Positions 1-38,949 of a stretch of 38,949 nucleotides of DNA are shown piece by piece. Under the pieces are notes generated by a model. It was not told the origin of the DNA and did not search any database. It was given only the letters and a program-made list of their open reading frames with translations. Numbering within the stretch: the first letter of the stretch is position 1; every line of letters begins with the position of its first letter. Source of the stretch: Spirochaetota bacterium (lineage in GTDB: Bacteria > Spirochaetota > UBA4802 > UBA5368); assembly GCA_004297825.1 (NCBI GenBank), contig SCSX01000059.1:1-38949 (forward strand), written 5' to 3'. A program made the translations under genes and the position numbers.

Positions 1-1
1 C

Positions 2-697
2 ACGCTGCTCCTTCCACCGGGCGGGGGAAACCTTTTCGTGGTCGGAGACGACTGGCAGTCGATCTACGCCTTCAGGGACAGCCGTGTCGAGTATATCGTC
101 CGGTTTAAAAATTATTTCCCCGGGGCGGTCGTCCATAAGCTCACCGTGAATTACCGTTCGGCAAGGGAGATCGTCCGCGTATCGAACCGGTTTATCCGGC
201 GCAATCGCTTTCGGACCCGCAAGCTTCTCTCCCCGCGCAGGCCCATGCGGGGGGATGTGGGCGGCCGGGAGGTCGGTTCCTTCGAAGAGGAGCTGGAAGC
301 CCTGGGGGACCTCCTGCCGGAACTTGTCGCGCGATACGGATCGGTCGCGGTGTTATTCCGGAACAACTGGCAGGGCAATCTCATTCGCCGGCGCATACCG
401 TCCGCCCCTGATCTCGAAAAAGACGGAAAGCTCGCGCTCATGACGATGCACGCGTCGAAGGGCCTCGAATTTCCAGCCGTAATCATATGCGGGGTGAGTG
501 ACGAGGTCATTCCCGACGCGTTCGCGCCCCTGGAGGAAGAGCGGCGCTTGTTCTATGTCGCGCTCACGAGGGCAAAGGACTGCCTGCGGGTTATCTATCA
601 CCGAAACCCGCAGGGCGGCATTGCGCGCTTTGCGAAGGAATTGGGATTTCGGCCGCGCACCAGGGATTTGCGTGGAGAACGCCTGGGGCCGGCATAA
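2..697 (+). CDS. UvrD/Rep-type helicase, C-terminal part (5' end outside window)
   Basis: The C-terminal motor half of a superfamily 1 DNA helicase, which should translocate on and unwind DNA with ATP. The frame is open from base 2. It shows motif III (VVGDDWQSIYAFR), motif IV (NYRS), motif V (MTMHASKGLEF) and motif VI (ERRLFYVALTRAK) in order, then about 45 further residues to a TAA stop. The spacing is odd. Only about 97 residues separate NYRS from MTMHASKGLEF, whereas UvrD, Rep and PcrA have about 260 there, so the 2B subdomain must be absent or vestigial. The usual GDDDQ is GDDWQ here. Family membership is certain from the motifs. The exact role (repair, or a helicase attached to another domain) cannot be told without the N-terminus. 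Confidence 0.9.
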   Translation, partial: TLLLPPGGGNLFVVGDDWQSIYAFRDSRVEYIVRFKNYFPGAVVHKLTVNYRSAREIVRVSNRFIRRNRFRTRKLLSPRRPMRGDVGGREVGSFEEELEALGDLLPELVARYGSVAVLFRNNWQGNLIRRRIPSAPDLEKDGKLALMTMHASKGLEFPAVIICGVSDEVIPDAFAPLEEERRLFYVALTRAKDCLRVIYHRNPQGGIARFAKELGFRPRTRDLRGERLGPA

Positions 698-787
698 GGT
701 CCGCACCTGCCGCGTTGCGAGGCGTTCGATGGCAGGGGATATCATTTCATGAAGGGTCGCGTATCGGCCCCCCGATTCTGATCATTG

Positions 788-930
788 CCCATATCACAAA
801 AACAGCATCAGGAGGCCCCTTAAATCCCTCCGGAGGGGAACTTCAGCAATCGGCAGAATATGCATTTTCTATCATTGGCAGATGTCGTTGCCCCCGCAAA
901 GGGGAGTGGGGCGTTTTTAACCTGTGGGTA
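788..930 (+). repeat. Dispersed repeat R1, copy 1
   Basis: It begins CCCATATCACAAAAA and ends GTTTTTAACCTGTGGGT. The same order of blocks recurs near 24.5 kb and 27.6 kb, and in diverged form at 38.7 kb: a C-run/G-run hairpin, a conserved centre (CGGCAGAATATGCATTTTCT), a GATGTCGTTGCCCCC block, a second G-run and a T-tract. It fills most of the 267-bp gap between the helicase and the minus-strand carbonic anhydrase gene, where its hairpin plus T-run could also stop transcription. Confidence 0.85.
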
Positions 931-964
931 ATGGGTAGATTGACGTGCGGGTGAAACGCGGTGA

Positions 965-1603
965 TCAGCCTTCGGCGGGTCGCAGCACGAAGGACAGCGC
1001 GTCGAGGACTTCCATTCCCGCGAGGATACTTTCATTGAGCACCGCTGCATGGCGTTTCGCGGCGGCCACTATCTGCTGAGGCGCGTCCGGGTCAATGGGT
1101 TCACCGCTCTTGTAATGGCGGGAGAGCTGGAAGTAAATGAGCGCCGCTTCGAGCGGCGTTATCAGGTCCCGGTAGCGATTTTCCCTTACCACGGCGGGGT
1201 TTCCCGCCGCGAGCGAGAAGGGGGGTATCACGCTGTCCTGCTTGACGACGGCGCCCGCCGCGACGATGCTTCCCCTCCCCACGACCGCGCCGTTCATCAC
1301 CACCGAGTGCATGCCCACGACGACGCAGTCCCCAACCATGCAGCCGTGTACGATCGCACCGTGGCCCACTGTTACACAGGCTCCCACCGTGAGCGGATGC
1401 TCAAGGTCGCAGTGGAGCACTGCGTTGTCCTGGATGTTGGAGAGTGCGCTTACCGTAATGGCGTTCATGTCCGACCTGAGCACGGCCCCCGGGAATACCG
1501 AGGAACCGGGTCCCAGCGATACCCTTCCGAGTACCGTTGCCCCCGGGTGAACGAAGGGACCCATGTCACACGGGAGGTCAAAGTGCGTGCCGGAAGGAAG
1601 CAT
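965..1603 (-). CDS. Gamma-carbonic anhydrase family protein (left-handed beta-helix)
   Basis: A 212-residue protein of the gamma-carbonic anhydrase/YrdA/PaaY group, expected to be a cytoplasmic trimer of hexapeptide beta-helices with metal sites between subunits. All three metal-binding histidines of the Cam family are present: H64 (AVLHCD), H81 and H86 (VGHGAIVHG). R43 and D45 (LRSD) and Q58 (NIQDN) match the conserved active-site positions, so hydration of CO2 is possible, although many relatives have no shown activity. Repeated hexapeptides run from about residue 14 to 125, followed by a helical C-terminus. It starts 6 bp after the stop of the poly(A) polymerase gene on the same strand, so the two are probably cotranscribed. 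Its substrate is not settled by sequence. Confidence 0.85.
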   Translation of the reverse strand: MLPSGTHFDLPCDMGPFVHPGATVLGRVSLGPGSSVFPGAVLRSDMNAITVSALSNIQDNAVLHCDLEHPLTVGACVTVGHGAIVHGCMVGDCVVVGMHSVVMNGAVVGRGSIVAAGAVVKQDSVIPPFSLAAGNPAVVRENRYRDLITPLEAALIYFQLSRHYKSGEPIDPDAPQQIVAAAKRHAAVLNESILAGMEVLDALSFVLRPAEG

Positions 1604-1609
1604 ATGCCC

Positions 1610-3010
1610 CTATGAAGGGCCCGGTGCGGGGTCCTGGTGAATTTTCCGCGGCGGACGCCGTCTTCTCCGGCGTTTACGCCGGGGAGCCCCCGTCGTTTCG
1701 CGCGATTCGGTTTCCTGCGTGCCCCCGTGGGCTGCCGGCGCGTCCGGGGAGAGCGCCGCGTCCGACGAGCCCGCGGAGTCGCGCGGCTCGCGGGCCCGGT
1801 CTTTCCAGTACTTGAGGCTGCCCGCGTTTCCGCCGGGAAGCCCCGACAGGATTTCGAAAAAGAGGAGCGCATCGGCGAAGTAGGGGCTGCGGATGAAATT
1901 GCCCTCCGAGCGCCTCGCGCGCCTTCCGGCGTTAACGCGCGAAAACGTCCACTGGCGTGCCGCGGTATTACAGATTCTGTCCCACTCCTTGCGGGGGAGC
2001 CGGAGCCTCTGCACCATATCCTGCATTTTCTCCTGGAGTGAGATGAACACGTCCTGATAGTTCGTCTTTTCAGCCTCTTCCCCCACCGCTTCGATGATGA
2101 AGTCCCAGAGAAGCGCGGTGAGCAGCACGGAGGTGGATATGTCTTCGCCCCGGGCACGGCGGCGGTCCACCGCATCGAGGCGTGTTCGCAGGGAGCTCTG
2201 GTGGCGGGTGTCGGTGAGCTCGGGGATCCAGTGTTTGAGCAGACCCCAGTCGTTGAGATTGGTGAAGGTCCGCGCCGATGCGCCGGATCGGAGTATCTTG
2301 TAAACCTCCTCGAGAAGCCGGTTCGCGTTCGCCTCTTTAATCAGGTGCGCGCAGTCATTAACGGCCTTGAGCTCTCGCCGGGGGAGTGAGAATCCCAGCT
2401 GTGCGCAGAAGCGCCCGGCCCGGATGATCCGAACGGGGTCCTCGGCGAAGCGTTCCGCGGGGTTTCCGATACAGCGAAGGGCTTTTTTTGAGAGGTCCGC
2501 CAGCCCGCCGGTATAGTCGACCAGGGACGAATCGCCGCTGTCGAAATAGAGCGCGTTCACGGTGAAATCCCGCCTGAGGACGTCCTCTTCTATCGTGCCG
2601 AACACGTTGTTGGCGGCGTAGCGCGGCCCCTGGACCTCCTCCGGGTCGACCAGGGCCCGGAACGTGGCGACCTCCACGAACCGGTCGTGCGAAACATAGA
2701 CGTGCGCGAGCCGGAAGCGCCTTCCTATCAGGAAACACCTCTTGAACAGCCTCTTGATCTGGTTGGGCCGCGCATCGGACACGATATCGAAATCCTTGGC
2801 CTTTTTATCGAGCAGTATGTCGCGAATGCATCCCCCCACCAGGTATGCCTTGTAACCGTTCCTGCGCAGGCGGTCCAGGATGGCAAGCACCTCCGGTTCA
2901 ACGCGTCCGCGCGACATCTTATGATTCTTTGCCGGCACTATCACCGGGTATTTTTTCTTAAATAATGACCACATGCTCTTTATGCCTGTCGCGTATGAAT
3001 TTTCCGCCAT
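1610..3010 (-). CDS. pcnB: Poly(A) polymerase I / CCA-adding-type nucleotidyltransferase
   Basis: A 466-residue class II nucleotidyltransferase that should add 3' adenosines to RNA, marking it for decay, or CCA to tRNA. The head domain has GG (59-60), RD (63-64) and the catalytic DFD (73-75). The motif CFLIGRRFRLAHV (92-104) is typical of bacterial poly(A) polymerases rather than CCA enzymes. Residues from about 400 are low in complexity and end in an arginine-rich tract (about 441-452), like the basic tail of E. coli PAP I. The start is uncertain: M1, M13 and M32 are all possible and none has a strong ribosome site. M32 lies just before the family's usual beginning. The gamma-CA gene follows 6 bp downstream. 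PcnB is preferred over Cca because of the RRFRLAHV block and the tail. Confidence 0.85.
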   Translation of the reverse strand: MAENSYATGIKSMWSLFKKKYPVIVPAKNHKMSRGRVEPEVLAILDRLRRNGYKAYLVGGCIRDILLDKKAKDFDIVSDARPNQIKRLFKRCFLIGRRFRLAHVYVSHDRFVEVATFRALVDPEEVQGPRYAANNVFGTIEEDVLRRDFTVNALYFDSGDSSLVDYTGGLADLSKKALRCIGNPAERFAEDPVRIIRAGRFCAQLGFSLPRRELKAVNDCAHLIKEANANRLLEEVYKILRSGASARTFTNLNDWGLLKHWIPELTDTRHQSSLRTRLDAVDRRRARGEDISTSVLLTALLWDFIIEAVGEEAEKTNYQDVFISLQEKMQDMVQRLRLPRKEWDRICNTAARQWTFSRVNAGRRARRSEGNFIRSPYFADALLFFEILSGLPGGNAGSLKYWKDRAREPRDSAGSSDAALSPDAPAAHGGTQETESRETTGAPRRKRRRRRRPPRKIHQDPAPGPS

Positions 3011-3197
3011 GTATCGGACATCCGGCGGTCATGAATGCCCGACACGGGCCGGTGGTTCGATAAAACGGGTAAAACCTGCCCGATTTATCGCACGGCAGGT
3101 GGAATCTCGATGGCAAGGGTAGACAGTATACCATGAAATTGCCACTACAATTTGCATTATAGGGGATTTGATACGCGGTAAAATTAATGAGAAAGTA

Positions 3198-3225
3198 TTG
3201 ACAAGCGACCGACCCCCCGTACCAT
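3198..3225 (+). promoter_or_regulatory. Sigma70-type promoter for the 59-residue membrane protein
   Basis: Consensus -35 TTGACA (3198-3203) and a weaker -10 TACCAT (3220-3225) with a 16-bp spacer. An alternative -10, CATTAT, lies 3 bp further on. It stands about 75 bp before the small gene at 3299. Confidence 0.5.
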
Positions 3226-3298
3226 TATCCCCCGAAACGGCGATGGCCCCTCGGGGCGCTGCGGACATCGCAATAAAGGTCATTTCACGAGGTAGCGA

Positions 3299-3478
3299 AT
3301 GGACAAATTCGTCATGGATATCATCCGGGAATACCATGTGGCGGTGCATCACAGCATCTGGATCGCGGGCATAATCTGCTGCTGGGTTGCGCTGACCGGG
3401 GGCATACGCTTTGGGATCGCGATCTACCGGAGAAAAAAAGGCATTTATCCCCCCGCGACAAGCATGATGGAACATTAG
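3299..3478 (+). CDS. Small one-helix membrane protein (59 aa), unknown function
   Basis: An ORF of 59 codons starting at ATG, 6 bases after a GAGGT ribosome site, with a consensus promoter upstream and a strong terminator 14 bases after its TAG. Residues 1-18 are amphipathic with two adjacent histidines (VHHS). Residues 19-43 form one membrane helix (start SIWIAGIICCWVALTGG) containing a CC pair, followed by a positive patch (RRKKG) that would put the C-terminus inside. I do not recognise a family. Its convergent neighbour at 3531 is an HMA-like protein, and the His and Cys residues invite a metal-related guess, but that is only inference. It looks real because promoter, ribosome site, ORF and terminator are all in register. 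Confidence 0.65.
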   Translation: MDKFVMDIIREYHVAVHHSIWIAGIICCWVALTGGIRFGIAIYRRKKGIYPPATSMMEH

Positions 3479-3491
3479 AAACAAGCAATAA

Positions 3492-3516
3492 AAAGGGGCG
3501 CTTACGGCGCCCCTTT
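3492..3516. terminator. Bidirectional rho-independent terminator
   Basis: A perfect 10-bp stem, AAAGGGGCGC / GCGCCCCTTT, with loop TTACG. It carries an A-run on one side and a T-run on the other, so it can end transcription of both converging genes (59-residue protein and HMA-like protein). Confidence 0.85.
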
Positions 3517-3530
3517 CCATTAATCCTATC

Positions 3531-3875
3531 CTACCTGTGGTTTTTTACCGCCTGTCCCGGGGGCCGCGTCAAACGGCGTGCCGGGGAAGCCTGACTCTGA
3601 ATTTCATTCTTTTCGGTAAAGCTGATAAACCTGGTCTTAAGCGATTCCAGCACATTCTCCACCGGGTAGCATCCCAGGTCGCGAAGCTTCTTGGTGAGCG
3701 ATGCATAGGTCACGAATTTAAGATTATAGCTGACCCTGAGCGACCGGCTTCCCGCGTTCGATGATACCTGCATCACGCCCAGAAGGCTTCCCAGGGTCGA
3801 TTCGGCCTTGCTGAGCGAATCCGGCTTTGTAAGGGAGCGTACTTTAAAAACGTGCGTTTTCAAGATATCTTTCAT
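3531..3875 (-). CDS. HMA-like ferredoxin-fold protein without the metal CXXC
   Basis: A 114-residue protein. Residues 5-75 follow the beta-alpha-beta-beta-alpha-beta pattern of heavy-metal-associated (HMA) domains: a first strand THVFKVRSL, a helix over the serine-rich segment to LGSLLGV, strands MQVSSNAG and LRVSYNL, a helix YASLTKKLRDLG and a last strand YPVE. The metal loop that should read MxCxxC is absent, and the only cysteine (LGCYPVE) is in the last loop. It may therefore be a degenerate or regulatory member. Residues 90-114 are a basic, probably disordered tail. The start has a GGAGGAG site 9 bases upstream. The promoter directly upstream is overlain by a perfect palindrome, so tight repression is likely. 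The family assignment rests on secondary-structure pattern only. Confidence 0.6.
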   Translation of the reverse strand: MKDILKTHVFKVRSLTKPDSLSKAESTLGSLLGVMQVSSNAGSRSLRVSYNLKFVTYASLTKKLRDLGCYPVENVLESLKTRFISFTEKNEIQSQASPARRLTRPPGQAVKNHR

Positions 3876-3900
3876 CCGGTGTTCTCCTCCCCCCGTGACA

Positions 3901-3967
3901 TATTAAATTTCCAAATTTAATATAATTCTTAAATTTCGATTCAGCAATAATTTATTGTGAATTATTG
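3901..3967. promoter_or_regulatory. Pair of AT-rich palindromic operators
   Basis: A perfect 22-bp palindrome lies at 3901-3922 (TATTAAATTT, CC, AAATTTAATA). A second inverted repeat lies at 3945-3967 (CAATAATT, 7-bp spacer, AATTATTG). A further half site, TTAAATTTC, is at 3929-3937, and a related repeat ATTATT-6-AATAAT is at 4058-4075. The first covers the -10 and transcription start of the minus-strand promoter and the second covers its -35. This is the geometry of a repressor operator. The regulator is not identifiable and is not encoded next door. Confidence 0.65.
3919..3947 (-). promoter_or_regulatory. Promoter of the HMA-like gene
   Basis: Read on the minus strand: -35 TTGCTG (3942-3947), 17-bp spacer, -10 TATATT (3919-3924). 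Transcription would start near 3912, inside the 22-bp palindrome, about 37 bases before the start codon. Confidence 0.6.
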
Positions 3968-4117
3968 GACCTCCCGTACACATCCGCCGCCTGCGCGACG
4001 GTACGAACCCGCTGCAAGGGGGGTGCCGGAGGGAAAGGGAAATATCGGCCCACCAAAATTATTGAAGTGAATAATAATCGGACGAGTTTAATTTTAACCC
4101 ATCAAGGCTAAAAATAA

Positions 4118-4146
4118 TTGACAGTCCGGACGGTTTGGAATATACT
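4118..4146 (+). promoter_or_regulatory. Strong sigma70-type promoter of the lipase gene
   Basis: TTGACA (4118-4123), exactly 17 bp, TATACT (4141-4146). This predicts a leader of about 40 bases with AGGAGG at 4182-4187, 6 bases before the ATG. It is the best promoter match seen in the window. Confidence 0.8.
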
Positions 4147-4193
4147 TGGGTTATGTCCGAGTGGCGCAAAAAAGAAAATTCAGGAGGATTTGA

Positions 4194-5084
4194 ATGAATC
4201 GAATCACCGTATGCCTGAGTATCGTGCTGTGTCTTGTATTTTCAACCGGGCTGGCCTTCGCGGGCGGCGATTCAGATGCGTGCGCCACAAAGTACCCGAT
4301 CGTGCTTTCGCATGGAATGGGTGCCCATGCCGACAACCTTGGGATAGGCTACTGGTACAACATCCCCGGAACGCTCGAGGATGAGGGCGCCGACGTCTAT
4401 ATCTCGGACCAGATGGCAATGCAGGGAACGGCGTACCGCGCGCAGGAGGTCAAGGCGTACGTGCAGTACGTGCTCGCCGTTACGGGAAAATCGAAAGTCA
4501 ACATCGTGGGCCATTCCCACGGGACCCTGGATACCCGTTACATGATATCGAACCTGGGCATGTCGAGCAAGGTCGCGAGCTATACCAGCATCGCCGGTCC
4601 GCATCGCGGAAGCTCGGTGGCCGATGTCGTCCTTGGCGTGCTTCCCGACAGCGGGGAGTGGCTGGTTTCGGGGCTCGTGAACACGATCTATGACTGGATT
4701 TTCGGCGACGCGTCGAACAGCCTTCAGGGTGCGCGCGACCTCTCGACGAGCTACATGAAAAACACCTTCAACCCCAATACCCCGAACATTTCCGGCATCT
4801 ACTACCAGAGCTGGTCGGCCAAGATCAAGCTTATTACCGCCGACTTCCTGATCACGGAGCCCACGTGGCTGCTCATGAAATTCTACGAGGGCGACAACGA
4901 CTGCCTCGTATCGGTGACCTCGTCGAAGTGGGGGACATGGCGCGGCATCCAGGAAGGCGCGTGGTGGTGCGGCGGCGTATCGCACTTCAATATCGTCGAC
5001 CAGTTCCTGGGGATTACGCCCGGCTTTGACGCCCCGCAGTTCTACGTGGATGTCGTGAGCGAGCTAAAAAACAAGGGCTATTAA
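4194..5084 (+). CDS. lip: Secreted triacylglycerol lipase (family I, Lif-dependent type)
   Basis: A 296-residue alpha/beta hydrolase that should cleave triacylglycerols outside the cell. Residues 1-23 are a signal peptide ending AFA. The mature protein begins near residue 24 and soon reaches the oxyanion segment YPIVLSHGM (34-42). The nucleophile is S108 in GHSHG, the acid probably D236 in GDNDCLVSV, and the base H264 in GVSHFNIVD, with D269 placed like the calcium ligand of Pseudomonas lipases. C237 and C259 could form the conserved disulfide. The length and motif order fit family I.1/I.2 lipases, which need a membrane-bound foldase. A candidate foldase gene lies at 6807-7796 on the other strand, with lnt between. 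AGGAGG precedes the start, and a hairpin follows the stop. Confidence 0.9.
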   Translation: MNRITVCLSIVLCLVFSTGLAFAGGDSDACATKYPIVLSHGMGAHADNLGIGYWYNIPGTLEDEGADVYISDQMAMQGTAYRAQEVKAYVQYVLAVTGKSKVNIVGHSHGTLDTRYMISNLGMSSKVASYTSIAGPHRGSSVADVVLGVLPDSGEWLVSGLVNTIYDWIFGDASNSLQGARDLSTSYMKNTFNPNTPNISGIYYQSWSAKIKLITADFLITEPTWLLMKFYEGDNDCLVSVTSSKWGTWRGIQEGAWWCGGVSHFNIVDQFLGITPGFDAPQFYVDVVSELKNKGY

Positions 5085-5108
5085 TACTAACGTGCATGTC
5101 AATCCGGT

Positions 5109-5137
5109 GAATGGGTCGCGCTGTGCGCGGCCCATTC
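5109..5137. terminator. Hairpin after the lipase gene
   Basis: GAATGGG and CGCGC pair with GCGCG and CCCATTC around a TGT loop, with one T-G wobble, giving a 13-bp stem. No T-run follows, so it may act as an mRNA 3' stabiliser or a weak terminator. Confidence 0.6.
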
Positions 5138-5233
5138 GTGTGTCCGGGTGTCCGGTTTCCACCCCGCACACGCAGCCGATGAACCGCCTTGAAAGATGAT
5201 TGCGGATTTTACCCGGACCGCTACCCTGCGCCG

Positions 5234-6826
5234 ATGAACCGCTTTTCCCCGGCAGGATTTTACCCATACCTCTGGTCCGTGTGCTCGGCCTTCGCGGCTG
5301 CCCTGGCGCTCTCGTTCGAGTGGGCATACCCTCTCGCGTTCTTGTGCATGGTCCCTTTATTCGGCACCCTGTCGCGCGCGGGGGGCCTCCTCCGCGGAGC
5401 GGGCATCGGCTTCACCTGGGGCTTCGTGTTCGCGGCCGCCGTGGGGTACGGAGTTTTTTTCGCCCTTCACGATCACTATGGTAAATCGGCATTTTTTTCG
5501 CTCCTGTTCATGACCGGTTTTGTCCTTGTGCCTGCCGGCATCCTTTACGGGATCGTGGGCGCCGCGTGCCGGTTCCTTTACCGGGATACCATGGCGTTTT
5601 TCGCGCTGGTCGCGCCGTCGGTGCTGGTACTGTGCGAATACCTGCGCGAGATACTGCCCGGCATGATTCCCTGGGGCGGCCTGGGGTATTCCCTGACCGC
5701 GAGCCCCCTGCTACTGCAGACCGCTGACACCTGGGGGCAGTATGGACTTTCATGGATCCTGTTCTGCATAAACGGGCTGGTATGGGCCGCGATTTCCGGC
5801 ATGGTTCGGTCAAGGCGCTTAACCGGGGGGGAGGACGCGTATCGGACCCCCCAATCTTCCATTAAAGCGCTTCTTCCCGCCGGTATCGCGGTACTGGCGC
5901 TGGCTCTTCTCTGTACGTACGGGGGCATTGCCTTGAACCGGTGGCGATCCCCGGAACGGGCGGGTGGCGGGGGAGCCCCGGGCATCCAGGCGGTCATCGC
6001 CCAGGCGAGCCATGGGCAGCGCGAGCGCTGGAGGGACGACTCGTTCTATGCCCGGCTTGAGTCCTACCTGGCGCTTTCGGGAGCGCCGGCCGGGGAGGGG
6101 CGCATGATCGTATGGCCGGAAACGGTGCTCAATTCACCGCGGCGCCTGCAACCCGCGCTTTTTGCGCGGCTGGCCCAGGCGGCGGGGGAGAACGGCGTGC
6201 TTTTATCGGGGGGTGTGCGCCACGCCGCGGGAGGCGAGTTTAACGCGGTATGGACGATTTCGGGCGATGGGGAAACATCGTCGTACGACAAGCATATACT
6301 TCTCCCCTTCGCGGAAACGGCACCTCTCGAGAGCGGCGGGCTGGGGGCCTACTACGAGGCGCCGTCCAGGTTCGAACCGGGAACGGGACCGCTCACGGTG
6401 AGCACAGTCCACGGAAAGGTTGGAACTTCGATATGCTTTGAACTGTTATACGGCGACTTTATCCGGCAATCGGTGCGCGGAGGCGCGGGGATACTGGTAA
6501 ATGTTTCGAACGACGCGTGGTTCGGGGATTCGAATATGCCGCGTATCCACGCGCGCGCCGCGGCGATGCGGGCGGTGGAGGAGCGGCGCTACGTGCTGCG
6601 CGCGTCCAACAGCGGGATATCGGCGGTCGTCGCGCCTTCCGGTGACGTCTTTGCGCAGACTGCGCTGTTCTCCCGCGAGGCCCTGCGCGCGGAGATTCAT
6701 GCGCTGGACACTGATACGGTATTCGCGCGCGCGGGCTATTGGGTGGTGTATGCGTCCATCCTGATCGTCATGGGGGCCCTCGTGCGTATGCTCGCGCGCG
6801 GTGGGGCTACCGGGACCCCTTCATGA
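5234..6826 (+). CDS. lnt: Apolipoprotein N-acyltransferase
   Basis: An inner-membrane enzyme that moves an acyl chain from phospholipid to the N-terminal cysteine of lipoproteins, the last step of lipoprotein maturation in diderms. With this start it has 530 residues, close to the family norm. Several membrane helices fill about residues 5-215, then a nitrilase-like periplasmic domain carries the triad: E296 (WPET), K353 (YDKHILLPF) and C401 (SICFELLYGD). NVSNDAWFGDS is also a family signature. One last helix lies near the C-terminus. The start is unclear: an in-frame TTG at 5189 would add 15 residues, and neither has a good ribosome site. ATG 5234 is chosen because family members begin just before helix 1. 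Its 3' end overlaps the convergent Lif gene by 20 bp. Confidence 0.92.
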   Translation: MNRFSPAGFYPYLWSVCSAFAAALALSFEWAYPLAFLCMVPLFGTLSRAGGLLRGAGIGFTWGFVFAAAVGYGVFFALHDHYGKSAFFSLLFMTGFVLVPAGILYGIVGAACRFLYRDTMAFFALVAPSVLVLCEYLREILPGMIPWGGLGYSLTASPLLLQTADTWGQYGLSWILFCINGLVWAAISGMVRSRRLTGGEDAYRTPQSSIKALLPAGIAVLALALLCTYGGIALNRWRSPERAGGGGAPGIQAVIAQASHGQRERWRDDSFYARLESYLALSGAPAGEGRMIVWPETVLNSPRRLQPALFARLAQAAGENGVLLSGGVRHAAGGEFNAVWTISGDGETSSYDKHILLPFAETAPLESGGLGAYYEAPSRFEPGTGPLTVSTVHGKVGTSICFELLYGDFIRQSVRGGAGILVNVSNDAWFGDSNMPRIHARAAAMRAVEERRYVLRASNSGISAVVAPSGDVFAQTALFSREALRAEIHALDTDTVFARAGYWVVYASILIVMGALVRMLARGGATGTPS

Positions 6827-7796
6827 TATTCTCGCGGCGCCTGAACGCGTCCGCCTCTTCGCCAAACGTCTGGTTTTGCAGTTCGAGGATCTGTTTTTCC
6901 TTTTCGGCCGCGTCCAGGTTCACGTCGCCCTGTATCCGGAATTCCTTCTTGCGATAGTCGTCTTCCTTTAGTTTCTCGGCTGCGAGCTCCGCGTCGACGT
7001 TTTCAAGGCGGCCTATCACCTCGTCGTCGAAAAACTCCTTCCTGAACTCCCTGATCTTTCCGGATTTCCGGGCATCTTCCATGCCCTCCAGGTCCTTCGA
7101 GTACATCTGGAGCTTTTCTGTATAGCGATCGAAGGGCTTCTCGAAGCTGTCGGGGGCGTCCTCACCCTCTTTGCCCCACATGTCCCCCTTGAGGGCGGAA
7201 ATCTTCGATTCCTTTTCGGCGCCGGTGAGGGATTCGTCGTGCAGTATCCCGCCTTTGCGGAATCGATACTCCTGGATTTTCACCTCCGCGCCCCAGAGCG
7301 CATCGGCAAGCTCTTTGCCGAAGAATTCGCGGCGGTGGTCCTGAAGCTTCCGTAAATAAGCCAGGGCATCTTCCGCGGTGGCCGGCTGTTTCCATCCGCG
7401 CACCGTGCCCGCCAGGTTCTGTTCGTATGTGGAGAACTTCTTATAGTGGGCGAACATCTCTTCCGCGCGCGCGGGATCCATGATGGACAGAAGGTAGTCA
7501 TGGACCTTTTTCAAATGGTCCTCCAGCCCCATCTCGCGGAATTTCCACTGGAGGGATTTGAAGAAACGGACGGTCTGGGAGTTCGCGGCCGATTCCGGGA
7601 AGTACCTCCCGGCGGCTTCCCGCGAATCGATCCGTACGTTCTTGAAGAAGCGCTGAACGTCTTCGCGGCTGACGTGCGCGCTTTTGTCGATGACGTACTC
7701 GTCCGGCCGGCCGCTCCCGCCGCGGGAGCAGGCGAGCCGGTAGAGCAGAAACGCGAGCAGGGCGAGGGCGATGACAATGGCGAGCGTGCGTTTCAT
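6807..7796 (-). CDS. lif: Lipase secretion chaperone / lipase-specific foldase
   Basis: A 329-residue membrane-anchored steric chaperone that should fold the secreted lipase in the periplasm. Residues 4-22 form one N-terminal membrane helix, then a variable linker and a long all-helical domain rich in charged residues, as in LifO. The best family marks are the repeat REFFGKELADALWGAEVK (about 154-171), followed by LTGAEKESKISALKG, and the C-terminal FFDDEVIGRLENVDAELAAE...AEKEKQILELQNQTFGEEA. These match the two GxEAxxRLxxLD / F(D/G)xExxR blocks of lipase chaperones. The signature RxxFDY of the first mini-domain is not preserved; TVRFFKSL lies where I would expect it, so this is a diverged member. 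GGAGGAG lies 3 bases before the ATG, and the MFS gene ends 15 bp upstream in the same direction. The likely client is the lipase at 4194. Confidence 0.82.
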   Translation of the reverse strand: MKRTLAIVIALALLAFLLYRLACSRGGSGRPDEYVIDKSAHVSREDVQRFFKNVRIDSREAAGRYFPESAANSQTVRFFKSLQWKFREMGLEDHLKKVHDYLLSIMDPARAEEMFAHYKKFSTYEQNLAGTVRGWKQPATAEDALAYLRKLQDHRREFFGKELADALWGAEVKIQEYRFRKGGILHDESLTGAEKESKISALKGDMWGKEGEDAPDSFEKPFDRYTEKLQMYSKDLEGMEDARKSGKIREFRKEFFDDEVIGRLENVDAELAAEKLKEDDYRKKEFRIQGDVNLDAAEKEKQILELQNQTFGEEADAFRRRENIMKGSR

Positions 7797-7811
7797 GCAC
7801 TCCTCCGCTGG

Positions 7812-9152
7812 TTATTTTACCATGGTTTTCGCGCGCTCTTTCATGAGCGCGTTCAGCTTCGCCTCGTCCGCGGGGAAGGTCCAGATCATGACGAGGAGCA
7901 GCACGCCGCACACGAGCCAGAAGAGGTTCGCGATGTTGAAGGCCCAGAGGCGCCCGAACGCCACGATGAGCCCGCTTATGATGACGGGCCCGAATCCCTT
8001 GCCCAGGTCGTCGGTAAGGTTGAAGAGCGAGAAGATGGATCCGCGCGTCTCGGGCGCGTTTACGTTCAGGAGCATCGCCTTGACGTTGGGACCGGTTATG
8101 GTGATGGTGAAACCGGTCACGAAGCCGATAAGCACGGGGAGTATGATGCTCGGGTTCTCGACGCCGATCTGCGACGGATAGTTGAGCAGGAAGAACATCG
8201 GGATGATGCCCAGAAGCGTGGTGGTGCCGCACAGGAGCGGAAGCAGGCGGGGGTTTTTATTGTAGAGCTTGTTGCCTATCAGACCCCCTATAAAGGCGCC
8301 GAAAATCGCCGCGCCCCCGACCACCATGACGATAAGGGTCGCGACCTGGATTGTGAACCCCTTCTCCTGGGAATAGAAATCGTTCAGGAAGATGAAGAAG
8401 ACGCCCCACGGCACGGTCCCGGGAATTCCCTGCAGGAACAGGAGAATATTGGTTTTGATCTTAAAGAGGTCCTTGTAGAGGGAGCGGTTGATCTTTCCGG
8501 TATACACCATTCCCTTCTCGATCAGGTCCCGCAGGCTCTCCTCGCAGCTGCCGCGCAACGGTTCTGTGACCGTGAGCGCGAAGATCGCGATGAGTAAAAA
8601 ATTAGGAAGCCCCACGATGATGAAGGGAAGACGCCACCCGTATTCGGGCAGGGATCCTACGAAACCCGCGAGAAGCTGGCCGAACGCGATTCCCAGTCCC
8701 TGCGCGAGGCCGATCCATGCGGATGCCGTGGCCCGGTGGTTCGCGGAGAAGTAGTCGCCGATAAGCGAGTACGAGAGCGGAAGCGCCCCGCCGATTCCGA
8801 TGCCGGTTGCCGCGCGAAGCCAGAAGAGCTGGTCGTAATTCTGCACGTACCCGGTGAGCACGCAGGGGATTTCCCCGATGATGATCGTGATTACGAAGAG
8901 CCATTTCCTGGAAATCAAATCGGTCAGGTAGCCAATAAGCAGGGTCACCATGCCGCCGAGCACCCAGAACACGAAGCTGATATCGCCCCCCAGGAGGGTA
9001 TCGCGCTGGGCGGGGTCGGTGATGCCCAGGTCATGGGCGATCTGGGTGAGATTGGGCGCCATGAGGTTCTGATCGGCGAAGAGGAAAAGATTGATGACGG
9101 CGAGCAGGATTACGGAAAAGAGCTCTTTTCGGCCGAAAGACGATCGATCCAT
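7812..9152 (-). CDS. MFS transporter (spinster-like, about 12 helices)
   Basis: A 446-residue major facilitator protein. The motif between helices 2 and 3 reads IGYLTDLISRKWLF, the second-half equivalent is near GGLIGNKLYNKNPR, and the helix-4/5 region has GIGIGGALPLSYSLIGDYF and HRATASAWIG. The overall pattern resembles the spinster-like branch, some of whose members carry lipids or organic anions. The substrate here is unknown. It shares an operon with the lipase chaperone (15-bp gap), so export or import of lipolysis products is a reasonable but unproved idea. GGAGGG precedes the start codon. Confidence 0.85.
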   Translation of the reverse strand: MDRSSFGRKELFSVILLAVINLFLFADQNLMAPNLTQIAHDLGITDPAQRDTLLGGDISFVFWVLGGMVTLLIGYLTDLISRKWLFVITIIIGEIPCVLTGYVQNYDQLFWLRAATGIGIGGALPLSYSLIGDYFSANHRATASAWIGLAQGLGIAFGQLLAGFVGSLPEYGWRLPFIIVGLPNFLLIAIFALTVTEPLRGSCEESLRDLIEKGMVYTGKINRSLYKDLFKIKTNILLFLQGIPGTVPWGVFFIFLNDFYSQEKGFTIQVATLIVMVVGGAAIFGAFIGGLIGNKLYNKNPRLLPLLCGTTTLLGIIPMFFLLNYPSQIGVENPSIILPVLIGFVTGFTITITGPNVKAMLLNVNAPETRGSIFSLFNLTDDLGKGFGPVIISGLIVAFGRLWAFNIANLFWLVCGVLLLVMIWTFPADEAKLNALMKERAKTMVK

Positions 9153-9351
9153 ATGCGGGTCCCTCCGGTTTTTTTAAAGAGGTTTTTCCGCTTTCGATTA
9201 AAAAGCAAGAACATTTTCCGGGGAATGTCCGTTTGATTGGAAAGCGACGGGTCCGATGCGCCCATGGCGGCAACGGAAACCGGCCGGCGGAAAATGCTTG
9301 CAGGAAGCGGCGTGCGACAGTAGTCTGAGCGTACTCGTACGGGGGAGGGAC

Positions 9352-10302
9352 ATGGGTGAAGTAAGCTATTTCAATGCGACAGAGTTCACGCCTGAGCGCG
9401 TGAAGCTGCTCAAGTACCACAGCCGGCTGATCGTGGTGTTCTCGACTTTTGGCGAGCGCGAGGCGGAGCTCATCCGGCAGAAGATCTCGCTGCTCGACCG
9501 GGAGCTTGGCGGCCTGGTGGACGGCTACGTGCTCTCGCATCGCAGGCAGGGCTCCGCGGAAGAGCTCACGGAGGCGAGGGCGCGGGAGGCCAGGGCGGAC
9601 GTCGAGATCGTGGTCTGCAACGGGTACCGGGTCCCGGATATGGGAGACGAGCAGGGCAAGGGCGCCGACATGCGGCGGTGCCTCTACCATATCAATACCG
9701 TTATGCGTAACAACGCCCGCGAGGAGGACGTGATCGTCGTGTTCCTGGACGCGGACGTGCTGCCGGACTATTTCGGGGCGCACTTCGTGCTGGGACTCTC
9801 CGGCGCGGTGCTCGAGGGCTTCGATTTCGCGAAGGCGGGATTCTGGCGCGCGATGGGGCGTGTCAAGAAATACGTCGCGCAGCCCCTGTTTTCCGCGATC
9901 GAGCACCCGCGGCTGGCGGCGCTTTCCAGGCTTTCGTACCCGCTCGCGGGCGAGGTGGCGGGAAGCCTCCGGTTTCTCAACTCGGTGAGCTTCTGGCAGC
10001 GTTACGGCGTGGAGACCGGTATCGATATAGACGCGAGCGCCCGCCCGATACGCATTGCCGACGTGAACCTGGGCAGGTACGACCACGAGCACCAGGGTGA
10101 GGCCGGCATCCAGAAAATGGCCTTCGGCATTATCCGGACATACCTCATGCAGCTGCGCGACTACGGGATCCTCGAATTGAAAGACGGTGCGCGCATAGCC
10201 GACGTGTTCAGGGAGACGCATATCGACGAAAGCGGCTCCCTTCATGCCCAGGCGTTCGACCTGGCGGAGAGGAAATACGCGCCGCTTTCGACGGTGCTCT
10301 GA
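9352..10302 (+). CDS. GT81-like glycosyltransferase (glucosyl-3-phosphoglycerate synthase family)
   Basis: A 316-residue GT-A fold enzyme. The family signs are GKGADM (102-107, sugar-nucleotide loop), DAD (133-135, metal binding), the acceptor region KAGFWRAMGRVKKYVAQPLF (161-180), PLAGEVAGS (197-205), YGVETGIDID (218-227) and a DHEH cluster (244-247) at the place of the metal-binding histidine of GpgS. GpgS makes glucosyl-3-phosphoglycerate for the compatible solute glucosylglycerate or for methylglucose polysaccharides. No phosphatase or hydrolase partner lies nearby, so the product is uncertain. ATG 9352 is chosen because GGGAGG lies 3 bases before it. An in-frame ATG 96 bases upstream has no ribosome site. 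It is divergent from the MFS gene. Confidence 0.7.
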   Translation: MGEVSYFNATEFTPERVKLLKYHSRLIVVFSTFGEREAELIRQKISLLDRELGGLVDGYVLSHRRQGSAEELTEARAREARADVEIVVCNGYRVPDMGDEQGKGADMRRCLYHINTVMRNNAREEDVIVVFLDADVLPDYFGAHFVLGLSGAVLEGFDFAKAGFWRAMGRVKKYVAQPLFSAIEHPRLAALSRLSYPLAGEVAGSLRFLNSVSFWQRYGVETGIDIDASARPIRIADVNLGRYDHEHQGEAGIQKMAFGIIRTYLMQLRDYGILELKDGARIADVFRETHIDESGSLHAQAFDLAERKYAPLSTVL

Positions 10303-10354
10303 TACCGCACGCGGATACCGGCCCTGGAAAACGACTGATGGGCGGGTATTAAAA

Positions 10355-10384
10355 TTGACAAAAACCTCCTCGTGCGCGGATATT
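10355..10384 (+). promoter_or_regulatory. Putative promoter of the hybrid kinase gene
   Basis: TTGACA (10355-10360), 18-bp spacer, GATATT (10379-10384). It lies just after the glycosyltransferase stop and argues that translation of the kinase starts downstream, at 10424 or 10469, not further up the open frame. Confidence 0.5.
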
Positions 10385-10423
10385 GTTTCCAGCACTAGTG
10401 CCCCGGCCTCAAAATCGCCGCCT

Positions 10424-13400
10424 ATGCTGATTAAAACTACATTCAAGCCGTTCCTATCGCGAACGCCCATGCTGGCCAGGGTTGTATTCTTGGCGGCGCT
10501 CCTCGCGTCGCTAGGGTCATGCGAGCGGGTATTCCGGCCGTCGCCGCCGCCGCGTGCGCATAACGGCATTCTCGACCTGAGGGGATGGGATTTCACGCGC
10601 AGCGGTCCTGTCCAATTGAACGGGGAATGGGAATTTTACTGGGAAAGGCTTATCGGTCCCGCTGAATTCGGGGCGGATACGGCGCCGGATAAGACCGGTT
10701 TCATCTCCGTGCCGGGTGTCTGGAACGACTTCAAGGCCGGGGGGAAGGCGCTCCCGGGAGACGGCTATGCGACCATTCGCCTGCGGGTATTGATCGGAGA
10801 GCCGGCGGGCGAGATGGCCCTCCAGCTGTTCACGATGGGGACGGCATTTTCAATTTCGGTCAACGGCACGGTCCTCGCGACAGTCGGCGTCCCGGGGACG
10901 AGCCCCGAAACCTCGGTGCCCGCGTATCGGCCCCATATCGTCACCTTCGCTCCCGGGGGGGATTCGCTGGAAATTACCGCGCAGGTCTCGAATTTCCACT
11001 ACCGGAAGGGCGGCCCCTGGCGGGAGATCGACCTTGGCATGGAGAATGACGTGCGCGATCTGCGGGAGCGCAAGATCATTTTCGACATGTTCCTGTTCGG
11101 GAGCCTGCTCATCATGGGGCTTTACCATGTGGGGCTGTTCATTTCCCGGAAAAAAGACCTTGCGCCGCTGTATTTCGGCATTATCTGCCTAATCTTCGCC
11201 CTGCGATCGCTCGTTACCGGCCACTATTACCTGACATACCTTGTTCCGGGGATTCCCTTCGAGCTGGTGATCACGCTGGAGTATATCGCGTTTTTCCTGG
11301 GGGTGAGCGCCTTCGCGCTGTACCTGAAAGGGCTTTTCCCCGAGAACGTCCCGCGCTGGTTCGTAGGCTTCTATGTAGCGATCGGACCGCTGCTCACGCT
11401 CCTCACGCTGGCCACCCCGGCGCGCGTCTACACCCACACCATCCTGGCGTTTCAGGCGGCGGTTCTGGTCTCATTTGTCAGCACCATCGTCATCATCGCC
11501 ATCTCGATCTATCGGCGGCGGGAGAGCGCGTGGATGTTCATGTTCGGGTTCGCCGTGGTGGTGTTCGCGGGCGTCAACGATATCCTGCATACCAATTATG
11601 TCATTCAAAGCTTCCACCTGCTGCCGTTCGCGATCTTCATCTTCATTTTCCTCCAGGCGTTCTCGCTGTCGCGGCGGTTTTCGCGCGCGTTTTACGCGGT
11701 CGAGGCGCTCTCCGAGGAGGTCAGCTCCAAGAACATCGAGCTGACCAGGCTGGACGTGATGAAGGACGAGTTCCTTGCCAATACCTCGCACGAGCTGCGC
11801 ACCCCGCTGAACGGCATCAACGGCCTCGCGGAATCGCTCATGGACGGCGCCGCCGGCGCGCTTAATTCCGAACAGCGGGAGAACGTGGGCATGATCGCGG
11901 CCAGCGGGCGAAGGCTCGCCACGCTGGTGAACGATATCCTGGACCTCTCGCGCCTGAAGAACAGCGAAATCACACTCGTCCTCCGCCCCGTGGACCTGCG
12001 TCAGGTGGTTGAGATGATGCTCAAAATATCCCGGCACCTCGCGTCCGGCAAACAGCTTGCGCTCACTAACGACGTACCCGGGGACCTCCCCTTCGCGCTG
12101 TGCGATGAAAACCGCATCCAGCAGATTCTGCTGAACCTGATCGGGAACGCGATCAAGTTCACCGAAACCGGCGAGGTCCGCGTTTCGGCGCGCAGGGGGG
12201 ATCCCGCGGGAATGATCACCGTCACCGTCAGGGACACGGGGATAGGCATCCCGCGGGAAAACCTCGGCAGGATTTTCCAGGCGTTCACGCAGGCGGACGG
12301 ATCGGTCGCGCGGCAATTTGGCGGCACGGGGCTGGGGCTTTCGATCACGCGCAGCCTGGTGGAGCTTCACGGCGGAAGCATCACGGTGGAATCGGAGCCG
12401 GGGGCGGGGTCCTCGTTCCGCTTCACGGTGCCGCTCGTGGAGCGGGGCGCGCAGGAAGAGGCGGATGCGCCGATGCTCACCCCGGCGCGCGGGGATGACG
12501 ATGGCCGGGTCGAGGCACAAGGATTCGACGCTACGGAGCAATACGCGACGCAGAAGCAGGACGCGCACATCCTCCGCACCTTCGACATAGCCGAGCAACC
12601 CGGCAGGGAGGGAACGGTACTTGCAGTCGACGACGACCCGATCAACCTCCAGGTCATCGTGAATTATCTTACCATGGAGGGATACCGCGTGGTCACCGCC
12701 AATTCGGGACCGCGGGCGATCTCCCTCCTCGCGGCAGCAAAGCCGGACCTGGTGCTCCTGGACATCATGATGCCCGGCATGAGCGGCTACGAGGCGGCCG
12801 CGCAGATACGAAAGGCCTACCCCTACAATGAGCTTCCCATCGTGCTGCTCACGGCGCGCGGCCGCGTGACGGATCTCACCGAGGGCTTCGCCTCGGGGGG
12901 CAGCGACTACATCGTGAAACCGTTTTCGAAAAGCGAGCTCCTGACCAGGATACGTTTCCATATCTACCTCAAGAACGCCTTCCGGGAGGGCAAGCGGCTT
13001 GCGAGGATCGAACAGGAGCTGGATATCGCGCGCCGCATCCAGCGGAATACCCTTCCCGCGGGTCCCCCGCGCTCGCCGCACTTCACGATCGCCGCGCGCT
13101 ATATCTCCGCGGAGCGGGTGGGCGGCGACTATTTCGACTTCCACGTGTTCGACGACGGGAGCCTCGCGGTGTTCATCACGGACGTGGTGGGCCACGGCAT
13201 TCCCGCGGCCTTCATCGCCTCGATGGTGAAACTCGCGTTTTCCGTAAACCGTGAGGGCGCATCGGACCCCCCGGCCTTCATGCGCTCCATGAGCCGCACG
13301 CTCGCGGGGAATACCGGGGGGCACATGCTCACCGCGGAGCTCGTGTACCTGGACAGGCGCGGGGGAAGGCTCCGGTGCGCCCGGGCGGGGCACGAGCCCG

Positions 13401-13765
13401 TGCTCGTCTACCACCGCGCCGAGAACAGGATGGAGGAGATCATGCCGCGCGGCATACTCATAGGCTACGATTCGCGCACGACGTTTGAGGAGGGGGAGAC
13501 CGCGTTCGCGCCCGGGGACAGGATCATCCTCTATACCGACGGGCTCACCGAGGCGCGCAACCCCGTGAACGGGCGGGCGCCCGGGACCGACATCAACGAA
13601 ACCATGTTCGGTCACGACGCCCTCTTGGGAACGATCATGGAAACCAGCACGCTCGACGCGGACCAGTGCGCGCAGCGCATCATAGAGAAGGCCATTGAGT
13701 GGACAGGCAGGAAGGACAATTTCGAGGACGACGTCACGCTCCTCGTGATCGACGTCGAGGGCTGA
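10424..13765 (+). CDS. Hybrid sensor kinase: 7TMR-DISM, HisKA, HATPase, receiver, SpoIIE/PP2C
   Basis: An 1113-residue membrane signalling protein. Order: signal segment with a lipobox-like LGSC (C33); extracellular jelly-roll domain (7TMR-DISMED2 type, WDFTRSGPVQLNGEWEFYW onward, about 45-200); seven membrane helices (about 217-422); coiled linker; HisKA with phospho-acceptor H456 in SHELRTP; HATPase with NLIGNAIKF and GTGLGLS (about 560-670); receiver with DDD near 735 and phospho-acceptor D780 in LLDIMMPG; PP2C/SpoIIE phosphatase (about 870-1113) with GGDYFD, TDVVGHG and YTDGLTEARN. Kinase, receiver and output phosphatase are thus in one chain, and the output probably dephosphorylates an anti-sigma antagonist elsewhere. 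The start is uncertain: ATG 10469 would give a compact 17-residue lipoprotein signal. It ends 8 bp from the convergent YgiC-like gene. Confidence 0.88.
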   Translation: MLIKTTFKPFLSRTPMLARVVFLAALLASLGSCERVFRPSPPPRAHNGILDLRGWDFTRSGPVQLNGEWEFYWERLIGPAEFGADTAPDKTGFISVPGVWNDFKAGGKALPGDGYATIRLRVLIGEPAGEMALQLFTMGTAFSISVNGTVLATVGVPGTSPETSVPAYRPHIVTFAPGGDSLEITAQVSNFHYRKGGPWREIDLGMENDVRDLRERKIIFDMFLFGSLLIMGLYHVGLFISRKKDLAPLYFGIICLIFALRSLVTGHYYLTYLVPGIPFELVITLEYIAFFLGVSAFALYLKGLFPENVPRWFVGFYVAIGPLLTLLTLATPARVYTHTILAFQAAVLVSFVSTIVIIAISIYRRRESAWMFMFGFAVVVFAGVNDILHTNYVIQSFHLLPFAIFIFIFLQAFSLSRRFSRAFYAVEALSEEVSSKNIELTRLDVMKDEFLANTSHELRTPLNGINGLAESLMDGAAGALNSEQRENVGMIAASGRRLATLVNDILDLSRLKNSEITLVLRPVDLRQVVEMMLKISRHLASGKQLALTNDVPGDLPFALCDENRIQQILLNLIGNAIKFTETGEVRVSARRGDPAGMITVTVRDTGIGIPRENLGRIFQAFTQADGSVARQFGGTGLGLSITRSLVELHGGSITVESEPGAGSSFRFTVPLVERGAQEEADAPMLTPARGDDDGRVEAQGFDATEQYATQKQDAHILRTFDIAEQPGREGTVLAVDDDPINLQVIVNYLTMEGYRVVTANSGPRAISLLAAAKPDLVLLDIMMPGMSGYEAAAQIRKAYPYNELPIVLLTARGRVTDLTEGFASGGSDYIVKPFSKSELLTRIRFHIYLKNAFREGKRLARIEQELDIARRIQRNTLPAGPPRSPHFTIAARYISAERVGGDYFDFHVFDDGSLAVFITDVVGHGIPAAFIASMVKLAFSVNREGASDPPAFMRSMSRTLAGNTGGHMLTAELVYLDRRGGRLRCARAGHEPVLVYHRAENRMEEIMPRGILIGYDSRTTFEEGETAFAPGDRIILYTDGLTEARNPVNGRAPGTDINETMFGHDALLGTIMETSTLDADQCAQRIIEKAIEWTGRKDNFEDDVTLLVIDVEG

Positions 13766-13773
13766 GGACCGCG

Positions 13774-14910
13774 CTACTTCAAAACGTGCGGCACGAAGCG
13801 ACTGAGATTGTCGGTCACGAGCGTTGCGCTCTCCCGAATGCCGATCCCGGCCGCCCTGTCCCCGATTACCCAGGAGCCAATGACCGGAAAATTCCCGTCG
13901 TATTCGGGAAGGGGGGCGAACGCCTGCACGATCGAATTTTCGACGGAGTAGGTGCCCTGTGTTTCATGGATCACGGCGCCGTCCTTCACGATGCGGATAT
14001 TCGCGCCCTCGCGCGCCAGGAAGGGCTTGATCACGTAGCTTTCCAGCCGGGGGGGCGCGCCGTCGTTGATGTATGTCGGGAGCAGGTTGGGGTGGTCCGG
14101 GTACATTTCCCATAACACCGCGAGTATGGCCTTGTTGCTCAGGAGGCTCTTCCAGGGCGGCTCGAACAGGGCGATCTTCGTGTCGTAGAGCCGTTCAAAA
14201 AATTCTTCCTGGAACATCCATTCCCACGGGTAGAGCTTGAAGAGGTGCCGGATGGGGGTATCGTCCTCGTCGACGAAATTTCCCGCCGCGCCGTCGAATC
14301 CTATGTCGTCGATGTACACGAACCCTGTGGGTATGCCTGCCTGCTCCGCGACGTCCTGCACGTAGGCGGTGTTGCCGAGGTCCTCGTCCGAATCCTTCAT
14401 GCAGGAGACATGGAGAAATTCAACCGAGCCCTTCCGCTCCCTCCAGTAATCGAGCATTTTCTCGTGGATCGAGTTGAACTGGTCGCCGGAATTACCAATG
14501 ACGTCCTGGAGCCAGTGCCACTGGATGACGCTCGCCTCAAGGAGCGCCGTGGGGGTGTCGGCGTTATATTCCAGGAGCCTGGGTTCGCCCTGGCCGTCGT
14601 ACCAGAGGTCGAACCTTCCGTAGAAGTGCGGCTCGTTTCTCTCCCATGAGCTTTTCACAAGCGGTATCGCGACGGGGGGTATCCGGAGCCTGTCGAACAG
14701 GTTGCGGGACACCACCCGTTCCACGGCCTTGAGGCACATGCGGTGCAGCTCGTTCGTGACGTCCTCGATCTTGTCGATCTGCGGAAGGGTAAACTCGTAG
14801 TACGCCGATTCGTCCCAGTAAATCTGCCCGTAGAGGGTGTGATAATTGAGGCCGTGCTCCTCCACCTTCGTGGTCCAGTCGGGGCGGGGGACGATGCGCT
14901 TCCGGATCAC
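13774..14910 (-). CDS. Glutathionylspermidine synthase-like ATP-grasp ligase (YgiC type)
   Basis: A 378-residue C-terminal-type glutathionylspermidine synthase domain, the size of E. coli YgiC (386) rather than of the bifunctional Gsp. It begins near RIVPRPDW, then EEHGLNYHTLYGQIYWDE, typical of the family. The ATP-grasp core includes HFYGRFDLWYD (95-105), LLEYNADTPTALLEAS (112-127) and the late KPFLAREGANIRIV. It should join an amine to a peptide-like carboxylate with ATP; YgiC-type enzymes have no firmly shown product. The start GTG 14910 is chosen because it overlaps the stop of the YgiB-like gene as GTGA, implying coupled translation. The same frame continues upstream, but that part is the shadow of the lipoprotein gene. 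Confidence 0.85.
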   Translation of the reverse strand: MIRKRIVPRPDWTTKVEEHGLNYHTLYGQIYWDESAYYEFTLPQIDKIEDVTNELHRMCLKAVERVVSRNLFDRLRIPPVAIPLVKSSWERNEPHFYGRFDLWYDGQGEPRLLEYNADTPTALLEASVIQWHWLQDVIGNSGDQFNSIHEKMLDYWRERKGSVEFLHVSCMKDSDEDLGNTAYVQDVAEQAGIPTGFVYIDDIGFDGAAGNFVDEDDTPIRHLFKLYPWEWMFQEEFFERLYDTKIALFEPPWKSLLSNKAILAVLWEMYPDHPNLLPTYINDGAPPRLESYVIKPFLAREGANIRIVKDGAVIHETQGTYSVENSIVQAFAPLPEYDGNFPVIGSWVIGDRAAGIGIRESATLVTDNLSRFVPHVLK

Positions 14911-15299
14911 GAGCTCACACCCGAATGGCTGGCCGAGCTGGACCCGAAGCCGCCGCGCGAGGTCGACGTATGGGCGCTCGTCGTCGAACGGACTGAGCTG
15001 CCCCTCGATACGAACCCGCTCGATGCGCTCCCAGAGGAGAACCGCGACGGCAGGGAAAACCGGTTGCCGTGCATCCAGTAGTAGCCCATTCCCGGCGAAT
15101 AATACGGTCCCATGTGCGAGCCATACCGGGAATGCTCGGCGTCGCCGGCGGTGTCCTCGCAGAGGGAGGAATCGGACCATTCCTCGACGCATGCCGACTT
15201 GTTCTTGTAGACGCGCCGCTCGCCGTCCGGCACCTCCTCGGAACAGCTGAACACCGCGGTTCCCAGAATCACCAGTTTCACGACCCTGCTTTTCTTCAT
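14907..15299 (-). CDS. YgiB-like (DUF1190) lipoprotein
   Basis: A 130-residue predicted lipoprotein: MKKSR, a hydrophobic stretch VVKLVILGTAVFS and lipobox cysteine C19. The mature part starts with a YgiB-like cysteine segment (VYKNKSACVEEW and SSLCED), continues through a Gly/Tyr/Met-rich stretch (GPYYSPGMGYYWM), and ends in Ser/Thr-rich low complexity closing with TSRGGFGSSSASHSG, close to the RGGFG end of enteric YgiB. The start at 15299 follows a GGGAA site, and the promoter at 15346-15374 excludes the longer ORF beginning at 15344. It is paired with the YgiC-like ligase by a 4-base overlap, as ygiB-ygiC are paired in E. coli. Function unknown; perhaps the lipoprotein presents or binds the ligase product. 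Confidence 0.75.
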   Translation of the reverse strand: MKKSRVVKLVILGTAVFSCSEEVPDGERRVYKNKSACVEEWSDSSLCEDTAGDAEHSRYGSHMGPYYSPGMGYYWMHGNRFSLPSRFSSGSASSGFVSRGSSVRSTTSAHTSTSRGGFGSSSASHSGVSS

Positions 15300-15345
15300 G
15301 TGCATTTCCCGGAAGGCCAGTTTATTTTGGTGCGGATTGACCACA

Positions 15346-15374
15346 ATGATGGCCTAACCCGCCGGGAATGTCAA
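15346..15374 (-). promoter_or_regulatory. Promoter of the YgiB/YgiC-like operon
   Basis: Minus strand: TTGACA (15369-15374), 17 bp, CATCAT (15346-15351). Transcription would start near 15339, 40 bases before the chosen ATG. Confidence 0.6.
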
Positions 15375-15422
15375 GCACAGTCCGCCGTGCGTGTACCCCG
15401 CGCGTACGAAAGCGCATCGGCC

Positions 15423-16682
15423 CTAGGGCGCATCCCCGATCCGGCTCCGGTCGCGCGCCATGAGCACGGGCACCAGGGTCAAGAGGATCATGCCCGCGGC
15501 GGCGAAGAATATCTCGGGGGTGGGGATGATTCCCTCCTTCCCGTCGATGAGCGCGCGTATGCCGAAGCGCTCGATGACCAGGCTCCCGAGTATCGGCCCC
15601 GGGATCATTGTGAAGGCGACGAAGAAGAGCGTCATGTACCCGGAGAATTCGCCCCTCCTGTCGTCCGGGTAATAATCCTTGCTCCACGCGCCGGACGCGA
15701 TCGTCCACAGCGTCTGCGCGCCGATCCAGGCGACGGAACACACCGCGAGCATAGCGAACTCCCGCGCGAACGCGAACGAGAACAGCGCGCCGGCTTCTAT
15801 GAACACGGCGATAATGGAAACGCGCTTGCGCCCCAGCCGGTCCGTGAGCATGCCGCCGGGAAGCGAGGCGAGAAGGCCCCCGCCCAGGATCGCGATGAAG
15901 ATGAGCAGGGTGGACTCTTCCATGGGGATGCGCAGGAAGTGCTTGAGGTATATGAGAAGGAAGGGGAAGAAGATGTTGAACGCCATCCCCCACAGGCTGA
16001 TTCCCAGGAGCACCAGGAAGAAATCCCTGTTCTCGCGGATGAACCCGCCTCCGAACGTTTCCTTTATACGCGCGAGGGTGCCCCCGCCGCCCGAGGGGAT
16101 CGTCATCGCGCTGTCGACCATGAGTCCGCCCGCCAGGCCAAAGCCGAACACGAGCGCCCCCACCACGAAGAAGAACGCGAAATAGCCCCATGCCTCGATG
16201 AGGGGGCCGGACGATCCGTATACGACGAGCATCGCGAGCCACAGGGAGAGCGTGAAGATGCCCTGCGCCTTCCCGCGGTTACCCGTGTCGGTGATGTCGG
16301 TGAGGTAGGCGTTGTAATTGGCGTCGAACGCGGTCGAGCCGAAAAAGGTCATGACGCTGTCGAGCACGATGAGCGTCCACGCGGCGGCCACGGGAACGCG
16401 AATGAATTCGGCCATGGGCACGACCCAGATGGACACGCCCCAGATCAGGTACCCGAAGAGCAGAAAGGGCTTTCGTTTCCCCAGCCTGTCCGAGTAAGCC
16501 CCCATGACGATGGAGGTCACCGTCGCCGTCACCGCCGAGGCGGCGACCATCATCGAGATGTAAAACGGCTGGGGGATGATGCGGTCGAACATGAAGGTGT
16601 TGAAGAACTGGTTCTCGACGGCCCATGCGAGCTGGCCGGCGAATCCCAGGAAGAGAAGGCTCATCCAGTGTTTTTTCTTCAT
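15423..16682 (-). CDS. MFS transporter (sugar:cation symporter-like)
   Basis: A 419-residue major facilitator protein with about 12 helices. The helix 2-3 loop GAYSDRLGKRKPFLLFG and its second-half copy GGMLTDRLGRKRVSI are textbook MFS motifs. The N-terminal AVENQFFNTFMFDRI and the conserved DANYNAYLTDIT resemble the sucrose/melibiose-symporter (GPH-like) branch, but the substrate cannot be told. GGGGAGAG lies about 9 bases before the start, and an excellent promoter lies upstream at 16741-16769, so it is probably its own transcription unit. Nothing nearby points to a sugar pathway. Confidence 0.85.
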   Translation of the reverse strand: MKKKHWMSLLFLGFAGQLAWAVENQFFNTFMFDRIIPQPFYISMMVAASAVTATVTSIVMGAYSDRLGKRKPFLLFGYLIWGVSIWVVPMAEFIRVPVAAAWTLIVLDSVMTFFGSTAFDANYNAYLTDITDTGNRGKAQGIFTLSLWLAMLVVYGSSGPLIEAWGYFAFFFVVGALVFGFGLAGGLMVDSAMTIPSGGGGTLARIKETFGGGFIRENRDFFLVLLGISLWGMAFNIFFPFLLIYLKHFLRIPMEESTLLIFIAILGGGLLASLPGGMLTDRLGRKRVSIIAVFIEAGALFSFAFAREFAMLAVCSVAWIGAQTLWTIASGAWSKDYYPDDRRGEFSGYMTLFFVAFTMIPGPILGSLVIERFGIRALIDGKEGIIPTPEIFFAAAGMILLTLVPVLMARDRSRIGDAP

Positions 16683-16740
16683 CGCGGGTTCTCTCCCCGG
16701 GAATTTTTAAACGGCCGCGGGGGGCCGATACGCCGGCGGG

Positions 16741-16769
16741 ATTCTAGCGCGCCCCCGCCGCGAAGTCAA
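16741..16769 (-). promoter_or_regulatory. Strong promoter of the MFS gene at 15423-16682
   Basis: Minus strand: TTGACT (16764-16769), 17 bp, TAGAAT (16741-16746), both near consensus. The predicted start is near 16734, giving a leader of about 52 bases. Confidence 0.75.
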
Positions 16770-16793
16770 GCGTGAGTCTACCGTAACGGCGCA

Positions 16794-17468
16794 TTACTTT
16801 TTCATCGAAAACTCAAGGTAGTACTGATCTTTAAGGAAATCGTCGTCCTTGAGCAACGCCAGCCCCGCCTCCGCGAACTCGGCGATGACGGTGTTCTTCT
16901 CCAGCCGGAGCTTTACAGGCGGACCGTCCTTGGCCTCCATGCGCGTGTCGAGGATAATTACACGCCCCCCCGCGGCAAGGCCTTTCATGAGCGCCCTCAG
17001 ATAGGGCACGCGCTCCTCGATGTGGTGGTAGGTGTTGCACATGAAGATGACCGCGAAGCGTCCCGCGGGCAGCGCCGGCTCCTTCGCGTCGATGAGCTCG
17101 GCGCGATAGTTCGCAAGGCCCAGCTTCCGGGCGTCTTCCTTCATATATTCGATCATGCCCTTCTCGATGTCGTAGCCCGTCACGGCGCCGCCGGGCGCCA
17201 CTGCCTTCGCGATCCGGCGCGCGAAGTAGCCCGTGCCCGCGCCCACGTCGGCGACCATGTCCCCGTTCTTCAATCCCATGCGCTTCACGACCTCGTCGGG
17301 CCTCTGCCACTCGAGCCGGGCGGGGTCCTCGAAGCGCTTCGCGTAGGATTCCACGTCGGCGAAGCTGTGGCTTCGTTCGTGGGGCATCGGGCTCTTCGAA
17401 TCGCATGAAGCGGCGAGGAAAAACGCGGGATAGACCAGGCACAAGAGTACGAGGTATTTGAACAGCAT
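16794..17468 (-). CDS. Lipid-anchored SAM-dependent methyltransferase
   Basis: A 224-residue class I methyltransferase with an export signal. It starts MLFKYLVLLCLVYPAFFLAASC, where LAASC is a clear lipobox (C22). Then come a linker, EDPARLEWQRPDEVVKRMGL, the SAM-binding motif VADVGAGTGYFARRIA, an acidic strand end GYDIEKGMIEYM, and motif IV-like FMCNTYHHIEER. The HH after NTY recalls periplasmic methyltransferase-like proteins seen in several Gram-negative groups. Substrate unknown. The start at 17468 is set by GGAGGA 5 bases upstream; a longer frame has none. A SAM enzyme carrying a lipoprotein signal is odd, since SAM is not expected outside the cytoplasm. Confidence 0.82.
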   Translation of the reverse strand: MLFKYLVLLCLVYPAFFLAASCDSKSPMPHERSHSFADVESYAKRFEDPARLEWQRPDEVVKRMGLKNGDMVADVGAGTGYFARRIAKAVAPGGAVTGYDIEKGMIEYMKEDARKLGLANYRAELIDAKEPALPAGRFAVIFMCNTYHHIEERVPYLRALMKGLAAGGRVIILDTRMEAKDGPPVKLRLEKNTVIAEFAEAGLALLKDDDFLKDQYYLEFSMKK

Positions 17469-17509
17469 AGTATTCCTCCGGGGCAATTTCATTGGGTTGG
17501 AACACATGA

Positions 17510-17538
17510 ATTTAAGGTATCCCGCTTCGTGGCGTCAA
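17510..17538 (-). promoter_or_regulatory. Promoter of the methyltransferase gene
   Basis: Minus strand: TTGACG (17533-17538), 17 bp, TTAAAT (17510-17515). The predicted start is near 17503, about 35 bases before the ATG. Confidence 0.65.
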
Positions 17539-17651
17539 CAGGAATTCGGGACGCTACGTGCCCGTGCCAAACATATTAATAACCGATCCCTTCCCATAAT
17601 AAACTTACCCCTCTCGCGTTTCCGGCTCTTTCCTTTTTGTGTACATAAAAA

Positions 17652-17684
17652 GAACGTAGTGAAACGTAGCAAAGCGTAAGTGTC
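17652..17684 (+). repeat. Left arm of a perfect 33-bp inverted repeat (island boundary)
   Basis: It begins GAACGTAGTGAAACGTAGCA and ends CGTAAGTGTC. Its exact reverse complement lies at 19916-19948, 33 of 33 bases. After two mismatches the similarity continues as GGGGG on both sides. The unit holds two direct ACGTAG copies. The arms enclose 2.3 kb that includes the AT-rich gene. Confidence 0.9.
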
Positions 17685-18797
17685 CCGGGGGTGTCCGGGG
17701 GCGTTGTTCGGGCAAGTAACCGGCATTATACCGTTGTCTGGCTATATTTTGCACCGGTTTCGCGTAACTCCCTTTAGCGAATGGTGGGGCGGATCTGGGG
17801 GTACGCATGGCGCCCAACCGGCCAAGGGGTTTGCGAGTCACTTGTAAGAAGGCGATCCCCGGATGTTCTCCAGGTGCGCTTGGCGACCAACCAGCAAAGG
17901 GATTGCGAGGGTATGCCGTGGTCAAGACTTGCAGGATAATCGGCGGTGGCATGAATTGTGCTACCGCATGGCTTTTTCAGGGGACCCCTGGGAAGGGGAT
18001 GCTTTCACGAGGGAGAAAGGCCTTCGCGGCCTCTCTCCCTCGTGGCTCCCACTCTCCCCGCTCCTCAAGCGGCGGAGGGCCTAACGCCCGAACTCGCCTC
18101 ACCGGCTGTGACGTCCATGGATGGACTAATGCCGGGGACGCGCACGGATGCGCGTTTGTCCCCGGCCGCCGGACTCGCCTCAAACAAGCGGGCTAATACG
18201 GTTTGCCGCTACGCGGCGATCTAGGTCTTGTTTCCTGTTCCGGATGCCCCGAGTACTGCTTTCATGTGCTCTTCCACGCTTCCGTGGACGTGTTGCTGAC
18301 AAGGCTTTGCTTATCGGGAACCGGGAATGAACGCTGATGAATGTGAATTTTAGGGCTGAGAATCGATCACACGTGGTCAGCGCCATCTTCCAATACGTCG
18401 CTCCCTGAGCCCGTGGAAGGGCGGCTGGTCAGAATCAAGAACGAGTCGGGATGCCTCTGAATGATATCTCTTTCCATATTACTTAAAAGTAATGGATATT
18501 GAATCGGCGGGCAGGGGAAAAGCGGTTGACTTTGGTATTCTTGTATTACAAGGTTGAGTGCATATAGCGACTGTACTTTGCTTCCCGGGCGCGGGGGCTG
18601 GCCATCCGACTTTCTAGGAATTCCCGGACAAGGTGAGCCATGCGGCGATTATGGTGAAGTGGTGGCGTTTTAGAAGACTCGCAGACCGTTGGTGGGCTGG
18701 GGGAGTATGATGGTTTTTGCACGATGCGACGCGTAAACAGCAGGCGCAGCGTCAGGGTATGGTTTGACGTTGTACGCAATGGCAGCAAATGAAACCT
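17685..18797. other. Long non-coding stretch inside the repeat-bounded island
   Basis: About 1.1 kb with no believable gene. Open frames here run through hairpins and have no ribosome site or family signal. It holds repeat R2 copy A (17994-18318). After that comes mixed-composition DNA with a small inverted repeat ATTACTT-AA-AAGTAAT near 18480, inside a wider ATATCC/GGATAT context, and two TTGACT/TTGACG boxes (near 18533 and 18764) without a good -10. Nothing else is recognisable. Confidence 0.6.
17994..18318 (+). repeat. Dispersed structured repeat R2, copy A
   Basis: It starts AGGGGATGCTTTC, then a first hairpin (18006-18015 with 18035-18044; inner stem AGGCC/GGCCT and loop TTCGC), a second GC-rich hairpin, the box CGCCCGAACTCGCCTC, a 60-base nested palindromic insertion (with GCCGGGGACGCGC pairing GCGCGTTTGTCCCCGGC), CTCAAACAAGCGGGCTAA, a GCCGC/GCGGC hairpin with TAGGTCTTG, and the end box AAGGCTTTGCTTATCGGG. 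Copies B (21044-21410) and C (34700-34974) have the same block order on the minus strand. Confidence 0.85.
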
Positions 18798-18807
18798 GGA
18801 GATAAAT

Positions 18808-19743
18808 ATGCCATTATTCCATATACAAGACAAACAAATGACTTTAGCAAAACCAATCAATTTTAAGCTTGAAAAAGATATTCAAATTCTCATCGAAAAT
18901 AATCTTCAAAGGGTTTTTAATTGTCAATATATTGCAACTGAGTTTTCGACAGGAAGCGAACATGCAGGTAGAATTGATACTTTAGCTTTATCAGAAGATG
19001 ATAATCCTGTAATTATTGAGTACAAGAAAGTTGAATCATCGGAATTAGTTAATCAAAGCTTATATTACTTATCATGGATTAAAGATCATAAAGGAGATTT
19101 TCAAATCGCTGTCAATAAAGCATTAGGAAAAGATATTGAAGTAGATTGGAGCGACGTAAGAGTAATATGTATAGCTCCTGGTTATAAAAAATATGACCTT
19201 CATGCAGTACAAATGATGGGAGCAAATATTGAATTATGGCAATATCGTTTGTACGATAGTGAATCAATATATTTAGAAGAAATATTTAGAAGAAATGCCG
19301 GGTTAGCAATTTCATCTGCAATTGAACAAGGAAAAAATCCAGTAATGGTTGAGGCTGGGAAAAAAGCTGCTCTAACGAGATTAACGGGAACCTATACATT
19401 TGATGAACATCTTGAATCCGCTGATGAAAATATTAAAGGTTTAGTAATGGATTTAAGAGATTACATTTTAAGCATTGATGAAGCGGTTGAAGAAAGTCCA
19501 AAGAAATTTTATATTGCATATAAGGTTTCACAAAACTTTGTTTGCGTAGAGATTAAAAAAAATAAAACTACACTTTTCTTAAAAATAAATCCGAAAGAAA
19601 TAATAATTCCACGCAATGGTAGAGATGTTTCGGGTATTGGACATTATGGAACAGGAAATTTCGAATTAAACATATCAAGTGCAAAAGAGTTGGAAGAATC
19701 AAAAGAATATATAAAAAAAGCATTTGAAACAATTGGCGGATAG
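18808..19743 (+). CDS. PD-(D/E)XK nuclease-like protein with C-terminal DUF5655 domain
   Basis: A 311-residue protein. Residues 20-100 show a nuclease-like core: E45, then GRIDTLAL (D57), then VIIEYKK (E71 and K73), the D-(9-15)-ExK pattern of PD-(D/E)XK enzymes, followed by NQSLYYLSWI as in NucS/DUF91-like proteins. Residues 200-308 (YILSIDEAV, FYIAYKVSQNFVCVEIKK, GHYGTGNFEL) match the DUF5655 domain often fused to this nuclease. It may cut nucleic acid; a defence or genome-maintenance role is inference. The gene is AT-rich (about one third G+C by eye) with A/T-ending codons, in sharp contrast to its neighbours, so it was very probably acquired. GGAG lies 6 bases before the ATG. It sits between the 33-bp inverted repeats. 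Confidence 0.82.
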   Translation: MPLFHIQDKQMTLAKPINFKLEKDIQILIENNLQRVFNCQYIATEFSTGSEHAGRIDTLALSEDDNPVIIEYKKVESSELVNQSLYYLSWIKDHKGDFQIAVNKALGKDIEVDWSDVRVICIAPGYKKYDLHAVQMMGANIELWQYRLYDSESIYLEEIFRRNAGLAISSAIEQGKNPVMVEAGKKAALTRLTGTYTFDEHLESADENIKGLVMDLRDYILSIDEAVEESPKKFYIAYKVSQNFVCVEIKKNKTTLFLKINPKEIIIPRNGRDVSGIGHYGTGNFELNISSAKELEESKEYIKKAFETIGG

Positions 19744-19770
19744 CTCGCCACAGCGTAACGGGAGATAAAT

Positions 19771-19980
19771 ATGACGGATGATATGCCAATATCAAAAAAT
19801 ATTGGGATAAAAGAAGCAGGGAGACGCTCTTCAAGCCTTGTGTTGTGGACAAATCATCAATTCCGCCAGTTTGCCTGTATCAAAATACGAAAAAACCATA
19901 CCCGCCTCCCCCCAAGACACTTACGCTTTGCTACGTTTCACTACGTTCCATTCCTGAACACAACACCCCATATGTCCTGA
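19771..19980 (+). CDS. Possible small ORF after the nuclease-like gene (69 codons)
   Basis: It starts 27 bases after the nuclease-like gene with the identical context GGAGATAAATATG seen at that gene's own start (18798-18810), so ribosomes may well enter. The first 45 residues (MTDDMPISKNIGIKEAG onward) match nothing I know. The rest is encoded by the right 33-bp inverted repeat and beyond, so the natural gene may have been longer and truncated by the repeat. It may not be a real protein. Confidence 0.3.
   Translation: MTDDMPISKNIGIKEAGRRSSSLVLWTNHQFRQFACIKIRKNHTRLPPRHLRFATFHYVPFLNTTPHMS
19916..19948 (-). repeat. Right arm of the perfect 33-bp inverted repeat
   Basis: Exact reverse complement of 17652-17684. 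Flanking bases on the two sides do not show an evident target-site duplication. It overlaps the end of the small ORF at 19771. Confidence 0.9.
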
Positions 19981-20085
19981 TAATAGCGCCGATACGCAAG
20001 GTCCGATAACGCCTCATCCCGCCCCCCGAAAAAATTCATAAATCGCACCCCCCGTTCGTAGAAAGAGATACAGGCGCCTTCGTGA

Positions 20086-20307
20086 GCGCCTGATAATCGA
20101 CTCACGGTCTTCACCCAGCGCGTGGAAGACGGACGGGCCGCGGGCGCGTTTGTTCAGCATCCCGCCGGCGCGACGGACACCCTTACCGTGCAGGGCCTGG
20201 AGCCCGGCGCCGGCTACCAGGTCTACGCCCTGGCCACGGACGCGGCGTGTCCCGACGCAAAGAGCTGTTCGGCGGCGTTCGGCGCGGAGGGGAAGGCGGC
20301 GGTCTGA
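20086..20307 (+). pseudogene. C-terminal remnant of a surface protein (FnIII-like)
   Basis: High-GC coding sequence of 73 codons that opens right after an in-frame stop and has no ribosome site. The translation reads NRLTVFTQRVEDG, then TDTLTVQGLEPGAGYQVYAL and CPDAKSCSAAFG before a TGA. LTVQGLEPGAGYQVYALATD is the usual end of a fibronectin type III-like module. The upstream part of the gene is missing, its place taken by the repeat-bounded island. I take it as the tail of a larger extracellular protein. A GTG at 20122 could in theory start a 61-residue peptide. Confidence 0.5.
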
Positions 20308-20474
20308 CGGGGCGGCGGATCACTGGCACACCCTCAAGTGTAACGCAACCGGGAAGGGGGAGGACAATAACGTCCTCCCTCGCCTGCGGGCGGGAAATCC
20401 CGGAAACGGCTGGGACGTGGTTCCGAAAAACTAAAATTTAAAATCAGGTAGTAGGTTTCTCCAACGAAATTCTA

Positions 20475-20503
20475 TTGACCGGTGTTCACATGCATGCTAA
20501 CTT
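20475..20503 (+). promoter_or_regulatory. Promoter of the XRE regulator gene
   Basis: TTGACC (20475-20480), 17 bp, TAACTT (20498-20503). The spacer holds an alternating GCATGC-type palindrome (TGCATGC). Predicted leader about 25 bases. Confidence 0.6.
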
Positions 20504-20533
20504 GCGGGATTGAATATTTAATGAGGAGAAATC

Positions 20534-20809
20534 ATGAGCGATCTTAAAAAATACGTGAGTAAAAGGAAAACACACGATGCTGAATTTGCCCGTGGATACG
20601 AGCAGGGTTTTCAGGAGTTCCGAATAGGCGTGCTGCTGCGGCAGGAGCGGGAAAAAAGCGGTTTAACCCAGGAAGAGTTAGCCAGAAAAATTCGAACGAC
20701 GAAAAGCGCCATCTCGCGCATAGAAAACCATTCGGAAGACATTAAGCTCTCAACCCTGTCGAAAGTAGCAACGGCATTGGGTAAGAATCTTTCGATAAGA
20801 TTACTGTAA
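20534..20809 (+). CDS. XRE-family HTH regulator, orphan HigA-like antitoxin
   Basis: A 91-residue DNA-binding protein. Residues 30-88 form a Cro/C1-type helix-turn-helix: RQEREKSGLTQEELARKI, then TTKSAISRIENHSEDI with recognition-helix SAISRIE, then TLSKVATALGKNLSIRLL. The N-terminal 28 residues (AEFARGYEQGFQEFRIG) are typical of antitoxins of the HigA/RelE-partner kind, whose toxin gene normally lies immediately upstream. Here no toxin ORF is present between 20310 and 20530 or downstream, so it appears orphaned. GAGGAG lies 5 bases before the ATG, and a good promoter of its own precedes it. It could instead be a stand-alone repressor. Confidence 0.8.
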   Translation: MSDLKKYVSKRKTHDAEFARGYEQGFQEFRIGVLLRQEREKSGLTQEELARKIRTTKSAISRIENHSEDIKLSTLSKVATALGKNLSIRLL

Positions 20810-20932
20810 ACCGCGGTACTTGCGGCCTATAGCGGATAAAGTTCGTCTGCACGTGCTCACCATGGATGGCCGAATGCCGCATAAATCTCTGCACCCGAAT
20901 CGTGAGTCATGGAGCATTTATCTATTGACATG

Positions 20933-20970
20933 CTTCACCCTCCCCTAACCCCTCCCATCGAGGGAGGGGG
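20933..20970. repeat. CTTCACCCTCCCC hairpin repeat, copy 1
   Basis: CTTCACCCTCCCCTAACCCC followed by TCCC, ATCG and GAGGGAGGGGG-type pairing. The same unit appears inverted at 38855-38891. It lies in the 630-bp gap between the XRE gene and the GH16 gene, which otherwise contains only repeat R2 copy B. Confidence 0.75.
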
Positions 20971-21043
20971 ACCGATAAGGGCGCACGTCCCTCGCGGCAA
21001 CACGCCCGTTCCCATTCAGTGACTCGTACTGATTTCCCCATAG

Positions 21044-21410
21044 CCCGAAAAGCAAAGTCTTGTTGGCAATACGTCCCGGAAATTACGGTATAAGAGGTGA
21101 AGGCAGTACTCGGGGCATTCGGAATTGGAAGCAAGACCTAGATCGCCGCGGAAACAGCAACCAGTTTTAGCCCGCTGCGATGGACAGGATGTCCAAGTGG
21201 CCCGCGCGAATAAGCCGTCCTGGCTTGCGCGGGCAGGCGCACGTCCTGTGCGCACCCGGGCGCGCACAGGAGGTCGCGTCTGCGCCCGGCTTTGAGCCGA
21301 GTCCGGCATAGCCGGCGAGGCGAGTTCGGGCGTTAAGCCGTCGCGCCGCCTGAGCGACCGCGAGAGAGAGGGGGGGCGGCCCCTCTCTCTCTCGCGTGAA
21401 AGCATCCCCT
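21044..21410 (-). repeat. Dispersed structured repeat R2, copy B (inverted)
   Basis: Read on the minus strand it begins AGGGGATGCTTTCACGCGAG. Its first hairpin pairs 21385-21396 with 21359-21370 (12 bp, all AG/CT), different in sequence from copy A but equally complementary. The box AACGCCCGAACTCGCCTC follows, then a GCCGGCTATGCCGG hairpin, an extra insertion of roughly 130 bases rich in palindromes, GCGGGCTAA, GCGGCGATCTAGGTCTTG, ATGCCCCGAGTACTGC (shared with copy A) and AGACTTTGCTTTTCGGG. Confidence 0.85.
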
Positions 21411-21441
21411 GCCCGGGGGCGGCAACGAAAATCCATCCCAC

Positions 21442-22335
21442 TCAATCCAGCGGGGTCACCCTGATCCAGTCCACGTAGAGATACTGGGGAAACACCGTAG
21501 TGCCGTCGGGTGGTCCCGGCCAGTCGCCGCCGATGGCGATGTTGAGTATGATAAAGAAAGGGGCCTGGAATGCGTCGTAGTCGACGGCCGGGACGTCCTC
21601 ATGAAAATACTCCACTCCGTCAATGAGCCAGCGAATCTCCGACGCGCTCCATTCAAGTCCAAATACCTGGTAATCGTCCGCGAAGGTCCCCGCCGGGAGC
21701 GTGTATACCCCGTTCGGATCGGATTCCAGGGGCGCGTTCGCGGCGTCCGCCCAGTGGGACGTCCCGTAGATAATCCCGTCTCCCAGGTCCGTGTGCCCGG
21801 AATAGGGCGCGCCACCCACCAGCTCGACGATATCGATCTCCCCGCATCGCGGCCAGCCGGACCCGTCCGCGCCTATGGCGTTCCCCACCAGCCAGAACGC
21901 CGGCCAGATGCCACGGCCCCGGGGGAGCTTCATGCGCGCCTCGATCCTGCCGTGGGTGAAAGAGAATTTCCCCTGCGTCGTGAGCCGGGCGGAGGTGTAG
22001 ATATAGCTTCCCTCGTCGGGGTCCAGGTACGGGGGATTATCGAGCGCGGCGATGCGAAGCACGCGATCGTCGCCGTCGTCGACGATCGCCGCGTTCCGGT
22101 CGCCTACCAGTTCCGGGTCCGTGTAGTACTCCATCTCACCCGACCCGAAGCCGCTGCCGATCTCGAAAGTCCACCGGCCGGAATCGACGGTCGTTCCGTT
22201 GAATTCGTCCGACCAGGGCAGGTTCCCGCCGTCCCCTCCCTGACTGCCGCAGGATATGGTGACGGCGAGTGCGATCGCCCCGAGCAGATGGCCGCACTGT
22301 GCAATCATGGAGTGTGTTCGCGCGCAATAGATCAT
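21442..22335 (-). CDS. GH16 family beta-glucanase/laminarinase lipoprotein
   Basis: A 297-residue glycoside hydrolase, expected to cut beta-1,3 (or mixed 1,3/1,4) glucans or related galactans by a retaining mechanism. A hydrophobic leader ends in lipobox TISC (C29), so the enzyme is probably membrane-anchored and faces the periplasm or outside. The jelly-roll domain begins WSDEFNGTTVDSGRW and holds the catalytic motif GEIDIVE with E166 (nucleophile), D168 and E171 (acid/base), preceded by GIWPAFWLVG. The C-terminal end LYVDWIRV is the usual last strand. GGGAG lies 7 bases before the ATG, with a strong promoter just upstream. No other glucan-use genes are nearby. Substrate choice within GH16 is not decided. 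Confidence 0.92.
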   Translation of the reverse strand: MIYCARTHSMIAQCGHLLGAIALAVTISCGSQGGDGGNLPWSDEFNGTTVDSGRWTFEIGSGFGSGEMEYYTDPELVGDRNAAIVDDGDDRVLRIAALDNPPYLDPDEGSYIYTSARLTTQGKFSFTHGRIEARMKLPRGRGIWPAFWLVGNAIGADGSGWPRCGEIDIVELVGGAPYSGHTDLGDGIIYGTSHWADAANAPLESDPNGVYTLPAGTFADDYQVFGLEWSASEIRWLIDGVEYFHEDVPAVDYDAFQAPFFIILNIAIGGDWPGPPDGTTVFPQYLYVDWIRVTPLD

Positions 22336-22354
22336 GGCATGTCTCCCTTACCGT

Positions 22355-22382
22355 ATTGTAGATGTACCGTGTATCCTGTCAA
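22355..22382 (-). promoter_or_regulatory. Strong promoter of the GH16 gene
   Basis: Minus strand: TTGACA (22377-22382), 16 bp, TACAAT (22355-22360). The start is near 22348, giving a very short leader that still holds the GGGAG ribosome site. Confidence 0.75.
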
Positions 22383-22538
22383 TGCGTGCAAATCCGGCCG
22401 TGAAGAAAATTTGGGGAGTGGGGCCGATACGCTTTGGTTCGGGAATGTGCGCATACGGGAGGTATGCGCCCTCCGGAGCGTTATGCGTCATTACTTGGGG
22501 GGTGTGCAGTGACGCATGAAGGCGTAAATCGAAGGCCC

Positions 22539-22576
22539 AAATAGAAGGCGCCCAAGCGTTTGGGCGCCTTCTATTT
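22539..22576 (-). terminator. Long terminator-like hairpin after the UPF0210 gene
   Basis: Perfect 17-bp stem (22539-22555 with 22560-22576), sequence AAATAGAAGGCGCCCAA, loop GCGT. On the minus strand it follows the UPF0210 stop by 43 bases and ends TTCTATTT. It is also symmetric enough to work toward the GH16 side. Confidence 0.75.
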
Positions 22577-22619
22577 GCGCCGATGCGCGCCGATGCGCAT
22601 CCCGGCGCCCGCGTGCATC

Positions 22620-23978
22620 TCAATTCCTCAACCCCTGCAGCGGCGCGGGAATCCTCCCGCCGCGCCTGATAAATTCGGCGCTCCCGAACGGGTTCACCCT
22701 CATCACCGGTCCCGATCCCAGGAGACCCCCGAACTCCACGATGTCGCCCACGGTCTTCCCCGGCGCGGGAATGATCCGCACGGCCGTGGTCTTGTTGTTC
22801 ACGACGCCAATCGCCGCCTCGTCCGCGATGATCGCCGATATCGTTTCCGCGGGCGTGTCGCCCGGGACCACGATCATGTCCAGTCCCACCGAGCACACGC
22901 AGGTGAGCGCCTCGAGCTTGTCGATCGAGAGCGCCCCGCATTGTACGGCCTCGACCATACCCTCGTCCTCGCTCACCGGGATGAAGGCGCCCGATAATCC
23001 CCCCACGTAGGACGAGGCCATGACCCCGCCCTTCTTCACGGCGTCGTTCAGGAGCGCGAGCGCGGCCGTCGTGCCGTGCGCGCCGCAGCGCTCCAGGCCC
23101 ATCTCCTCCAATATGCGCGCCACGCTGTCGCCCACAGCCGGCGTGGGGGCGAGCGACAGGTCCACGATTCCGAACGGTACGCCCAGCCGCCGGGAGGCCT
23201 CGCGCGCGACAAGCTGGCCCATGCGCGTGATCTTGAAGGCTGCCTTCTTCACGGTTTCCGATACCGTTTCGAAGTCGGCGCCGCGGGCCTTTTCCAGGGC
23301 GCTCTTCACGGCGCCGGGGCCGCTCACGCCCACGTTGATCACGCACTCCGGCTCGCCCGTCCCGTGGAAGGCGCCGGCCATGAAGGGATTGTCCTCGACC
23401 GCGTTCGCGAAGACGACCAGGCGTGCGCACGCGTTCCCGCCCCCGGAGGCCGATAGCGCCGCCGTTTCCTTTATCACCGCGCCCATCTCGCGCACGGCGT
23501 CCATGTTGATCCCGGCGCGCGTCGTCGCGACGTTCACGCTCGCGCATACGGTGCGTGTCTCCGCGAGGGCGCGCGGTATGGAGCGGATCAGCTTCGCGTC
23601 CCCCAGCGTGTAGCCCTTGTGGACGAGCGCGGAGAATCCTCCTATGAAATTCACCCCGACCGCGTCCGCGGCGCGCTCCAGGGTGCGCGCGAATTCGACG
23701 TAATCGTCGTCGCCCGAGCTCTCGGCGACAAGGGCGAGGGGGGTGACCGATACGCGTTTATTGACGATGGGGATGCCGTACTCCCGCTCGATGTCCGCGC
23801 AGGTCTTCGCGAGTCCCCCGGCAAGGCGCGTGATCTTGTCGTATATTTTTTTCCGCGACACGGCGCCGTCCCCGTCGCCGCAGTCCCTGAGCGAGATGCC
23901 CATCGTGACGGTGCGGATGTCCAGGTGCTCCTTCTCGATCATCGTGATCGTTTCTATGATTTCAAGCGGGCTTATCAT
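22620..23978 (-). CDS. UPF0210 / DUF711 family protein
   Basis: A 452-residue cytoplasmic protein of the UPF0210 (PFL-like fold) family, the usual length. Recognisable parts are the start [86 protein letters not shown] and [11 protein letters not shown]. The biochemical role is unknown; the fold resembles glycyl-radical enzymes, but I see no glycyl-radical motif. The ACT-domain gene lies 39 bp upstream in the same direction, a pairing conserved across many bacteria and archaea, which suggests amino-acid-linked regulation. A GGAGG site precedes the ATG. Long frames on the opposite strand are shadows. Confidence 0.9.
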
Positions 23979-24017
23979 CGGGCCTCCTCCGGAAATATAT
24001 TTCCATGGCGCGCCGTC

Positions 24018-24287
24018 TCATACCCGGTGCATGGAATTGAAGATGTCCTCATGCTGGATGCGCACGGACACCCCGAGCTCCCGCCCCTTTTCCTCCAGTC
24101 CCGCCGAGAGCCCGTCGAACCCCGACGCGGCCTTCGAGACGTCCACGATCATGACCATGGTGAATATCTCCTGCATGATCGTCTGCGAGATGTCCAGGAT
24201 GTTCACGTTCCGCTCCGCGAGCACCGTCGCCACCGCCGCGATGATGCCCACCCTGTCCTTGCCGATAACCGTGATGACCGCCTTCAT
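24018..24287 (-). CDS. ACT-domain protein (UPF0237)
   Basis: An 89-residue protein consisting almost entirely of one ACT domain: MKAVITVIGKDRVGIIAAVA, NILDISQTIMQEIFTMVMIV, then a helix (FDGLSAGLEEKGRELG) and VSVRIQHEDIF. It probably binds an amino acid and regulates or partners the UPF0210 protein encoded next. GGAGGA lies 5 bases before this ATG, so the start is 24287 although the frame is open 150 bases further. Confidence 0.9.
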   Translation of the reverse strand: MKAVITVIGKDRVGIIAAVATVLAERNVNILDISQTIMQEIFTMVMIVDVSKAASGFDGLSAGLEEKGRELGVSVRIQHEDIFNSMHRV

Positions 24288-24441
24288 CGCTTTCCTCCGG
24301 GATGCCTGGAATATCGCGCATGCTACACCGGGCTGCCCGGAAAGGCAAGCGCATATGCCCACCGGCTCCGTTAAAAAGCGCGAGGGCCGATTCGCGTGTC
24401 GGCCGCCGGACACGCATCCTCGATCATGGGCGCGCAAATGC

Positions 24442-24470
24442 TTGACAGTGTAAGCGCGTCCTGTTTAATA
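24442..24470 (+). promoter_or_regulatory. Promoter of the CMD-SDR-permease operon
   Basis: TTGACA (24442-24447), 17 bp, TTAATA (24465-24470). Transcription from near 24477 would include repeat R1 copy 2 in a leader of about 200 bases before the ATG at 24674. Confidence 0.6.
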
Positions 24471-24505
24471 AAGAGCGCTTCATGTGTGGGCGTGCTTTAA
24501 GGAAA

Positions 24506-24642
24506 CCCATATCACAAAAACTGCCTCAGAAGGCCCCCTAAATCCCCCGGAGGGGGACTTCAATAATCGGCAGAATATGCATTTTCTGGCACTGGCGGAT
24601 GTCGTTGCCCCCCCGCCGGGGGGTATGGGGGGTGTTTTTTAA
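24506..24642 (+). repeat. Dispersed repeat R1, copy 2 (in a likely 5' UTR)
   Basis: CCCATATCACAAAAACTGCC start, TCCCCCGGAGGGGGA hairpin, CGGCAGAATATGCATTTTCT centre, CCCCCC/GGGGGG hairpin, then GTGTTTTTT. The final G-run hairpin and six Ts look like an intrinsic terminator 32 bases before the CMD gene, so the repeat may attenuate that operon. Confidence 0.85.
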
Positions 24643-24673
24643 GATGAGGAGATAAGGAACGGCGATTGAAGAG

Positions 24674-25225
24674 ATGAAGGATTCGGGGCCATTGATATCC
24701 ATGACCGAGTATGAAGGCGCGAGCCAGGAGGTTCGGCGCGAATACGACGATCAGGTCGCGCGTCACGGGCGCATCACGAACATGAAGCGCACGCTCCTGC
24801 ATTCCGTCCCCGCGTTCAAGGCCTACATGGAGTGGTACACCCTGAAAGACCTGATCGTCCCCTTTATAGGAGAGCGCGCGTTTTCGCTGTTCTCCTACGC
24901 GATCTCGAACGGGAACAACTGCCTTATCTGCTCCCTGTTTTTCCGGAAGATACTCGTCGACAGCGGGGAGGACACCGACAACCCGAAGCTCAGCGATATC
25001 GAGCGCCTCCTGATGGACCTGGGCGTGCACATCTGCACGAACCCCCACGAAATCCCGGGGGAATTCTACGGGCGTCTCAAGACCGCCTTCACGGACGAGC
25101 AGCTGACGCTCCTGGTCGCGTTCGCGGGAATCATGTACGCGACCAATCTCTTCAACACGGTGGCCCGCGTCCCGCTGGACGAGGTGCTCTACCCCTACAG
25201 GAAAAAAACGGACACGGAGGCGTGA
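24674..25225 (+). CDS. Carboxymuconolactone decarboxylase-like (AhpD-fold) protein
   Basis: A 183-residue all-helical protein. The CXXC-type active site is NNCLICSLFFRKIL (C and C two residues apart), and the C-terminal segment FAGIMYATNLFNTVARVP is a familiar end of CMD/peroxidase-related proteins. AhpD-fold members reduce peroxides with a disulfide relay or decarboxylate lactones; this one keeps both cysteines, so a redox role is likely. The start is tentative: the nearest ribosome site is weak, and M10 is an alternative. The SDR gene begins 1 bp after its stop, so they are translationally linked. Confidence 0.75.
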   Translation: MKDSGPLISMTEYEGASQEVRREYDDQVARHGRITNMKRTLLHSVPAFKAYMEWYTLKDLIVPFIGERAFSLFSYAISNGNNCLICSLFFRKILVDSGEDTDNPKLSDIERLLMDLGVHICTNPHEIPGEFYGRLKTAFTDEQLTLLVAFAGIMYATNLFNTVARVPLDEVLYPYRKKTDTEA

Positions 25226-25226
25226 C

Positions 25227-26033
25227 ATGGCGGGAGAATTCCAGGGCAGGGTGGCGTTTATAACCGGGGCGGCCCACGGGCAGGGCAGGGCGGTCGCGCT
25301 CGCCTTCGCGCGCGAGGGCGCCCACGTCGTGGGGTTCGACGTGGCGAAGAATATCGAGTACCCGGCGTATACGTTCGGGACCGGCGAGGAGCTGGAATCG
25401 CTCAGGAAGGAAGTCGAATCGCTCGGGCAAAAGGCGCTCGTCTTTGCGGGCGACGTACGCGACGACGCGGCGATCATGGCCGCGGTGAACGGGACGATCG
25501 CGTCCCTTGGGCGGATCGACGTGCTCTTCAACAACGCCGGCATATGCGCCTACGCGCGCGCCCACGAGATGACCGAGAACGAGTGGGACTCCATGATCGA
25601 CATAAACCTGAAAGGGGCCTGGATGGTCGCGCGGCGCGTCATCCCGCACATGATCGCGGCGCGCACCGGCGTCATCGTCAACAACTCGTCGGTCATGGGA
25701 CTGCGCGGCGGGGGGCGCCTCTCGCATTACGCCGCGAGCAAGTGGGGGCTCACGGGCCTCACGAAAAGCTGGGCCATAGAGCTCGCCCCGCACAACGTCC
25801 GGGTCGTGAGCATCCATCCCACGGGCGTGAATACCCCCATGAACGACGGGCTCGCCTTCCTGGAGGGTGCGACGCCCCTTGAAATCGCGGAGCGCTCCGC
25901 GGGAAACCTCCTTCCCGTCCCCTGGGTGGAGACGCAGGACGTCGCGGAGTTGGTCCTCTACCTCTCGAGCGACAGGGCGCGTTATGCGACAGGATCCCAA
26001 TTCGTACTCGACGCCGGGCTCCTTACCCGATAA
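25227..26033 (+). CDS. Short-chain dehydrogenase, mycofactocin-coupled-like subtype
   Basis: A 268-residue Rossmann-fold oxidoreductase. The cofactor motif is TGAAHGQG (14-21), with VVGFDV ending strand 2, whose acidic residue favours NAD. NNAG and the catalytic NSS, YAASK set are present. The extra segment between strand 2 and helix 3 (IEYPAYTFGTGEELESLRKEVESLG) and the TGAAxGQGR start resemble the mycofactocin-coupled SDR group, which holds NAD(H) tightly. No mycofactocin genes are in the window, so this stays a resemblance. It oxidises an alcohol or reduces a ketone of unknown kind. GGAGG lies 5 bases upstream. It shares an operon with the CMD-like protein and the permease. Confidence 0.88.
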   Translation: MAGEFQGRVAFITGAAHGQGRAVALAFAREGAHVVGFDVAKNIEYPAYTFGTGEELESLRKEVESLGQKALVFAGDVRDDAAIMAAVNGTIASLGRIDVLFNNAGICAYARAHEMTENEWDSMIDINLKGAWMVARRVIPHMIAARTGVIVNNSSVMGLRGGGRLSHYAASKWGLTGLTKSWAIELAPHNVRVVSIHPTGVNTPMNDGLAFLEGATPLEIAERSAGNLLPVPWVETQDVAELVLYLSSDRARYATGSQFVLDAGLLTR

Positions 26034-26056
26034 ACGAATACAAGGCGGTGCACTCA

Positions 26057-27538
26057 ATGAATACCTCTGTCAAGGAAACAGGCGCGGCCCCGGGCGCGCA
26101 TACGTTCAGGAGGGAGCTCCGGCTCATGGACGCGACCATGCTCGTCATGGGCTCCATGATTGGCTCCGGTATCTTCATCGTGAGCGCGGACATCGCGCGC
26201 GGCGTGGGCTCCCCGGGCTACCTGCTGCTCGTCTGGCTCATCGCGGGACTCATCACGATCGTCGGGGCGCTCGCCTTTGGCGAGCTCACGGGGCTTTTTC
26301 CCTGGGCGGGGGGACAGTACGTCTTCATCCGTGAGGCGTACAACCCGCTTATCGGTTTCCTGTACGGCTGGTCGCTCTTCATGGTCATCCAGGCCGGGAC
26401 CATCGCGGCGGTCGCGATGGCCTTCGCAAAGTTTTCGGCGGTGCTGTTCCCCATACTGGACGAACGCGTGATCGCCTTCGATATTCTCGGCTTCAGGGTG
26501 AAGGCGGCCCAGATCGCGGCCATCGCGCTCATCGCCGTGCTCACCTGGGTGAACACGCGCGGCATCCGCGGCGGGAAGCTCGTCCAGGACGTATTCACCA
26601 CGGCGAAGGTCGCCGCGCTCCTGGGCCTCATCGCGCTCGGGATAATCCTGGGAAGCGACGGCGCGGTGATATCCGGGAACCTCGCGTCCTTCTGGGACGC
26701 GCAGGCGGCGCTTGTCGCAGGGGGGAAGCTCGTTTCGGTGGAGGCGCTCGCCGGGATCGCGCTCCTGACGGCGATTGGCACCTCCATGGTGGGGGCCATC
26801 TTTTCGAGCGACGCCTGGAACAACATAACCTTCACCGCCGCGGAGGTCGTGAATCCCAAGCGCACCATTCCGTTGAGCCTCGCGATGGGCACCGGCGCGG
26901 TCACCGTGCTCTATCTCCTCGCGAACGTCGCCTACCTGGCGGTGCTTCCGGTTACCGGCACCCCCGACGCGGGCGCGGTATTGGGGCAGGGGATACAATT
27001 CGCCGTGAACGACCGGGTGGCCACGGCCGCGGCCTCAATGGCGATGGGAGCCTCGGCGGCAAAGGTCATGGCAGTGCTCGTAATGGTCTCGACCTTCGGC
27101 TGCAACAACGGGCTCATACTCGCGGGGGCGCGCGTCTACTACGCGATGGCGCGTGACGGGCTCTTCTTTAAAAGCGCGGGCGTGCTCAACGGCAAGGACG
27201 TCCCCGGCGCGGCGCTCGTCATGCAGGCGGTGTGGGCGAGCATACTCTGCCTTTCCGGCACCTACGGCGACCTGCTCGACTACGTGATCTTCGTGGTGCT
27301 TATCTTTTATATACTCACCGTGGGCGGCGTCTTCGTACTCCGGCGCAGGATGCCCGGAGCGGCACGCCCCTACAGGATGCTGGGCTACCCGGTCGTGCCC
27401 GCGCTCTATATCCTCACGCTGGGCGCCATCGCGGTCGATCTTCTCATTTACAAACCCGCGTACACCTGGCCGGGCATGGGCATCGTGCTCCTGGGGGTCC
27501 CCATCTATTTCGCGTGGTCCAGGTTCTCGAAGAAGTAG
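26057..27538 (+). CDS. APC superfamily amino-acid permease
   Basis: A 493-residue membrane transporter with about 12 helices. Helix 1 carries the broken-helix motif MGSMIGSGIFIV, and helices 2-3 follow as LAFGELTGLFPWAGGQYVFIREAYNP, typical of the LAT/APA-like branch. A probable amino-acid uniporter, exchanger or symporter in the inner membrane; specificity is not readable. ATG 26057 is preferred because AAGGCGGTG lies 6 bases upstream; a GTG 9 bases earlier is also in frame. It follows the SDR gene by 23 bp, so the operon may import an amino acid or amine and oxidise a product of it (inference). Confidence 0.88.
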   Translation: MNTSVKETGAAPGAHTFRRELRLMDATMLVMGSMIGSGIFIVSADIARGVGSPGYLLLVWLIAGLITIVGALAFGELTGLFPWAGGQYVFIREAYNPLIGFLYGWSLFMVIQAGTIAAVAMAFAKFSAVLFPILDERVIAFDILGFRVKAAQIAAIALIAVLTWVNTRGIRGGKLVQDVFTTAKVAALLGLIALGIILGSDGAVISGNLASFWDAQAALVAGGKLVSVEALAGIALLTAIGTSMVGAIFSSDAWNNITFTAAEVVNPKRTIPLSLAMGTGAVTVLYLLANVAYLAVLPVTGTPDAGAVLGQGIQFAVNDRVATAAASMAMGASAAKVMAVLVMVSTFGCNNGLILAGARVYYAMARDGLFFKSAGVLNGKDVPGAALVMQAVWASILCLSGTYGDLLDYVIFVVLIFYILTVGGVFVLRRRMPGAARPYRMLGYPVVPALYILTLGAIAVDLLIYKPAYTWPGMGIVLLGVPIYFAWSRFSKK

Positions 27539-27620
27539 CGTTGTACCGCGGGCGCACGTGACTGGCTTCCCCGCGCATCGGCACCAAGGCCGTTTCCTCT
27601 TGTGTAGGAAGTGATCATTA

Positions 27621-27780
27621 CCCATATCACAAAAACTGCCTTAGGAGGCCCCCTAAATCCCACTTCGACAAGCTCAGTGCAGCGCCCGGAGGGGGACTTC
27701 AGCAATCGGCAGAATATGCATTTTCTGGCATTGGCAGATGTCGTTGCCCCCCGCCGGGGGGTGTTTATTAACTTGTGGGT
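27621..27780 (+). repeat. Dispersed repeat R1, copy 3 (interrupted)
   Basis: It has the same start (CCCATATCACAAAAACTGCC), centre and end (AACTTGTGGGT) as copy 1. Between AAATCC and CCCGGAGG it carries 24 extra bases. It follows the permease gene and lies tail-to-tail with the gene at 27812. Confidence 0.85.
27661..27684. repeat. 24-bp insertion within R1 copy 3
   Basis: CACTTCGACAAGCTCAGTGC followed by AGCG. Removing exactly these bases restores the sequence of copy 2 (AAATCC joined to CCCGGAGGGGG). The CACTTCGACAAGCTCAGTG core is a short repeat I recognise as common in many bacterial genomes. Confidence 0.8.
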
Positions 27781-27811
27781 TTCAGCCGTGTCGTTACGGG
27801 CGGAGATACCC

Positions 27812-28216
27812 CTACCTGTCTCCGCAGGCGTGATACCAGTACACCGCCGCGAGCCCCCACGTGAAATTGAAGAAGATGACGAACAGGGGCGTGAGTCCGC
27901 CCAGCGCGAGACCCAGCATATGGGCGTCCTTCATGGGGAAGACCACGACAAGCTGCACGATGCTCGGCAGCAGGCTCAGCACGAAGGCGCGCAGCGCGAG
28001 CCGGCCGGGAAACAGGGGCAGGAGAAGCGCGAGTCCCCAGATGCCGCCCCACACGACCTTCGCGTAGAGGAACGGCGGGCTTAGCGGCGGCACGATGTGC
28101 ACGCCCATCGCCATAGTGATGCCCAGCGCCCCGAACGCCCAGATTACCAGGGCGTTGCACAACCCGCCCACTGCGCCCGATGCGAAGAGAAGACTGATCC
28201 GCTTGATCGAAATCAT
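27812..28216 (-). CDS. Small four-helix inner-membrane protein, unknown function
   Basis: 134 residues with four predicted membrane helices: about 6-28 (LLFASGAVGGLCNALVIWAF), 50-70 (AKVVWGGIWGLALLLPLF), 76-95 (RAFVLSLLPSIVQLVVVF) and 104-128 (GLTPLFVIFFNFTWGLAAVYW). It has the look of integral proteins annotated only as hypothetical, with no catalytic motif. GGAGGA lies 5 bases before the ATG. It is alone on its strand, between repeat R1 copy 3 and the Liv operon leader. Confidence 0.75.
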   Translation of the reverse strand: MISIKRISLLFASGAVGGLCNALVIWAFGALGITMAMGVHIVPPLSPPFLYAKVVWGGIWGLALLLPLFPGRLALRAFVLSLLPSIVQLVVVFPMKDAHMLGLALGGLTPLFVIFFNFTWGLAAVYWYHACGDR

Positions 28217-28568
28217 TATTTTCCTCCAGGATGAATATTCGCGGATTTTGCGTTATGTAAGCATTGGTAAACAGGGCTGGGGTTGATCGACCAGGGGGCT
28301 TGAATTACTATCAAATGTCGCATGGTCCGCGAGGACATTGTTGTCATAATAAAAAATAGCCCGGGGGACCTGCGAAGTCAAACCGCGGCCGCGGAGGGGC
28401 GCCTGCCTGAATAATTTTTAAAGAATCGGCGGATGCCCGGTAGTATTTACTTGACTTTCGGGCGAGCGGGGCCATGTGCTTATCATTGTTCTATTTTTTC
28501 TAAAACTACGAATCAATGCGGCCCGCGGGGGCCCCGGAAGCGCCGCTTCCGCGAAAAGGGGAGGAGAC
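28217..28568. other. Leader region upstream of the Liv operon
   Basis: 352 bp without a gene. It holds a palindrome CCGCGGCCGCGG near 28383 and a TTGACT at about 28450 without a good -10 at normal spacing. A CGGAAGCG / CGCTTCCG hairpin (28535-28551) stands directly before the GGGGAGGAG ribosome site. Unusual spacing of the promoter boxes may mean activation or another sigma factor. Confidence 0.45.
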
Positions 28569-29729
28569 ATGGTTATTAAAAGACTGGCAATGTTCATCCT
28601 GTGCGTCGCGGTCGGTACCGCGTTCGCCGGGTGCAAAAAGGGTTCCGGCGACACCGTGAAGATAGGCGCGATATTCGCCGTAACGGGAGGGGCGTCGTAC
28701 CTGGGCTCGCCCGAGGCGAGGACCGCGCAGATGCTCGTGGACGAGATCAACGACAAGGGCGGCATCAACGGCAAACAGGTCGAGCTTGTCATCAAGGATT
28801 CCGAGGGGAACCCCGAGAAGGCGATCTCCTTCGCGAAGCAGCTCATAGAAGAGGAAAAGGTATTCGCCATCATAGGGCCCTCCACGAGCGGCGAGACCAT
28901 GAAGATCAAGAGCCTGTGCGAGGAGTCGAAGATGCTGCTCATCTCCTGCGCCGCGGCGGAGATCATCGTGAACCCGGTCGCAAAGTACGTCTTCAAGACC
29001 CCGCAGAAAGACAGCCACGTGGCCCGGATGATATTCGAGACCATGAAGAAAAAGGGCATTGCGAAGATCGGGATAATATCGGACAACACCGGCTTCGGGG
29101 CCGCGGGCAAGGAACAGCTCGAAAAGATCGCGCCCGAGTACGGCGTTGCGGTTCTCATCAGCGAGGTGTACAACATGAAGGCGACGGACCTGACCGGGGT
29201 CCTCGCCAAGCTCAAGGGACAGAACGTGCAGGCGGTCATAAACTGGTCCATCGTGCCCGCGCAGGCTATAGTCGCGAAGAACATGAAGCAGATCAAGTTC
29301 GAGGTGCCGCTTTTCCAGAGCCACGGCTTCGGCAACCTCAAGTACGCGGAAGAGGCGGGCAAGGCGGGAGACGGCATTATCTTCCCGGTGGGCAGGCTCC
29401 TCGTCGCCGACCAGCTTCCCGACACCAACAAGCAGAAGGTGCTGCTCCAGAAGTTCAAGAAGGACTACGAGTCGCGCTTTAAGGAAGACGTGAGCGCCTT
29501 CGGGGGCTACGCCTACGACGCGCTCGTCCTGCTTTTCGAAGGGATGAAGAAGGCGGGCGTGAACGACCGGGAGAAGGTGCGCGACGCGATCGAGCAGCTC
29601 CGCGACATTCCCGGGACCTCCGGCGTATTCAGCCTTTCGCCCCAGGACCACAACGGGCTCGGGATGAACTCGCTCGTGATACTCACGGTCAAGGACGGGA
29701 AATTCGTACCGTACGAAAAACTCGACTAG
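28569..29729 (+). CDS. livJ: Liv-type ABC transporter substrate-binding lipoprotein
   Basis: A 386-residue type 1 periplasmic binding protein. The lipobox AFAGC gives C22. The mature start KIGAIFAVTGGASYLGSPE and the repeated markers VDEINDKGGINGKQVELVIKD, IIGPSTSGETM and GIISDNTGFG match the branched-chain amino-acid/amide receptor family. It delivers the ligand to LivHM in the inner membrane. The adjacent aryl-CoA ligase suggests the ligand could be an aromatic acid or amino acid and not leucine, but this is inference. The start at 28569 is fixed by GGGGAGGAG 3 bases upstream. A 9-bp intercistronic hairpin follows the stop. Confidence 0.88.
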   Translation: MVIKRLAMFILCVAVGTAFAGCKKGSGDTVKIGAIFAVTGGASYLGSPEARTAQMLVDEINDKGGINGKQVELVIKDSEGNPEKAISFAKQLIEEEKVFAIIGPSTSGETMKIKSLCEESKMLLISCAAAEIIVNPVAKYVFKTPQKDSHVARMIFETMKKKGIAKIGIISDNTGFGAAGKEQLEKIAPEYGVAVLISEVYNMKATDLTGVLAKLKGQNVQAVINWSIVPAQAIVAKNMKQIKFEVPLFQSHGFGNLKYAEEAGKAGDGIIFPVGRLLVADQLPDTNKQKVLLQKFKKDYESRFKEDVSAFGGYAYDALVLLFEGMKKAGVNDREKVRDAIEQLRDIPGTSGVFSLSPQDHNGLGMNSLVILTVKDGKFVPYEKLD

Positions 29730-29740
29730 AACGACCATGA

Positions 29741-29762
29741 GCCGGGGGCACGCGCCCCCGGC
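29741..29762 (+). terminator. Intercistronic hairpin between livJ and livH
   Basis: GCCGGGGGC / GCCCCCGGC, loop ACGC, 9 perfect pairs, 9 bases before the livH ATG and with no T-run. It probably stabilises the upstream livJ message or reduces livH translation, giving excess binding protein, as in other ABC operons. It is not likely to stop all transcripts. Confidence 0.6.
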
Positions 29763-29771
29763 CCGGCTTCC

Positions 29772-30662
29772 ATGAACCCCGAACAGATACTACAGTATAT
29801 CCTCTCCGGCGTCACGATGGGCAGCGTCTATGCCGTCACGGCGATAGGCTTCAACATCGTCTACAACACGACCGGCATTATCAACTTCGCACAGGGCGAG
29901 TTTCTCATGCTCGGGGGCATGACGGCGGTCACGCTCGCGGCCTTCCTGCCGCTTCCCCTGGCCATAGCGTGCGCGGTCGCCCTCACTGCGGGGATTGGGG
30001 GGCTTATCGATTTGGTCATCATAAGGCGTCTGAAAAACCCGTCCGTGCTCATGATGATCATCGTGACCATAGGGCTGTCCATTCTCATCCGCGAAACCGC
30101 GCTGCATGTCTGGGACGCCAAGGTGCGTTCGCTTCCATTTTTTACCGGGAGCGAGGTCTCTTCTATAAACATCCTGGGCGCCTATATCTCGCCGCAGGTC
30201 CTGTGGGTGCTGGGTGCCTGCGCGGTTATCGTGACGGGGCTCACCGTGTTCTTCCGGAGCACCACGACCGGGCGCTCCATGCGCGCATGCTCGTCCGACC
30301 GCATGGCCGCAAGCCTGTGCGGCATCGACGTGAAATCGATGGTCACGCTTTCGTTCATACTGAGCGCTGCCATAGGCGCGCTGGCGGGGTGCGTGATTTC
30401 CCCCATCACCCAGACCCAGTACGACAGCGGCACCTCGCTCGCCATCAAGGGATTCACCGTGGCGATCCTCGGGGGGCTGGGCAACAGCATGGGCGCGGTC
30501 GCCGGGGGGATCATTATTGGGCTCCTGGAGGCCTTCAGCATTTCCATTCTCCCGCTCGCGTACATGGACGCGATGGCCATCGGGATCATGATACTCATCC
30601 TGTTCTTCCGGCCCAGCGGACTCTTCGCGCGCAAGGGCGAAGCCGCCCTCAAGGAACATTGA
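29772..30662 (+). CDS. livH: Liv-type ABC permease, LivH
   Basis: A 296-residue inner-membrane subunit. It opens LQYILSGVTMGSVYAVTAIG and has NTTGIINFAQGEFLMLGGM, the standard LivH helix signature, and GGLGNSMGAVAGGIIIGLLE near the cytoplasmic coupling region. With LivM it forms the channel. No ribosome site is seen before the ATG; translation may be coupled or kept low by the hairpin. Its stop overlaps the livM start by 1 base (TGATG). Confidence 0.92.
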   Translation: MNPEQILQYILSGVTMGSVYAVTAIGFNIVYNTTGIINFAQGEFLMLGGMTAVTLAAFLPLPLAIACAVALTAGIGGLIDLVIIRRLKNPSVLMMIIVTIGLSILIRETALHVWDAKVRSLPFFTGSEVSSINILGAYISPQVLWVLGACAVIVTGLTVFFRSTTTGRSMRACSSDRMAASLCGIDVKSMVTLSFILSAAIGALAGCVISPITQTQYDSGTSLAIKGFTVAILGGLGNSMGAVAGGIIIGLLEAFSISILPLAYMDAMAIGIMILILFFRPSGLFARKGEAALKEH

Positions 30663-31750
30663 TGAAACCGCGCGGCTACATTCCCGTCGCGGTCCTCGCC
30701 GCGGTCCTTGCGGCCTTCCAGCTCCTGGTGAGCTTCACCGGCCAGGAATTCTTTCTCACCCAGCTCACCATGTCGGCGTACTACGTGCTCGCGGTCATGG
30801 GGCTCTGCCTCCTCATGGGCTACGCCGGACAGATCTCCCTGGGGCACGCGGCGTTCTTCGCGATCGGCGGGTACACGGCGGCGGTGCTTGGGACATTCAA
30901 CGCCGCGCCGTACCAGGACGGGGCCGTCGTGCGGCTCCTTTTAAAAACCGGTCTCGCATCGGCGAGCGACGCGGCGACCGTGCATGTCTCGCCCTGGGCC
31001 GCCCTTGGGCTCGCGGTGCTCCTCGCCCTGGCGGTGTCCGTGGTCATAGGCGTCCCCATACTCAGGCTCCGGGGGCATTACCTGGCCATGGCGACGCTCG
31101 GTTTCGGGCTCATCGTCCATCGTATCGTCCTGGGCACGCATATTTTCGGCGAGGCCGACGGCATATCGGACCTCCCGGCCTTTCCGCTGTTCGCGGGGCT
31201 TTCGGTGAGCGGCCGTCCCGAGCTTCGGGTGTCCAATTACTACATCGCCTGGACGATCGTCGTCCTGGGCATGGCGCTCTTGCTTAACCTCGTGAATTCC
31301 CGGCCGGGAAGGGCGTTGCGCGCCATCCATGACAACGAGGAGGCCGCGCGCGCGATGGGCGTCGATACCGCCCGGTACAAGCTCAACGTCTTCGTGCTGA
31401 GCGCCGTGTTCACGGCCGTGGCCGGGGTATTCCTCACGCACTTCAACGCCGGAATAGGGCCCGCCGAGGCGGACGTGATGAAATCGGTACGCTACGTCGC
31501 GATCGTGGCGGTGGGCGGCATGGCGAACCTGTGGGGGGCGCTCGCGATGGGCCTGTCACTGAACTACATCTCTCTGCGCGGCTACCTGGGAAGCTACGAC
31601 GACGCCTTTTTCGGCGCGGTGCTCATCCTGATCATGATCTTTGCCCCGGAGGGCCTGCTGAACGCGGAGCGGCCCCGCGCGATCCTGGGGCAGGTCAAGG
31701 CGCTCGCCGCGCGGATGCGGAAAAAAGGCGGGGAGGGCGGTGCGCCATGA
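30662..31750 (+). CDS. livM: Liv-type ABC permease, LivM
   Basis: A 362-residue inner-membrane subunit, with about ten helices. YYVLAVMGLCLLMGYAGQIS, LGHAAFFAIGGYTAA and FLTHFNAGIGPAEADVMKSV are LivM marks. VGGMANLWGALAMG lies near the end. It starts inside TGATG at the livH stop and ends overlapping livG by 4 bases (ATGA), so the operon is translationally coupled. The start at 30662 is chosen for that overlap; the same frame extends upstream only as shadow of livH. Confidence 0.92.
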   Translation: MKPRGYIPVAVLAAVLAAFQLLVSFTGQEFFLTQLTMSAYYVLAVMGLCLLMGYAGQISLGHAAFFAIGGYTAAVLGTFNAAPYQDGAVVRLLLKTGLASASDAATVHVSPWAALGLAVLLALAVSVVIGVPILRLRGHYLAMATLGFGLIVHRIVLGTHIFGEADGISDLPAFPLFAGLSVSGRPELRVSNYYIAWTIVVLGMALLLNLVNSRPGRALRAIHDNEEAARAMGVDTARYKLNVFVLSAVFTAVAGVFLTHFNAGIGPAEADVMKSVRYVAIVAVGGMANLWGALAMGLSLNYISLRGYLGSYDDAFFGAVLILIMIFAPEGLLNAERPRAILGQVKALAARMRKKGGEGGAP

Positions 31751-32503
31751 GCCTTCTCGAGGTGAGAAACGTGAGCCGCTCTTTTGGCGGGCTCAGGGCG
31801 GTGGACGGCGTGGGCTTCGCGGTGGAGGAGCACTCGATCAAGGCCGTTATCGGACCCAACGGAGCCGGAAAGACCACGCTCTTCAACCTGATCGCGGGAA
31901 GCCTTCCCTGCGAGTCCGGGGAAATTTATTTCAAGGGGAAACCCATCCAGGGACTGCCCTCGCACAAGATCGCGCACATGGGCATCGCCCGCACCTTCCA
32001 GAACATCAAGCTCTTCGCGCACATGACCGTGATCGAGAACATCATGGTGGGGCGGCACACGCGCGCCCGCACGGGGTTCGGGGGCGCGATGCTGGGGCTG
32101 CCTTCCTCGCGGAAAGAGGATCGGCGCATGCGCGAACAATGCAGGGAGGTCGCGCGGACCCTGGGGCTCGCGCACGAGGCGGACAAGGAGGCCGGGAGCC
32201 TCGCATTCGGCAGGCAGCGCCTGGTCGAGTTCGCGCGCGCGCTCGCGATGGAGCCGGCGCTCCTGTTGCTTGACGAGCCCGCGGCGGGCCTCAACATCCA
32301 CGAGACCGCCGAGATCGGTCAGGTGATCAAGGATATCCGCGACCGCGGCCTCACGGTGCTTCTCATCGAGCACGACATGTCGCTCGTGATGGGGATATCG
32401 GACGACATCACGGTGCTCGGTTCCGGGAAAAAGATCGCGCAGGGGCCGCCCGCCGCGATCCAGGCGGACCCCGAGGTGATAAAAATCTACCTTGGAGAGG
32501 ACG

Positions 32504-32511
<8 letters not shown>
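31747..32511 (+). CDS. livG: Liv-type ABC ATPase, LivG
   Basis: A 254-residue ATP-binding subunit. Walker A is GPNGAGKTT, Walker B is LLLLDEPAAGL, the switch histidine is in LIEHDM. The signature segment reads AFGRQRLVEFARAL where LivG usually has SYGQQRxLEIARAL, a mild change. ARTFQNIKLF is typical of LivG. ATG overlaps the livM stop (ATGA). Confidence 0.92.
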
Positions 32512-33238
<727 letters not shown>

Positions 33239-33249
33239 GAGGGGTCACG

Positions 33250-34545
33250 ATGTACAATCCCGAATTCGAGTCCATGCCGCGCGACGAGATCGAGCAGCTC
33301 CAGACCGAAAGGCTGCAGACCACGCTCAACCGCGTCTACCGGAGCGTGGCGTTCTACCGCCACACCTTCGACGCGATAAAGTTCGACGTGGACAGCGTGC
33401 GAAGCGTCCGCGAAATCCGGCGTCTCCCCTTCACGACGCGGGAAGACTTGAAGAAGAGCTACCCCTACGACATGTTCGCCGTTCCCCTGAAAGACATCGT
33501 ACGCGTGCATTCGTCGTCCGGCACGACCGGGCAATCCGTCGTCGTGGGTTACACGAAGAACGATATCGCGCACTGGGCGCAGGTCACGGCGCGCGCGCTT
33601 GCCGCGGCCGGGATCAACGAGCACGACTTCGTGCAGATCGCGTTCGACTACAGCCTGTTCACCGGGGGCTTCGGCTTTCATTACGGGGCCGAGCGCATCG
33701 GCGCATCGGTGATACCGTCGTCGGCGCACGGCAACATCGCAAAGCAGATACGCGTCATGAAGGACTACAAGACCTCGGCGCTCCTGTGCACGCCGAGTTA
33801 TGCCATGGAGATCGCCTATAAGATGAAGGAGATGGGCATACACCCGGAGACCCTCAAGCTCCGCTGCGGGCTTTTCGGCGCCGAGCCCTGGGGCGCGGCG
33901 CTCAGGGCGCGCCTCGAGGAGATGCTCCACATAGACGCCTTCGACGTGTACGGGCTTTCGGAGATCATGGGGCCCGGCGTGTCGAGCGAGTGCGTCCATA
34001 AAAACGGGCTGCATGTGAACGAGGACCATTTCATCGTCGAGGTGATCGATCCGGCGACCTGCGAGCCGTTGCCCGCGGGCGCGCAAGGCGAGCTTGTGTT
34101 CACGACGATCACCAAGGAGGGCTTCCCGCTCATCCGCTACCGCACCGGCGATCGCGCCTCGCTCATGGAAGGGACGTGCCCCTGCGGGCGCACCCTCGTG
34201 CGGATGAGCCGCGTCGCGGGACGCACCGACGACCTCATCATCTACAAGGGGCTCAAGGTCTACCCCGTGCAGATCGAGGAGGCGCTCCTCAAGGCCGAGA
34301 ACGTGAAGCCGCGCTACATGGTCTACCTCGACCAGGAGGACGGAATCGACGCCATGGAGATACGGATCGAGGTGTCCGATGCGCTCTTCAACGACGAGTT
34401 GAAGAACCTGCTCGCCGTAAAGAACAAGGTGGCGCGGATACTCGAGGAGGACCTGGAGCTCGTCGCGAAGATCACGCTCGTCGAGCCTGGTTCCCTGAAA
34501 GGTGATGACGGCGGGAAGTCGCGCGTTGTTGACCGGCGTGCCTGA
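33250..34545 (+). CDS. paaK: Phenylacetate-CoA ligase family (aryl-CoA synthetase)
   Basis: A 431-residue AMP-forming ligase that should activate phenylacetate or a related aryl or acyl acid to its CoA thioester through an adenylate. The ATP loop is SSSGTTGQSVVVGYT, the second motif YGLSEIMGPG, the third DLIIYKGLKVYPVQIE, and RTGDRASL carries the conserved aspartate. A cysteine pair CPCGR precedes the C-terminal domain, as in many PaaK proteins. AGGAGGGG lies 6 bases before the ATG. As the last gene of the Liv operon it suggests that the imported compound, or its keto-acid degradation product, is an aryl carboxylate. No indolepyruvate oxidoreductase genes are in the window. Substrate uncertain; family sure. 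Confidence 0.88.
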   Translation: MYNPEFESMPRDEIEQLQTERLQTTLNRVYRSVAFYRHTFDAIKFDVDSVRSVREIRRLPFTTREDLKKSYPYDMFAVPLKDIVRVHSSSGTTGQSVVVGYTKNDIAHWAQVTARALAAAGINEHDFVQIAFDYSLFTGGFGFHYGAERIGASVIPSSAHGNIAKQIRVMKDYKTSALLCTPSYAMEIAYKMKEMGIHPETLKLRCGLFGAEPWGAALRARLEEMLHIDAFDVYGLSEIMGPGVSSECVHKNGLHVNEDHFIVEVIDPATCEPLPAGAQGELVFTTITKEGFPLIRYRTGDRASLMEGTCPCGRTLVRMSRVAGRTDDLIIYKGLKVYPVQIEEALLKAENVKPRYMVYLDQEDGIDAMEIRIEVSDALFNDELKNLLAVKNKVARILEEDLELVAKITLVEPGSLKGDDGGKSRVVDRRA

Positions 34546-34616
34546 GGGGCGCGCCACGAAGCTCGCCTGCTCGAAATAAAATGCGGCCGAGAGCGTTGCA
34601 CCCACCTCACCCCCGG

Positions 34617-34638
34617 CCCCTCTCCCATGGGAGAGGGG
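34617..34638. terminator. Perfect 22-bp palindrome after the Liv-paaK operon
   Basis: CCCCTCTCCCATGGGAGAGGGG is a perfect palindrome, 71 bases after paaK. No T-run follows. It may be a weak terminator or a member of the common CCCCTCTCCC repeat class. Confidence 0.45.
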
Positions 34639-34699
34639 TGACGTGGTGAGAGCGTTAATTCTTAAGAAAAGGCTTTCTTGAATAGAAAAAGCATCTTGC

Positions 34700-34974
34700 A
34701 CCAACAATGAGCAAAGCCTTTGATTCAACAAATATACAACGTAGCAGCAACTCCGCTGAAAGCAGTTCTCGTGACATTGTTGAACGAGAAATAAGACACT
34801 TGAACGCCGCGCCAGCGGCAAACCAATTTAGCCCGCTTGTTTGAGGCGAGTCCGGCGATAGCCGGCGAGCGCGAGTTCGGGCGCTAAGCCCCTCCGGCGC
34901 TTGAGGAGCGGGGCGAGGAGGAGCGCGAGGAGGAGAGGGTGCGAAACCCTTTCCTCCTCGCGAAAGCATCCCCT
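34700..34974 (-). repeat. Dispersed structured repeat R2, copy C (inverted)
   Basis: Read on the minus strand: AGGGGATGCTTTCGCGAGG, first hairpin (34952-34961 with 34925-34934; inner AGGGT/ACCCT, loop TTCGC), CCCCGCTCCTCAAGCGCCGG hairpin, CGCCCGAACTCGC, a short GCCGGCTATCGCCGG hairpin, CTCGCCTCAAACAAGCGGGC, TTTGCCGCTGGCGCGGCG, and an AT-richer end with AAAGGCTTTGCTCATTGTTGG. It is the shortest copy, lacking the nested insertions of A and B. The 660-bp gap between paaK and the oxidoreductase otherwise holds a palindrome and a gene remnant. Confidence 0.85.
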
Positions 34975-35052
34975 GCCAGGGGGCAAAAGAAAAATGCCCT
35001 TAGGCCTCGTACCCAGCGCGTGAGTGACCCGAAGGGATACGCTTGTCATTAA

Positions 35053-35136
35053 GCGGGATCCGCAGAAGGCAACCTGTACGTCGCCGATTACGGGACCGGC
35101 GCGGTATACGATATCACCGCGCGCCAGGTCCCTTGA
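35053..35136 (+). pseudogene. C-terminal remnant of an NHL/beta-propeller protein
   Basis: 27 codons after an in-frame stop, translating to AEGNLYVADYGTGAVYDI and ending in TGA. NLYVADYGTGAVY is the classic strand pattern of NHL-repeat propellers. There is no start or ribosome site. The upstream part is gone and repeat R2 copy C lies just before it, so the gene was probably truncated by rearrangement. Confidence 0.45.
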
Positions 35137-35145
35137 CGCGCATCA

Positions 35146-35174
35146 TTGACTATTCGCCGATTCATGTGTATTTT
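35146..35174 (+). promoter_or_regulatory. Promoter of the oxidoreductase gene
   Basis: TTGACT (35146-35151), 17 bp, TATTTT (35169-35174). It rules out the longer reading frame that would begin at 35146. Confidence 0.65.
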
Positions 35175-35205
35175 AATCGACTATACTAAAGGGGAGGTCG
35201 TATCG

Positions 35206-36144
35206 ATGAAGGCGGCACAATTGACAAAATTCGGCGACAGCGACGCTATCGCTATAAATTCCATACAGAAGCCGGGCGTATCGGACGGCAAGGTGCTCAT
35301 CGAGGTGCACGCTGCCGGGGTGAACCCTGTCGACTGGAAGATCAGGTCCGGTATGATGAAGATTCCGCTTCCTGCAACCCTGGGCGGGGATTTTTCCGGA
35401 GTAGTAAAAGAGATCGGCATGGGTGTGACGGATTTCAAGCCCGGCGACGAGGTGTACGGTCAGGCCGCGGCGTATGCGGGGGGCGGCTCGGGCTCGTTCG
35501 AGGAATTCGCCCTGGCGGGAACGGGCACCATTGCCATGAAGCCCAGGCATATCAGTCATATCGAGGCCGGCGCGCTGCCGCTTGCCGGGGCCAGCGCCCT
35601 GCAGGCGCTCGAGAGCCACATTAAGCTCGCGAAGGGACAGCATATTCTCATCCACGGGGGCGGCGGCGGGATAGGCTCAATCGCTATACAGATCGCGAAG
35701 CATATCGGTGCGCGCGTGTCGACCACCGTGAGCGATCATGATATCGCCTACGCGAAGAGCCTGGGGGCCGATACGATCATCGACTTCCACGAGCAGAAGT
35801 TCGAGGAGATCGTGAAGAACTGCGACGCCGTGCTCGACCTGGTGGGCGGCGATACCTACCGGAGGTCTTTCAAGACCCTCAAGCGCGGCGGCGTGATCGT
35901 GTCCCTGGTTGAAAACACGGATGAGGCGCTCATGAAGCAATTCGGCGTGACCTCCATATACCAGGGGACGCGTGTGACGACCGAGCGCCTCGTGCGGCTT
36001 GCCGAGCTTGTGGACAAGGGAAGCCTCAAGGTGCACGTCGACAAGATCTTCCCGCTCGAAAAGGCGGGCGACGCCCTGGCGTACCTCGAGAAGCGGCACC
36101 CGCGGGGAAAGGTGGTGCTCAATATAAGCGAGACCGTGCATTAG
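35206..36144 (+). CDS. Zinc-free medium-chain oxidoreductase (quinone oxidoreductase-like)
   Basis: A 312-residue NADPH:quinone-reductase/zeta-crystallin-type enzyme. It opens MKAAQLTKFGDSDAI, with VHAAGVNPVDWKIRSG, LGGDFSGVV and GDEVYGQ, then the cofactor motif HGGGGGIGSIAIQIAKH (Rossmann GGxGxxG). No zinc cysteines are present, so it reduces quinones or activated double bonds and is not an alcohol dehydrogenase. The C-terminal GKVVLNI is usual. GGGGAGG lies 9 bases before the ATG. It has its own promoter and no clear partner; a 55-bp palindrome follows. Confidence 0.85.
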   Translation: MKAAQLTKFGDSDAIAINSIQKPGVSDGKVLIEVHAAGVNPVDWKIRSGMMKIPLPATLGGDFSGVVKEIGMGVTDFKPGDEVYGQAAAYAGGGSGSFEEFALAGTGTIAMKPRHISHIEAGALPLAGASALQALESHIKLAKGQHILIHGGGGGIGSIAIQIAKHIGARVSTTVSDHDIAYAKSLGADTIIDFHEQKFEEIVKNCDAVLDLVGGDTYRRSFKTLKRGGVIVSLVENTDEALMKQFGVTSIYQGTRVTTERLVRLAELVDKGSLKVHVDKIFPLEKAGDALAYLEKRHPRGKVVLNISETVH

Positions 36145-36182
36145 GGCGTGCCATTTTCACCGCATTTTGTTGAAGAATGCGT

Positions 36183-36237
36183 GACCCGATGATTGGTAGA
36201 GACGTCCCGGCGGGACGTCTCTACCAATCATCGGGTC
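36183..36237. repeat. 55-bp near-perfect palindrome
   Basis: Two 27-bp arms (36183-36209 and 36211-36237) are exact reverse complements around a single G. The core GGTAGAGACGTCCCG resembles GTAGAGACG-type palindromes that I recall as common in cyanobacterial and Bacteroidetes genomes. It lies 38 bases after the oxidoreductase stop and could form a cruciform or a very stable RNA hairpin, and may serve as its terminator. Confidence 0.85.
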
Positions 36238-36373
36238 CGCCCCCTTAAATCTTCTTTCATTTTTTGATCGGTCATGGTTTGATAAGACATGCGCAGCTTC
36301 GCGGGACATACTCTGTCACGTGAGGACGGTGTGTATCTGCGCCCCGCGCCGCGAAAATGCCGGAGGCGGAATA

Positions 36374-36403
36374 ATGCTTATCAATCGAGGACCGCATACA
36401 TGA
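36374..36403 (+). CDS. Nine-residue upstream ORF overlapping the kinase start
   Basis: MLINRGPHT and stop. GGAGG lies 7 bases before its ATG, better than the site of the kinase itself, and its TGA overlaps the kinase ATG as ATGA. It may be a translational coupler or leader peptide. Being so short, it could be chance. Confidence 0.35.
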   Translation: MLINRGPHT

Positions 36404-38013
36404 GCGACATCACCTACATTATCACGCATGACGTGGGCACCACGGGAAACAAGTCCTGCATCTACCGGATCGCGGACAGGATCGAGATGGTCGATTCCTG
36501 GATGGTCGAATATCCCTTCTACACCACGCCCGACGGCGGGGTGGAACAGAAGGCGGACGACTGGTGGAACGCAATTTGCACCGCCACGAAGGCCATCATG
36601 GCCCGCACGAAGCTGGACCCTAAATTAGTGCGCGGCATGGCGTTCTGCGCGCAGATGCAGGGGTCGATATTCGTGGATGAAAAGGGAGCGGCCCTCCGCA
36701 ATCCCATGAGCTACATGGACGGGCGCGCCGTGAAGCAGATCGAGCGCTATCTCTACCGCGGGCTCATAAAGATCGAAAAGTGGAACGCGCTTATCACACT
36801 CAAGTCGCTTTATCTCACCGGCGGGCTTGCGGCGACCGCGAAGGACCCGCTCTGGAAATACCACTGGGTGAAAGAAAACGAGCCGGAGATATTCGCCCGC
36901 GCGCACAAGTGGCTGGACGTGAAAGACTACCTCATTCACCGGTGCACCGGGAAATTCGGGATGACGCAGGACTCCGCGAACATCACCTTCCTGTACGACA
37001 CCCGTCCGGGAAAGCTCAAATGGCACAAGGGACTGTGCAAAACCTTCAACGTGAACATGGACCACCTTCCGCCCGTGGTGAACTCCACCGACGTGGTGGG
37101 TCACCTGACGCCGGAGGCGGCGGCCCAGATGGGGCTCGTCGAGGGCGTGCCCGTCTTCGGGGGAGGGGGCGACGTGCCGCTCACGCAAATAGGCGCCGGC
37201 TGCACCAAGCTCCACGACACCCACATCTACGTGGGGACCTCCGGCTGGGTGGTCTCGAACGTGAACAAGCGCATGGTGGACGTGAGTAACTTCATCGCAT
37301 CCATCCTGGGGGCTGTTCCCGGCATATATAACTACGTCGCCGAGCAGGAGACCTCGGGGGCCTGCCTCAAGTGGGTGCGCGATCACCTCGCCCTTGACGA
37401 GATCGGGGTCTACCTGGAGGCGCAGCACGTCGCCGAGAAAAACCAGGAATACGAAAGCCTGTTCGATTACCTGAATGCCGTGGTGGAACAGACGGCGCCC
37501 GGCTCCGGGGGGGTGATCTTCACGCCCTGGCTCCATGGGAACCGCTCCCCGCGCGAGGACCCGTACTCGAGGGGCATGTTCTTCAACCTGAGCCTGTCCA
37601 CGGGAAAGCGGCAGATGATCCGATCGGTGCTCGAGGGCATGGCCTACCACAAGCGCTGGATGCTCGAGGCAATGGAAAAGAAGATCCCCTATCGCGAGAG
37701 CCTGCGCTTCGTGGGCGGGGGTGCGAAGTCTGCGGTGGGTTCCCAGATTATGGCGGACGTAACGGGCAGGACGATAGAGACCATCGACAACTGCATAAAC
37801 GCGGGAACCATAGGCGCCTCCATCGTGTGCGCCGTGGGCCTGGGCATCATGAAGAACTTCGAGGACGCCCGGAGCCTGGTCCCCGTCGCGAAGGTGTACG
37901 AGCCCCGGAAGAACCTGAAAGGCATGTACGATAAGCAATTCGACGTATTTACCAAACTATACGAGAAAAACGCGAAGCTCTTCCGGTCCCTGAACGAAGA
38001 CCAGGGCGCGTAA
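36400..38013 (+). CDS. FGGY-family carbohydrate kinase (xylulokinase-like)
   Basis: A 537-residue two-domain sugar kinase. The N-terminal phosphate motif is THDVGTTGNKSCIYR, followed by VEQKADDWWNAI, RGMAFCAQMQG and SYMDGRA, which are standard FGGY marks. The catalytic aspartate is probably in KDYLIHRCTGKFGMTQDSAN or the VPVFGGGGDVPL region of the second domain. GTSGWV and FVGGGAKSAVGSQIMADV are the ATP-side motifs. It should phosphorylate a ketose or sugar alcohol at the terminal hydroxyl. The class II aldolase gene starts 16 bp on, so the phosphate product is probably cleaved to dihydroxyacetone phosphate or glycolaldehyde plus an aldehyde. Which sugar (fuculose, rhamnulose, xylulose, ribulose) cannot be decided. 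Confidence 0.87.
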   Translation: MSDITYIITHDVGTTGNKSCIYRIADRIEMVDSWMVEYPFYTTPDGGVEQKADDWWNAICTATKAIMARTKLDPKLVRGMAFCAQMQGSIFVDEKGAALRNPMSYMDGRAVKQIERYLYRGLIKIEKWNALITLKSLYLTGGLAATAKDPLWKYHWVKENEPEIFARAHKWLDVKDYLIHRCTGKFGMTQDSANITFLYDTRPGKLKWHKGLCKTFNVNMDHLPPVVNSTDVVGHLTPEAAAQMGLVEGVPVFGGGGDVPLTQIGAGCTKLHDTHIYVGTSGWVVSNVNKRMVDVSNFIASILGAVPGIYNYVAEQETSGACLKWVRDHLALDEIGVYLEAQHVAEKNQEYESLFDYLNAVVEQTAPGSGGVIFTPWLHGNRSPREDPYSRGMFFNLSLSTGKRQMIRSVLEGMAYHKRWMLEAMEKKIPYRESLRFVGGGAKSAVGSQIMADVTGRTIETIDNCINAGTIGASIVCAVGLGIMKNFEDARSLVPVAKVYEPRKNLKGMYDKQFDVFTKLYEKNAKLFRSLNEDQGA

Positions 38014-38029
38014 TAAAGGAGAAGAAGAC

Positions 38030-38716
38030 ATGAAGATGAACGCATACGCCGAACAGAAGCACATGGTGTACGAATGCATCATGGGGCTGGTCCGCGACGG
38101 CTACGTCCAGGGCACCGGGGGAAACGTATCGATGCTCGTCCCCGGCACGAACCTGGTGGCCGTAACCCCCTCGCAGGTCGAGTACAGCGCGATGTCGAAG
38201 GACGATATATGCGTGGTGGATTTCGATCTCAAGCCAGCGGAGGACACTTCGTTCAAGCCCTCCATGGAAACCCCCATGCACATCGCGATCTATAAAAACA
38301 GGCCGGACGTGAGCGCGGTCGTGCATACGCACCAGACGTATGCGAGCGTCTTCTCGCTCATCGACACCCCCATTCCCGCGCTCTTCGACGAGGCTGCCAA
38401 CGCGATCGGGACCCTCGTGGAGGTGGTGCCCTACGGCCTCTCCGGGAGCGCGCAGCTTCTTCAGAACGTCGAGAGCAAGCTGGGTAACAGGGCCAACTGC
38501 TATATCCTGAAAAATCACGGGGCGCTGGCACTCGCTTCCACGCTCGCCAAGGCGCGCCGCAACGCCGAGCTATTAGAAAAGAGCGCGAAGGTCTACTACT
38601 TCGCCCTGTCCACGGGAAAGCCCGTGAGCGTTCTGCCCGACGAGGTGCAGGATTTATTGAACCAGATCATGCACGCGACCCAGGATGCCGAGATCGCGAA
38701 GAAGAACACGCAGTAA
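38030..38716 (+). CDS. Class II aldolase/adducin family protein (FucA/AraD-like)
   Basis: A 228-residue zinc aldolase or epimerase. The metal and base residues are E80 (SMETPMH), H99 and H101 (VVHTHQTYAS) and H163 (KNHGALA), with the same spacing as E73, H92, H94 and H155 of L-fuculose-1-phosphate aldolase. GTGGNVS (28-34) is the phosphate-binding loop. It should split or epimerise a phosphorylated sugar made by the kinase just upstream. AGGAGA precedes the ATG. After it come only repeats to the window end. Confidence 0.88.
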   Translation: MKMNAYAEQKHMVYECIMGLVRDGYVQGTGGNVSMLVPGTNLVAVTPSQVEYSAMSKDDICVVDFDLKPAEDTSFKPSMETPMHIAIYKNRPDVSAVVHTHQTYASVFSLIDTPIPALFDEAANAIGTLVEVVPYGLSGSAQLLQNVESKLGNRANCYILKNHGALALASTLAKARRNAELLEKSAKVYYFALSTGKPVSVLPDEVQDLLNQIMHATQDAEIAKKNTQ

Positions 38717-38744
38717 ATCAGGGAGACGCTACTAATGGAAAATT

Positions 38745-38834
38745 GCCCCCATGTCCCCCGGAGGGGGATTCGTGAATCGAACTTAATGTAGTGGATGTAT
38801 GTCGGTGCCCCCCTTTGGGGGGGTATGGGGGGCG
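38745..38834 (+). repeat. Diverged R1-type repeat, copy 4
   Basis: GCCCCCATGTCCCCCGGAGG, then a degenerate centre, GATGTATGTCGGTGCCCCCC and GGGGGGTATGGGGGG. The order of blocks matches copies 1-3 but the centre CGGCAGAATATGCATTTT is lost. Confidence 0.6.
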
Positions 38835-38854
38835 GCAAAGGGATCGATTATATT

Positions 38855-38949
38855 CCCCTCCCTTGACGGGAGGGGTTAGGGGAGGGTGAAGCGCTTATTG
38901 CAATTGAGTGCTTTCCACCCCCACCCGGCCTCCCCCATCAAGGGGGAGG
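38855..38949. repeat. Hairpin repeats at the window end
   Basis: 38855-38891 is the inverted second copy of the CTTCACCCTCCCC unit seen at 20933 (CCCCTCCC, TTGAC, GGGAGGGG, then TTAGGGGAGGGTGAAG). After about 37 plain bases the window ends inside another one, CCTCCCCCATCAAGGGGGAG with a final G (38929-38949). No gene is visible here. Confidence 0.7.

Follow-up and report, generated by a model that had tools for sequence, protein, structure and literature searches.

A DUF5655 nuclease gene of low G+C content as a probable stranded integron cassette in a spirochaete genome

The window, the whole stretch of 38,949 nucleotides that was analysed (contig SCSX01000059.1 of assembly GCA_004297825.1), belongs to a bacterium of the phylum Spirochaetota. 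FlaA, a spirochaete flagellar protein that marks this group, was found in 78 of 79 sampled genomes of that phylum and in none of 14 controls. On the forward strand, positions 18808 to 19743 encode a protein of 311 amino acids. The first-pass annotation had described a PD-(D/E)XK/DUF5655 gene of low G+C here, and both parts of that description hold: the C-terminal ~110 residues match DUF5655 (Pfam, 1.6e-10), and the gene has a GC content of 31%, against about 61% in its surroundings, with a GC3 of 0.18 compared to 0.83–0.89 in the neighbouring genes. The gene lies between the arms of a perfect 33-bp inverted repeat, at 17652–17684 on the forward strand and 19916–19948 on the reverse strand.

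The PADLOC profile PDC-S18 matches the nuclease over its full length (residues 2–309, 3.4e-105). In an AlphaFold2 model with a pLDDT of 87.7, the N-terminal domain (residues ~21–154) is predicted to adopt a PD-(D/E)XK fold of the NucS/Shedu type, with NucS/EndoMS as the closest match, while the C-terminal domain (residues ~196–311) appears closest to YdhG/DUF1801-like proteins (Z ~10). The residues Glu-22, Glu-30, Asp-57, Glu-71, Lys-73 and Gln-83 are invariant across 60 sequences of relatives, and therefore the active site of the nuclease looks intact. The modelled product is best read as an orphan PD-(D/E)XK nuclease of the NucS/Shedu type that ends in a DUF5655 domain. Judging from its family, its fold and the neighbours of its relatives, the most likely role of the protein is that of a single-gene effector against phages or plasmids. 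Our literature search found no paper that names PDC-S18 or DUF5655, and hence no known anti-phage test. Of the earlier proposal of a nuclease with a defence role, the resemblance to nucleases is thus confirmed and the role is plausible in view of the profile match and the fold, the anti-phage activity itself being a conjecture.

A scan of species genomes listed 595 pattern matches, at least 573 of which (counted as contig stretches) are relatives of the nuclease; among the matches listed they span many bacterial phyla and one archaeon. Some are located in or beside type I restriction-modification operons, as in the hsdM-hsdS-DUF5655-hsdR arrangement of Acinetobacter. No conserved partner gene emerged, the neighbours of the relatives being mixed, with a few type I restriction-modification, TIR, Fic and Schlafen-type genes, and a narrow single-protein scan of IMG/VR returned no viral relatives. 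Cassette boundaries were sought among the relatives by scoring the complementarity of the flanks, and a score of at least 10 was reached at 7 of 84 loci, whereas swapped flanks predict 1.2 such loci. Because the top score, that of locus L098, reflects its long inverted repeat, six of the seven remain as cassette candidates. Clear cassette boundaries are visible by eye at L136, from Nitrospira, and at L100, from Spirochaetia. The gene has flanking repeats at 13 of 78 loci, compared to 5 of 128 control segments; they are mostly direct, and inverted only in the window, L098 and L114.

L098 is the closest relative among the matches listed (70% identity), in a Margulisiibacteriota metagenome-assembled genome (MAG), where the gene sits between two Omp85-type genes. 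Its inverted repeats, 106 bp long and 97% identical (4842–4947 and 5971–6076), directly adjoin the edges of the gene and have no further copies in that genome; a folding test rejected them as attC hairpins. In L114, from a Myxococcales MAG, the gene is placed between inverted copies of a 97% repeat (293–731 and 2819–3257), which carries a short ORF resembling a gene for a 23S intervening-sequence protein. A homologue in genome G010, of the same order as the source genome, is split at about codon 172 over two contig ends (L093:1–700 and L094:1–200), and the bases flanking the split resemble, by eye, a group II intron.

The 5' boundary of the low-GC segment in the window is sharp. GC content drops from 57% to 31% directly after an integron-type GTT at 18769, 39 bp upstream of the ATG. 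The 59 bp at 18719–18777 on the forward strand resemble the right half of an attC site, the left half being missing, and end in GAC-GTT-GTACGC with the R' box GTTGTAC. Compared with the right halves of attC sites from other contigs of the genome, this stretch scored 28.5 against the site on C68 (shuffle maximum 16.5), 21.5 against that on C69 (shuffle 14.0) and 23.5 against that on C58 (shuffle 20.0; an equal score of 23.5 occurs at one unrelated position of the window), with p<0.001 in each case. With the C68 site as query, no other place on either strand of the whole window scores as high. The R' box deviates from the consensus GTTRRRY and is identical to that of the first cassette on C58, with which the window cassette also shares its first 12 bases, GTTGTACGCAAT.

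The proposed gene cassette runs from 18770 to 19759 on the forward strand at about 31% GC. Its 3' end is less distinct: directly after the stop codon, at 19747–19759, stands a candidate R'' relic, GCCACAGCGTAAC, which is weak (p ~0.05), and no full attC was found 3' of the nuclease gene. The complementarity score of the window boundary is 4, below the strict criterion applied to the relatives, and the attC half shows no hairpin fold (z of -0.2 compared to -2.5 and -2.4 for intact attC sites). A generic attC scan beside the gene, combining R'/R'' with a stem score, was too weak to be informative. No intact attC or attI exists at the locus, nor an intI beside an attI, and neither a transposase nor a recombinase was seen in the segment, in agreement with the earlier remark that a transposase is lacking. 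Because the upstream attC lacks its left half and the downstream attC is missing entirely, the window locus is a relic.

The sequence upstream of this boundary connects the locus to other parts of the genome. The roughly 1.1 kb described earlier as non-coding DNA with a copy of the repeat R2 does contain R2, to which two details can be added: R2 (17985–18716, forward strand) is a dispersed repeat at the level of the genus, and between it and the gene lies the 59-bp attC-like stretch. R2 occurs at about 20 places in 0.9 Mb sampled and is also present in the same genus. Its 3' part (~18320–18716) is the leader that precedes attI and cassettes on C68 and C88, where AT-rich genes follow directly downstream. 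On C68 the leader leads through the junction GGTTGCGGGTAAGAGGAGTT/ATAAG into three consecutive cassettes, in which the opening R' box is complementary over 8–10 contiguous bases to the R'' after each cassette's last gene. C88 carries an identical attI (the same 20 bases as on C68) with a different first cassette gene. A tyrosine recombinase, of which C58 carries the 3' end, stands there before an attI that differs from this site at two positions; AT-rich cassettes come next, with an attC between them that folds into a long hairpin. The best model for the recombinase fragment is the integron integrase (1.5e-10), and it reads towards attI, as intI does in the integrons of Treponema (PMC3607928). 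No integrase above the family cut-off was found anywhere in the genome; tyrosine recombinases are present on C33, C38 and C47. At another locus (L247, G000:C69:93813), a lone attC-like site accompanies about 1.5 kb of AT-rich DNA within surroundings of 66% GC, and this is probably another stranded cassette.

The arms that drew attention to the locus cannot be a product of chance, since they are inverted at 33 of 33 bp, as reported in the first-pass annotation, and no such pair arose in 100 dinucleotide shuffles. Their inverted similarity extends to 55 bp at 87% (17637–17691 and 19909–19963). A third copy of the 33 bp, with one mismatch, stands solo on C68 at 40141, adjoining a RelE-type toxin gene. 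In an alignment of the three copies conservation continues beyond the 33 bp, with TTGTGT upstream in all three and GGGGG downstream, so that the 33 bp represent the most conserved part of a short repeat, some 60 bp long, rather than a terminus. The earlier reading had counted occurrence at many unlinked sites against a bond between the repeat and the segment; the genome-wide search returned only the one solo copy on C68. The repeat is absent from 197 related genomes (allowing up to three mismatches), from viral contigs (exact degenerate pattern) and from plasmids (71-bp blastn). No direct duplication indicative of a target site lies beside either arm, no second copy of the 2.3-kb arm-to-arm unit was found in the genome itself, and in an empty-site comparison synteny was broken on both sides of the locus in the genomes G001–G007 of the same genus or family. 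Comparison of the 33-bp repeat with attC and attI gave no convincing match (in eight comparisons the lowest p was 0.02, for attC3). As far as the evidence goes, the arms would belong to a short, independent repeat that is present here twice, and would be incidental.

The window contains several other elements. The small ORF noted earlier inside the segment (19771–19980) is probably spurious, because it has no family match and its end arises from reading through the repeat arm. A HipB-like helix-turn-helix gene with no obvious toxin partner (20534–20809) is situated between the right arm and a second R2 copy, which lies inverted outside the arms (21044–21420, reverse strand). Positions 28900–34193 are 71% identical over 5.3 kb to contig C79 of the same genome (L047:1–5304), and an R2 copy follows both; to judge by the sequence, this similarity is an old duplication. 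Another dispersed repeat, common to C58 and C41, occurs at 815–940, 24533–24639 and 27685–27780, and a 38-bp intergenic repeat at 20932–20969 and 38855–38892 is also found on C41 and in the sister genome. Scans of the window for tRNAs and Rfam families gave no matches.

Taken together, the composition break at the GTT, the matches of the attC half, the leader shared with C68 and C88, and the integrase, attI, cassettes and attC on C58 lead us to read 18808–19743 as an orphan cassette. We hypothesize, with good though not full confidence, that this spirochaete genome carries the decayed platform of an integron, lacking an integrase, and that the gene is a cassette stranded there. Circular cassettes would have been inserted at an attI beside the R2 leader by an integrase that probably acted in trans or has since been lost, and a 3' fragment of this integrase appears to survive on C58. 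A later deletion may have brought the leader up against an attC right half, so that no cassette but the DUF5655 gene remained; the 3' attC of this cassette would have decayed. If the gene is expressed at all, the leader promoter presumably drives it. A more far-reaching version, in which a single trans-acting integrase stocked dispersed, integrase-less copies of leader and attI with AT-rich cassettes and the 33-bp arms made platform plus cassette separately mobile here, strikes us as unlikely.

The arms invite a different explanation, namely that the 33-bp inverted repeats are the termini of a non-autonomous transposon, in which the nuclease is a passenger and which depends on a transposase elsewhere. 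The perfect inverted pair, the AT-rich gene inside it and the missing transposase are all compatible with this, as are the long inverted repeats at the gene edges of L098, and inverted repeats that bracket integron pieces are known from the ends of Tn402 and from IMU/MIC units. However, homology runs past the 33 bp in all three copies, one of which is solo, and neither a target-site duplication nor a second unit was found. Moreover, 1.1 kb separates the left arm from the gene, the enclosed leader DNA is found elsewhere without arms, and around other relatives the repeats are unrelated or direct. We regard the transposon as improbable. What survives of the earlier passenger proposal is a foreign gene moved by machinery encoded elsewhere; the arms as element ends do not. 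Still less can be said for an invertible segment, in which a recombinase acting on the arms would switch the nuclease gene on and off by phase variation. The arms do have the length of recombination sites and tyrosine recombinases exist on three other contigs, but none is encoded at the locus and the third arm on C68 stands alone; promoter and gene would also invert together, so that no obvious switch results. We consider phase variation very improbable, and the same observations, together with the extension of the repeat past 33 bp, speak against the invertible or excisable segment suggested at first.

The arms play no part in a further alternative, plain horizontal gain by illegitimate recombination into repeat-rich intergenic DNA, with the attC-like half as a chance resemblance or an unrelated repeat. 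Decayed repeats do indeed make up a mosaic in this region, the cassette is weakly delimited at its 3' end, and the attC half lacks a functional hairpin. On the other hand, the three attC matches fall exactly where the composition changes on the 5' side, and two other cassette loci have the same leader, which leaves plain gain with a small chance of being correct.

If the gene is a stranded cassette, a speculative inverted-repeat element is replaced by a known capture system, the integron. In a 2013 survey, integrons were found among spirochaetes only in Treponema (PMC3607928); relative to that survey, the locus would represent an integron remnant in a spirochaete outside Treponema. It would also establish a link, in several phyla, between integron cassettes and a widespread, uncharacterised candidate defence nuclease (DUF5655/PDC-S18, on at least 573 contig stretches). 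Because tested anti-phage genes are known from the integron cassettes of Vibrio (reviewed in PMC12409362), the family is a concrete candidate for testing.

Comparison with known systems places the protein between several families. With PDC-S18, a single-gene phage defence candidate for which the literature search returned no tested function, it agrees over the full length and no difference was seen. The best fold match is NucS/EndoMS (Z of 13.2 over 106 residues, with 22% identity to the nuclease domain of Pyrococcus abyssi NucS), but this likeness is limited to the predicted nuclease domain, and the NCBIfam equivalog model for NucS gives 13.7 bits, far below its cut-off of 216. The modelled PD-(D/E)XK domain also resembles that of Shedu SduA (Z of 9.5 to the E. 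coli protein), with a sub-threshold match to Pfam SduA_C (15.5 bits against a cut-off of 27), whereas the other domain is DUF5655/YdhG-like and not the Shedu N-terminal domain. As to the locus, it shares with integron cassettes and CALIN (cassette arrays without integrase) the GTT point, the attC-type sequence and an AT-rich single gene in cassette orientation, and the source genome has, like the Treponema-type chromosomal integrons (PMC3607928), an intI that reads towards attI on C58. In contrast to both, the window holds half an attC and a single cassette with no integrase at the locus, and the leader copies are dispersed over several contigs.
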